A stretch of 39,651 nt of DNA from a virus, in the IMG/VR virus record IMGVR_UViG_3300044815_000087, positions 1 to 39,651 of that record; one strand, written 5' to 3'. The translations under genes and the position numbers were made by a program. This document shows, one piece after another, positions 1 to 39,651 of the stretch. Below the pieces are notes generated by a model. That model had not been told where the DNA came from. It saw only the letters and a list, made by a program, of their open reading frames with translations, and ran no database searches. Within the stretch, counting starts at the first letter, position 1; each line of letters starts with the position of its first letter.

Positions 1-371
1 CGCGCGTTCTCGTTCTGAGCGTTCTGCAACGCGCCCGAATACAACTGGCCCTGGGCGGCCATGCTCGTGGTAGTACCAAGCTTCCGGTCGTCGTAGGTCT
101 TTTTCATCACGGCGGCACGAGAGTACGGATTCGACACGTCGTCGAAGATGTTGCCCGATGCGTCCTGTCCCAGGCCGTAGGTTGAGCCGAGCTGGCCGCG
201 CTGGTATTGCAGGCCTGCGAGCGATGTGGACAGGTTGCGGTTCGCACCCCCGACCGCAGCGTCATACATCGGGTCGACGGGAGGCGCCTGTGCGCCTGGG
301 GGCGTTGGGGCCGCGACCGGCGGGCGCCGAATGACGGCGCGACCAGGCTTCTGCCGGAAGCCAGCGGCCAT
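1..371 (-). CDS. Virion-associated protein, N-terminal part (truncated by window edge)
   Basis: The reading frame starts at an ATG at 371-369 and stays open to the left edge, giving about 123 residues without a stop. The start overlaps the previous stop as TGATG, the style used throughout this operon. The N-terminus is basic and proline-rich, followed by an Ala/Gly/Gln/Asn-rich stretch (for example GQLYSGALQNAQNENA at the visible end) suggestive of a helical or assembly protein. It is the last visible gene of the minus-strand structural operon, after the fibre-like proteins. I do not recognise the family; a structural or internal virion role is inferred from position only. Confidence 0.75.
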   Translation of the reverse strand, partial: MAAGFRQKPGRAVIRRPPVAAPTPPGAQAPPVDPMYDAAVGGANRNLSTSLAGLQYQRGQLGSTYGLGQDASGNIFDDVSNPYSRAAVMKKTYDDRKLGTTTSMAAQGQLYSGALQNAQNENA

Positions 372-1003
372 CAGAGCAGTACGGGAGTCGCCGACATGAA
401 CCGGGGCCCACGAGCAACACCCGAGCCGCCCGACGCCCGGTATTTCGCGGTCAGGACGGCGGCGGACGCGAACAGCTTGCGTTGCTTGCGATAGATCCGC
501 TGGATGTCCGTGTTCACGACCGCGACCTGCACATGGGCGGCGTCAAGATCGCTTGCGGCCGTCGCGCCGATGTCATAGCTCATCGAGATCAGTGCCCCGG
601 CGGTTCCGTTGTAGCCCGCCCATCCCAGTTCGATGTCATACCAGCCGGGCGCGGGCAATGTCACGACCGGTCCGGCGACTGCAACGGCGACGTACCCGGC
701 ACCGTTGGTGAGCGCACGATCCGGCGCCCCGGCCGTGGTGTACGGATCGGTCTCGGTGAACAAGGGCGCACCGCCCACCGGGAACCATCCAACCCCGTCC
801 ACGTACCACAGCCGCCACAGCACCGGAGGGGTCAACGCGGCCATCGCGGCGGTCTGAAAAAGCGTGGTTTGCCCGGTTGCGGTACCCGTTGGGATGGCGG
901 TCGCGACGTACTCCCCGACAGGCCACGCACGGTAGATCTGGTCGAAGTTCTGCTGGGTTGGCTGATCCGGTACCTGCTGGAGTGGCGCAAGGTTGCCGGG
1001 CAT
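371..1003 (-). CDS. Structural protein, fibre-like
   Basis: 210 residues. The N-terminus has a segment (PDQPTQQNFDQIYRAWPVG) of the kind found at the start of phage fibre and surface proteins. It is followed by a long Gly/Ala/Thr/Val-rich region with beta-strand patterning (VAVAVAGPVVTLPAPGWYDIE) that looks like a jelly-roll or beta-sandwich, and a basic C-terminal tail (RIYRKQRKL). It overlaps the next upstream gene by one base (TGATG). It lies directly after two paralogous fibre-like proteins, so a distal virion or host-contact role is likely. No catalytic motif was seen. The exact role is inferred. Confidence 0.7.
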   Translation of the reverse strand: MPGNLAPLQQVPDQPTQQNFDQIYRAWPVGEYVATAIPTGTATGQTTLFQTAAMAALTPPVLWRLWYVDGVGWFPVGGAPLFTETDPYTTAGAPDRALTNGAGYVAVAVAGPVVTLPAPGWYDIELGWAGYNGTAGALISMSYDIGATAASDLDAAHVQVAVVNTDIQRIYRKQRKLFASAAVLTAKYRASGGSGVARGPRFMSATPVLL

Positions 1004-1674
1004 CAGAAGCCTTCCGTGCGCACGTAGATAACAGCCGCCGCGTTCGTGGCCGCAAGCGCTGGCCCGGCATCCTGGATCGCCAGCACGTCGACCACAAAGG
1101 ACCCCGGGCCCACGGCGATCGGCACGAATGCACCAATGGGCCGCGAGCCGAAAGAAGCTTCGAGCGGTAGTTCACCCGCCGTCGCATCCACCTGCCCAAG
1201 ACCAACGTCGCTGATATCCGTGTACCACAGGGTGGTAGAACCGGCCGTCGACATCGTGCGTTCCATCAGCCCGCCCGACGCTCCCGATGCGACACCGAAC
1301 CGTGACCGCACGATCACGCCGTTGAGCTGGATGCACAAGCGCCATGTGACAGCGCCGAAGACATCCATGATCCCCATCGCTGAGACGTGCAGCAGCCCGC
1401 CCGTTGGCATGACGACAGCGGGCGCGCGGATCAAACGCTGGTAGGTGCCGTTGAGCACCTTCGCCTCGGTTGAGTCCAGGGGCCGGGACTGCATGGCCCG
1501 GCGCGGGGTGTTTGTGGCTGTCGCGCTCAACGCTTCGCCCGTGGCTTGCGTAAGGTTCGCTCCGTCAAGGCCGCCATTGACGAGCGTCCGGATGGCCGTG
1601 AAGTTGTCGGTCACGTCGTTGACGTTCTCGAAGTCGCCCGGGCGAAGGGTCTTAGGGAGTGTCAGGGCGCTCAT
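1003..1674 (-). CDS. Fibre-like virion protein, paralogue B
   Basis: 223 residues, clearly homologous to the gene immediately upstream (1671-2363). Both carry an N-terminal helical segment followed by a signature of the form [V/I]NG-x-LD-x-x-NL, a central SRFG segment, and a C-terminal beta unit containing GAFVPI and ending near V-x-x-E-x-F. The NG-x-LD-x-x-NL signature is common near the N-terminus of phage fibre and head-spike proteins, where a short trimeric stem precedes a beta-structured head. Start ATG overlaps the upstream stop (ATGA). The function is probably virion surface or adsorption; this is inference from domain style and position. Confidence 0.75.
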   Translation of the reverse strand: MSALTLPKTLRPGDFENVNDVTDNFTAIRTLVNGGLDGANLTQATGEALSATATNTPRRAMQSRPLDSTEAKVLNGTYQRLIRAPAVVMPTGGLLHVSAMGIMDVFGAVTWRLCIQLNGVIVRSRFGVASGASGGLMERTMSTAGSTTLWYTDISDVGLGQVDATAGELPLEASFGSRPIGAFVPIAVGPGSFVVDVLAIQDAGPALAATNAAAVIYVRTEGF

Positions 1675-2363
1675 GCGAACGTCTCAGCTTTCACGTACAG
1701 GCGACGGTTGGACACGGCGACGGTCGCCCCGGCCGTCTTCAGGAACCGCATTTCCACCGTGTATGTCCCGGCCGCGACAATGATGGGGACGAACGCGCCG
1801 ACCGCATGCCCGTTGGTGGTGTCATCGGCGGCACCACCGCTACCGGACGCCAGGTAGCTCATGCTGGAGTCAGCGATCTCCGTGTATGCGACGGCAGCCG
1901 CGGAGGACGCGACGCCCGTAAAGATCCTCGCGGCCTGAAAGAAGCCTTCGGACACGCCGCTGGCGGGCAGGGTTCCGAATCTCGACTTGACCTGTGTGCC
2001 GGACAGGAACAGTCCGACACTAGCGGTCTCCGCTGTCCCGCCGACGCTCTTGGTCATCATGCACCAGTAGGACACCAACAGCAGTGTGTTGGAGGCAATG
2101 ACGACGGAGGCGACGCGATCGGGTGTGGTCAAAGCCGCGTAGCCGGTGCCCGCGATGCTTTCGCTCGTGGCAATGATGCTCTTGCCGCGACGCACGGTCG
2201 TGGCATCCGTGAGGGCGAGCGCGTTGCGGGTCGCTGCGGTCAGGTTGTCGGCGTCCAGCGACCCGTTGATCACGGTCCGAGCGTCGTTGAACATCGTCTG
2301 CACGTTCGCGACGTTCTCGTTTGTGTTGCCGACAAGGCTGGTGCTATACGCGAGCGTGGTCAT
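1671..2363 (-). CDS. Fibre-like virion protein, paralogue A
   Basis: 230 residues. The N-terminal third is helical and ends in INGSLDADNLTAATRNAL, the matching signature to that of the downstream paralogue. The middle and C-terminal parts are beta-rich, with KSRFG and GAFVPI motifs shared with the paralogue at the same spacing. The ATG at 2363 lies 9 bases after the stop of an orphan copy of the 2922-4508 gene's C-terminal codons (2372-2402). Before the HNH insertion this gene would therefore have followed the beta-propeller-like gene directly. No strong Shine-Dalgarno was seen, so translational coupling is likely. Confidence 0.78.
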   Translation of the reverse strand: MTTLAYSTSLVGNTNENVANVQTMFNDARTVINGSLDADNLTAATRNALALTDATTVRRGKSIIATSESIAGTGYAALTTPDRVASVVIASNTLLLVSYWCMMTKSVGGTAETASVGLFLSGTQVKSRFGTLPASGVSEGFFQAARIFTGVASSAAAVAYTEIADSSMSYLASGSGGAADDTTNGHAVGAFVPIIVAAGTYTVEMRFLKTAGATVAVSNRRLYVKAETFA

Positions 2364-2371
2364 GGCAGCAG

Positions 2372-2402
2372 GCTACTTGGCATATCGGCCCTTGACATCC
2401 GG
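2372..2402 (-). repeat. Orphan copy of the 3' end of the 2922-4508 gene
   Basis: These 31 bases align without gaps to 2921-2951, with 25 of 31 identical. Read on the minus strand, both encode P-D-V-K-G-R-[F/Y]-A-K-stop. Four codon differences are synonymous (Gly, Arg, Ala, Lys) and one is Phe to Tyr. The copy begins directly after the stop codon of the HNH gene. The parsimonious reading is that this is the original gene end, displaced when the HNH unit inserted, and that 2921-2951 is the replacement end delivered with the insertion. Confidence 0.85.
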
Positions 2403-2903
2403 CTAGGCGTAGCGAGCGATGATCTCCTGCGCCCACGCAAGCTTGTCCTCCACTCTCTGTCCGGGCGGGTGCGATCTGGACCACAGTTCGAGATTCCCGA
2501 TACGGTTGTCGTTGCGAACCCCGTTGCGATGGTGGACGATCTCATCCGGAAAGAGGGGTCGCCCAAGGCACTCTTCCATGCGAAGGCGGTGCTGCGGGTA
2601 CCAGTCGTCCCCGCGCTTCTCGTCAACGTAGCTTCCATGGGGGCGTGTAGCGCCCTCCGGTAGCTTGATGGAGGATGGGCCGATGGGTCTGTCGAGCGGT
2701 TCGCCCGCGTGATGACGCTTGAGGTGTGTAGCGCAGTAGCCCAGGGCGCAATGCTTTCGGCCGCATCCCTCAACCTCGCACCACTCTCGCGTCTTGAATC
2801 GGGGCTTGTACAGGTCCGTGCCGCGAATACGGCGAGCGTTGTGCATGACGCACATTTTGTGTGCGTACCGCGGGCTGTTGCAGCCCTCCACGATGCATAG
2901 CAT
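2403..2903 (-). CDS. HNH homing endonuclease inserted near a gene end
   Basis: 166 residues. Two N-terminal zinc-finger-like modules (C3-C8-C18-H21 and C42-C47-C52-C57-H60 regions) precede an HNH_3-type nuclease core. The core has H124-H125-x-N127 followed by NDNRIGNLELW (131-141) and a histidine at 145. Such free-standing HNH enzymes cut a specific DNA site and spread by gene conversion. The frame is preceded by a TATGAT box six bases before the ATG at 2903, and AAAGG could serve as a weak ribosome site. It sits between two structural genes in the same orientation and is flanked by duplicated target-gene ends. It is related to the enzymes at 13068-13631 and 14150-14644. Confidence 0.9.
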   Translation of the reverse strand: MLCIVEGCNSPRYAHKMCVMHNARRIRGTDLYKPRFKTREWCEVEGCGRKHCALGYCATHLKRHHAGEPLDRPIGPSSIKLPEGATRPHGSYVDEKRGDDWYPQHRLRMEECLGRPLFPDEIVHHRNGVRNDNRIGNLELWSRSHPPGQRVEDKLAWAQEIIARYA

Positions 2904-2921
2904 GCCTTTATCATAGCAACG

Positions 2922-4508
2922 CTATTTAGCGAATCTTCCCTTGACATCCGGAGATCGCGTTGCCCGGAACCCGTGCTCAAGGCGATGCAGGGCCCACGTC
3001 ACGTTCAGCGCCGAGTTCTGCACATGCAGCGAGAGGACGTGCCCGGACACGGATTGCGAGATCAGCCACGGCGCGGTCGTGCCCGTCGGGCCCCAGGTGT
3101 CGGGCCCCAGGCCCACGCCCCACAGGTCAGCGGGATTCGTACCGTCGCCCCACAAGTCGACAGCGGATCCGAATGTTGCGGTGTCAAATCGTCCGGGCAG
3201 AAGCTCGAAATCCCGGCTGATCGCGAACGCGGCGGCGCCCTCGCCCCACAGCTTGGTTTGACGGACACTCTTTTGGTCCTGTGAGCCGTAGTCCACCCAG
3301 CCCTGCCGCCACCTTGAGCTGATCGCCGTTCCCCCCGTGCCGGAAGTGGTCAGGTCGTCCGCCGCGTAGCCGGAGCCCTCGTAGTAGCGGCCGACATGTT
3401 TCAAACCGGTGGCGTAGGCGTACACCATCTCTTCGCGCGTACCGGTGCGAAACGAGCACATCGCAGCCGCAGGGGTGTCAAACAGCGTCCACCAGCCTTG
3501 CCGTGGCGAGTAGACGGCGAGACGATTGTTCGCGGTCGCCGTGGAGAACGCGAAGTAGAGCCTGCCCTGTGACCACCACAGCCGGGCGCTCGACAGGAGG
3601 GACGTGTCGATGACGCCGCCCGTGTAGTACAGGCTCGCCCCGCCAAGGAACAAGGGATCCAGGGCTCCGGAGACAAGTTTTGGCTCTCCGCCCGTGGTCA
3701 GCCACACGCCGCGCCGATCCATGAAGTACACGCCCTCCGGTGACGCGCACGCTGCACCAACGCTACCGGCAGCCCCCGCGACCGGCCGATAGTTGAACAC
3801 TGGGGTGCCGGTGCTCGCGGTGCTCGTGCCGTAGAAGACAAAGAACTCGGTTTCCTTGAACGCGAACACGTACTCGCGCCATGCCACCAGGGCGGTTATG
3901 GCCTCGCCGGAGCCGGGGTGCAGGTCAACGTAGTTATTGGCCCCGAACGTTGTGGGCACCCCGGGGTCACTGAACAGGACACGGTCGGGATTCGCGATCG
4001 TCCTTGCGGCCACCAGCCGGTTGTCGACAGCTTGCACGGCGAGGTATTTGGCGGTCGGCGTCGTCCCCGTGAAGGCTGGCGTGGAGAACGCCGCTCCATT
4101 CCACAATCGGACGGTGTCGGTGCCATTCGCGATGTACATGTGCTCGTTGCCGGGCGCCCCGAAGCGCGTGAAATAGTGCGGGCTCGCGGTCGTCGCGACG
4201 TTCGCCGTGGACGTGCCCGAAGTGTTCAAGGCGTCAAGGCGAACACCGTTGCCAGCGATCAGGACCCGTGCGCCCGCGGCCGTGTAGTACGCCGCAAGGC
4301 TGTCCACGCGGTTTGTGAGTTCGGCGCTCGTGAAGCGCTGCGTGCCGTCCCGCTGGCGCATCCCTCCCTGCGGGAGGAACAAGACGTTCATCAGGTCGCA
4401 TGCCTGGTCGACGCCGACCACATCCGCGCCGTCCGTGAGATTCAAGCCACCGGAGAACCGGGATTGGCCGACCGGGGTGTAGCCGCGCCCCAATTCGCGG
4501 GACGCCAC
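2922..4508 (-). CDS. Beta-propeller-like tail/structural protein (nozzle-like)
   Basis: 528 residues. The N-terminus has the arrangement GGLNL...DLMNVLF...GGMRQRDGT typical of large beta-propeller structural proteins of short-tailed and related phages. It is followed by many short beta repeats with WNG, VFAFKE, FFVFYG, VYFMDRRG and LYFAFS segments, consistent with propeller blades. It follows the head-tail adaptor gene, as the nozzle or hub proteins of podoviruses usually do. The GTG start at 4508 overlaps the upstream TAG. The C-terminus (PDVKGRFAK) is the recoded copy linked to the neighbouring HNH gene. The assignment to a tail nozzle is inference; the family resemblance is moderate. Confidence 0.7.
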   Translation of the reverse strand: MASRELGRGYTPVGQSRFSGGLNLTDGADVVGVDQACDLMNVLFLPQGGMRQRDGTQRFTSAELTNRVDSLAAYYTAAGARVLIAGNGVRLDALNTSGTSTANVATTASPHYFTRFGAPGNEHMYIANGTDTVRLWNGAAFSTPAFTGTTPTAKYLAVQAVDNRLVAARTIANPDRVLFSDPGVPTTFGANNYVDLHPGSGEAITALVAWREYVFAFKETEFFVFYGTSTASTGTPVFNYRPVAGAAGSVGAACASPEGVYFMDRRGVWLTTGGEPKLVSGALDPLFLGGASLYYTGGVIDTSLLSSARLWWSQGRLYFAFSTATANNRLAVYSPRQGWWTLFDTPAAAMCSFRTGTREEMVYAYATGLKHVGRYYEGSGYAADDLTTSGTGGTAISSRWRQGWVDYGSQDQKSVRQTKLWGEGAAAFAISRDFELLPGRFDTATFGSAVDLWGDGTNPADLWGVGLGPDTWGPTGTTAPWLISQSVSGHVLSLHVQNSALNVTWALHRLEHGFRATRSPDVKGRFAK

Positions 4509-5134
4509 TAGTCGTCCTCAGACGTGAACGGGATCTTCTGAATATGTGTCGGCGCGACCAGCAACGTGCGGCGCATCAGCTCAAGGCCACGCTGGCGTTC
4601 CTGCTCCGCACCCCCCACGGTCTCCCAGTTGTCACGGTCCTTCGCCGCCCGCCTGACGGCACCGTCCACGATGGCATCCATGAACCGCGCCGGAACCAGG
4701 GTCTGGTCGGTCGGTGACGCGAGATCAGTGGGGAGCGCCCAGTAGCGCACGGAGAGCGTTCCACCCACCGGGTACGTCTTGATCTGCAGGCTGTCGCGAT
4801 ACCAGTAGAGCGGCGTGCCCGTGTCCGTCAGGTCGATGCCGGCGTCAACGAGTTCACGTTCGGTCATCTCCGACAACTCAGCGCTCGCGTTCCCCGTGTC
4901 GATGACGGACAGGACACTGCTCAGGGTCGTGATCGACAATGGTGCGGCACCCGTAGCCGTGGACAGCCGGAACGGCCACAACTCCGCGAGCGTGAGTTCG
5001 GCTGCCGCCTGGTTGATCCACCGCAACCCTCGTGCGACGCCCGCGGCATCCTGCGCCAAGTGGTCGTATCCGCGTGCGTAAAGCTCGGATTGCAGATCGG
5101 CGAGAGTGGCCCCCGTTTCGAGCGGGGATGCCAC
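4508..5134 (-). CDS. Head-tail adaptor protein
   Basis: 208 residues, mostly helical. It has the layout of phage adaptor (gp4-like) proteins: an N-terminal helix with RGLRWINQAAAELTLAELWPF (residues about 35-55), then short beta strands containing LYWYRDS and LSVRYW, and a C-terminal helical part with RFMDAIVDGAVRRAA. These proteins dock beneath the portal and connect head to tail. It starts with GTG directly after the upstream TAG and overlaps the beta-propeller-like gene by one base. Position between capsid and tail genes fits the assignment. Confidence 0.7.
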   Translation of the reverse strand: MASPLETGATLADLQSELYARGYDHLAQDAAGVARGLRWINQAAAELTLAELWPFRLSTATGAAPLSITTLSSVLSVIDTGNASAELSEMTERELVDAGIDLTDTGTPLYWYRDSLQIKTYPVGGTLSVRYWALPTDLASPTDQTLVPARFMDAIVDGAVRRAAKDRDNWETVGGAEQERQRGLELMRRTLLVAPTHIQKIPFTSEDD

Positions 5135-5704
5135 CTAGCGCCCCTTGCCGCGCGTGGGCCGCGTCGACCCCTTGTGATTCTGTGACCACGGTCCGTCGCT
5201 CATCGTGATTTGCGTGCGGGTGATCGCGTTCAACCGATCATGGATCTCATCCTGCCGGTCCATGTCATCCCGGGCCTCTTCGATCTCCGCAAGCTTCTTC
5301 GCGGCCACGTCACGTTTCACGCGATCCTCCACGGCACGACGATTCTGCAAGTCCGCGGCTCGCAGGCCCCTGAGCATCGCGTCAGATGGTTCCACGAACT
5401 CCCCATCAGGTCCCATGAGCGGGCTGAGCATCATGAAGCCCTGAGTCCCCGGATCGCGCAAGCGCACGAGATGGAAGTAGCCGGGCATCACACCAGCGAC
5501 CTTCGCCAGCAGCTTCGCCTGCGCGAGTCGTAGCAGCGGGTCGATCTTGGCTAGCTCCGTGTTCCAGTGCGTGAGGATGCCGCCATCCCACTCCAGGCAT
5601 TGCATCACCTGGGCTTCCCAGGCAAGCATGGCCTGCCAGTGCTCCCGGGCCACCGTCGGCTCCCGGTATGACTGAGCCGACGGTGGCGTCCAGAGAGTTG
5701 ACAT
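5135..5704 (-). CDS. Conserved structural-operon protein, unknown function
   Basis: 189 residues. The N-terminal half is a compact helical region rich in Trp and Leu (REHWQAMLAWEAQVMQ). The C-terminal half is a long charged helix (RVKRDVAAKKLAEIEEARDDM) likely to form a coiled coil, with a basic disordered tail (TRPTRGKGR). It lies between the capsid-side gene 5704-6048 and the adaptor gene, with a TGATG overlap to its upstream neighbour. No catalytic residues were seen. A head-completion or internal virion role is only suggested by location. Confidence 0.7.
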   Translation of the reverse strand: MSTLWTPPSAQSYREPTVAREHWQAMLAWEAQVMQCLEWDGGILTHWNTELAKIDPLLRLAQAKLLAKVAGVMPGYFHLVRLRDPGTQGFMMLSPLMGPDGEFVEPSDAMLRGLRAADLQNRRAVEDRVKRDVAAKKLAEIEEARDDMDRQDEIHDRLNAITRTQITMSDGPWSQNHKGSTRPTRGKGR

Positions 5705-6048
5705 CAGACCCCGATGAACGCGACTCGGACCGAGAACGCTGACTGATCCGAGTTGTTCGCGGCCTCCGCCGAGGCGGTCGTGTTGACCTGCATTTTCACG
5801 GACCCCGGTGTCGTCGCATAGTCAAACGACACCGTACGCGACGTAGCGCCACCCGTCGTCGCACGGGCGATCCCGGTCGGCATCGCCTCCTCGATACGCC
5901 GGCCGAACCCAACCGCGGCGGGGGTGATCGTGTCCCCCCCGGTCGGGTAGTTCGCGCCCGATGACAACTGCACGTCGTAAACCCGCATCTTCTTATTGCC
6001 GACGACAGTGGTCGTGTTCGCCACCCTTGTCAATACACCTAGAGCCAT
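5704..6048 (-). CDS. Minor capsid or decoration-like protein
   Basis: 114 residues with an all-beta pattern: VYDVQLSSGANYPTGGDTI, then a variable loop, then VSFDYATTPGSVKMQV and a closing strand SAFSVRVAFIGV. Small beta proteins directly downstream of the major capsid gene are often decoration or cement proteins. A clear ribosome site (AGGAG, six bases away) precedes the ATG at 6048. An opposite-strand HNH gene separates it from the capsid gene. The function is inferred from position and size. Confidence 0.65.
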   Translation of the reverse strand: MALGVLTRVANTTTVVGNKKMRVYDVQLSSGANYPTGGDTITPAAVGFGRRIEEAMPTGIARATTGGATSRTVSFDYATTPGSVKMQVNTTASAEAANNSDQSAFSVRVAFIGV

Positions 6049-6166
6049 TGTGTTCTCCTGCTACTCGTGGGCGACGCTGGAAAGGTAGACTGGGTTTCCA
6101 GCAAGTTCGACCCCGCGGCGATGAGACGCCCGGGGCCGTGGCCGACGCCTAGCGAGAGGAATCGAC

Positions 6167-6625
6167 ATGACAGAGTGTAAGCGCTGTTCAGCCTGCGGCG
6201 AGACGAAACCATTATCGGACTTCGGCTCGCATCCGACCTGCGCCCAGGGAGTGCGACCTGATTGCAAGACATGTCGCGGCTCCCACAACAAGACGTGGCG
6301 CAAGACCAACGACGAGGCGTACCGCACTTCGATGGTGGCCGCAAACGCCAAATGGTATGCGGCGAACCGGGAAAGCAAGGCCGCAGCCAACCGACGATGG
6401 CGAGACGAGAATCGTGAGGTTGTGCGACGCCATACGGCGGCTCGCAACGCTGTTCAGGCTGCGCTGAAAGGCGGGATGTTGACGCCGGAGCCCTGCCTGT
6501 TTTGCCACGGACTGCCAGTGCAGGCCCATCACCACTCGTACGCACCGGAAGATCACCTGAGCGTGACGTGGCTGTGCCGGAGGCACCACGGACTCGTCCA
6601 CCGCCAAGTGGACGAGTCTTCGTGA
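6167..6625 (+). CDS. HNH endonuclease inserted antisense beside the capsid gene
   Basis: 152 residues on the strand opposite to the surrounding operon. The N-terminus is a zinc-binding unit (CSACGE...CKTC at residues about 6-36). A basic helical spacer follows, then the HNH core with CLFCHG, AHHHSY, and a closing WLCRRHHGLVH. This HNH subtype is common in phage genomes as a free-standing mobile gene. Ribosome site GAGAGGA lies five bases before the ATG at 6167. It occupies nearly all of the 600-base gap between the capsid and decoration genes. No duplicated target-gene end was found around it, unlike the HNH genes at 2403 and 13068. Confidence 0.88.
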   Translation: MTECKRCSACGETKPLSDFGSHPTCAQGVRPDCKTCRGSHNKTWRKTNDEAYRTSMVAANAKWYAANRESKAAANRRWRDENREVVRRHTAARNAVQAALKGGMLTPEPCLFCHGLPVQAHHHSYAPEDHLSVTWLCRRHHGLVHRQVDESS

Positions 6626-6647
6626 TTCCGAGAGCCATGTCCCCTCC

Positions 6648-7916
6648 TTAGGTCGTCAGACCGGTAGCTGCCGCCATACGGTTACGTCGCTGCGCACCGA
6701 TCTGCCACGGCCACACCACCGCGTTCCCGAAGCCGGTGGTGCCCTGCACCCACCGCAGGTCGCCGCCCGCACCCTCGATATCCGATACCCACGTGGGCTC
6801 CTTGATCGATCCGCGGACCATCACCAGATCCTCGATTCGCAGATGGAACCAGTCAGACGGGTACACGTCCGGCAGCACGTTGACGCCGGTGCCGTTCCAG
6901 TCCAAGCCGACCAAGCCGCCGACGCCACCGGCACCCATGCTCTTCTCCGACGGGAAACGCACCTGGTTCTGTAGCTCCAGGTAGAAGTTGCTCATCTGCC
7001 TTGCGGACGTGAGCACCTTCGCGTCATACGTTCCGTCGTTCTGAAACACGGCCTCTTGCAACGCAAGGGCCATCGGGAGGCTGAACGACGTGGTTGCGGT
7101 ATCGACCTTCGCGGCCTTCCAATACCGGTTGCCTGCGGTTGCGGGGTTGATCCCGCCGAACGTCGTGGTGCCAACGATCTGCTCCAGCCCACTGGATTCC
7201 GGGTTCGGCAGCGTCGCCGAGTTCGGGTTCGCCACGTAGACGAAATGCGTTCCGCTCGTGGTCGTGATCGACGTGCCGATTGTGATGGTCGGCGCCGTGA
7301 TCGTGTCGTCAATCGCCGAGATCGTCGCACCGGTCACGAGCGCGTCCGTGTCAGCGGTCGTACCGATATCGACCAGCATGCCTTCCTGGATGTGCCCGCG
7401 GACAATCGCCGGATGCCCGTGCCCGTTCACGCCATCTGTTGGCGGACGCAAAGGCACGATGACCGCACCGCCCGATGTGGCGCACTCCGCCAGGATGCTG
7501 TCCCCGTTACGGACAAGCTGCCGCGACGCCTGACGCGACATCCAGTCGACGGAATCCTTCATCTCCAGATCCTTGCCGGCCATGATCGCCTGCGTGCTGG
7601 AGTTCGTCTGGTTCAGGACCGCCATCTCAAGGCCGACCTGCATCCAGTGATAGACCATCGTGAACGTGGCCTGCGCGGTCGTCGCGGCACCAGCCGGGTT
7701 CAGGGCGCCACCCGCGGGCGCGACTGACGTGTACCCGGTGGTGTGCCCGGACTGAATCGGAACCTGGGCCTGGAGACCGATGACCGTGACGCCTGGCGCG
7801 TCCCGGATCATCTTGACCACCGGGTTCATGTTGTAGAACTGTTTTTGGATGCGGTCAGCGGTCCAGGCATCCTTGATGATCGGTGCGAGCCCTGCGATTG
7901 TTACGGCCTGAGCCAT
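6648..7916 (-). CDS. Major capsid protein
   Basis: 422 residues, the right size and place (after scaffold) for the major capsid protein. Features consistent with an HK97-type fold include a helical N-terminal arm (AGLAPIIKDAWTADRIQKQ), a segment rich in aromatic and glutamine residues followed by long beta strands, and a helix MKDSVDWMSRQASRQLVRNG corresponding to a spine-like helix. A glycine-rich middle portion (150-250) resembles an insertion or axial-domain loop. Ribosome site GAGGA precedes the ATG at 7916. No protease gene was seen nearby, so scaffold removal may not need cleavage. The fold assignment is inferred, not computed. Confidence 0.8.
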   Translation of the reverse strand: MAQAVTIAGLAPIIKDAWTADRIQKQFYNMNPVVKMIRDAPGVTVIGLQAQVPIQSGHTTGYTSVAPAGGALNPAGAATTAQATFTMVYHWMQVGLEMAVLNQTNSSTQAIMAGKDLEMKDSVDWMSRQASRQLVRNGDSILAECATSGGAVIVPLRPPTDGVNGHGHPAIVRGHIQEGMLVDIGTTADTDALVTGATISAIDDTITAPTITIGTSITTTSGTHFVYVANPNSATLPNPESSGLEQIVGTTTFGGINPATAGNRYWKAAKVDTATTSFSLPMALALQEAVFQNDGTYDAKVLTSARQMSNFYLELQNQVRFPSEKSMGAGGVGGLVGLDWNGTGVNVLPDVYPSDWFHLRIEDLVMVRGSIKEPTWVSDIEGAGGDLRWVQGTTGFGNAVVWPWQIGAQRRNRMAAATGLTT

Positions 7917-7942
7917 AGTGGTCCTCTGGAGTTAGAGCAGCC

Positions 7943-8674
7943 CTACACCTGCGATGCGCCCTCCGCCTGCTGCGCGAGGTAATCCAACCCTTCCTGCGTG
8001 AGCAGGCCGGTTGAGTCGACCATCTCGCTGATGTTGCGGGTCTGCGTTGCCGTTTGTCCGGGCTGGATCGAACGTGGTGCCCGCTTACCGGACGCCCACG
8101 CTCGATCGCGCGCCTTGTCCCGCGCCTCGATCCGCGCGATAGCCGCCGGAATGTCCGGCAAACCGTCGTCGCCCATCGGGAGCGTGAAGGCCGTCCCCAG
8201 AACCATGTTGCGCTCGACCTCGTCGGTGATGCTCAGCTTGTCCAGTCGCTTGTTGATTTCTGCGACCTGCTGTGCCTCCTGCTCAGCTTGCTCACGTTTC
8301 GTAAGCTTGCCTTCAAGGGCCGTGTACTTCTCGTCCTGCGCGGCCAACTGGGCACGGAGTTCCTCAACGGGATCGTCGTACACGGGTGGTTCGGGCTCTT
8401 CGATATCCAGGTGGTCAGCGATCCCGAGGATCGCCGCAGCACGGCGCATCTCTGACGGGTCACCGGTCTGGAAGTCCTGCACGGCCTGCTCGAACTGGGA
8501 TAGCCGCGTGATCTTGCGGTCCGCTTCCGGGCGGTAGCCCTCGAAGCGCTGCTTCCACGGATTCTCGTCCGCGTCCCAGTCGAACGTTGGTGCAGTGGCG
8601 CCGGGGTCCGGGACAGCCGGGTCGGCAACTGGTTCAGGGGGTCCGCTTTGCGGGTCCTGATTGTCCAGATTCAT
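7943..8674 (-). CDS. Scaffolding protein
   Basis: 243 residues, highly acidic at the N-terminus (many Asp, Pro and Glu in the first 30 residues). There is a long central coiled-coil segment (about 115-165, with EELRAQLAAQDEKYTALEGKL) and a basic C-terminal region (GKRAPRSIQPGQ). This acidic, coiled-coil, basic-tail layout immediately upstream of the capsid gene is the classic scaffold arrangement. Ribosome site AAGGGA lies eight bases before the ATG at 8674. That ATG also overlaps the stop of a tiny upstream gene. Scaffold proteins nucleate procapsid assembly and are then lost. Confidence 0.8.
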   Translation of the reverse strand: MNLDNQDPQSGPPEPVADPAVPDPGATAPTFDWDADENPWKQRFEGYRPEADRKITRLSQFEQAVQDFQTGDPSEMRRAAAILGIADHLDIEEPEPPVYDDPVEELRAQLAAQDEKYTALEGKLTKREQAEQEAQQVAEINKRLDKLSITDEVERNMVLGTAFTLPMGDDGLPDIPAAIARIEARDKARDRAWASGKRAPRSIQPGQTATQTRNISEMVDSTGLLTQEGLDYLAQQAEGASQV

Positions 8675-8769
8675 GGGTGTTTCCCTTCCGCGGGCCGCTT
8701 TGCGGGATCCGCTACAGGCTTTTGGTTGTTAGCCATCCGGCTAAGAGTAGGTGTCGAAGCGGGCGGCAT
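8671..8769 (-). CDS. Tiny basic protein between portal and scaffold
   Basis: 32 residues if started at the ATG at 8769, two bases after the portal stop; an internal ATG at 8736 would give 21. Its stop overlaps the scaffold ATG as ATGA, the usual coupling in this genome, which is the main support for it being translated. The sequence is Pro/Ala/Lys-rich without a fold I recognise. The hairpin TTAGCC-ATCC-GGCTAA at 8729-8744 lies inside it, so a translated spacer with a regulatory hairpin is an alternative. Confidence 0.45.
   Translation of the reverse strand: MPPASTPTLSRMANNQKPVADPAKRPAEGKHP
8729..8744. repeat. Short hairpin TTAGCC-N4-GGCTAA, copy 1
   Basis: Six perfect base pairs close a four-base loop. 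The same stem with a different loop recurs at 15702-15719, after the large terminase gene. Both copies lie on the minus-strand transcript just upstream of an acidic or assembly-protein gene. Neither is followed by a T tract, so RNA processing or stability is more likely than termination. Confidence 0.45.
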
Positions 8770-8771
8770 GG

Positions 8772-10826
8772 CTAACCGGGGCCACCGGAGGGCTGACCTT
8801 CGCCACCGGGAGCAGGCGTCGAAGGCATGCTTTTCTCCTGGGGGCGAGCGGCGTTTGACTGCCCAAGCTGCATGGCTTGATCGGCCTGCGCCGCCATCTC
8901 CTTCGCCTGTTTCGCGGCCTGCAACTGCTCGAACCCCTCGTACACCAGGACCGCTACCTCTTGGCAGTGCTCGGCGAGACTGGAGAAATCCGGGGTTTTC
9001 ATCCACGTTGCGAGCACCCATTGCTGGACAGCCACGTCATCCCACTTCCTGGGCATCCATGACGGGACGCTCATCACGACCGGGACGCCCGTCATCGGAT
9101 CGGTTTGCGTCTCCGTCCGGGACGGCCAGTCCATGATCGTTTCGTCACGGATCGCTTGGATGATCTCGTTCGCGCGGGCCTTGTCGAACTCGAAGGACTC
9201 CACGACCGCCTCAGGCGACGCGCCGTGCAACGCGATCTCGATAGCGACCTCCGGCCTGACGTAGCCCGGGAAGTTCGCCTGGATCCAGCCAAGGGTCTGG
9301 AGCATCGCTTGCCGGGTGTGCGTCTCGATCGTCGCGGGGTTCACGGTCACGTCAACCTGCCCCAAGATGTCCGCGCCCTTGAACGATGCTTCGGGCTCCC
9401 AGCCGAACCGGCCCCGGATCTTGAGGATGCGCTGCTCCGTGTAGTGCTCTTGCGCGAGCAGTAGGCAATGCCGTGCAACCTTCGAATCCCACTCGGCGAG
9501 ATCACCGAGAAACGAGGACCATCGGTTTGCGGCCTGCTGAATGACAGCCTGTACCGTCCCGATCGCGACGTTGGGGGCAACCTCAACGTCCGTATCGGCG
9601 GCGACGTAGCGCATGTCGGCAACGCAGCGTTCGAGGATCTGCATGAGCTGGGCGAGCAGCGCGGGGTTCGGCGGGTCGCGCCATTCGGGCTTCGCGCCAC
9701 CGATCAGGCGGTAGTAGAGGATGTCTTGCGGGGCATCCGTCGGCGCGTTGACGATCGAGCCTTCGGGGGCCATGAGCTGCGACAGCAGCCCACGGTTCTT
9801 GAGTTCGATGATCTTGTTCATGCAGTCCTGATACGTGCGCTGGAAATCAATGAGCTGCCACGTCAAGCCCAGGTCGTTGTCGTCAGTCGGATCGATCCTG
9901 TAGACGAGGCGATGGATGCACGGCTCGTCGATCACCCGCCCGCCCTGACTCAGCGGATACGGGCCCTCAGGGACGATCTGCTGGTTTCCGGCGATCGTGA
10001 GCATCCTGCCCTGCGGTCGCTTGGCGGACGGTCGCTCAAAGTACAACGTGACGACAACCATGCCCTCCGTCGGCTTGTCGGAAGGCAGATCACCAAGGGC
10101 GGCATCAGCGGTCAGCTTCGCGCCCGTGAACCCCTCCATTGCCATGACCTCGGACAACGGCCTAGCGACCTCCGCGGCATACCAGCGCGAGTGATACCAG
10201 TCCGCGCCCGGCTCGCCGTACGCCTCGTTGCCGTTCAAGATCAGGCACTTGTTCTCGCCCTCGCCCTGCATTTTCAACTGCCCAGCATCATCCTCCACTG
10301 CTCGGAACGGGCCGACCGCAGGATCGAAGTACGGCAACGCGTACGCCACCCCACCACCGCCGATCGCGAGCGTCACGGCCTTCACGCGCGCCTCACGGAG
10401 CCGCCAGCGTTCGTAGCCCTGCAACATGACCTTCTCGGCGAGTCTCGCGGCAGCCGAGTCCTCAGGGTCCGTACTGCCCGGGTTGATCTCGTAGCCCGGG
10501 ACGCGTGTCGTGGATGACGACACTTTCGCGTCGACCATCGGCAGGATCATGTTGTAGACGTTGCGGACCCGGTGCGCTGGCCTACCGCTCCCCACGCCCT
10601 GCCGTGTCTCAAGGAACCGCAGGATGCCTTTGTCGTCCTGGTAGAAGTACGTCTCGCCCCTGAGGAACAGTTGGCACAACCGGCGTTTGGTGGCGTCGCG
10701 GCGCATCCATTTCCGCCCGCGCTGAATGCGGTCCTCAACGTCTTTCGGGACCACGCGGGATGCTGTGGCGGCGTCTTCCTTGTCGCGGCCTGTGAGAGCG
10801 TCGCGGGCCTTGTCGATGACGCTCAC
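8772..10826 (-). CDS. Portal protein
   Basis: 684 residues, the size of large podovirus-type portals. The order terminase, head proteins, portal, scaffold, capsid fits. The N-terminal part contains RKWMRRDATKRRLCQLF and RNVYNMILPMVDAKVSSSTTRVP (contact and clip region). A central region with QLIDFQRTYQDCMNKIIELKNRG (about residue 330-352) resembles the stem helices. The C-terminal 60 residues are Gln/Ala-rich and helical, as in portals with a barrel. GTG start at 10826 overlaps the upstream stop (GTGA). Portals form the dodecameric DNA channel and bind the terminase. I infer the family from overall layout and context. Confidence 0.8.
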   Translation of the reverse strand: MSVIDKARDALTGRDKEDAATASRVVPKDVEDRIQRGRKWMRRDATKRRLCQLFLRGETYFYQDDKGILRFLETRQGVGSGRPAHRVRNVYNMILPMVDAKVSSSTTRVPGYEINPGSTDPEDSAAARLAEKVMLQGYERWRLREARVKAVTLAIGGGGVAYALPYFDPAVGPFRAVEDDAGQLKMQGEGENKCLILNGNEAYGEPGADWYHSRWYAAEVARPLSEVMAMEGFTGAKLTADAALGDLPSDKPTEGMVVVTLYFERPSAKRPQGRMLTIAGNQQIVPEGPYPLSQGGRVIDEPCIHRLVYRIDPTDDNDLGLTWQLIDFQRTYQDCMNKIIELKNRGLLSQLMAPEGSIVNAPTDAPQDILYYRLIGGAKPEWRDPPNPALLAQLMQILERCVADMRYVAADTDVEVAPNVAIGTVQAVIQQAANRWSSFLGDLAEWDSKVARHCLLLAQEHYTEQRILKIRGRFGWEPEASFKGADILGQVDVTVNPATIETHTRQAMLQTLGWIQANFPGYVRPEVAIEIALHGASPEAVVESFEFDKARANEIIQAIRDETIMDWPSRTETQTDPMTGVPVVMSVPSWMPRKWDDVAVQQWVLATWMKTPDFSSLAEHCQEVAVLVYEGFEQLQAAKQAKEMAAQADQAMQLGQSNAARPQEKSMPSTPAPGGEGQPSGGPG

Positions 10827-11068
10827 GAGCGCTCCAGCGCGGCGGCCATCTGCTCACGCGACGCATGAAACTCATCGTCCGAATCGAACTCCGGACTCTT
10901 GACGATAGGGCGCGGGGTCGCAAGCTGATGGTCGACGACCGCGACCTCAGGGGCCTGGATGCGCTGGCACAGATCAGCGACCAGGGCGGCATGCTCCCGC
11001 CGTTCGACGCGGCGATCCCACAGCAACGCCAGGACGATCAACGCCAGGCAGATCGATGAGGCGAGCAT
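10823..11068 (-). CDS. Small membrane-anchored protein upstream of portal
   Basis: 81 residues. The first 17 residues form a hydrophobic segment (SSICLALIVLALLW) followed by positive charges (DRRVERRE), consistent with an N-terminal membrane anchor and the rest facing the cytoplasm. The remainder is hydrophilic with no motif recognised. It is coupled at both ends: TGATG with the collagen-like gene and GTGA with the portal. A membrane protein within the head operon is unusual, and it might belong functionally to lysis or to anchoring of assembly. Confidence 0.65.
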   Translation of the reverse strand: MLASSICLALIVLALLWDRRVERREHAALVADLCQRIQAPEVAVVDHQLATPRPIVKSPEFDSDDEFHASREQMAAALERS

Positions 11069-11838
11069 CAGTAGGTGTGCCAGCGCGCCATTGCGCCACC
11101 CAGGATCGTGACCGAGGTGCCAGCGTCGGAGGGCCGGAACCTCGCGGTCAGCTTGCCTCCCGCGTCCCCCGTCCGCAGGAGGCCGGTCATCGTGACCAGC
11201 TCATCGGTATCGATGGTGCGATACGAGAGCAGGTCCGGTGACGGTGGGCCCTCCAGCTTGACGGTGATCGCGCCCATGTACGGGATCACGAACTCAAACG
11301 CGTAGTCGGTTTTGGGGTCGGCGGTGAGGGAGAGGCCGAACACGTCGGCGAGCCTGCCGCTCGTGCTGGTCTGGTCGTCGGGCGCCTTGGTGGTGCTGTA
11401 CGCCGGGAGGCCGGGCGGACCGGGGTCGCCCTCGGGGCCGGACGGTCCATGGTCGCCCTTCGGGCCTTGCTCGCCGGCTGGGCCTTCCGGTCCACGCGCG
11501 CCCGCCGCGCCTTTCGGACCCGCCACCCTAGATGCTGGTCCCTGCTGGCCCTCCGGCCCACGATCACCTTTCGGCCCAACGGGGCCACGCTCACCCCGCG
11601 GGCCGGGGATGCCTTGCGGCCCGATCGGTCCCTCCGGTCCACGGTCGCCTTTCGCGCCTGGCCTGCCCTCAAGGCCCTGCGGCCCCCGTGGTCCCTCGTC
11701 ACCATCGCGTCCCGGCTTGCCCTGCGGCCCGGCTGGACCACGTTCGCCTTGCTCGCCGCGGAGGCCCTGAATGCCTTGCGGGCCGCGCGCCAACTCCTCC
11801 TGCTCCGTTGCCTGCCGCTGACCGTCGCTAACTGGCAT
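11068..11838 (-). CDS. Collagen-like fibre protein
   Basis: 256 residues. After a short charged N-terminus, residues about 18-148 consist of Gly-X-Y triplets (units such as GPQGIQGLRGEQ and GPKGDRGPEGQQ) with one interruption near VAGPKG. A C-terminal beta domain of about 100 residues follows (FVIPYMGAITVKLEG...). Bacterial and phage collagen-like proteins form trimeric triple helices; the C-terminal domain probably trimerises or caps the stalk. Ribosome site GAGGA lies six bases before the ATG. Its place among head genes suggests a head or neck fibre, possibly for host or environmental attachment. The repeat region is low in complexity at the DNA level too. Confidence 0.85.
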   Translation of the reverse strand: MPVSDGQRQATEQEELARGPQGIQGLRGEQGERGPAGPQGKPGRDGDEGPRGPQGLEGRPGAKGDRGPEGPIGPQGIPGPRGERGPVGPKGDRGPEGQQGPASRVAGPKGAAGARGPEGPAGEQGPKGDHGPSGPEGDPGPPGLPAYSTTKAPDDQTSTSGRLADVFGLSLTADPKTDYAFEFVIPYMGAITVKLEGPPSPDLLSYRTIDTDELVTMTGLLRTGDAGGKLTARFRPSDAGTSVTILGGAMARWHTY

Positions 11839-11846
11839 ATGGATCC

Positions 11847-13055
11847 TCAGAGATTGGACGTGACGCCTTGTGCGTCGGGTTGCTTGACGCCGACAGCATG
11901 ACGTACGCGCTGGACTGCCCCGCCATTCCCACCGCCACCACCGGCCTGCGAATAGCCCAGCACCTGCGCCGAATCGGTCTCCGTGGCCGGTGTCAGCGTG
12001 ATGTTGCGAACCAGCGTGAGGAACGTCGCCGAGTCCGTCTCCGTGGCTGGCGTGATGGTGTAGAACGTCGCGAACGTCAATCCCAGCGCCTGCGCCTGGT
12101 CCACTTCCGTCGCGGCCGTTATGGCAACGGACTTGTAGTAGCTGAGCGGTTGTGCGCCATCCACCTCGACGGCGGGCGTCAGCGTTGTGTTCTTCGCGAA
12201 CGCGAGGGCCTGGGCACCATCGGTTTCCGTCGCTGGCGTGATCGTGGCTGCGCGGTAGAACGACAAGCCCTGAGCACTATCCGTCTCGGTAGCTGGCGCG
12301 ACGGACGCGTTCTTGCCGAACAGCAGCGCTTGGCCTGCATCCGTCTCCGTCGCGGGCGTCACCGTCGCGAACTTCTGCAAGCTCAACGCCTGCGCCGCAT
12401 CCGTCTCGGTAGCGGGCGTCAACGTGACCGATGTCGCCCCAGCGGGCTTCAGCGTGAAAGTGTGCGCATACCAGTCGTCAGCAGCATTCGCGACATCCCA
12501 CGCCGCCGGATCCTCCGATCCCGACGCGGACAGGAGCTTTGTGGCGACAGCGTTGTCATTGCCGTTGGTGTTGTCTGAGCGCAGCACGTACCCGGCCGGT
12601 GCAGTCCAACCCCCGGTAGACCCGCCCCAGTGAAACAGGACGGTAACTGCCATTGCCGCCGAGCTGACCGCGACGACAGCAGGCCCGTTGCCCGTGTTCG
12701 TCGTGCCCGTCGCCGGGGTTGCCTGTGCATCAATCGGTGCAGCACCGTCGCCACCAGAGAACGCGAAGACCTGATGCTCAACGTAGCGACTGGTACCCGT
12801 CCACGGAAACGAGTAGGACGGCGCCGACCCGCCCCGGACGATGTACGCGATGATGTAGCGGAAGTCAACCTGCGTGCCGGACTTCAGGATCGTCCAGCCC
12901 GCCGCGGCCGTCCAGCCCGTCGAGCTGAGCACGTCGACCAGGCCGACGAAGACGAGGATGTCACCGGACGCCGCTCCGGCAGGCTCGCTCCCTACGGCCG
13001 GGGACGAGGCAATCGTGTGGACGGCGGTTCCGGCGGACCGGAACGCAATGGCCAT
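11847..13055 (-). CDS. Surface protein with eight TPATETD repeats
   Basis: 402 residues. The N-terminal 205 residues look like a beta-sandwich (ILVFVGLVD, GWTILKSGT, HTFTLKPAG). Residues 209-370 hold eight repeats of about 20 residues with the consensus TPATETD-x-AQ-x-L. A Gly-rich linker and a basic tail complete the protein. The TETD repeats probably form a beta-stalk or adhesive fibre. The ATG at 13055 overlaps the TGA of an orphan R-A-S-stop end (13055-13066) left by an HNH insertion. Before that insertion it was therefore coupled directly to the 13644-14078 gene. The function is inferred as virion surface. Confidence 0.75.
   Translation of the reverse strand: MAIAFRSAGTAVHTIASSPAVGSEPAGAASGDILVFVGLVDVLSSTGWTAAAGWTILKSGTQVDFRYIIAYIVRGGSAPSYSFPWTGTSRYVEHQVFAFSGGDGAAPIDAQATPATGTTNTGNGPAVVAVSSAAMAVTVLFHWGGSTGGWTAPAGYVLRSDNTNGNDNAVATKLLSASGSEDPAAWDVANAADDWYAHTFTLKPAGATSVTLTPATETDAAQALSLQKFATVTPATETDAGQALLFGKNASVAPATETDSAQGLSFYRAATITPATETDGAQALAFAKNTTLTPAVEVDGAQPLSYYKSVAITAATEVDQAQALGLTFATFYTITPATETDSATFLTLVRNITLTPATETDSAQVLGYSQAGGGGGNGGAVQRVRHAVGVKQPDAQGVTSNL
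11946..12431 (-). repeat. Array of eight imperfect TPATETD-coding repeats
   Basis: Eight tandem units of 60 or slightly more bases encode the repeat T-P-A-T-E-T-D-x-A-Q-x-L with varying spacer residues. Codons for the core vary between units (for example alternate Thr and Glu codons). The array is therefore old or under selection for protein sequence rather than a recent slippage product. Confidence 0.85.
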
Positions 13056-13066
13056 CAGCTAGCCCG
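13055..13066 (-). repeat. Orphan R-A-S-stop end of the 13644-14078 gene
   Basis: On the minus strand the 12 bases read CGG GCT AGC TGA (Arg-Ala-Ser-stop). They begin one base after the TAG of the HNH gene. The intact upstream gene ends in CGA GCG TCA TGA, the same three residues using different codons throughout. The TGA overlaps the ATG of 11847-13055, which is the normal coupling style here and supports this being the original gene junction. Confidence 0.7.
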
Positions 13067-13067
13067 G

Positions 13068-13631
13068 CTAGCGAAGCTTGTCAGGCGCGTAGCGGCGCAG
13101 GTACTCCACGGCTGCGTCGATCTTGTCCTGAACTCGTTGCCCGTTGGGGTGATGCGCTGCCCATAGCTCCAGATTTTCGAGCCGGTTGTCGGCTCGATCC
13201 CCGTTCTTGTGGTGCACGGACTCGTGTGGCTGGAGGATTCGCCCGATTGATTCTTCGATGCGCAAACGATGTTCCGCCACACGCTTGTGGGAGGCGAATG
13301 GATGATCCGGAGCCCATACCAAGACGTATCCATTGTGAGACAGGCGCCTGGGGATCGGCTCTCGACCACGCTTGCGAGTCGGGTCGCCGTGGCTACGCCA
13401 CCGCGTGTAATGCATGGAGCAGTAGCCATGTCCCTGGACCGTTCGGTCGCAGTCCTCAACTGTGCAGACTTGCCGATGCGACCTGCCCTCGTTCCGCCCC
13501 CACTTGCGAATCTCGGCTGGCCCGGCGTCGCCATGCTTCCGCCAGCGGGCGTAATGGGTCGGGCAGTAACCACGCCCGCCGTTCTTAGGTGATCGCGTGC
13601 AGGCTGCAACTGCACAAGCTCGTTCGGTCAT
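13068..13631 (-). CDS. HNH homing endonuclease with two zinc fingers
   Basis: 187 residues. Two N-terminal modules of the type C-x4-5-C-x-(10-12)-C-x2-H (residues about 6-27 and 56-74, each ending YC-x-x-HY-x-RW) are likely DNA-binding zinc fingers. The HNH_3 core follows, with H140-H141-K-N143, ADNRLENLELW (147-157) and H160/H161. The C-terminal helix ends EYLRRYA as in the 2403 enzyme. The start ATG at 13631 is preceded by CATGATAAAG, matching the sequence before the 2903 start. It separates two structural genes and carries a duplicated, recoded target-gene end. Confidence 0.9.
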   Translation of the reverse strand: MTERACAVAACTRSPKNGGRGYCPTHYARWRKHGDAGPAEIRKWGRNEGRSHRQVCTVEDCDRTVQGHGYCSMHYTRWRSHGDPTRKRGREPIPRRLSHNGYVLVWAPDHPFASHKRVAEHRLRIEESIGRILQPHESVHHKNGDRADNRLENLELWAAHHPNGQRVQDKIDAAVEYLRRYAPDKLR

Positions 13632-13643
13632 GCGGTGACTTTA

Positions 13644-14078
13644 TCATGACGCTCGGAAGAAATCCCCCGCATTTACCACTATTTGGTTGCCGTCCGTCAA
13701 GACCACGAAATCATGGGCGGTCAAGGGGATGATGTTCGCATCCGTGCCCCCCGTCGTGTCCGAGTCGTAGCCGATCACCAGCAGGGAGGCGTCATCTGCG
13801 GCGGCATCCGGGGTCCAGTTGAACGTGGGGATCGCGACCGCATACCGATTGTTCGTGTCATCCGGAGCAGGGAATGACGCAAGCTCCGTGTCCGTCAATG
13901 TCTTTCGGTTCCAGCCCGTCCCCGTGACCTCGTTTGTCGCGCCTGCCACCAGTGCCGTGAACGTATCCACGTCCTCCAGCGTGGATTGCGCCTCCAAGCC
14001 GGACGTGGCGAGCACCATCACGATCAGCGCTGACGTGGATGGATCGTTGTTCTCGACGCGGTTGTAGAACTCAGCCAC
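13644..14078 (-). CDS. Small virion structural protein
   Basis: 144 residues. The N-terminus is helical and resembles small head proteins (AEFYNRVENNDPSTSALIVMVL). The rest is beta-rich, with GYDSDTTGGTDANIIPLTAHDFVV. GTG start at 14078 with AAGGGA eight bases upstream. The last residues FFRAS are encoded by codons that differ from the orphan copy downstream of the HNH gene. It is probably a head or surface protein by position; the family is not recognised. Confidence 0.7.
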   Translation of the reverse strand: MAEFYNRVENNDPSTSALIVMVLATSGLEAQSTLEDVDTFTALVAGATNEVTGTGWNRKTLTDTELASFPAPDDTNNRYAVAIPTFNWTPDAAADDASLLVIGYDSDTTGGTDANIIPLTAHDFVVLTDGNQIVVNAGDFFRAS

Positions 14079-14149
14079 ACTAATCGTCCCTTCGCTATAT
14101 TAAACACATAGGTAGCCAAGGGAGTCCTCCTTCCAAGAGTGGGTGACCA

Positions 14150-14644
14150 GTGCCAGCACGAGTAGTCCTTTCAGATGCACAGCGGCAGGAAGTAGTCAGA
14201 CGCTACGCCAGCGACAACTGCTCGCGTCACGAACTTGCGGTTGCTTTCGACACGTACCCGATGGCAATAGACAGGATCCTTCGCGCCGCGGGCGTGGAGC
14301 TTCGCGACGCTCGAACGCGTCGCGGCCTCGCTTGCCCCGTGTACCGGGACGGTAGGCAACGCCACGGTGAGGGCTACGTGAGCATCCTGCTGCCCGACAA
14401 CAGCCCCTTCATCGACATGGCTCAGGGTCGTCGCCGGGTGCTCGAACACCGCCTCGTGATGGCGCAACATCTTGGGCGTTGCCTGCGACCCGCCGAGCGC
14501 GTCCATCATCGCAACGGCATCCGCAACGACAACCGCATCGAAAATCTGGAGCTTTGGGAGGAATCCCACCCGCCGGGCCAGCGGTCCCACGAGCGGCAGC
14601 ACTGCCCAACATGCTCCTGCCATCAGAACTCGGCGATCGTGTAG
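14150..14644 (+). CDS. HNH endonuclease with N-terminal HTH, antisense insertion
   Basis: 164 residues on the strand opposite to the operon. The N-terminal 50 residues look like a helix-turn-helix (SDNCSRHELAVAFDTYPMAIDRILRAAGVELR) in place of the zinc fingers of its relatives. A strand pair (GYVSILLPDN) leads to the HNH core with H119-H120-R-N122, NDNRIENLELW and HPPGQ, nearly identical to the 2403 enzyme. Its 3' end overlaps the end of the minus-strand gene 14623-14913 by 22 bases. It starts with GTG; no strong ribosome site was seen. It is probably a mobile endonuclease. Confidence 0.87.
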   Translation: MPARVVLSDAQRQEVVRRYASDNCSRHELAVAFDTYPMAIDRILRAAGVELRDARTRRGLACPVYRDGRQRHGEGYVSILLPDNSPFIDMAQGRRRVLEHRLVMAQHLGRCLRPAERVHHRNGIRNDNRIENLELWEESHPPGQRSHERQHCPTCSCHQNSAIV

Positions 14645-14913
14645 TTGGTAGCTGCCCCCGTCGCGATGCACGCTACCGCGCCATCCCACGCGTTGCTTGT
14701 CCACGACCCACCCGCCGCATTGATCCGGATGCCCTGTCCCACAACGGCTGTTGGTGCGATTCCGCCGGTGGTTGCGAGCTGCAAGTAGATGATCTGCGTC
14801 GCGTGATCGTTCACGACCGTGATCTCGCGTCGCCCGCTGTACTCGGTGGCCACGACCGCGGACCCGGTACCGGCGACGCCGGTTCCTGACTTGGCGGCGA
14901 CAAGGGCGCCCAT
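14623..14913 (-). CDS. Small virion structural protein
   Basis: 96 residues with regular beta strands (REITVVNDHATQIIYLQLATT, GQGIRINAAGGSW) and a Gly/Ala-rich N-terminus. It resembles small head-surface or decoration proteins with an immunoglobulin-like or jelly-roll fold. The ATG at 14913 overlaps the previous TGA (TGATG). Its 3' end runs antisense into the HNH gene. The specific role is unknown. Confidence 0.7.
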   Translation of the reverse strand: MGALVAAKSGTGVAGTGSAVVATEYSGRREITVVNDHATQIIYLQLATTGGIAPTAVVGQGIRINAAGGSWTSNAWDGAVACIATGAATNYTIAEF

Positions 14914-15269
14914 CAGGCCATCGCCTTCGGCCGCCCGGCCTTGCGCCTGCGCGTGAAATCAGCGGACTCCAGCACGTCAACGGCAGCAAGCTCGCCCTCA
15001 AGCTCCACCATCCTGGCCCGTGCGGCGGCAAGCTCAGCCTCCACGACGGCCAGTTGCGCAACGACCGCCTCGTGCTCCAGTGGAGTCGGGAACCCGAACA
15101 CGCTCATGGCCTGCCGTACCCCAACATCACTGAGAAACACGTGCTGATCCCAGCCTTGCAGGATCCCGTCCGTGTCGATCCACCGGGCATGCGGGACCGT
15201 CACCGGGTCGACGTGCGCGACGAGGGCGCAGCGACCCGGCGTCTTCCACGGCCTGTCGATCAGTCTCAT
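14913..15269 (-). CDS. Hypothetical coiled-coil protein of head operon
   Basis: 118 residues. An N-terminal globular part (residues 1-60) is followed by a clear coiled coil of about 35 residues (heptad-like VAQLAVVEAELAAARARM) and a very basic tail (RRRKAGRPK). Coupled by ATGA to the upstream gene and TGATG to the downstream one. No family recognised. A basic tail with a coiled coil may bind DNA or another virion protein. Confidence 0.65.
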   Translation of the reverse strand: MRLIDRPWKTPGRCALVAHVDPVTVPHARWIDTDGILQGWDQHVFLSDVGVRQAMSVFGFPTPLEHEAVVAQLAVVEAELAAARARMVELEGELAAVDVLESADFTRRRKAGRPKAMA

Positions 15270-15661
15270 CGCGACGCCAGCTCGCCCCGCAACTGGTTCG
15301 ACAAAATCAGCAGCGACTCCTTGTCGATGTCCGCAAACGGCCGACTCTCCGGCAGCATTCCGCGCCGCGCATTCTCATCGATCATCGCGCGGTACAGCTT
15401 CGAGAAGTTCTCGGCGCTGATGCCCTCAATGGACCTGGGGCGATCCCAGTCCCCATCATCAACCGAGCCCGGGCCATCCTTCACGTCCACGTCGACCTCA
15501 TGATCCTCCACCTTCACGACGAACGACGAGGCCGGGGGCTCCGGTGGACCCTGATCGGACCGTGCCTGCTCGTCCGCTGACCCTGCACCCTGCCCGGTGC
15601 GCTCCGTCCCTGAACCGGCAGTCTTGTCGTCCTCGTCCTTCTTGCGGGTCAAAGCAGCCAC
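15266..15661 (-). CDS. Hypothetical acidic protein downstream of terminase
   Basis: 131 residues, mostly disordered and acidic in the first 75 (Gly, Asp, Glu, Ser), then a helical C-terminus containing ENFSKLYRAMIDENARRG. GTG start with a strong AGGAGG ribosome site. A hairpin (15702-15719) lies between it and the terminase stop. No family recognised. Confidence 0.65.
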   Translation of the reverse strand: MAALTRKKDEDDKTAGSGTERTGQGAGSADEQARSDQGPPEPPASSFVVKVEDHEVDVDVKDGPGSVDDGDWDRPRSIEGISAENFSKLYRAMIDENARRGMLPESRPFADIDKESLLILSNQLRGELASR

Positions 15662-15701
15662 GGTGCCTCCTACGAATAGCGGTTGCGGCGAAGCGTAGAC
15701 C

Positions 15702-15719
15702 CTTAGCCGAACGGCTAAG
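15702..15719. repeat. Short hairpin after terminase, copy 2
   Basis: CTTAGCC and GGCTAAG close a four-base loop, giving seven perfect pairs. It shares its stem with the hairpin at 8729-8744. It lies 7 bases past the terminase stop, 41 bases before the next start, and has no T tract on either side. A processing or mRNA-stability element, or a weak terminator, is possible. Confidence 0.5.
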
Positions 15720-15725
15720 CCCCGA

Positions 15726-17204
15726 TCACATCAGCGGCCCGAGCGGCCCGACCTGCTCAGGGACCTTCAAATCCTCCAGCCTGACCGTCCTGCCGGGCTG
15801 CCAACCCAGCGACCGATTGCCCGCCATCTCTTCCACCAACGGATAGAACGGACGCGTCATAACCTGATAACGAAGCGTCGCCAGTCTATGAAACGGCGCG
15901 TCGTCCGCGGGCCCGATATCAGCGCCCTCCTCGCCATCCTCCGTCAACGGATAGATGAACTCCTCCGCCTCATCGCGCAACCCCAAGCAAGCCTCCGACA
16001 CCTTCAAACGACCGTGCTTCAACCTGTCCCGCACCTGCTGCTGCCCCGCCTCCCTATCCCGCACCCCGTTCATCGTGAACAACCCGACGCGCGCAAGCTC
16101 GGACTGCACGGTGTCCCCCGTCGCCTGCGAACGCTGCCGCGCCGCCGGGTCAATGACAAACAAGCAGTCCGAGCGCTTCAGGCCCCACGACCCGAGGATC
16201 CGGTCGATGCCCTCCACATAGTCGCTCGGCGTGCCATCCTGGATCAGCAGCTCGTCCCACAGCCAATCGACGCCATGCGGGTCAAAGCCCCCGAAGATGA
16301 ACGCCGCGTTCCGGATCCCCGGGTCGATCCCCACCACCCGCTCCAAGCCCCTCACGAACACGCGGTTGGGTGGCGGCACCACGCCCGACTCAAAACGCTT
16401 GTAGACCAGGCCCGCCGTGTGCATGAACACACCCTTCTCACGAGCCGCCCGCTCCTCATCGCTGTACTGCGACAGGATGAACTCCACATCCACCGCGCTC
16501 AACGTCGGGTTCTCATGGATCTCCCCCGTCACGACCGTGATGTTCGGATCCTCCCGCTTCGACCAGATCTCCCGGCGGATCCAGCCCACATGCGCCCGCA
16601 ACGGCGTCATCGCATACCACTCGCGAACACCCCTAGCCATCCGCATCAGGCACGCGTTACGATGGCCCTTCGGCGGCGGCTCGTCATAGAGGACCCAATC
16701 CAGGTCCGCGGACTCCAGGGAGCTTGAATCCTGCTGATAGGTCTTGAAAGCGATCGTGGACCCGCAGGCAAACGACAGGATCATCTTGTCCCCATTGAAT
16801 GCCTTATCCCACCGCCCGCCCCTCAACGCAGCAGGCGGACACCACTTCTGAATCGCAGGCACAATCGAATCCATGACCTTCGCCTCCGAGAAAGCAAGGA
16901 TCCAGCCATGACACGGCGACGGGACAAGCCGCAGGGGCAGCATCCAATCCGGCAGGAACTCATCGGGAAGCACCTGGTTCAGGGCCTTGACCACACCGGA
17001 CGTTGACTTGCCGAAGCGATTGCCAGCAAACGCCGCAACAATCCGCGTCCGCGCCTCCAGAAACGACCGCTGCGCCGGGGAATGCGGCTCAAAGGCTTCC
17101 AACGGGTTCGCAGCCACAAGCTTCGCGTACTCCGCCAACAGCTCCCGCGCCTCCTCACGATGCTCAGGAGCAACCCTCGAAAGATCAATAACAGGCGCAG
17201 GCAC
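15726..17204 (-). CDS. terL: Terminase large subunit
   Basis: 492 residues. The N-terminal packaging ATPase has Walker A GNRFGKS (61-67) and Walker B WVLYDEPP (170-177, with D174 and E175 as the metal and catalytic acids). The C-terminal nuclease of RNase H-like fold has VVGIDPG (D294) and FVIDPA (D352). A third acidic patch (DIGPADDAP) lies near the C-terminus. The enzyme cuts concatemers and pumps DNA through the portal. The GTG start at 17204 has no ribosome site but lies 7 bases after CACAAT, a possible leaderless promoter. The likely small subunit is on the opposite strand across a 350-base gap. Confidence 0.95.
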   Translation of the reverse strand: MPAPVIDLSRVAPEHREEARELLAEYAKLVAANPLEAFEPHSPAQRSFLEARTRIVAAFAGNRFGKSTSGVVKALNQVLPDEFLPDWMLPLRLVPSPCHGWILAFSEAKVMDSIVPAIQKWCPPAALRGGRWDKAFNGDKMILSFACGSTIAFKTYQQDSSSLESADLDWVLYDEPPPKGHRNACLMRMARGVREWYAMTPLRAHVGWIRREIWSKREDPNITVVTGEIHENPTLSAVDVEFILSQYSDEERAAREKGVFMHTAGLVYKRFESGVVPPPNRVFVRGLERVVGIDPGIRNAAFIFGGFDPHGVDWLWDELLIQDGTPSDYVEGIDRILGSWGLKRSDCLFVIDPAARQRSQATGDTVQSELARVGLFTMNGVRDREAGQQQVRDRLKHGRLKVSEACLGLRDEAEEFIYPLTEDGEEGADIGPADDAPFHRLATLRYQVMTRPFYPLVEEMAGNRSLGWQPGRTVRLEDLKVPEQVGPLGPLM

Positions 17205-17219
17205 GGCAGCTATTGTGCG

Positions 17220-17384
17220 CTACGGCAAGGCGTCAGGGCGCTTCGTCGCATCACGCAGGCGGGCAAGCTCCCGCTCCAGAGCGCGCTCAACGAACACCCG
17301 GCGCGTCTGCCCCAGCACCAGCCGAGCCGCATCCACCCGAGCGATCAACTCAGCATCCGCCATGCCGATCTGTTTACGAGGCAT
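17220..17384 (-). CDS. Ribbon-helix-helix DNA-binding protein
   Basis: 54 residues from the ATG at 17384, or 61 from a GTG at 17405. The pattern of an N-terminal strand (RKQIGM), then helix ADAELIARVDAARLVLG and a second helix TRRVFVERALERELARL matches Arc/CopG-type ribbon-helix-helix proteins. These bind operator DNA as dimers through the strand pair. It is the first gene upstream of terL on the minus strand, next to a long gene-free region, so autoregulation or control of the packaging genes is plausible. The start is uncertain as neither has a clear ribosome site. Confidence 0.65.
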   Translation of the reverse strand: MPRKQIGMADAELIARVDAARLVLGQTRRVFVERALERELARLRDATKRPDALP

Positions 17385-17405
17385 TCCGAAGATCCATGGC
17401 GACAC

Positions 17406-17757
17406 GCTCAGGGGGAACTCGCATACCCCAAGTCTACCGTGCTATACGGCGTTATAAGAAGCGGAAGGGCCTCAAAAAGCTCTCTGAGCCACCCCTAAAT
17501 TTCTAGCCTCGGGTCAGGTGTCGCCTACGCCCCCGTCCCCCTACACCACGCTGGCAGGGCCCAGGGTGAGGGCAGGGTCTTGGGCTCATGGGCTTCGTGT
17601 ATCCATGTGCATGCACGTGATTGCAATGACATCACCGATAGCACACGTGGTTGGGGGCCTTGATATCAACCCGTATCCATACGCACGTGAGGTTTGGTCC
17701 GCTGCCCCTCGCTGCTTGACGCGTTGGTTCTGGTGCTTGTGGCCGTAGGCTTTGGTT
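17406..17757. promoter_or_regulatory. Divergent intergenic region between large and small terminase genes
   Basis: 352 bases without a convincing gene. It should hold promoters for both directions. On the plus strand TAGGCT (17746-17751) lies six bases before the GTG at 17758 with TTGGTT 16 bases further up. On the minus strand TATAAC, TATAGC and TAGACT boxes occur within 60 bases of 17405. A 16-residue minus-strand leader reading frame (starting six bases after TAGACT) overlaps the start of the RHH gene. The palindrome GTGCATGCAC is at about 17607-17616. Because it separates the two terminase genes, it is also the best place to look for a pac or cos site. All of these roles are inferred. Confidence 0.5.
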
Positions 17758-18252
17758 GTGGCCATCGTTGAGGTTGAGGTTGCGGATGACGTGACGCGTA
17801 GGCAGCGCGGCATGTTGGCGATGGTGTTGGCTGGGGGGAATAGCGAGCGTGCGTCGGAGGCTTGTGGTGTTCCTGCGTCCACGTTGCGGGAGTGGCGTCG
17901 TGAGCGTTCGGATGAGTACGAGCATGTGCGGCGTGAGATGGCTCCGCGGCTCGAAGCGTTGGCTGTGGCGGAGTTGCAGGCCTTTGTGTTGCAGGCGGCG
18001 GAGACGAAGCTGTTGGCCCTTCGGAAGACGCATGAGGCGCTTGAGAGCAATTCGATCCCTGCGAAGGATTTGCCTGCGGCTTTGAAGAACATCGCGACTG
18101 CGGAGGCGATCGGTATCGACAAGGCTTTGGTGCTGAGTGGCCGGCCTACGTCTGTTGTGGAGCACCGGTCTGGGGCTGAGCTGGTGGCTCGTTTAGCTCG
18201 TCTCGGCGCCGTTGTGGATGCTACCGCTACGGAGCTTACGCCCGGGGCCTGA
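17758..18252 (+). CDS. Probable terminase small subunit
   Basis: 164 residues from the GTG at 17758 (a TTG at 17752 would add two). A helix-turn-helix lies in the N-terminal third (GGNSERASEACGVPASTLREWRRE, about residues 24-47). A long helical middle (EALAVAELQAFVLQAAETKLLALRKTHEAL) could drive ring oligomerisation, and the C-terminus is variable. This HTH-plus-coiled-helix layout is usual for small terminases, which recognise the packaging site. It is transcribed away from terL, which is unusual. It converges with the 18236-18487 gene, overlapping it by 17 bases. A general HTH regulator is the alternative. Confidence 0.6.
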   Translation: MAIVEVEVADDVTRRQRGMLAMVLAGGNSERASEACGVPASTLREWRRERSDEYEHVRREMAPRLEALAVAELQAFVLQAAETKLLALRKTHEALESNSIPAKDLPAALKNIATAEAIGIDKALVLSGRPTSVVEHRSGAELVARLARLGAVVDATATELTPGA

Positions 18253-18487
18253 TGCCAACCTTGGCGAGAATGTCGCGTATGCGTTCGTCTGCGGCTGCGA
18301 CTTGTGCTTTGGCGTCACCGGCCTTGGCGCAGTCCTTCAGGCTGATCCAGACGTAGCGACGTTCCGCTCGAAAGACCAGGGTTCCGTGTCGGAGATGGTC
18401 GGGACTGTCGATCACTTCGATTCCGGGGACATGAGCCCAGACATCCCGCATGACTGTCGCAAGGTTGCTCGGGTCTGCGGCGCTCAT
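18236..18487 (-). CDS. Hypothetical protein
   Basis: 83 residues, alternating short helices and strands (GTLVFRAERRYVWISLKDC), with a C-terminal helix. The ATG at 18487 overlaps the upstream stop (ATGA). Last gene of the minus-strand unit that starts at 22214. Not recognised. Confidence 0.65.
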   Translation of the reverse strand: MSAADPSNLATVMRDVWAHVPGIEVIDSPDHLRHGTLVFRAERRYVWISLKDCAKAGDAKAQVAAADERIRDILAKVGIRPRA

Positions 18488-18600
18488 GGGAGTAGCGCCG
18501 GGATCAGGCTGCGTAGGTCGCCGTACTGCCACACAAGCAGCAGCACGAACGTAAGGATGGCGCAGAGCGCGGCGATGACGAGTACGGACTGCTTGGTCAT
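18484..18600 (-). CDS. Small single-span membrane protein
   Basis: 38 residues with one strong hydrophobic segment (SVLVIAALCAILTFVLLLVW) and a short polar tail. Stop and start overlap both neighbours (ATGA at each end), which supports translation of this short frame. Function unknown; possibly membrane-associated with the neighbouring membrane proteins. Confidence 0.6.
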   Translation of the reverse strand: MTKQSVLVIAALCAILTFVLLLVWQYGDLRSLIPALLP

Positions 18601-18800
18601 GATGGCTCCCAGTCCCCCGCTTCGGCGATATCAACGTTCCGCAACCACTGGCGTAGGTAGGCGTCCACGCCCCGGATGGACACAACTGCACCCGATCCCT
18701 TGACGACGTATGGCTCGACCGCGTCGGCTATATGCGACGTGGCGTCATCGAATCCTTCGGTGGACCAGAACGCTGCGATCACAAGGTGCGGCTCGCTCAT
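18597..18800 (-). CDS. Hypothetical protein
   Basis: 67 residues, compact alpha/beta (LVIAAFWSTEGFDDATSHI, then VSIRGVDAYLRQWLRNV). Coupled by ATGA overlaps on both sides. No family recognised. Confidence 0.65.
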   Translation of the reverse strand: MSEPHLVIAAFWSTEGFDDATSHIADAVEPYVVKGSGAVVSIRGVDAYLRQWLRNVDIAEAGDWEPS

Positions 18801-19363
18801 AAAACTCCCAGGTAGACGATCAGGCCCGTCACGGACCATGCGGCAAGGTGCCAGCAATGCTCGCCAAGGCTCATGGCCCGCTTTCCATTCGCCTTTGCAG
18901 GGTTCACGCGGACCCTCAACGGCACCGGCAGTAGATGCCTGTCCCGCGTGCTGAAGGGGCCGGCGAGCGGAACACCGCTGATCGTGCAAGCATCAGCGAG
19001 GGTGTGCGTCACGGTCCCGCACAACGCACCGATCGTCACGAGGATCCCGAACGCCAAGCCGCCCTCACGACCGACGTGGCGTAGCTGGGCGCCGTTGGCG
19101 CCTTGCGCGAGATGTGCGACGCCTTGGCCGATGCCGTAAACGATCAAGCCCAAGCCGAGCGCCATTGCGATCGTGACGAGCAGCCAATGCGTCCATGTTC
19201 GGTGATCCGCCGGGAACCATGAGCGGCAGTCGATGTCCGGGAGCTTCGCCGTGGTCCATGCGGTGCCGACGATGACTGCTGTGGTGTCCCAGGAGGCGTT
19301 GCAGGCGACGCTGAGGCCCGTTGCGGTGGTTACCGCTAGGGCACGATGCGTAGGACCCATCAT
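18797..19363 (-). CDS. YdjM/DUF457-like membrane metal-dependent hydrolase
   Basis: 188 residues. It opens with MGPTHRAL (metal-ligand His), then a hydrophobic segment, the signature LPDID, HRTWTHW and a later THTLADACT. This order matches the YdjM family of membrane-bound putative metal-dependent hydrolases, with several transmembrane segments (for example TIAMALGLGLIVYGIG and GILVTIGALCG). YdjM-type genes are known in bacteria and in some phages; their substrate is not established. The start is at the first of two consecutive ATGs, overlapping the upstream TGA. Confidence 0.7.
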   Translation of the reverse strand: MMGPTHRALAVTTATGLSVACNASWDTTAVIVGTAWTTAKLPDIDCRSWFPADHRTWTHWLLVTIAMALGLGLIVYGIGQGVAHLAQGANGAQLRHVGREGGLAFGILVTIGALCGTVTHTLADACTISGVPLAGPFSTRDRHLLPVPLRVRVNPAKANGKRAMSLGEHCWHLAAWSVTGLIVYLGVL

Positions 19364-19518
19364 GAGACGAACAGTGCTGCGATAGGCCCGCTGCAACCGA
19401 AGGCGAGCAGAGCCCACAGCGCCCATTCGGCCCCGTCGGCTCGATCAAACACGGGACGTGCGAGAACACCCACGATCAGCCACGTACTAAACGTCAGGAC
19501 GAATGGTAGGACGCTCAC
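19360..19518 (-). CDS. Small two-span membrane protein
   Basis: 52 residues, GTG start overlapping the upstream stop (GTGA). Two hydrophobic segments (LPFVLTFSTWLIVGVLA and WALWALLAFGCSGPIAALFV) joined by a charged loop (RPVFDRADGAE). It could be a holin-like or accessory membrane protein for the neighbouring YdjM-like gene. Not recognised. Confidence 0.6.
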   Translation of the reverse strand: MSVLPFVLTFSTWLIVGVLARPVFDRADGAEWALWALLAFGCSGPIAALFVS

Positions 19519-19697
19519 GGCGCGTCGTCCATGAGGATGAGGGCGGGATCGTTGGCCATCAGGATGAGGCCAGCGGCGTTTACCTTCTCCCAATTTGTTG
19601 CACGCTTGTTGGCCAGCGCACGCAGCGCCGCTACATGCCTGTCTTCTAGCTCCATGACGCGCGCCTCAAGCTGGGCGATGCGCTCCCTATCGCTCAT
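19515..19697 (-). CDS. Small coiled-coil protein
   Basis: 60 residues. The first half is a strongly predicted coiled coil (SDRERIAQLEARVMELEDRH). The second half is a short hydrophobic and acidic tail. ATG at 19697 overlaps the stop of the translocase gene. Unknown function. Confidence 0.6.
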   Translation of the reverse strand: MSDRERIAQLEARVMELEDRHVAALRALANKRATNWEKVNAAGLILMANDPALILMDDAP

Positions 19698-21736
19698 GGC
19701 TCGCGCCACCACATACGGACCGTGGACCCCACAAACCCCGCAGACCGCCTGATCTCCTCGGACAACACCGTCCACTCCTCATCCTTGTCATGCACCAACT
19801 CGCCCACCACGCCGGGAGCCTTAGACCGCCACAACGCATCGCCAAGCGCCTTCCCGAAGACGTCTAGGTTCTTGACCTCGCGCTGGCGCTTGTCGCCATA
19901 GCGGTACGTCACGGCGCAAATCAACTGCCCATCTTTCACGAGGGGCCTGTCCAAGCCGCGCACGTCAAGCTGTGCCTCAATGAGGCGCTGTAGGCGATTC
20001 TTCTCGACGTCGGCTTTCGGCATGCTGCCCTTAGCGCCGAGCGGGATAGACCCCTTCATCTCGTCGCTGTTGTTCGACAGCGGGACGGCTTTGATGGTCA
20101 CGACCGCGTAATGCACCGCGTGCCCGCCCTCGCCCATGTGCGCGATCTCAGCGTCAATGCGGCGCTTCTGCGACGGGTTCATCGGGATGTGCCTGCCGCG
20201 ATCGGGCTTAGCAGGCGCGGCTTGCGACTCGCTTGCAACCGCTTGCAGTACGGGAAGCGCAAACTCATGTGCCGTGTCTGAATTCTTCCGTTCTGGAAGA
20301 ATTGGTGCAGCCTTACGCGGCGCGTACTCGACAGCCATCGCCCGAATCTCATCATCCGACACCCACGCAGAACGCACACGCAACGGTTGCGTCGACCCCT
20401 CAACCATCACGTACGCCGTGCCCTTCAACTGGCACATCACGCCATCGCACTTCGCCCCACGAGCCCGCGCACCGGCACCCAACGTGGCGTCCGCGTACTT
20501 CTCCTCCAGGTACTGCATCGCCACCCGGTGCGAGAACAAGCCACGGAGCGTCAGGACGCTCTTCAACGGCTCCTGAATCGCTCCCAGCACATGGATGCCC
20601 GTAGCGCGGCCCTGAGACAACAGCGTGCCCAGCAGACGCTCAATACGGCCCGCCAACTGCCTGTCAATGACGAGAGAGATCACGGCGGCGAACTCATCGA
20701 TCACGAGGACATACAGCGGCTCATTGACCGTGGGCTCCACCTTGCGGTTCGTGCCTTCCAGCCTCGCCGCACGGGCACGAGAAACCTCAACGAGATCGGA
20801 CAGCATCCGCTCAAGCTCTTTCGGATCCTCACGGACGAAGCGCATGAACAGCGCGCGGCCCATGCCCAGCTCCAGGCCACCCTTCGCGTCCGAGCCCCAC
20901 AACTGCACCTTGCCTGCCTTCACGTCAGGGGCAAGACCCCGGATCAACGACCACAACAACCCAGACTTCCCGGCCCCGGTCTGACCTCCCAGTAGCACAT
21001 GGGCGCCGAGCACGGGCAGACACCACGGCTTGTTGTAGTCATCCTTGCCGACGGGCACCCTAAGCAGATCAACCTCGTCGGGAATCGGTAGCGCCGGGAT
21101 CTCAGGGACGAGCGGATCCGTGCGCAGGAACTCCAGCCACACTCGGCCCCCGCCGCGCCCGCCAAGCCACCGCGGACGCTCATCATCGACAACCCGGCAA
21201 TCCAACGCGCCGAAATCCTGCGCGAACCCCTCAGCCTTCTTCCGGAAATCATCCGGCGTCATGCTGTTGACCATCCGCACCAACACCCGGTCACGCCACT
21301 CATCCGAACGGACCTTCAACAGCTTCGGCGCATGACGCTTGTCATCGATCTTCGCCGTCAACCCCGCCAACTGCATCGACGCATCCCACTTCCGGCGATA
21401 CCGCAACACGTTCTCCGAACGCCGGCCCACCAGCCGCCTGAACGAACCCGGCCGCAGTACCATCCACCCCACGCCAAGAACCAGCACCGCAGCCCCACCA
21501 GCACCGATCCAAGGCAGCACGTCAACGACCGGAGCCAACGGCGACACAGCACCCGGAACACGCGGCGGAGGCCACTCGGGCATCCCGCCGTTCGTTGAAG
21601 CCCGGAATCCCGCTGCCATGTCATGCGTCGATGCGTAGCACCAGCCCGCCACACACGCAGGCGTCAGAAGCAACGCGAGCGGCAGTGGTTTGATTGGACG
21701 TTTGACCGGGACGCGATCCTTACGCAGCGCAGCCAT
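19694..21736 (-). CDS. Membrane FtsK/TraB-like DNA translocase with RusA-like C-terminal domain
   Basis: 680 residues from the ATG at 21736, chosen because it forms a TGATG overlap with the upstream stop. Two N-terminal membrane segments (about 17-36 and 70-94) anchor the protein. The FtsK-type motor has Walker A GGQTGAGKS (250-258) and Walker B LVIDE (344-348). The last 140 residues resemble RusA Holliday-junction resolvase: N623-L-D625-x3-K629-A-L-G-D633-A-L matches the RusA D-x-D-N-x2-K-x3-D-A-L spacing, followed by an acidic HDKDEE at 649-654. The first RusA aspartate is Asn here, so activity is uncertain. Membrane-linked DNA pumping, as in conjugative TraB or septal FtsK, is inferred. 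Confidence 0.75.
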   Translation of the reverse strand: MAALRKDRVPVKRPIKPLPLALLLTPACVAGWCYASTHDMAAGFRASTNGGMPEWPPPRVPGAVSPLAPVVDVLPWIGAGGAAVLVLGVGWMVLRPGSFRRLVGRRSENVLRYRRKWDASMQLAGLTAKIDDKRHAPKLLKVRSDEWRDRVLVRMVNSMTPDDFRKKAEGFAQDFGALDCRVVDDERPRWLGGRGGGRVWLEFLRTDPLVPEIPALPIPDEVDLLRVPVGKDDYNKPWCLPVLGAHVLLGGQTGAGKSGLLWSLIRGLAPDVKAGKVQLWGSDAKGGLELGMGRALFMRFVREDPKELERMLSDLVEVSRARAARLEGTNRKVEPTVNEPLYVLVIDEFAAVISLVIDRQLAGRIERLLGTLLSQGRATGIHVLGAIQEPLKSVLTLRGLFSHRVAMQYLEEKYADATLGAGARARGAKCDGVMCQLKGTAYVMVEGSTQPLRVRSAWVSDDEIRAMAVEYAPRKAAPILPERKNSDTAHEFALPVLQAVASESQAAPAKPDRGRHIPMNPSQKRRIDAEIAHMGEGGHAVHYAVVTIKAVPLSNNSDEMKGSIPLGAKGSMPKADVEKNRLQRLIEAQLDVRGLDRPLVKDGQLICAVTYRYGDKRQREVKNLDVFGKALGDALWRSKAPGVVGELVHDKDEEWTVLSEEIRRSAGFVGSTVRMWWREP

Positions 21737-21912
21737 CAGAACCCACGCGTAATCCGAGCGGGACGCATACAGCCCTTGATCTCGCCCAGTTCCCGCTCCA
21801 CGGCGCGCGACCAAGGCTCAGCCGCGAGAAAGGAATTGGCCGGATCGTTGACCACCAGCCATGCGTTATTCAACAGCTCGCGTAGTCGTTCAAGCTCGCG
21901 ACCGGCGCTCAT
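21736..21912 (-). CDS. Hypothetical small protein upstream of translocase
   Basis: 58 residues, mainly helical (GRELERLRELLNNAWLVVND) with a basic C-terminus. Its stop overlaps the translocase ATG (TGATG), and its own ATG overlaps the preceding stop. Not recognised. Confidence 0.6.
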   Translation of the reverse strand: MSAGRELERLRELLNNAWLVVNDPANSFLAAEPWSRAVERELGEIKGCMRPARITRGF

Positions 21913-22214
21913 GACTTGCCACCCTTCGGGGGCCTACACACCGGACATCTACACGTCGGCAGATGACCACGGACCACGAGCGTCTCAACGCCTAGTCCGG
22001 TATTCGTTCCTTGCGGTGGGACATCCGAGCTGGGATGTTCGGGAATCGGCCCTACGGCCGAAAGGCGCTCCGACGCACGGTAGGCACCCACGGCAGCGCT
22101 GAGAGCTGTTCGTACCCACGCGGCTCGCGGGACCTGCCCGCGAACGGAGTCAATCTGCTCACACAGGTCCGGGGGGATACGCACCACGCCCGGCTTCTTA
22201 GGATCACGACTCAT
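21909..22214 (-). CDS. Probable ribbon-helix-helix-type DNA-binding protein
   Basis: 101 residues from the ATG at 22214. The N-terminal part PGVVRIPPDLCEQIDSVRG followed by a helix RAAWVRTALSAAVGAY has the strand-helix-helix pattern of RHH proteins. The C-terminus has a CRCPVC cluster that could bind metal. The chosen start lies exactly 7 bases after an extended -10 box (TGT-TATCAT), with no ribosome site, suggesting a leaderless message. An upstream ATG at 22223 would overlap the -10 and is less likely. It is the first gene of its unit, so it may regulate it. Confidence 0.6.
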   Translation of the reverse strand: MSRDPKKPGVVRIPPDLCEQIDSVRGQVPRAAWVRTALSAAVGAYRASERLSAVGPIPEHPSSDVPPQGTNTGLGVETLVVRGHLPTCRCPVCRPPKGGKS

Positions 22215-22221
22215 GCAACAC

Positions 22222-22230
22222 ATGATAACA
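22222..22230 (-). promoter_or_regulatory. Extended -10 promoter, leaderless
   Basis: TG-T-TATCAT on the minus strand, followed by seven bases and ATG (22214). There is no good -35 and no ribosome site, as expected for an extended -10 promoter with transcription starting at or next to the A of ATG. Confidence 0.5.
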
Positions 22231-22349
22231 CGTGCTAACGACAGAAGCCCTGCCGAAACAGAGCTTCTTCTTAGCGACTAGCTTTAGCAACCCGGCCGCG
22301 CCACGACCGGTTAGGCGAAGCCTACAACACTGGGAGGGCGCGAGACTGA

Positions 22350-22646
22350 TTACTCACTCAGCGCTGGTTCTGATGCTTGTGCGGCCGCTAGGACCTGCTT
22401 GGCAAGCTCTTTGGCGCCTTCGTATGTGTTTGGTGGCTGGTAGCCCTCGATGTCCCATGGTGCTGTCCAGTGGATGACTTCTGCGGCTCGTTCGATTTGC
22501 TCTACGCGGACGATGACCAGTGGTGCGTTGGGAACGTCCCTGAGGATGCGTTGCGAGAGCCGTACGTCTGCCAGTACTTGTGTCCATTTCAACGGGCCTA
22601 TCACGTCGCCCCCGATGTAGCGGATCCGGTATCGCGGTTCGCTCAT
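22350..22646 (-). CDS. Hypothetical protein
   Basis: 98 residues. Alternating strands and helices: YRIRYIGGDVIGPLKW, then APLVIVRVEQIERAAEVIHW, and a helical C-terminus with GAKELAKQVLAAAQA. Looks like a small alpha/beta accessory protein. ATG overlaps the preceding stop. Last gene of the unit from 24079. Not recognised. Confidence 0.65.
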   Translation of the reverse strand: MSEPRYRIRYIGGDVIGPLKWTQVLADVRLSQRILRDVPNAPLVIVRVEQIERAAEVIHWTAPWDIEGYQPPNTYEGAKELAKQVLAAAQASEPALSE

Positions 22647-23011
22647 GTGATCAGTCCTTCGGGTTCGTTGCGGATGGTGGCTGCGATCTCCTCGAAGGGC
22701 TGGCCGGAGTCGTTGTCAACGACAAGTGCGGTGCCGGTCTGTGCGCCATACGGGCCGCAGGCAGTCTGGTAGGTGCCTTCGTAGTCGTGGAGGCCCAGCC
22801 ACAGCCAAACATCCGGGTAGCACTCAAGGTTCGGTGACATCTGGGCGTATCCGTCGATGATGCCTTCGCGTACGGCGAGTTCGCAGGCGACCCCGAGGCA
22901 GCAGTATTCGGTTCCCTGGTCGGTTTCGCGGGCTAGTTGGCCGGTGCCTTGCTTCCAGTTGCCTGATTCCAGCTCAGATGCCCATAGCTCTCTGGCTTCG
23001 CGGGTGGTCAT
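22643..23011 (-). CDS. Conserved phage accessory protein with CCLGVACELA motif
   Basis: 122 residues. The segment EYCCLGVACELAVREG (about residues 35-50) is characteristic of a widespread family of small phage and actinobacterial proteins of unknown function (YCLLG/YCCLG-type). The N-terminus has an aromatic helix (ARELWASELESGNWKQG) and the C-terminus an acidic helix. Coupled on both sides by ATGA overlaps. Confidence 0.65.
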   Translation of the reverse strand: MTTREARELWASELESGNWKQGTGQLARETDQGTEYCCLGVACELAVREGIIDGYAQMSPNLECYPDVWLWLGLHDYEGTYQTACGPYGAQTGTALVVDNDSGQPFEEIAATIRNEPEGLIT

Positions 23012-23169
23012 TGGTCGTGTCCGTTGCGTTCGGCCCAGGATTCGCGCTCGGTTTCGTCCTCGTCGGTGATGCCTTGCTTTGAGGCTCGGATCATGCGGTC
23101 CTCCTGAGCCTGCTGAATCAGGAGGAGTTCGCCGCGGGTCAAGCCCTCAAGGTTGTCGTCCCAGCTCAT
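23008..23169 (-). CDS. Hypothetical acidic protein
   Basis: 53 residues, highly charged and helical (LEGLTRGELLLIQQAQEDR, then TDEDETERESW). Ribosome site AAAGGA lies five bases before the ATG at 23169, and that ATG also overlaps the upstream TGA. Not recognised. Confidence 0.65.
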   Translation of the reverse strand: MSWDDNLEGLTRGELLLIQQAQEDRMIRASKQGITDEDETERESWAERNGHDQ

Positions 23170-23279
23170 CAGTGTCCTTTCAAGCGGAGTAGCGGGAGTT
23201 CCCACGAGCCGATACGCAGGATGGTGAGGGTGCCTTGGCGGCGTCCTGTCCAGGTGTGCAGGTGGTAGCGGCGGATCAT
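23169..23279 (-). CDS. Tiny basic protein
   Basis: 36 residues, very basic, with a strand pair (GTLTILRIGSWELPLLRLKGH). Stop overlaps the next ATG (TGATG), and its own ATG overlaps the upstream stop. Probably translated; function unknown. Confidence 0.45.
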   Translation of the reverse strand: MIRRYHLHTWTGRRQGTLTILRIGSWELPLLRLKGH

Positions 23280-23425
23280 CGCCAGATCTTCCAGACGCCT
23301 GCGCGGGCGAGGAGTCTGCCTACCGCGATGTTCTTGACGCGGGTCGGGAGGCGCTTCGGGTTAGCGATCGCGTGCGCTGTGTTTGCGTACCGCGCTGCGC
23401 GGTAGAGGGCGTCGTGGAGTCTCAT
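23276..23425 (-). CDS. Small basic protein
   Basis: 49 residues, rich in Arg and Ala, helical (LHDALYRAARYANTAHAIANP). ATG at 23425 overlaps the previous stop. May bind nucleic acid by charge. Not recognised. Confidence 0.5.
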   Translation of the reverse strand: MRLHDALYRAARYANTAHAIANPKRLPTRVKNIAVGRLLARAGVWKIWR

Positions 23426-23664
23426 TGCGTGGTCCTTTCGTGGGTGTTGCAGATCTGGCGTACGCGTTCCCCGGTCAACAGGCCGTTCGGGGCACCGCCA
23501 ACTGCTTCGGCGACGGCACGGTGCGTCATGCCGCTGGCGACCGCTGCGCGGATCAGGTCGTCGCGCCAGCCCTGTAGGGCGCGCTCTTCGAGCGCCGTCT
23601 GTATAAGCCGTTGGCGAGCCTTGCGCCATGCTTCCGTCTTGGCCGTGAGTTCTTCGGGGGTCAC
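23422..23664 (-). CDS. Small HTH DNA-binding protein
   Basis: 80 residues from a GTG at 23664 that overlaps the upstream stop (GTGA). The N-terminus is a charged helix. Residues about 40-72 (RDDLIRAAVASGMTHRAVAEAVGG followed by GERVRQIC) read as a helix-turn-helix of the sigma-region-4 or resolvase type. Probably a regulator. The target is unknown. Confidence 0.6.
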   Translation of the reverse strand: MTPEELTAKTEAWRKARQRLIQTALEERALQGWRDDLIRAAVASGMTHRAVAEAVGGAPNGLLTGERVRQICNTHERTTQ

Positions 23665-23870
23665 GCGGCAGCCTTTTGCGCCTGGCGCTTCAGACGCTCC
23701 GCCATGCTCGCGCGCACGTGTTTGCAGACCACGGTCGCGGGGCACGTGCAATGCCACTCCCCCTCGTTCTCAATCACGAAGTAGACGCTCCGGCCGGTGC
23801 TTGACACGACGGGCTGGACGTAGGGGTTTTCGAGGGGTGGCAGGAGAAACGGGGGGCTCGTGGTGGTCAC
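23661..23870 (-). CDS. Small SWIM-type zinc-finger protein
   Basis: 69 residues. The core has a beta hairpin (SVYFVIENEGEWHCTC) leading into CTCPATVVCKH, which fits the SWIM pattern C-x-C-x(n)-C-x-H, then a basic helix (RASMAERLKRQAQ). SWIM domains bind DNA or proteins and accompany helicases, transposases and recombination factors. Here the domain stands alone. GTG start overlaps the upstream stop. A role in DNA transactions is inferred. Confidence 0.7.
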   Translation of the reverse strand: MTTTSPPFLLPPLENPYVQPVVSSTGRSVYFVIENEGEWHCTCPATVVCKHVRASMAERLKRQAQKAAA

Positions 23871-24079
23871 ATCTGCTCCCAGTACGCAGCATCGGGGGAC
23901 GTGATGTGATCGCCTGACATGTCGTCATCGCTCAGGACGAGCTTTAGTTCCGGACCAGAGCCGTTGTGCTCGACGTAGCGCTCGACCTCCACGCAGCCCA
24001 GCGGGATGGCAAGCTGGGCGTTGATCTCGTTCGCGAGCTTGCGGAACCCCTCGCGAGTCATTCCAATGTTGATTTCCAT
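23867..24079 (-). CDS. Hypothetical protein, first gene of minus unit
   Basis: 70 residues. A helix (TREGFRKLANEINAQLA) then a beta hairpin (CVEVERYVEHNGSGPELKLVLS) and an acidic tail. The ATG at 24079 is seven bases after a near-consensus -10 box and has no ribosome site, so it is probably translated from a leaderless mRNA. Not recognised. Confidence 0.65.
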   Translation of the reverse strand: MEINIGMTREGFRKLANEINAQLAIPLGCVEVERYVEHNGSGPELKLVLSDDDMSGDHITSPDAAYWEQM

Positions 24080-24086
24080 ACCCCGA

Positions 24087-24115
24087 ATTATGCCCTATCC
24101 CCTACCGCTTGTCAA
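24087..24115 (-). promoter_or_regulatory. Strong sigma-70-type promoter, leaderless, minus strand
   Basis: TTGACA (24115-24110), a 17-base spacer, and CATAAT (24092-24087), then seven bases to the ATG at 24079. This is the best match to the housekeeping consensus in the window. Transcription would start at or within a base or two of the start codon. Confidence 0.75.
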
Positions 24116-24120
24116 GCGAC

Positions 24121-24149
24121 TTGCAAACCCGGTAGGAATCTGTCAAACT
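24121..24149 (+). promoter_or_regulatory. Weaker divergent promoter, plus strand
   Basis: TTGCAA (24121-24126), a 17-base spacer and CAAACT (24144-24149) preceded by TGT, then six bases to the ATG at 24156. Match to consensus is modest. An alternative -35 (TTGTCA at 24109) overlaps the -35 of the opposite promoter, so the two directions may compete for polymerase. Confidence 0.4.
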
Positions 24150-24155
24150 GGGGTC

Positions 24156-24425
24156 ATGCCAACCACCAAGACCATCGTCGGGTACCTGTACCGCGGCGAG
24201 TACCACTGCCCCGCCTGCATCGTCGCCGCGGTGTCGCCCTTTCGGGCGAGCTACAAGGAGGACATGGACGCCGAGCGCTTTCTTACTGAACTCGCCGGAC
24301 TTCTCGGCTTCGATCGTGCCCGTGAGCATTCGTTCAGCCACCACGACTTCCCGCACACCATCACCGAAGACTCGCTGGAGTCGCCACGCTCCGTGTGCGA
24401 CTCCTGCGTAACGGAGCTTCGATGA
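24156..24425 (+). CDS. Small zinc-binding-like protein
   Basis: 89 residues. CPAC (about residues 18-21) near the N-terminus and CDSC near the C-terminus form a likely four-cysteine zinc site bringing the ends together. HHDFPHT lies in the middle. The first strand pair (GYLYRGEYHCPAC) resembles a zinc-ribbon knuckle. No ribosome site; the ATG lies six bases after a -10-like box. First gene of the short plus-strand unit. Function unknown. Confidence 0.65.
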   Translation: MPTTKTIVGYLYRGEYHCPACIVAAVSPFRASYKEDMDAERFLTELAGLLGFDRAREHSFSHHDFPHTITEDSLESPRSVCDSCVTELR

Positions 24426-24691
24426 TCGACGAACTCTGGTCGATGAATTGCCCCGCAAGGTATGCGGAACTACCCGAGCGATACCGCGCAGCCATCGGCT
24501 GGGCTGCTTCGGAGTATCGGGACTGGCGTAAGCGCTTCTGCCTGTCCTTTGAGGAGCACGCTAAGGCGCGACCGGAAGACTTCAGCGCGCAGGCATGGGC
24601 GGCGCTCTACGATGCGCCGTTCGGACGACAGGACTGGAATCGCTACGTGGCGCGCATCCACCGTGCCTACAACACCGGCATGCTCTCATGA
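24422..24691 (+). CDS. Hypothetical helical protein
   Basis: 89 residues, Trp/Tyr/Arg-rich and helical (RYRAAIGWAASEYRDWRKRF, QAWAALYDAPFGRQDW). ATG overlaps the upstream stop (ATGA). Not recognised. Confidence 0.65.
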   Translation: MIDELWSMNCPARYAELPERYRAAIGWAASEYRDWRKRFCLSFEEHAKARPEDFSAQAWAALYDAPFGRQDWNRYVARIHRAYNTGMLS

Positions 24692-24780
24692 ACTATTCGC
24701 CTGCCTTGTTTCTTCTCGCCTGCCTTGCGGGGTTCGAGATCCTGGTGTTCGGGCTTCTCGCATACGGGCTCAGCCACTAA
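24688..24780 (+). CDS. Tiny single-span membrane protein
   Basis: 30 residues, nearly all one hydrophobic segment (ALFLLACLAGFEILVFGLLA). Start overlaps the upstream stop (ATGA). Such peptides in phages can be lysis or membrane-stress effectors, but nothing specific is visible here. Confidence 0.5.
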   Translation: MNYSPALFLLACLAGFEILVFGLLAYGLSH

Positions 24781-24800
24781 TGCACGACGGAAAGGCATCA

Positions 24801-25040
24801 ATGACAGACGCGACGAGTGTTCGGCGTGGCCGCGGCTTTCCTTTGGAAGAGGCCGCTCGCCTTCTACGTGATGGCGTCTACCTCCCGAACTACCCGATCG
24901 AACTCATCGCCGCGGCTTGGCAGCTCAACTTCGAACAGCTCCGCGCGACTAGAAGCAGGCAGACAGCAGCAGGCTTGCGCCCTTCTGACGCAGACGGCCT
25001 CGCACCGGGTGCCAGCCAGACGGGGAAGGACAACGGCTGA
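24801..25040 (+). CDS. Hypothetical protein
   Basis: 79 residues from the ATG at 24801, which has GGAAAGG five bases upstream. An in-frame ATG at 24780 overlapping the previous stop is the alternative. The helical core EEAARLLRDGVYLPNYPIELI and WQLNFEQLRATRSR could be a small DNA-binding fold. The C-terminus is disordered. Last gene before a structured gene-free stretch. Confidence 0.6.
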   Translation: MTDATSVRRGRGFPLEEAARLLRDGVYLPNYPIELIAAAWQLNFEQLRATRSRQTAAGLRPSDADGLAPGASQTGKDNG

Positions 25041-25414
25041 TCGGAGGCGCACTGCCCCCCGGCGAAGGGGAGACAGTAACGCTGACAGCCATCCGGTCTA
25101 AGGAATCCGTGTGTCGTCGGCCCGGGAACTCAAACGCGGCCAGATACCAGCTTCCTCCGCTCGTTCCCGTCTGCCCACCACAAGGCCGCGCAGAGTCCGC
25201 TGCGTTTGAGGTCGCCTACGGGGCGGCCGTGGTCTGGACTATCAAGACGCGTCGGGGCGTGACGCGTCTCTGGGGTGTTAGCTGGGTCCCGTGCACACGC
25301 TAGCTCCCGGGACAGGAGGACTGGTGCTACTCTGTCGCCACCGTCAAGTGTTTGAAACGGGGTCTCCAGCCGGGGGCCCCGTTTCGCGTTCCGGGCAGCA
25401 TACCGGACGACGAG
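25041..25414. other. Structured gene-free region between convergent units
   Basis: 374 bases with no convincing reading frame on either strand. It holds nested and adjacent inverted repeats. CTCAAACGC (25129-25137) pairs with GCGTTTGAG (25202-25210), with GGCC (25138-25141) and GGCC (25184-25187) inside. AGACGCGTC pairs with GACGCGTCT (25245-25253 and 25261-25269). GTCCCG pairs with CGGGAC near 25290-25315. The terminator-like hairpin at 25354-25385 ends it. A TG-C-TACTCT box near 25325-25333 could be a plus-strand promoter for a very short RNA. A 3' untranslated region or a non-coding RNA fits. Confidence 0.5.
25354..25385. terminator. Hairpin between convergent transcription units
   Basis: GAAACGGGG and CCCCGTTTC form nine perfect pairs around a GC-rich 14-base loop. 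It sits between the end of the plus-strand genes (25040) and the end of the minus-strand unit (25415). It is therefore well placed to stop both. The T tracts are short (GTTTC), so efficiency is uncertain. Confidence 0.65.
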
Positions 25415-25642
25415 CTAGAACAGCGGGATCTCAAGCTCTAGCTGCTGCTCCGGCGGCGGGTCTTCGGGAGCCACGCCCAGCTTGACCGTGCAACGGCGGC
25501 AGTAGCCCCGGGTCGCCGTGATAGCCACGATCCGGTACCGCTTGCCATCCGGCTCAAGGTGCTCGGGATTCGCGCACACGATCTGCGGTAGCCCCTCGCG
25601 CCACGGCGGGATCCAACCTTCAGCTGTGTAGACGAGTGGCAC
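25415..25642 (-). CDS. Hypothetical protein with cysteine pairs
   Basis: 75 residues from a GTG at 25642; a GTG at 25684 would add 14 and overlap the upstream gene further. It contains IVCANPEHLEPDGKRYRIV and YCRRC, giving three cysteines and a histidine that could form a zinc site, and a Glu/Gln-rich acidic tail. Neither start has a clear ribosome site. Last gene of the 33511 unit. Confidence 0.55.
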   Translation of the reverse strand: MPLVYTAEGWIPPWREGLPQIVCANPEHLEPDGKRYRIVAITATRGYCRRCTVKLGVAPEDPPPEQQLELEIPLF

Positions 25643-25820
25643 GCGCCACCACGCGATCAAGCTCCAGGTGCTCAGCGAACTCACGCTCCGTCAACTCCAA
25701 TTGCGCCTCAACACACGCAAGGCGCTGAGCAAGGATCTCGTTGTCTGTCCGTAGCGCGTGAAGCTGCGCCAACAGGTCCGCTCGCGTTGGGTGGACGCGT
25801 GGCGTCACGTACGCGCTCAC
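25620..25820 (-). CDS. Small coiled-coil protein
   Basis: 66 residues, GTG start overlapping the upstream stop (GTGA). A continuous heptad-like helix runs from about residue 12 to 55 (RADLLAQLHALRTDNEIL, then CVEAQLELTEREFAEHLEL). Possibly an oligomeric accessory protein. Not recognised. Confidence 0.6.
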   Translation of the reverse strand: MSAYVTPRVHPTRADLLAQLHALRTDNEILAQRLACVEAQLELTEREFAEHLELDRVVARATRLHS

Positions 25821-25951
25821 AGGTCCCTCAGCGCATGGTCGCGCGGCGTCCACACCAGCACCCAACCGAACAGTTCGAGCACCCGGTGCCCGCGGCGCCT
25901 GAGCACAGCGGGCCGGGCGTGCCTCGGATCATCACGGCGATGCCAAGTCAT
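25817..25951 (-). CDS. Tiny basic protein
   Basis: 44 residues, rich in His, Arg and Trp (TWHRRDDPRHARPAVLRRRG), with a hydrophobic patch FGWVLVW. ATG at 25951 overlaps the preceding stop. Not recognised. Confidence 0.5.
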   Translation of the reverse strand: MTWHRRDDPRHARPAVLRRRGHRVLELFGWVLVWTPRDHALRDL

Positions 25952-26700
25952 CGCTGCGCCTCCTGCGACGCGCAGTAGCGCACACAGCGCGCCAAGATCT
26001 CGCCATCGCACCACGGGCCCAGGGACGCCAGCACCCGGCTCAGGTTCGGCTCGCGCTTCAACCGGTCCGCCAGTTCCGCGCGATAGGCGAGCCGGCGGGG
26101 CTCCGTTTCCACGATCGCCTCGAAGCGCTCCATCGACACTTCGTCTTTCAGGATGTGGAGGTGCAGGTCATCTTTGCGTGTGCGGCCCTGCCCGGGTTCC
26201 GCGTAGCGCTTCCCGTAAGCCCCCATGAACGGGGCTCGCGCACACCCGTCGATCGCAGCACGAATGCGGATAGCGGCGCGCTCGGCGGCCAGCTCAACGG
26301 CATCGGCACGCATCGCCTTGTCCGGATTCGCCAGGTTCGGATCGTCGTCGGCTTGAATGAGGGCCTTCAGGCGCTTGCGCACACTCTCGCCGCGCTTAGA
26401 ATCGATGTCCACGCAGACCTTTGAATCAGGACCGCGAAGGGTGTTGCGCCAATGGATCAGCAAGCCCTCGATGACGTCATCCAGTCCGTCCACGCGGTTC
26501 TGAATCGTGATCTGCCCTTTCAGCGCACCGATCGTCGCCCGCTTGCCTTTCAGGTCGATCTCAAGCGCGGTCACTTCGGCCAACAATCCTTCCCGTTGGG
26601 CGACAAGCGTGCGGACCTTCCCGACGAGCACGTCATGCGGAAGGTCGCCTAGCCCGTCATCGACCTCGCCCGTGCCTGGGACAAGGTGTAGATCAGGCAC
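25948..26700 (-). CDS. Conserved phage protein with coiled coil and YGKRYAEPG motif
   Basis: 250 residues from the GTG at 26700, which overlaps the upstream stop. Residues about 24-62 form a coiled coil (VRTLVAQREGLLAEVTALEI). The middle is basic and helical with KRGESVRKRLKALIQ. A conserved-looking segment MGAYGKRYAEPGQGRTRKDDL follows at about 170. The C-terminal helical domain ends in RCVRYC. Similar segments occur in actinophage proteins of unknown function. Its location in the recombination block suggests DNA metabolism; this is inference. Confidence 0.6.
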   Translation of the reverse strand: MPDLHLVPGTGEVDDGLGDLPHDVLVGKVRTLVAQREGLLAEVTALEIDLKGKRATIGALKGQITIQNRVDGLDDVIEGLLIHWRNTLRGPDSKVCVDIDSKRGESVRKRLKALIQADDDPNLANPDKAMRADAVELAAERAAIRIRAAIDGCARAPFMGAYGKRYAEPGQGRTRKDDLHLHILKDEVSMERFEAIVETEPRRLAYRAELADRLKREPNLSRVLASLGPWCDGEILARCVRYCASQEAQR

Positions 26701-27031
26701 GTTTGCGCGCCAGCGGGAACAGCTCGCGATGCGGCTCGAAGCTCGTGTGCGCACGCTGATCGACCAGGGACACGTACTCTGAGGCGAGCGCTTCAGGCGG
26801 GGACTCCGGCAGCCGTAGGCCCGCCTCGCAGCACAGCCGCAGTGCCATGTACTGCAGCGCCGGGGCACCCTGCAACCCGCTCTCGCGCACGAGGCGGGAC
26901 AGGATCTCGCGGTGATCGTCACGCTTCACGCGCTCCAGCACACTCCAGGCGGCCGACCATCCACGGATACCGCAGGGCGGTCGCTTGACCTTCGCGTTCT
27001 TGCGGTCGTCGTTATGCGTCCCGGGTTGCAT
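26693..27031 (-). CDS. Hypothetical helical protein
   Basis: 112 residues from the ATG at 27031. A basic N-terminus, then helices RGWSAAWSVLERVKRDDHR and LQGAPALQYMALRLCCEAG. It overlaps the end of the upstream gene by 20 bases and the start of the downstream one (TGA within GTGCCTGA). Not recognised. Confidence 0.6.
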   Translation of the reverse strand: MQPGTHNDDRKNAKVKRPPCGIRGWSAAWSVLERVKRDDHREILSRLVRESGLQGAPALQYMALRLCCEAGLRLPESPPEALASEYVSLVDQRAHTSFEPHRELFPLARKRA

Positions 27032-27410
27032 CAACTGCCTCCAGTGCGGTGAGGATGTCCAATTGCCCGGGAAGTGGATCCGCGGGCTTGAGCTTCTTGG
27101 CGGCCTTGCGTCGCACGGACTCCGGCACTCGCCCTTCGGCCAGCTCCCGACACTCGGCAACGGACAGGTAGATGGAAATGCCGGTTCCCTTCCGCTTGCG
27201 CTGATCCGGGGGGCGTACCGGAGCGTTCGCCGGATCGTGCTGCGCGCGGTAGTTCGCGAGCTTGTGTGCGTCACAACAGAACTTCGCGTCAGGTCGCTTG
27301 TCACGCGGAATGCGCCCCCGGCACCATTTGCACCGCCGCGAAGCCACCTTGTGAGCCTTCAGGGCCGTTTCAAATCCGTTCTCCCGGGATGGGCTGGCGA
27401 TTTCGTCCAT
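27012..27410 (-). CDS. Zinc-finger-containing hypothetical protein
   Basis: 132 residues. CKWCRGRIPRD (about 27-37) and FCCDAHK (about 44-50) form a CxxC plus C-x-x-x-H type zinc site, followed by a helix LANYRAQHD. This resembles the small FCS-type zinc fingers found in phage and mobile-element DNA-binding proteins. The C-terminal half is helical and basic (RRKAAKKLKP). Ribosome site GAGGA lies five bases before the ATG at 27410. Adjacent to an HNH nuclease with a similar finger. Confidence 0.65.
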   Translation of the reverse strand: MDEIASPSRENGFETALKAHKVASRRCKWCRGRIPRDKRPDAKFCCDAHKLANYRAQHDPANAPVRPPDQRKRKGTGISIYLSVAECRELAEGRVPESVRRKAAKKLKPADPLPGQLDILTALEAVDATRDA

Positions 27411-27428
27411 ATGTCCTCTGGTTCCGGC

Positions 27429-27899
27429 TTAGAGGTTTCCTGGCCACGAAATGCGAGTAGCCACAATCCGACGCTGAGCTTCCGCCGCGGCGATGGATTG
27501 GCGCAGCCTTCCGTCCAGCTCCTCGATCTCGTCGTCGTCCCACTTCGGCATGTACAAAACCTTCCAGTACTTCTCACGCAGCCGGGCCTGGATGTGCTCG
27601 CGCTTCTCGGCGAGCGACTGGAAAACGTCAGCCCCGGCGATGCTGTTGCACTGATGGCATGAGGGCACCGTGTTGGGCATCACGGCGAGCATGGCCTGAA
27701 GCTCGCGCGTGCCCTCCATCATGTAGCGGAAGGCGCGTGGCACGACGTGATCTCGCGCTTGGGCGGGCTCTCCGCAGTACTCGCAACGGTCCGCGGCATA
27801 TGAATCGCTCTCGCAGCTCAGCGAGCAGAAACGGCCCTGTCTACGCCCGCCGAGCGGCTGATAGCACCAGATACACGTCCGGTAACGTGAGTCCTGCAT
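27429..27899 (-). CDS. HNH endonuclease with N-terminal zinc finger
   Basis: 156 residues. The N-terminal module CIWCYQPLGGRRQGRFCSLSC (about 9-29) is a zinc finger of the same kind as in its neighbour. The HNH core has CEYCGE, RDHVVPRAF (catalytic D-H), and CHQCNSIAGADVF. A charged C-terminal helix follows. GGAGGT lies six bases before the ATG at 27899. Unlike the structural-region HNH genes, it sits in a plain gap without a duplicated neighbour end. It may be a mobile endonuclease or a packaging or recombination nuclease. Confidence 0.85.
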   Translation of the reverse strand: MQDSRYRTCIWCYQPLGGRRQGRFCSLSCESDSYAADRCEYCGEPAQARDHVVPRAFRYMMEGTRELQAMLAVMPNTVPSCHQCNSIAGADVFQSLAEKREHIQARLREKYWKVLYMPKWDDDEIEELDGRLRQSIAAAEAQRRIVATRISWPGNL

Positions 27900-27919
27900 C
27901 GGGGCACCTCCGATGTCAC

Positions 27920-27967
27920 GGCCCCGACGTCTACAGCGTGCGGGGCCAATCTTTACGTGGCCCCGCA
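27920..27967 (-). promoter_or_regulatory. Mutually exclusive hairpins upstream of an HNH gene
   Basis: On the minus transcript, segment 1 TGCGGGGCCA (27967-27958) pairs perfectly over ten bases with segment 2 TGGCCCCGCA (27948-27939). Segment 2 can instead pair with segment 3 CGGGGCC (27926-27920), which lies about eight bases before the GGAGGT ribosome site. The two pairings exclude each other. The first lacks a T tract, so a translational or RNA-processing switch is as likely as termination. Confidence 0.5.
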
Positions 27968-27994
27968 TTCTAAACGTTTCACAGGCGTTTCCCC

Positions 27995-28180
27995 TCACGA
28001 GTGCGCCTTCGCGAACACTTCGGCCTTGACGATCGCGTCACGGACCTTCTGCCGGGCCGAACTCAACTCGTGCGATACGCACACGGCGTACGCGGCGTGA
28101 CGCACTGACCAGCGGCTCACGTCACCGTCGCGCATCAGCTCGTCGGCCTCGCGCTGCGTCAACTCCACCACAACCCTCAC
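27995..28180 (-). CDS. Hypothetical small helical protein
   Basis: 61 residues, GTG start overlapping the upstream stop (GTGA). A strand then helices (VVVELTQREADELMRDG, SARQKVRDAIVKAEVFAKA). The strand-helix-helix order weakly recalls a ribbon-helix-helix protein. Not assigned. Confidence 0.6.
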   Translation of the reverse strand: MRVVVELTQREADELMRDGDVSRWSVRHAAYAVCVSHELSSARQKVRDAIVKAEVFAKAHS

Positions 28181-28317
28181 AGCTTCGGCCTCCTGCGAAT
28201 CGTTGCCCGCGGTGCGTCCCGCAACTCGCGACGAGCAGCCTTCGCCTCAAGCCGTGTCGGACGCTCCACCACAACCCGGCCATCAACAACCACCTGCCAC
28301 ACCACGGCGGCGATCAC
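28177..28317 (-). CDS. Tiny basic protein
   Basis: 46 residues from a GTG at 28317 that overlaps the upstream TGA. Two strands (AAVVWQVVVDGRVVVERP) and a basic helix ending RRRPKL. Both ends are stop/start coupled, which is the main support. Function unknown. Confidence 0.5.
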   Translation of the reverse strand: MIAAVVWQVVVDGRVVVERPTRLEAKAARRELRDAPRATIRRRPKL

Positions 28318-28517
28318 AGCGCGTCCATTCGCCCGCGCAACGTCAGCACACCATCGCCCACCTCGCGCGGGTAGCCGTTCATGTCCAGCCAGTGATGTGC
28401 GGTCTCAATCTCGCGGTGCATCTGTCCCGCACGCCAGATCAGCTTGGCCGTGTCGTCGTCCGAATGCTCGCCGTAGGGGTCGACGGCGAGACGTAGGCGT
28501 TCCTCAAAAGCGTCCAT
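28314..28517 (-). CDS. Hypothetical protein
   Basis: 67 residues from the ATG at 28517 (TGATG overlap); a GTG one codon earlier is equally possible. Acidic and helical (DAFEERLRLAVDPYG, TAKLIWRAGQMHREIETAHHW). Not recognised. Confidence 0.6.
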   Translation of the reverse strand: MDAFEERLRLAVDPYGEHSDDDTAKLIWRAGQMHREIETAHHWLDMNGYPREVGDGVLTLRGRMDAL

Positions 28518-28924
28518 CACGCCGCCTTTCGATTCGGCTGAAACCGTGCATCCTGCGGACGCGCCGGCAAATCAAACCCGCGTTTACGCAACCGCGCCAT
28601 CTCCGACCCAAGGCCACCCTTCGTCATCTCAACCCTGGTCGCGATCTCGTTCATGGTCAGGTTCTCCGCCCACAACTCCACGATCCGCTCCGCTCGCTCC
28701 AGCAGGTAACGCTTCTCGGCGAGGGACCTTGCCTTGCAAGCCACGACAGTTCCGCCCGGCGCCCACTTGTGATCGGTGCGGTACTCGGCCAGCACCGCTC
28801 GCAAATCCAGCGGGCCGATCTCGCCGTAACTGGCGCAGCGCACCACGACCTCAGCGATCTTCTCGTCCGTCATCCAGCCGCGAGCCTCGCGAAGCTCTCG
28901 CCTCAACGCCACCTTGCGATCCAT
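28517..28924 (-). CDS. HTH DNA-binding protein
   Basis: 135 residues. The C-terminal half has RAERIVELWAENLTMNEIATRVEMTKGGLGSEMARLRKRG, split as helix, turn and recognition helix, typical of an HTH regulator of the GcrA or sigma-like type. The N-terminal half is helical (LRRELREARGWMTDEKIAEVV). Its start lies within the last 74 bases of the nuclease gene upstream. AAGGA precedes the ATG at a distance of nine bases. Probably a regulator of late or recombination genes; inference. Confidence 0.65.
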   Translation of the reverse strand: MDRKVALRRELREARGWMTDEKIAEVVVRCASYGEIGPLDLRAVLAEYRTDHKWAPGGTVVACKARSLAEKRYLLERAERIVELWAENLTMNEIATRVEMTKGGLGSEMARLRKRGFDLPARPQDARFQPNRKAA

Positions 28925-29405
28925 CGTTTATCGTCCTTCCACCCGGTTCTTTGATAGGTCCCTGGTCCTGCGACGCGTCCCCCGTGGGCGCGTCGCTCGT
29001 TGGGGGGTGACGACGGGGATCGCCACCCCTGGGCGCATCGCTCGTGGATTCCGGCCAAGCGTGCTCCGGAATCCACGCCAAGGGCCTCCGAGCGGGCCAC
29101 CACGCAAGCCACGCCTCAGCACCGCAACGGTTCGCCGCCGCACGCATCGCCTGACGATCCGCTGGCCCGAAATGCTCATACGGTCCCGCAGCCGTCGATT
29201 TGACCTCCACGAGAATCGCTCGCGTCCAGTCAGAGGCGAAGCCGCCGTGTTCCATCCCGTTCGCCGGGACGAACCGCACGGCGAGAATGTCCCCAGCACC
29301 CCCCATATGCCGACGCGAGCCGCACAACCACCCACGCGGCTCAAGCATGTCGCGCATGACCTTCCCCTCACGGTCATTGCCTGCCGAAGATGCGCGGCGC
29401 CTCAT
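28851..29405 (-). CDS. PD-(D/E)xK resolvase-like nuclease
   Basis: 184 residues from the ATG at 29405 (ATGA overlap). The order is an N-terminal helix with E13, RGWLCGSRRHMGGAGDILAV with D39, a strand with VEVKS (E67 and K69), then a helix DRQAMRAAANRCG and closing strand. This is the arrangement of Holliday-junction resolvases of the archaeal Hjc type and of other phage PD-(D/E)xK nucleases, which trim or resolve branched DNA. Residues after about 120 are Pro/Asp/Gly-rich and probably disordered, and they overlap the next gene by 74 bases. Confidence 0.7.
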   Translation of the reverse strand: MRRRASSAGNDREGKVMRDMLEPRGWLCGSRRHMGGAGDILAVRFVPANGMEHGGFASDWTRAILVEVKSTAAGPYEHFGPADRQAMRAAANRCGAEAWLAWWPARRPLAWIPEHAWPESTSDAPRGGDPRRHPPTSDAPTGDASQDQGPIKEPGGRTINDGSQGGVEARASRGSRLDDGREDR

Positions 29406-29509
29406 GGCCTGCGCCTCAACCCGACGACAGACCCGAAGCACGCGCCGATCAGCACGCCCGCGGTGACCAGCATGCCCAGCACCGCCGGAACAGCGATCCA
29501 CGCGCTCAT
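29402..29509 (-). CDS. Tiny single-span membrane protein
   Basis: 35 residues with one hydrophobic stretch (WIAVPAVLGMLVTAGVLIGA) and a basic end (RRRP). Stop and start overlap both neighbours (ATGA). Function unknown. Confidence 0.5.
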   Translation of the reverse strand: MSAWIAVPAVLGMLVTAGVLIGACFGSVVGLRRRP

Positions 29510-29721
29510 GACGGCAGGCTCCCGTCCGCCAATTCGCATGCCGCATCCCTGGACTCCAGGTACACGTCAAGGTTGTGGAACGAGCGTCCGGCCTCGTCGT
29601 CAAACGCGAGACGCAACGTGTTATGCCACCCGGAAGCATCGATGACGCAGCCCGGTGAGCACCCGTCAACCGGCATGAACAGCGGCTTCGACCGAACGAT
29701 CGGCTTGCGGCGAAAGCTCAT
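29506..29721 (-). CDS. Hypothetical protein
   Basis: 71 residues. Short basic N-terminus, then CSPGCVIDASGWHNTLRL and an acidic helix. Coupled at both ends (ATGA). Not recognised. Confidence 0.6.
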   Translation of the reverse strand: MSFRRKPIVRSKPLFMPVDGCSPGCVIDASGWHNTLRLAFDDEAGRSFHNLDVYLESRDAACELADGSLPS

Positions 29722-30062
29722 GCCGCCACCGCCCCAAGCAACGCATCCAGCCGCGCGTCCTTGCCGCGATACACGCGCGCGAGATAGTTGTAGGCTCGGT
29801 CGGAACCCAGCACCTCAGCCGTGAACTCATAAACTGAGTCCGGGAGCATCCACAGCTCGTACGGCTGCGAGCGCGCGTGATGCGACCCGTGACACGTGAA
29901 CGCCACCGGCACAAGATTGCGCTCGTCCGCCAGCAGCTCTTTCAGGGGCGGCAGGGCCCGCGCCCCACGACCGGCGGAACGATGAGCGTTCTTGAGCTCT
30001 TGGGCCGTCAGGCAATGATGCCGGGCGACGACACGCCCGCGGCAACCACAGAAGCAGCTCAC
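29718..30062 (-). CDS. HNH nuclease embedded in the operon
   Basis: 114 residues from a GTG at 30062 (GTGA overlap). The N-terminus is CFCGC with a following RHHCL, and the core continues DERNLVPVAFTCHGSHHA, giving the H-H, N and H-x3-H positions of an HNH nuclease with a structural zinc. A helical C-terminus follows. Because it is stop/start coupled on both sides, it looks like a resident DNA-metabolism gene rather than a recent insertion. Confidence 0.78.
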   Translation of the reverse strand: MSCFCGCRGRVVARHHCLTAQELKNAHRSAGRGARALPPLKELLADERNLVPVAFTCHGSHHARSQPYELWMLPDSVYEFTAEVLGSDRAYNYLARVYRGKDARLDALLGAVAA

Positions 30063-30457
30063 GTCGTCGGCCTCAGTTGATCGCGGACGTACTCGCGCGA
30101 CACATTCAACCCGAGCACCACGCGGCACACCTTCGCGATCGAAGAACACGGAATCCCCTCCCGGCGCAACCGCTGCATGAACGCAAGCTGATACTCCGGC
30201 GTCCGCGACGACAACAAGAACGTCGCCGCTGACACCCCGGCCTGACGATTCCATTGCTGCGCACCCTGCGCCTGACGCATCCGATACCCCGGGTTGACCC
30301 ACCGCAGGACCGTGTTCGGCGCAGGCCTCCCCAACCCCTCGCGTTCCAGCATCGCCGGGATCTGCCCCGACTTCCAGCCCGCTTCATGAAGCTCGCGGGC
30401 ACGCAACATGGTTGTGACCGGATAATGCCTCCGGCCGTCTGCAAGCATCGTGCTCAT
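30059..30457 (-). CDS. HTH DNA-binding protein
   Basis: 132 residues from the ATG at 30457. Two HTH-like units: TTMLRARELHEAGWKSGQIPAMLEREG (about 16-42), and LRREGIPCSSIAKVCRVVLGLNVSREYVRDQL near the C-terminus. The first resembles the HTH of resolvases and of small terminase-like regulators. The start is preceded by AGGGACAACGA, a 14-base start context (with ATG) that recurs identically at 38150. Possibly a site-specific regulator. Confidence 0.65.
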   Translation of the reverse strand: MSTMLADGRRHYPVTTMLRARELHEAGWKSGQIPAMLEREGLGRPAPNTVLRWVNPGYRMRQAQGAQQWNRQAGVSAATFLLSSRTPEYQLAFMQRLRREGIPCSSIAKVCRVVLGLNVSREYVRDQLRPTT

Positions 30458-30571
30458 TCGTTGTCCCTTCCATTCCGTGGTTTCTGAGGTTCGGCCGGCG
30501 CCCCAGGTGTTGCGCGACCGCACGTTGTCTCGCTACAAAACTCGCCTGACCCTACGCCCTTCCCGGCCACA

Positions 30572-30997
30572 TCACGAACGCGTCTCGCCCGAAGACAACG
30601 GGACGAACTTCATCGACCAATCCACCACCTTGTGGAGGCTCGCCCGGTCCCCGCGACGGTTCTCAAGCTTTGCGAACGCCAGCTTCACGCGGCCCTCCTC
30701 AATGTCTTTCACGGTCGCGTACGCCACCACCTCAGCGCTGCCCTTCGCGCGTAGCTCGGCTTCAGTGGCGCCCATGGCTTTCTCGCCCTCAGCGTGGTTG
30801 GTGCGAAGCGTGATGACCTTCCGGGCAAGCTGCCCGTTGTACTCTGCGGCGGCTTCCGCGGCCCGCCGGATCTGCTCATCGATGTCCGTTTCGCAGGCAC
30901 GAATGATCGTCGCGGACGCCTTCAGGGCTTGGCGTGCATCCTCGTATTCGAGCGGATCCGCGAACGCCATTGGTGTCGGGTTCGCGCGTGAGGTCAT
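30572..30997 (-). CDS. Coiled-coil protein of the recombination block
   Basis: 141 residues from the ATG at 30997 (ATGA). The first 80 residues are a long charged helix (EDARQALKASATIIRACETDI, then RRAAEAAAEYNGQLARKV). The C-terminal half is basic. It follows the two genes downstream of the putative annealing protein. It might be a recombination or nuclease-modulating partner, but no family is recognised. There is a 114-base gap to the next gene. Confidence 0.6.
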   Translation of the reverse strand: MTSRANPTPMAFADPLEYEDARQALKASATIIRACETDIDEQIRRAAEAAAEYNGQLARKVITLRTNHAEGEKAMGATEAELRAKGSAEVVAYATVKDIEEGRVKLAFAKLENRRGDRASLHKVVDWSMKFVPLSSGETRS

Positions 30998-31485
30998 GCC
31001 GTGCTCCCGTCCACCGCACACGCCCGCACATCCCGGACACTGGGCGGGCTAGTCGTTCGGGCGTCCGCAAGGATCTTCGCTGCCTCCGGATCACTCAGCA
31101 ACCTGCCCAGCAGGGCCTTGAGCTGCGTTGCGTCGGGCTTCGGCTTTGCGGGCATCGCACGGTCATAATCGGCCTGCGAGATCTTCCCCTTGAGCAGAAG
31201 CGTCCTGAGCGCGTCGTCCGTTGGGCGCTGGGGCCATGACGTGGACTCGTTGACCTTGAAGTCATGCCCGCCCTCATGGCACGTCCCGACGCCGTACCGC
31301 TCCCGCGCCTCGAACGCCAGGGCACGCTTCGCAGCCATGACCTCCGCATCCAACTCAGACAGCCGTGCGACCGCACGCAGCAGAACGTTGTCCGACGCTT
31401 CATGAATGGCGACAAGTTCGCCGGAGTCGTCGGGGATCATCAGGTTCCCGGACACCGGATCAGCCAACACCGGAAGACTGCTCAT
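30994..31485 (-). CDS. Conserved phage protein of the recombination block
   Basis: 163 residues. An N-terminal small beta unit, then a helix LSELDAEVMAAKRALAFEARER, a loop with GTCHEGGHDFKVNEST, and a C-terminal helical hairpin with LKALLGRLLSDPEAAKILAD. Stop and start are coupled to neighbours. Function unknown; the order with the annealing-like gene suggests DNA metabolism. Confidence 0.6.
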   Translation of the reverse strand: MSSLPVLADPVSGNLMIPDDSGELVAIHEASDNVLLRAVARLSELDAEVMAAKRALAFEARERYGVGTCHEGGHDFKVNESTSWPQRPTDDALRTLLLKGKISQADYDRAMPAKPKPDATQLKALLGRLLSDPEAAKILADARTTSPPSVRDVRACAVDGSTA

Positions 31486-31679
31486 GCGTCAAACTCCACG
31501 CGAGGCTCGTCCGCCGCGTGCTCGATAGCCCGCATCAGATCATCCGAGACCCACTCCTCCGCCTTGTGGCTCGCCGACTCGTAGTACCCGTCCGAGTCGT
31601 CGTCCGGGCGACCCATCAGCCGTTCGATGACATCTTCCGGCACGTCAATCGTGAATCTCAATGACACCAACGCGTTCAT
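31482..31679 (-). CDS. Hypothetical acidic protein
   Basis: 65 residues from the ATG at 31679. A strand-helix start (LVSLRFTIDVPEDVIERLMG), then an acidic, Tyr-containing middle and a helix KAEEWVSDDLMRAIEHAA. Coupled to the annealing-like gene by ATGA. Not recognised. Confidence 0.65.
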   Translation of the reverse strand: MNALVSLRFTIDVPEDVIERLMGRPDDDSDGYYESASHKAEEWVSDDLMRAIEHAADEPRVEFDA

Positions 31680-32533
31680 GCCGTCGCCCCCTTCGCCTCT
31701 TCGGCCATCAAATCCACACGCTTGACCATCCACTTCATGACCCGATCCCGCTGCTCTGGGAGGAACGCGGCCAGAACGTCAACCGCGTACTGCTCGTGCT
31801 GCTGCGAAACCGGCTCGCCGTCGAGACCGAAAGTTCCCTTCCCGAGGCGGTCGGACGGCTGCCCAGCCGCGTACCACACGGCCTTCCGCAGATCGTCGCG
31901 GGGAATCCCTGCCACGTCCGAGTTCAGGATGATCTCGGCAGCCGCAGCATCCCCAATCGGCTTCGGAGCCTCCTGCGCGGCTCGCGGTGGCGTCACGTCG
32001 GACACGGACTCCGCATCAGCAGGCATCTCCTCAGCGGGCGTCGCGCTATAGCCCGCCAACGTCACGATGAACCCCAACGGCCCGCGAAACGCCTTCGACG
32101 TAGCACGCGTCTGCGCCATCGACCGAACCGCGTAATCGTCGCGGGCCCTCCACTTCGACTCCGCCCGCGTACACATCGCCTCAGCCGCGCCAACCGTCCG
32201 GCCGTCCAACGCACGAACCTCCACGCGTGCCTCCCAGTCATGCCCGGCCGGCGTAGCCTCGCCGATGGGCCGTGACCACACTACGTAGGACGTGAGACCG
32301 AGCATCGCGCCGCACGTAGCCCACGCCTCAACGAACACGTGCGGCTTGCCGTTGATCTGCTTGAACAGCCCCTGCGTGACGATGACGCCCTTCAATGCAT
32401 CCGCCACGCGAGCCGCGCGCTCCAGCACCACGACCGGGTCATCCGTATGAAACAACGTGCCGGGCGGGCGGGCGGGTTCGAGGTCTGTACCGACCTCCGC
32501 GGCGTCCCCTTCAATGATCTCTGTATCCGTCAT
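31676..32533 (-). CDS. Possible single-strand annealing protein
   Basis: 285 residues. The core has a beta-rich region (PHVFVEAWATCGAMLGLTSYVVWSRP broken by loops) followed by VRSMAQTRATSKAFRGPLGF (about 140-160). This T-R-A-x-[S/N]-[K/R]-A signature with an upstream beta domain occurs in several phage recombination proteins (Erf/Rad52-like annealing families). The C-terminal region is disordered then helical. It is followed by small partner genes, a resolvase-like nuclease and an HNH nuclease, consistent with a recombination operon. The family assignment is tentative. Confidence 0.45.
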   Translation of the reverse strand: MTDTEIIEGDAAEVGTDLEPARPPGTLFHTDDPVVVLERAARVADALKGVIVTQGLFKQINGKPHVFVEAWATCGAMLGLTSYVVWSRPIGEATPAGHDWEARVEVRALDGRTVGAAEAMCTRAESKWRARDDYAVRSMAQTRATSKAFRGPLGFIVTLAGYSATPAEEMPADAESVSDVTPPRAAQEAPKPIGDAAAAEIILNSDVAGIPRDDLRKAVWYAAGQPSDRLGKGTFGLDGEPVSQQHEQYAVDVLAAFLPEQRDRVMKWMVKRVDLMAEEAKGATA

Positions 32534-33027
32534 CGCGTCCCCTTCGGCGGCGCCAAAGCGACAGCCGCGGCCTCATCGCCCAAGAAAATGTCCAGGCCCG
32601 ACAACGCATGCCGGATCCCCAAAGCCGCTTGCTCGCAACGCTCCGCACACAAGCCCTGCCGATACGACCCATCCCATTTCGCCAGCGTGTTTCCGAGAGC
32701 GCCCAGCATGTTCGCGGTCAGGATCAGCGACCGGCACTCATCCACGGTCAGGCTGTACGGCAACACCTCCGCGGGTTTAGGTGCGGGAGTCCGCAGGGTC
32801 CCCGCAGCGCATTCCCGAACGCATCCCTGAACGCAATCCAATCGTGTGATCGGGCACGAAACGACCTGGGGGGATGTTGCCGAATCCCCCAACGAATCCC
32901 CCCCAACGAAATCGGGGGCAATATCGGGGATTCGCTGGCACTCGCGCAGAACACAACCCCGCAGGCAGGGCTCACCCGTAGCGGGGCAGAGACGAGACGT
33001 CTCGTACTGAGAAGGAAGGCCGCTCAT
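32530..33027 (-). CDS. Protein with duplicated four-cysteine motif
   Basis: 165 residues. Two copies of a motif C-P-x-T-x3-C-x2-GC-V-x(1-2)-EC: cysteines 14, 21, 25, 30 and cysteines 58, 65, 69, 73. The linker between them is acidic and flexible. A helical C-terminal half contains LCAERC and a hydrophobic helix. Each four-cysteine set could bind a zinc ion or an iron-sulfur cluster. The family is not recognised. Coupled to the annealing-like gene by ATGA. Confidence 0.65.
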   Translation of the reverse strand: MSGLPSQYETSRLCPATGEPCLRGCVLRECQRIPDIAPDFVGGDSLGDSATSPQVVSCPITRLDCVQGCVRECAAGTLRTPAPKPAEVLPYSLTVDECRSLILTANMLGALGNTLAKWDGSYRQGLCAERCEQAALGIRHALSGLDIFLGDEAAAVALAPPKGTR

Positions 33028-33248
33028 GGCTTCGGTGCCGGGGGAAGGAGCTGCCGCACACGCGCCCGGTGTTTCTCAGGCACGCCGCCCACCTGCCAGC
33101 GCACCACCTGCGTACGCGACAGCCCAACCCTGTTCGCAAGCCAATTCGCAGAACGATCCGCAGCCCTCAGGAGGCTTCGCAACTCCGCGCCCGACAGAGA
33201 CTCCGGCTCGTCCGGTGCTTCCACGTGGTAGAAGGACTTGTCGGTCAC
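33024..33248 (-). CDS. Small XRE-like HTH regulator
   Basis: 74 residues from a GTG at 33248 (GTGA overlap). LRSLLRAADRSANWLANRVGLSRTQVVRWQVGG (about 27-58) is an XRE-type helix-turn-helix. A further basic helix follows (EKHRARVRQLL). Second gene of its unit; probably represses or tunes the operon. The target is unknown. Confidence 0.7.
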   Translation of the reverse strand: MTDKSFYHVEAPDEPESLSGAELRSLLRAADRSANWLANRVGLSRTQVVRWQVGGVPEKHRARVRQLLPPAPKP

Positions 33249-33511
33249 GACCACACCGGCTTCGGGGGCTGCGGCTTCATCTCGCGAGTGCGCGGCTGGA
33301 AGCTTCGCGTCGGGATCCCCACATACGTTCCGGCGGTTTCGCGACCCATCACCTTGTCGATGGCGCTCTTGTCCGTCGTCGCATCCGCCCGTCCGCGCTC
33401 GCTCCAGGTGTCGGAACCCTCCAGTTCAAGCACGATGTACTCCCGGGTCGCAGCCTTCGTTTCCTTCGCGGCCGGGGCTTCCGGCGTGGTGTCCTGCTCG
33501 GTAGTTGCCAT
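33245..33511 (-). CDS. Hypothetical protein, first gene of the DNA-metabolism unit
   Basis: 88 residues from the ATG at 33511. A disordered Thr/Glu/Pro/Ala-rich start, then a beta unit (EYIVLELEGSDTWSERG) and basic tail. The start is 7 bases downstream of a good promoter with no ribosome site, suggesting a leaderless mRNA. Not recognised. Confidence 0.65.
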   Translation of the reverse strand: MATTEQDTTPEAPAAKETKAATREYIVLELEGSDTWSERGRADATTDKSAIDKVMGRETAGTYVGIPTRSFQPRTREMKPQPPKPVWS

Positions 33512-33518
33512 GCCGACA

Positions 33519-33547
33519 ACGATACAGGTCGCGAACGCGTTCGTCAA
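33519..33547 (-). promoter_or_regulatory. Promoter of the DNA-metabolism unit, leaderless
   Basis: TTGACG (33547-33542), a 17-base spacer, TATCGT (33524-33519), then seven bases to the ATG at 33511. The -10 to start-codon distance equals that at 22214, 24079, 35600 and 38212. Confidence 0.7.
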
Positions 33548-33554
33548 CCGAACG

Positions 33555-33929
33555 TCAGCAGTTTACCCACGCCCCCAGACCCTGCCCCCTGAGCACCCTA
33601 CGGGCGATCCGTTCCTGCACCACGGGCCTCGCATGATGCGGCTCGCCGTGGCCCCCAAACGCCCAAAACGTAGGGAGGGCAAGCTGAAACTTCCCCCCAC
33701 CAGTTCCCCCCGACACATTCGGCTGTCTGTAGCGCGCCACAGACCACTCCCCACGACCCTGCCCGGACTCCGGACCCCACGTACACCAAGGCATAGGATG
33801 CGCCCGGTAACGTCGCATCTCGCGTACGTGGGCTTTGCGGATCACTCGCCTGTGGCACGCCCCGGTGCAAACGTCATGGGCGGGTGCGGGTCCAGCGGCC
33901 AGGGCCAGCGCGGCAAGTACGGCAGTCAT
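33555..33929 (-). CDS. Secreted RPF-like transglycosylase (lysis enzyme)
   Basis: 124 residues. A short hydrophobic start (TAVLAALALAAGPAPA) looks like a signal sequence. The C-terminal 75 residues follow the resuscitation-promoting-factor/lysozyme-like pattern: WGPESGQG (E54 in the catalytic position), GGKFQLALPTFWAFGGHG, QERIARRVLRGQGLGAWVNC. RPF domains cleave the glycan of actinobacterial peptidoglycan. A second muralytic enzyme beside the amidase endolysin would attack a different bond. Ribosome site GGAGGT lies six bases before the ATG. A terminator just upstream suggests partly separate expression. Confidence 0.75.
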   Translation of the reverse strand: MTAVLAALALAAGPAPAHDVCTGACHRRVIRKAHVREMRRYRAHPMPWCTWGPESGQGRGEWSVARYRQPNVSGGTGGGKFQLALPTFWAFGGHGEPHHARPVVQERIARRVLRGQGLGAWVNC

Positions 33930-33958
33930 CGTCTACCTCCCGGTTCGGGCAAAACGAA

Positions 33959-33978
33959 GGGGCCGCATCAGCGACCCC
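33959..33978 (-). terminator. Rho-independent-type terminator before the RPF-like gene
   Basis: On the minus strand GGGG-T-CGC-TGAT-GCG-G-CCCC forms a hairpin with one internal mismatch, followed by TTCGTTTTG. This is the best T-tract-backed terminator in the window. It lies after the small membrane protein gene and before the RPF-like gene. Confidence 0.7.
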
Positions 33979-34005
33979 AACCCAACCGTAGATGTAGCTC
34001 CGGAC

Positions 34006-34095
34006 CTACTTGAACGCGTAATCGAACCGATCCACCACGAACAACGCGACGACGATCAGCAGCACCAGCAGGAGATCCCAGTGCTTCCGGATCAC
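34006..34095 (-). CDS. Tiny single-span membrane protein of the lysis block
   Basis: 29 residues from a GTG overlapping the upstream TGA (GTGA). A basic start (IRKHWD) then LLLVLLIVVALFVV and a charged end. The size and single span suit a pinholin partner or spanin-like accessory, but no specific motif is present. Confidence 0.5.
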   Translation of the reverse strand: MIRKHWDLLLVLLIVVALFVVDRFDYAFK

Positions 34096-34349
34096 GACAT
34101 GCGGGCCGGCGAAGACAGATCATCCGGCTCGTCGTCCACGGATTCCATCGGTGCTGCGCGCGTCACGACCTGCACCAGCAACGGCGCCAACCAACCCACC
34201 GGAGGCATCGAAGCCGTCGCCAACGCCAGCCGGACCGTCCCCGCCTCCGAATCATCCTCGTTGAACACGACGAACAGATCGGGGCGCGACATGTGCGCAC
34301 CGATCCTCATGCGAGGACAGGACGGGTCAAAAGCATTCCCTTCGCTCAC
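34092..34349 (-). CDS. Hypothetical protein of the lysis block
   Basis: 85 residues from a GTG at 34349 (GTGA). It has a moderately hydrophobic middle (MPPVGWLAPLLVQVVTRAA) that may be membrane-associated, and an acidic tail. It lies between the holin-like gene and a tiny membrane protein. Not recognised. Confidence 0.5.
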   Translation of the reverse strand: MSEGNAFDPSCPRMRIGAHMSRPDLFVVFNEDDSEAGTVRLALATASMPPVGWLAPLLVQVVTRAAPMESVDDEPDDLSSPARMS

Positions 34350-34663
34350 GGCGTCAACGGCGTATCGGCGTCCAGCTTCGGGTTCGCTACGGGCGTGACC
34401 CGCGAAAAGATCCCGAAGATACCCGCCACCGTCACAAGAGCGGCGAGGACAGCCTTTACGCCGTTCGGGATCGGCAGCGCCGGGCTTGCCAGCAGCGCTG
34501 TAGCGACCGTCACGACCGAGCCCAAAACCAGCGCGGGCTGGCCCTCAAGCAGCGACACTTTCGGCGCCACCTCCGGTGCGGTGCCCGGCGATCCGGCGCC
34601 AACCGTTGTGTCCTCCGCAATACGGTTCTCGTCGAGTGTCGCCATGCTCTCAGCCTCAGGCAT
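34346..34663 (-). CDS. Holin-like membrane protein
   Basis: 105 residues from the ATG at 34663, seven bases after GGAGG and overlapping the endolysin stop (TAATG). An acidic, disordered N-terminus of about 40 residues precedes two hydrophobic segments (PALVLGSVVTVATALLA and VKAVLAALVTVAGIFGIF) joined by a short loop. Two-span proteins directly after an endolysin gene are commonly holins. The assignment rests on topology and context. Confidence 0.65.
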   Translation of the reverse strand: MPEAESMATLDENRIAEDTTVGAGSPGTAPEVAPKVSLLEGQPALVLGSVVTVATALLASPALPIPNGVKAVLAALVTVAGIFGIFSRVTPVANPKLDADTPLTP

Positions 34664-35355
34664 TACCAAACCTCCCTGTAGTCAAAAAGCATTTCCCCCG
34701 GGCAGGCTGTGCTTTGAGAAGGCCACTCGTGATGTCCTTTCCAGGCCAGCTCGCGCGCCTTGCGCGGCAGGCGATACGCACTGGGAACCTTCGTCGTATG
34801 CCAGTTCGCGAGCAGCCACCGGACGCTTGCCTTCTGCGCCGCCGTCATCCTGTCCCCCGTCGTCCCGGGGCAGCAGATGTTGACCATCCCCGTGTTGTTC
34901 GCCGCCACAGCAGCGGACTTGCGGTCGACAGGGTTGCCGAAACCGATCGCACCATCGTCGGCGATCATTGCTTCGTAACTGAGCCCTCCCCAGCCTTTGC
35001 CCGCGTGGAAGGCGTGATCTGATCGCATCTCATGGGCCAGGGCCGTAGCGTTCGCGCAACGATGCCCAGCCGTGTAATGCCCGGCGCCGCGGTAGACGCT
35101 GCCCTTGCCGCCCCAGACGTATTGGAAGCGAAGACCGAGCTGCGCGCTCGTGATGATCCGCGGAGTCGAACCACCAGCCTTCGCGATCTGCGTTTCCCGC
35201 CGTGCGGCGTTCGTTCGCGCCTCAACCAGCAGGCGACTCCACTTGACCATCGCCTTCTCATCGTGCGCCTTCGCAGCAGCCGTGTGCTTCGCCTTGCGAT
35301 ACTTCTCGCGGCGCAGCCACAGCGCACGCGAGGTCTTGAGTTGCGCGAGGTTCAT
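34663..35355 (-). CDS. Endolysin: N-acetylmuramoyl-L-alanine amidase
   Basis: 230 residues. Residues 1-60 are a basic coiled-coil-like helix, perhaps a wall- or membrane-binding part. The amidase_2/PGRP domain follows with zinc-ligand candidates H93 (AGHYTAG), H208 or H209 (KGHHEW) and C218 (TACPGEM), and a catalytic-site Tyr/Trp region WGGLSYEAM (122-130). Segments AANNTGMVNICCPG and QKASVRWLLANW fit the core strands and helix. The enzyme removes stem peptides from peptidoglycan at lysis. ATGA overlap upstream; TAATG coupling to the holin-like gene. Confidence 0.85.
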   Translation of the reverse strand: MNLAQLKTSRALWLRREKYRKAKHTAAAKAHDEKAMVKWSRLLVEARTNAARRETQIAKAGGSTPRIITSAQLGLRFQYVWGGKGSVYRGAGHYTAGHRCANATALAHEMRSDHAFHAGKGWGGLSYEAMIADDGAIGFGNPVDRKSAAVAANNTGMVNICCPGTTGDRMTAAQKASVRWLLANWHTTKVPSAYRLPRKARELAWKGHHEWPSQSTACPGEMLFDYREVW

Positions 35356-35600
35356 TCCCCGGCCTTCTCGTACGTGTTTTGAAAGACGCTTTCACGGATC
35401 GGGTAGACGCCACCCTGCGAATCCACCGCGATCCTGCACTCCTCGTCCTCCGCCTTCAAGCCCTCCGGCGTATCAAACGTCGTGCCCGGCGGTACCGTGA
35501 AATTCGACGCCTTCGTGAGGACCGCCTTGCGATACAGGCCGAAGTCGTCGCCGAAGGCGTCTTCGTAGTTGGCGTGCGTGATTGTTGTCCCGTGGTTCAT
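35352..35600 (-). CDS. Hypothetical protein heading the lysis block
   Basis: 82 residues from the ATG at 35600. An alpha/beta protein with FGLYRKAVLTKASNFTVPPGTTF split across strands, and a C-terminal segment GVYPIRESVFQNTYEKAG that recurs in small actinophage proteins of unknown function. The start is seven bases after TAGGAT and lacks a ribosome site, so a leaderless mRNA is likely. Confidence 0.6.
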   Translation of the reverse strand: MNHGTTITHANYEDAFGDDFGLYRKAVLTKASNFTVPPGTTFDTPEGLKAEDEECRIAVDSQGGVYPIRESVFQNTYEKAGE

Positions 35601-35607
35601 GCGAGCG

Positions 35608-35613
35608 ATCCTA
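35608..35613 (-). promoter_or_regulatory. -10 box of the lysis block, leaderless
   Basis: TAGGAT on the minus strand, seven bases before the ATG at 35600. The -35 region is weak (TTTCGG at 17-base spacing). It is supported mainly by its spacing, which matches other operon heads in this genome. Confidence 0.4.
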
Positions 35614-35764
35614 CGCGCACGCGCGGCGCACCGAAAGCTAGGGGCGGCCAGCGAGGCGGGACAAGCCCCGCCAACCGCCCAGCGCGTCAAGCGGGGAAGC
35701 GCCGCCCTACCCGACACGCCAATGGAGGCTACGCGAGGGACAGGCGGTGCCCCGGAACCCGGCG

Positions 35765-35905
35765 CTACAGGAACCCGGCAATGATCAATGCCAGCAACAC
35801 AAGGGCGACCACGAGCCACACGTACGTCCAGTCGCGCCACGCGGACCCCTCGTGGTGCAAGTGGTCTGAACGATCCCCGCCTTGCTGAAACCAGCCGCCG
35901 CGCAT
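35765..35905 (-). CDS. Small C-terminal-anchored membrane protein
   Basis: 46 residues. A hydrophilic, His-rich start (DRSDHLHHEG) then a hydrophobic end (YVWLVVALVLLALIIAGFL). ATG overlaps the upstream TGA (TGATG). The tail-anchored topology suits a spanin-like or lysis accessory, but this is inference. Last gene of the 38150 unit. Confidence 0.55.
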   Translation of the reverse strand: MRGGWFQQGGDRSDHLHHEGSAWRDWTYVWLVVALVLLALIIAGFL

Positions 35906-35988
35906 CAGCCCGGATGAAACCCGAGCAGGATCCCGAGCGCGGCAACCAGGAACTTCGCGAACTGGTAGGCGATCTCCAGGCCCTTCAT
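35905..35988 (-). CDS. Tiny membrane protein
   Basis: 27 residues. A helical start (KGLEIAYQFAKF) merging into LVAALGILLGF. TGATG overlaps on both sides support translation. Possibly a lysis-block peptide. Confidence 0.45.
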   Translation of the reverse strand: MKGLEIAYQFAKFLVAALGILLGFHPG

Positions 35989-36197
35989 CAGACCGGCTTC
36001 ACGAGCAGACGCGCACCAAGACCACCAGCAAGCGTCAGGCCGAGCGAGATGACCTTCGCGACCTTGTCAGGGACCTTGATCCCAACGGACGGCGCGACGT
36101 ACAGCGCGGTTGAAAGGAGCGTGACGGCTGCGCTGATGAACGCTACGGGCTCGCGCTTGACCAGCGACTTGGGTGCTTCAGCGGTCTTGGTAGCCAT
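35988..36197 (-). CDS. Holin-like two-span membrane protein
   Basis: 69 residues. A basic start (KSLVKRE), then VAFISAAVTLLSTALYVAP and a second span VISLGLTLAGGLGARLLV. The size and topology fit a small holin. The GGGAGG that could serve as its ribosome site lies in the 3' arm of the hairpin 36207-36241, 11 bases before the ATG, so initiation may be structure-controlled. Confidence 0.6.
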   Translation of the reverse strand: MATKTAEAPKSLVKREPVAFISAAVTLLSTALYVAPSVGIKVPDKVAKVISLGLTLAGGLGARLLVKPV

Positions 36198-36206
36198 GAT
36201 CTCTAC

Positions 36207-36241
36207 AGCCTCCCGATGGGATCGATTCCTACCGGGAGGCT
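36207..36241 (-). promoter_or_regulatory. Hairpin covering the ribosome-site-like GGGAGG of a holin-like gene
   Basis: AGCCTCCCG (36207-36215) and CGGGAGGCT (36233-36241) form nine perfect pairs around a 17-base loop that contains its own GGGATCGATTCC inverted repeat. It begins at the stop codon of the metalloprotease-like gene. On the minus transcript the 3' arm carries GGGAGG. It could act as a terminator without a T tract or as a translational control element. Confidence 0.5.
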
Positions 36242-36809
36242 ACCGGGGCAGCCTAATGCGACGAATCGCGTACACCTCGCCCCGCGTGCGAACCCGGTAG
36301 CGACGCTCGAACGACCGGCCACGATCATCCGCCCAGGTCGCAACGCATGTGAACGCACGTCTCGCGGGCCCACTCCACTTGCCGCACAAGACCTGCGCCC
36401 CGAATGGCACCAGCGCCTCAACGTCATGCCTCGCATTCTCGCGAACAGAACGACACGGAGGCCACCACTGACCATCCGACGTCGGAGCCATCACCCCCGA
36501 TCGTGCATGCCGGACAAGCCACAAATGCAGAAACTCGTGGGTTGCGAGCGTGCACCGCTCAGCACGCGTCATGTACTTCCAGGCCGCTGGGTTGAACGTG
36601 ATCTCGCAAGCAACCAGCGTCCATGAGCCATCGTCGTTGATCCGGACACCCGACGCGTCGCCATCCCAATCCTCGCCGGATGGCGGCTCAGCCCATTTGA
36701 TCGTCGTGTTCGCGGTGGTGCACGGTCCCGTGAGGGCGGTGTCGGCTTGCGCGATGGCTGGGGTTGCCAGCAGCATGAGAACGGCAGCGATAAGGACGGT
36801 GCGGATCAT
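36240..36809 (-). CDS. Secreted metzincin-like zinc metalloprotease
   Basis: 189 residues from the ATG at 36809 (ATGA). The N-terminus is a good signal peptide (IRTVLIAAVLMLLATPAIA, cleavage likely after AIA or AQA). The mature part has HEFLHLWLVRH at 91-101, fitting H-E-x2-H-x5-H (metzincins have Gly at position 8, here Leu), and SGVMAP (104-109) in the place of a Met-turn. Five to six cysteines could form disulphides. It would be exported and cleave protein outside the membrane, perhaps cell-wall-linked proteins at lysis. Substrate unknown; a non-catalytic role is possible. Confidence 0.65.
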   Translation of the reverse strand: MIRTVLIAAVLMLLATPAIAQADTALTGPCTTANTTIKWAEPPSGEDWDGDASGVRINDDGSWTLVACEITFNPAAWKYMTRAERCTLATHEFLHLWLVRHARSGVMAPTSDGQWWPPCRSVRENARHDVEALVPFGAQVLCGKWSGPARRAFTCVATWADDRGRSFERRYRVRTRGEVYAIRRIRLPR

Positions 36810-36982
36810 GGCCGGGGATCCATCTTCGCCATGACGACCCATCCAGTGCCTTTGAGGGCGGTCCGATCCTTCGTGCATCGGGGGCAGGGGTAGCGACTGT
36901 CGTACTCGTCGTCGTGCGGCCCGTACTTGACGACAGTGCCCTTGCCCCCGCAGCGCGGACAACGCTCTTCGTAGATCGTCAT
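36806..36982 (-). CDS. Small zinc-ribbon protein
   Basis: 58 residues. CPRCGGKG and CPRC at about residues 8-15 and 33-36 form a DnaJ-like CxxCxGxG/CxxC zinc ribbon. It starts within ATGA of the previous gene. Zinc ribbons of this type in phages are usually nucleic-acid or protein-binding adaptors. Confidence 0.65.
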   Translation of the reverse strand: MTIYEERCPRCGGKGTVVKYGPHDDEYDSRYPCPRCTKDRTALKGTGWVVMAKMDPRP

Positions 36983-37170
36983 CGGATCCGCTCCCAGCTC
37001 GACGCATCCAAGAACCCGTCCGCAGGCACCACCGCGTTCGCCAGAAACGGCTTCGCCGGGCAACGCAACGTCACCCACTGCTCACCGAACGATGTGATCT
37101 TCCACTCAGCGCCCCGGCGCGGATGCCTGTAGAGGCCATCCATGATGGATGCTCGCTCCAAATCAGTCAT
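36979..37170 (-). CDS. Hypothetical protein
   Basis: 63 residues. Beta strands WKITSFGEQWVTLRCPAKPF with a helical start and end. ATGA overlaps both sides. It resembles small phage proteins that modify or bind ssDNA only in size; not assigned. Confidence 0.6.
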   Translation of the reverse strand: MTDLERASIMDGLYRHPRRGAEWKITSFGEQWVTLRCPAKPFLANAVVPADGFLDASSWERIR

Positions 37171-37400
37171 CGCCGACGCCTCGAATTCACGGCCGCGTCG
37201 AACCGAGAGCCACCGGGGAGCCCGAAGCGAACCTCAGACCCCGAGAGAGTGGCGAGGCGCGCAGCTTCGCCGAGATCCACGTGTCGTCGTGGACGGGTAG
37301 GAAGGCCGAACTGCTCGACGTACCACTTGCCCGAACGGTCGTAACGGACGATCTCGCGACCATCTTCCGTGCAAGCGTGCACCGTACGGTCGTCGCTCAT
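37167..37400 (-). CDS. Hypothetical protein
   Basis: 77 residues. A beta meander (REIVRYDRSGKWYVEQFG) followed by a helix VDLGEAARLATLSG and a basic tail (NSRRRR). Coupled by ATGA. Not recognised. Confidence 0.6.
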   Translation of the reverse strand: MSDDRTVHACTEDGREIVRYDRSGKWYVEQFGLPTRPRRHVDLGEAARLATLSGSEVRFGLPGGSRFDAAVNSRRRR

Positions 37401-37708
37401 GACATCTCCCCCAGCGGGAACGCGCCCGGCGAACTCTCAAGCGCGAACCACTGCTCAAGCACCAGCCGCTGAGCAATCGTCTGCGGCTTCATCCAATCCC
37501 GCTCGCGGCAGTACTGTTCGAACGCTTCGTACTGATCGACCACGTGGCGCTCAAGTTCCTCCGCCATCGTGATCGCCTTGAACGCATCCTGTGTCACCGT
37601 CGGGTCCGCTGCAACCCGGACGGTTCCGGTGCGGCAGACGGGGCAGGTCCCGTTCTTGGTTTGGTAGGGGGCGAAACGTGCCTTGCACTGAGGACACAGA
37701 TTGCTCAT
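37397..37708 (-). CDS. Zinc-ribbon protein with helical tail
   Basis: 103 residues. CPQCKARF (5-12) and CPVCRTG (22-28) make an N-terminal zinc ribbon. The remaining 70 residues are helical and acidic (ITMAEELERHVVDQYEAFEQY). Possibly a small adaptor in replication or transcription. Coupled by ATGA. Confidence 0.65.
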   Translation of the reverse strand: MSNLCPQCKARFAPYQTKNGTCPVCRTGTVRVAADPTVTQDAFKAITMAEELERHVVDQYEAFEQYCRERDWMKPQTIAQRLVLEQWFALESSPGAFPLGEMS

Positions 37709-37977
37709 GACTCGCCGCCGAACTCGCGCAACAGGTCGTCGGCAAGCATGGCTTGAATCGATGGTGCAGCCGTGCCGATGAGTCCCCGCCGTAGCTTGGT
37801 CGCGATCTCGTCAAGGAAGGTGCGGGCGCATACCGAAGCGTCCAACCCAAGCGCCTCGCGGTCGTGCATCGCGCCCGCACCACGTCTCAGCGAGGGATCA
37901 GGGATACCTCTTCCCGTGGCGTTGAGTCCCCGTGCGAGGGCAAGCATCGCCTTGTCGCTGTAGGGCTGCTCAGTCAT
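37705..37977 (-). CDS. Hypothetical protein
   Basis: 90 residues, helical (SDKAMLALARGLNATG, then CARTFLDEIATKLRRGLIG). Coupled by ATGA to both neighbours. Not recognised. Confidence 0.6.
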   Translation of the reverse strand: MTEQPYSDKAMLALARGLNATGRGIPDPSLRRGAGAMHDREALGLDASVCARTFLDEIATKLRRGLIGTAAPSIQAMLADDLLREFGGES

Positions 37978-38150
37978 CGCCGCTCATCCCCCTGCGGCAT
38001 CGTCGGGAACGCCAGCAGCGACGCCCACACCAAACCAGGGCCACTCGCAAGATCCGGCATCGAAGTCCCCGCGGGCGCCGTGTCGATGAACGGGTCGTGG
38101 ATGACTGGTTCGTAGCGGTGCGGCAGTTCCGTGGCCTTGCAGCGAAGCAT
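37974..38150 (-). CDS. Hypothetical protein, first gene of its unit
   Basis: 58 residues from the ATG at 38150. Little regular structure; ends acidic. The start context AGGGACAACGAATG is identical over 14 bases to that at 30457. Transcription probably begins from the palindromic promoter region at 38191-38208, leaving a 5' leader of about 40 bases. Confidence 0.55.
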   Translation of the reverse strand: MLRCKATELPHRYEPVIHDPFIDTAPAGTSMPDLASGPGLVWASLLAFPTMPQGDERR

Positions 38151-38190
38151 TCGTTGTCCCTGTCCTTTCGAATGCGTAGTGGTTGCTTGA

Positions 38191-38208
38191 AGCTATGGTA
38201 CCATAGCT
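38191..38208. promoter_or_regulatory. 18-bp perfect palindrome: divergent promoter and likely operator
   Basis: AGCTATGGT followed by ACCATAGCT. Because it is palindromic, it carries TG-G-TACCAT (an extended -10) on both strands. On the plus strand this box ends seven bases before the ATG at 38212, giving a leaderless start. On the minus strand it serves the unit starting at 38150. RHH regulators bind such palindromes, and the adjacent plus-strand gene encodes one, so autoregulation of both directions is likely. Confidence 0.65.
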
Positions 38209-38211
38209 CGT

Positions 38212-38421
38212 ATGACTTCGACAACAGCACGAACTCTCCGCCTGCCCCCGGACATCGCCGAAGCAGTCAAGATGCACGCCGACTACGAAGACCTGAGCCA
38301 AAACGAATGGTTGATCCTCGCTGCTCGCTTCGTCGTGGCCGAACGCCGCGCCGACCTGGATTACATGATCGGTCTGCGCAGGCACTTCGCCGGCAAACTC
38401 GAACAGCTCGACAAGCCATGA
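38212..38421 (+). CDS. Ribbon-helix-helix repressor (Arc/CopG-like)
   Basis: 69 residues. TARTLRLPPDIAEAVKMHADYEDLS and NEWLILAARFVVAERR give the strand (RTLRLP), first helix and second helix of an RHH dimer. The C-terminal helix extends the protein. The ATG is placed seven bases after TACCAT within the palindrome. It resembles antitoxin- or Arc-type repressors, but the downstream gene does not look like a known toxin. Likely a regulator of the divergent promoter. Confidence 0.75.
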   Translation: MTSTTARTLRLPPDIAEAVKMHADYEDLSQNEWLILAARFVVAERRADLDYMIGLRRHFAGKLEQLDKP

Positions 38422-38690
38422 GCCCCTTCGGCCAACGCGGGATTCAGGCCGCGCTCGCCGAGATGAATCGACTACTTGAGATCGGCGACCTAGAGCCCGA
38501 ACGCATCGGGGACGAGACACCGCAGCAGTTCGTGATACGCAAGGCGCTCGACGCCGCCGTCGCCGCCCTCGACCGTGACGGGCTCATTGATCAGGGCAGC
38601 GCCGCCTTGGCGGGAAGGCCGGGCTTCTCGCCGCTGGATCGGAAGCGAGCCATACAGGTGCTTGTCGCTGTCGGCCTTATCGAGCCCTAA
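38418..38690 (+). CDS. Hypothetical helical protein
   Basis: 90 residues. ATG overlaps the RHH stop (ATGA). Helices QAALAEMNRLLEIGDLEPERIG and DAAVAALDRDGLIDQG with an ending KRAIQVLVAVGL. Coupled to the RHH gene, so a partner of the repressor is possible. A toxin role cannot be seen from sequence. Confidence 0.6.
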   Translation: MSPFGQRGIQAALAEMNRLLEIGDLEPERIGDETPQQFVIRKALDAAVAALDRDGLIDQGSAALAGRPGFSPLDRKRAIQVLVAVGLIEP

Positions 38691-38693
38691 GGC

Positions 38694-38746
38694 GGAGAGC
38701 CAACCGTGGGGGACCCCGGGGAAGCAGGGGGAACGGTTGACTCTCC
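38694..38746. terminator. Strong hairpin after the RHH/partner genes
   Basis: GGAGAG (38694-38699) pairs with CTCTCC (38741-38746), and CAACCGT (38701-38707) pairs with ACGGTTG (38733-38739), with one unpaired base on each side. The G/C-rich loop has its own GGGG-A-CCCC element. It starts four bases after the stop codon at 38688-38690. No T tract, so termination efficiency is uncertain. Confidence 0.5.
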
Positions 38747-38819
38747 ACGGGCGCGTATGACAGGCGGGTTGGTGCGCCCAACCAGGATCGTACCCGCCAA
38801 ACCAGCGAAAGGAAACGAC

Positions 38820-38903
38820 ATGCACATCGCACGCGACCGCAACGGCACTATCTACCTCATCGACCCGTACGGCTACCTCATCGACTCCGGCATCGAAGAC
38901 TAG
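38820..38903 (+). CDS. Tiny peptide gene
   Basis: 27 residues with a strand-turn-strand pattern (NGTIYLIDPYGYLIDSG). The ATG has a clear AAAGGA ribosome site seven bases upstream, better than many larger genes here. It lies between two hairpins and is followed by a terminator-like stem (38918-38951). It may be a real small protein or a leader peptide. Confidence 0.5.
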   Translation: MHIARDRNGTIYLIDPYGYLIDSGIED

Positions 38904-38917
38904 GCCCGCAACGACAA

Positions 38918-38951
38918 CGGCTCACCCGATGCCTGAGGCGAGGGTGAGCCG
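38918..38951 (+). terminator. Stem-loop after the tiny peptide gene
   Basis: CGGCTCACCC and GGGTGAGCCG form ten perfect pairs around a 14-base loop containing GCC-TGA-GGC. It lies 15 bases after the peptide stop. No T tract follows. Confidence 0.6.
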
Positions 38952-39043
38952 CTGAAGCAGGGTGCGGCCCGGGGGTACGAGACCGCAACGATGGGGAGGC
39001 ATCACCGTACACGGCATCGATGACAGAACGCCGGTAGAACGAA

Positions 39044-39074
39044 TCACGGCCCGCCATACATCGGCGGGCCGTGA
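39044..39074. terminator. 12-bp perfect stem-loop, terminator-like
   Basis: TCACGGCCCGCC and GGCGGGCCGTGA form twelve perfect pairs with a seven-base loop. This is the longest perfect hairpin seen in the window. It is placed between the small plus-strand genes and the structured region upstream of ssb. Weak T content follows, so it may work with Rho or as an RNA-stability element. Confidence 0.65.
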
Positions 39075-39562
39075 TAGTCTCGGCGGCGTGAAGACCAAAG
39101 ACTGCGAGACAGCATAACGGATCGGCCAGCAGAAGCGCTCACGCGCCGGTCCCCTACCTCGCCAGGATCGTCAACACGCAGAGGGAATCCGTAAGCCCGC
39201 CGCCAATCAGGCGAGTGGTCGAAAGGTAGCCAGCTCGACGCTAGAGACTCGGCACGCCTGACCCTCACGGCGTCGGACCTAATGTGGCGGCTGTCCCAAT
39301 GCGATGCAGCCGGGAGGATATGTACCTCGTTGAAGCGTGGTGGTTGTACCCAGAGCGGTCTGGGGACGGACTCCAACGGTGCGCCGAGAGGGACTGACCA
39401 TCGACGTGCGACGGCTAACCCGATCGTATGTTCAGAGGGGTCGAAGGCTCAAGGAGTCTTGACCTCTCTGTGCTCAGGTCTTCCCTCTCGTATGCAGTTC
39501 GCTGAACAGCTAGTAGAACAAAGGAAGCATGCGGCGTAAAGAACAATCGACAGGAGAACATG

Positions 39563-39651
39563 ATGTCTAGCTTGAACAGCTTCAACTTCACGGGGAACCT
39601 TGGCAAAGACCCCGAGCTGCGCGAGATCGACGGTGGCAAAGAGGGCTGCAA
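39563..39651 (+). CDS. ssb: Single-stranded DNA-binding protein, N-terminal part (truncated)
   Basis: The visible 29 residues start SSLNSFNFTGNLGKDPELRE, which matches the N-terminal first strand and the GNLGxDPELR signature of OB-fold SSB proteins. SSB coats single-stranded DNA during replication and recombination. Two consecutive in-frame ATGs exist at 39560 and 39563. AGGAG lies three bases from the first and six from the second, so the second is preferred. The right edge cuts the gene; replication genes probably follow. Confidence 0.9.
   Translation, partial: MSSLNSFNFTGNLGKDPELREIDGGKEGC

What the first reader, a model, noticed from the sequence alone, without database searches (positions are those of the whole stretch)
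13055..13655. Second HNH gene with the same recoded-end architecture
The 13644-14078 gene ends CGA GCG TCA TGA (R-A-S-stop). One base after the HNH stop lies CGG GCT AGC TGA, the same residues with every sense codon changed, and its TGA overlaps the next gene's ATG as is usual in this genome. The duplicated part is short, but its exact placement mirrors the case at 2403-2903. The two HNH proteins are related, and both HNH stops are followed by TAG-C-CGG or TAG-CCGG. Two independent cases make a mechanism more likely than chance.
Basis: partly seen in the sequence, partly recalled or inferred. Interest (0 to 1): 0.68.

Follow-up and report, generated by a model that had tools for sequence, protein, structure and literature searches.

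The report
Phage HNH gene with recoded host-gene end
A small selfish DNA-cutting gene in this phage appears to have inserted into the tail end of another phage gene while bringing a differently spelled copy of that end, so the invaded gene still makes the same protein; the same trick, clearest in two near-identical Microbacterium phages, recurs in many phages.

Summary
On the minus strand, gene 13644-14078 ends R-A-S-stop (CGA GCG TCA TGA). One base after the stop of the adjacent HNH gene (13068-13631) stands CGG GCT AGC TGA, R-A-S-stop with all three sense codons changed, overlapping the next ATG. R-A-S-stop is the conserved C-terminus of this gene family, and chance gives such a match in roughly 1 of 1,000-10,000 cases.

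The suspected mechanism is real and wider than two cases. Among 143 distinct HNH loci, 15 repeat the upstream gene's C-terminus at a strong score, against 0.19 expected; usually the old end has become the HNH protein's own tail. Two HNH-free comparisons settle which copy is native. Microbacterium phage Roman versus PhillyPhilly (98% identical) and contig L031 both show the copy after or inside the HNH end is the original, and the recoded copy before the HNH arrived with it.

Best reading: free-standing HNH homing genes move as a cassette with a recoded 3' end of the target gene. For this site that rests on three residues and no close HNH-free relative exists, so confidence is about 0.75. The logic is known from fungal mitochondria; I found no phage report that interprets it this way.

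The parts
13644..14078 (-). target gene (P0003 family, phrog_26662, unknown function) that the HNH cassette lies behind; starts GTG, ends ..DFFRAS
   Evidence: conserved C-terminus in 12 of 14 viral relatives
13644..13655 (-). present, recoded end of the target gene: CGA GCG TCA TGA (R-A-S-stop), inferred to have come with the HNH cassette
   Evidence: last 10 codons (13647-13676) have GC3 0.5 against 0.8 in the rest of the gene
13068..13631 (-). HNH endonuclease gene, 187 aa (P0001)
   Evidence: PF13392 HNH_3 E=1.9e-7; phrog_20891 HNH endonuclease E=5e-23
13055..13066 (-). inferred remnant of the target gene's native end: CGG GCT AGC TGA (R-A-S-stop), TGA overlapping the next ATG
   Evidence: same layout as the intact end of HNH-free relative L008 (TTC TTC CGG GCG AGC TGATGG)
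11847..13055 (-). next gene in the operon (P0004), originally coupled to the native end through TGATG
   Evidence: N-terminal relatives, several with stop/ATG overlaps
2922..2951 (-). sister case: present end of gene 2922-4508, PDVKGRFAK-stop, GC3 of last 10 codons 0.4
2403..2903 (-). sister case: HNH endonuclease gene, 166 aa (P0002)
2373..2402 (-). sister case: inferred native end PDVKGRYAK-stop directly after the HNH TAG, in the HNH frame; first 14 nt identical to the present end, the rest recoded

Best explanation
The HNH gene is a free-standing homing-type gene that inserted into the last codons of the upstream gene. The moving unit is not the HNH ORF alone but a cassette: a differently spelled copy of the target gene's 3' end with its stop, then the HNH ORF. 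After insertion, the gene body runs into the imported end, so its protein is unchanged. The old end (CGG GCT AGC TGA) is left behind the HNH, still overlapping the next gene's start. Shown: the two copies, the general pattern, and, in Roman and the L020 family, which copy is native. Inferred: that a nick or break by the HNH in the native 3' end starts copying from a donor phage that already carries the cassette. Also inferred: that the changed spelling makes the imported end immune to the enzyme and prevents a direct repeat that recombination would use to delete the HNH.
For: 1. Exact R-A-S-stop one base after the HNH stop; chance 0.01-0.1%. 2. R-A-S-stop is the family's conserved end, and HNH-free L008 ends CGG GCG AGC TGATGG, the layout predicted for the ancestor. 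3. Of the genes in this window with normal GC3, the two with the lowest GC3 in their last 10 codons are exactly the two that precede same-strand HNH genes: 0.4 and 0.5, others 0.6-1.0. 4. 15 of 143 HNH loci repeat the upstream C-terminus at score 20 or more against 0.19 expected, in about seven unrelated target genes. 5. Roman vs PhillyPhilly: flanks 98-100% identical, 452-nt insert. The HNH ends TGG GAG GCA GTA TGA, which is PhillyPhilly's native end, while Roman's primase/polymerase now ends GGG GCC TGG GAG GCC CTG TGA (5 changes in the last 21 nt). 6. L031 (no HNH at the site) has ATT AGG ACG GTC TAATGCAGGCACAAGACTACG, the HNH-tail spelling of its relatives, not their recoded AT(A/T) AGA (ACC/AGC) GTC TGA. 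7. In the L020 family the HNH DNA is more alike between contigs than the host gene or next gene in most pairs, e.g. 0.905 vs 0.756 and 0.631, as expected of a mobile unit. 8. Insert length leaves no room for a splicing RNA and none is found.
Against: Only three residues are repeated here. No close HNH-free relative joins this upstream gene to this next gene. Closest relative L001 (HNH-free) shares the Ala codon and the Ser codon class of the present end, not of the remnant; this fits an L001-like donor, but also an unaltered native end with a chance repeat. The remnant is in another frame than the HNH, unlike most other cases. GCTAGC occurs twice around the HNH stop. HNH activity, cut site and homing are not shown.
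Confidence: 0.75

Rival explanations
1. Chance: the HNH gene simply sits between two genes, and C-CGG-GCT-AGC-TGA is spacer that happens to read R-A-S-stop.
For: Only three residues; W1 scores 13 in the lax test, a level that a few of 143 loci reach by chance; palindromic GCTAGC repeated around the HNH stop; L001 keeps GCG TCN spelling.
Against: Exact match of residues, stop and place has 0.01-0.1% chance; TGATG coupling fits a former gene end; GC3 anomaly of the present end; class precedent.
Confidence: 0.17
2. Target-site duplication: insertion copied the end of the same gene in place (identical at first) and the upstream copy drifted synonymously under selection for the protein.
For: Gives the same final picture; 14-nt identical block in the sister case and 8-nt block in Roman look like short direct repeats.
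Against: In Roman the recoded patch has 5 changes in 21 nt while the flanks are 98-100% identical to PhillyPhilly, too many for drift since insertion; GC3 of both recoded ends here is foreign to the genome. An unselected remnant should lose its residues first, yet S/T/I covary between copies in the L020 family.
Confidence: 0.06
3. [quoted passage not shown]
For: Similar amino-acid repeat at the ShiLan insertion was discussed as a possible intron sign (PMC11855218).
Against: Similarity is at the protein level while codons differ, the opposite of a base-pairing signal; the insert is filled by the HNH ORF (Roman 452 nt in all); no Rfam intron hit in window or six loci; a stop codon ends the upstream gene before the HNH.
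Confidence: 0.02

Closest known systems
Mobile endonuclease ORFs (mORFs) of fungal mitochondria with foreign C-terminal duplications: Glomus atp6/atp9/cox2/nad3, Allomyces atp6 (PMC3630166)
   Same: An endonuclease gene inserted in the 3' part of a gene, bringing a foreign, synonymously diverged C-terminus that replaces the native one, with the native C-terminus left behind the endonuclease.
   Different: LAGLIDADG or GIY-YIG enzymes, mitochondrial DNA, usually longer replaced stretches. Here HNH_3 enzymes, phage DNA, 3-10 residues, and often the native end becomes the endonuclease's own C-terminal tail with operon overlaps kept.
ShiLan insertion in actinophage DNA methylases, hidden HNH (PMC11855218)
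   Same: Related HNH family (ShiLan is a tblastn hit of the Roman HNH). The first 11 residues of the insertion resemble the first 11 residues after the insertion site, the same kind of repeat.
   Different: Mid-gene, no stop in the methylase frame, HNH out of frame; the authors discuss the repeat as a possible intron sign, not as a recoded rescue end.
Free-standing HNH homing genes of T4-like phages (mobA, mobE; PMC2988022)
   Same: HNH enzymes, intronless, spread by cut-and-copy with co-conversion of flanks.
   Different: Described as lying between genes or splitting genes; no recoded copy of the target gene's end was described in the passages read.

Membership tests
HNH endonuclease (Pfam HNH_3 PF13392) | profile match above curated cut-off | tested here: met
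   31.0 bits vs cut-off 24.8 (P0001), 33.0 (P0002)
Free-standing homing endonuclease gene | sporadic presence against HNH-free sister genomes at the same site | tested here: inconclusive
   Met for Roman vs PhillyPhilly/Lupine and L020 family vs L031; for this site no close HNH-free relative exists
Free-standing homing endonuclease gene | site-specific DNA cleavage and biased inheritance | not testable with these tools
   needs enzyme assay and phage cross
Group I intron / intein with HNH | intron RNA core or splicing domains | tested here: not met
   no Rfam match at gathering threshold, nor at E<=1 in 12900-14700; stop codon before the HNH
mORF-type C-terminal replacement (fungal mtDNA) | foreign C-terminus in frame with host gene, native C-terminus left downstream of the endonuclease | tested here: inconclusive
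   Met in Roman and L020 family; at this site fits but rests on 3 residues
mORF-type C-terminal replacement (fungal mtDNA) | LAGLIDADG or GIY-YIG endonuclease in mitochondrial DNA | tested here: not met
   HNH_3 enzyme in a virus record

The most novel reading that the evidence does not exclude
Many free-standing phage HNH genes are self-rescuing homing cassettes: they target the 3' coding ends of essential genes and carry a recoded copy of that end, which keeps the gene working, blocks self-cleavage and prevents repeat-mediated loss. This would be a natural counterpart of 'cleave and rescue' gene drives and a class of coding-end invasion not limited to intergenic sites.
Probability: 0.55. Interest if true: 0.8.

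Novelty: new variant of a known kind. Interest (0 to 1): 0.66.

Why it matters
Free-standing homing endonuclease genes are usually said to be limited to intergenic sites so as not to break host genes (stated in PMC13405050). Here they enter coding ends of structural and replication genes in about seven unrelated targets by bringing a respelled end. That offers an explanation for an unexplained repeat at the ShiLan insertion and for the tight overlaps of such HNH genes with their neighbours. It also makes the role of recoding (immunity against self-cutting, protection against deletion) directly testable in cultured phages such as Roman and PhillyPhilly.

Tried and rejected
The first systematic test looked only after HNH stops and found nothing outside the window; it missed cases where the old end is the HNH's own tail, and was repeated with that included. 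L105 (YPRH/YPKH) and L177 (EDDD) are short and may be partly chance. A mirror test for recoded N-termini of the next gene gave no excess over chance (90 loci, best score 21). A relative of the neighbouring gene P0006 was sought in phages and viral contigs without success. L041, a distant HNH-free relative of the sister site, is too diverged at its end to decide. The one scan of bacterial genomes gave only relatives at 50% or less. The splicing-element idea was rejected.

Full report
What is there. The minus strand reads: gene 13644-14078 (P0003, phrog_26662, unknown function) ending ..GAT TTC TTC CGA GCG TCA TGA; twelve bases; HNH gene 13068-13631 ending ..AAG CTT CGC TAG; one base; CGG GCT AGC TGA; gene 11847-13055 starting in the overlap TGATG.

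Is R-A-S-stop more than chance? Twelve of the 14 viral relatives of P0003 end in RAS and a stop, one in TAS and one in RSS; most of the weaker bacterial-genome relatives end RAS or RAA. Relative L008, without an HNH, ends TTC TTC CGG GCG AGC TGATGG, which is the join predicted here before insertion. R-A-S-stop falls within 13 nt of a random point in 0.1% of cases. In cross-paired HNH loci, three identical terminal residues plus stop within 15 nt after the HNH stop occur in 0.01%; allowing also the HNH's own stop, and leaving out one large family, 0.07%. The match is short, and GCTAGC is repeated around the HNH stop, so I do not treat it as proof on its own.

Foreign spelling. P0003 has GC3 0.81 before its last 10 codons and 0.5 in them; the sister gene 2922-4508 has 0.82 and 0.4. 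Among the genes of the window with normal GC3 these two are the lowest; the others lie between 0.6 and 1.0. The two ends that precede same-strand HNH genes are therefore the two that look imported.

The general test. I collected HNH relatives from IMG/VR and annotated phages and compared each upstream gene's C-terminus with peptides ending at the HNH stop or shortly after it. Of 143 distinct loci, 15 score 20 or more against a permutation mean of 0.19 (maximum 2 in 200). Besides the window's sister case (PDVKGRFAK / PDVKGRYAK) the targets are: a 740-aa phrog_11667 protein in many freshwater-type contigs (TIRSV, TIRTV, TIRTI), a major tail protein in L087/L088 (GAVVRATS / GAVTRATS), a phrog_1392 protein in L105 (YPRH / YPKH), primase/polymerase in phage Roman (WEAL / WEAV), L198 (INAG) and, least certain, L177 (EDDD). 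Codons differ while residues agree.

Which copy is native. Microbacterium phages Roman and PhillyPhilly are 98% identical around the site. PhillyPhilly and Lupine, without the HNH, end their primase/polymerase GGA GGA GCA TGG GAG GCA GTA TGA GCAATTTC. Roman has a 452-nt insert: its primase/polymerase ends GGA GGG GCC TGG GAG GCC CTG TGA, then comes the HNH, whose last codons are AAG GAT TGG GAG GCA GTA TGA GCAATTTC. The native end is thus the HNH's tail. The recoded end arrived with the HNH, since it differs at 5 of 21 positions while flanking 30-nt blocks agree at 29-30 of 30. Contig L031 gives the same answer for the TIRTV family: its HNH-free end is spelled ATT AGG ACG GTC TAATGCAGGCACAAG, as in the HNH tails of its relatives, not as in their recoded ends AT(A/T) AGA (ACC/AGC) GTC TGA. 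Within that family the HNH is more alike between contigs than the genes on either side in most pairs, e.g. 0.905 against 0.756 and 0.631, as expected of a unit that moves.

Mechanism. Shown: HNH genes of this family are found inserted in 3' coding ends, together with a respelled copy of that end that preserves the protein. Inferred from established homing biology (co-conversion of flanks): the HNH nicks or cuts the native end of an uninvaded phage, and repair copies the cassette from an invaded one. The recoded end lies inside the copied segment because it has little homology to the native end. Also inferred: respelling protects against self-cutting and against loss by recombination between direct repeats. 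An intron or intein is unlikely: no RNA family hit, no space, and a stop codon before the HNH.

This site. The arrangement at 13055-13655 fits the pattern, with the old end after the HNH stop and out of its frame. Against it: three residues only; no HNH-free relative with both neighbours; and the closest relative of P0003 (L001, 79% aa, no HNH) spells its end CGC GCG TCG TGA, nearer to the present end than to the remnant. The last point fits an L001-like donor but also fits an unchanged native end. I put this site at about 0.75 and the general phenomenon at well above 0.9.

Comparison with the known. The same logic is described for mobile endonuclease ORFs in fungal mitochondria (PMC3630166). 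In phages, the ShiLan methylase insertion, whose HNH is a relative, shows an 11-residue repeat that its authors noted as a possible intron sign (PMC11855218). I found no paper in the held library that describes recoded-end cassettes in phages; subscription papers are mostly missing from it. Hence: a new variant of a known kind.

Noticed in passing
window 14079-14119 (-) and 14618-14623 (-), around the third HNH gene 14150-14644 (+): All relatives of P0003 checked begin MA(N/D)..VFN.AKGR..E(F/Y/W) or close to it in frame. In the window the codons TTG GCT ACC TAT GTG TTT AAT ATA GCG AAG GGA CGA (LATYVFNIAKGR, GC3-poor, behind a strong ribosome site) are followed by five extra bases TTAGT before GTG GCT GAG TTC, so the conserved N-terminus is out of frame. 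On the far side of the third HNH, gene 14623-14913 ends TGATGGCA (M-A), possibly the old P0003 start: perhaps a mirror-image 5' case, a frameshift mutation or an assembly error.
   Followed up: partly
window 14623-14644: The third HNH gene (+ strand) ends inside the last codons of the opposite-strand gene 14623-14913; L001 has no HNH there.
   Followed up: partly
L020-L030, L035, L187: The last residues of the host gene and of the HNH tail covary (SV, TV, TI) from contig to contig although the two copies are spelled differently.
   Followed up: partly
window 13632-13650 and 2904-2921 (-): Both HNH genes are preceded by the same nonamer ATGATAAAG (TATGATAAAG in the sister case), possibly a shared ribosome site or promoter piece of the cassette.
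   Followed up: no
L064, L065, L071, L056, L057: In Comrade, CeilingFan, Bromden, Neville and GiJojo the HNH 3' end overlaps the start of the next gene by 16-29 nt; a test for recoded N-termini over 90 loci gave no excess.
   Followed up: partly
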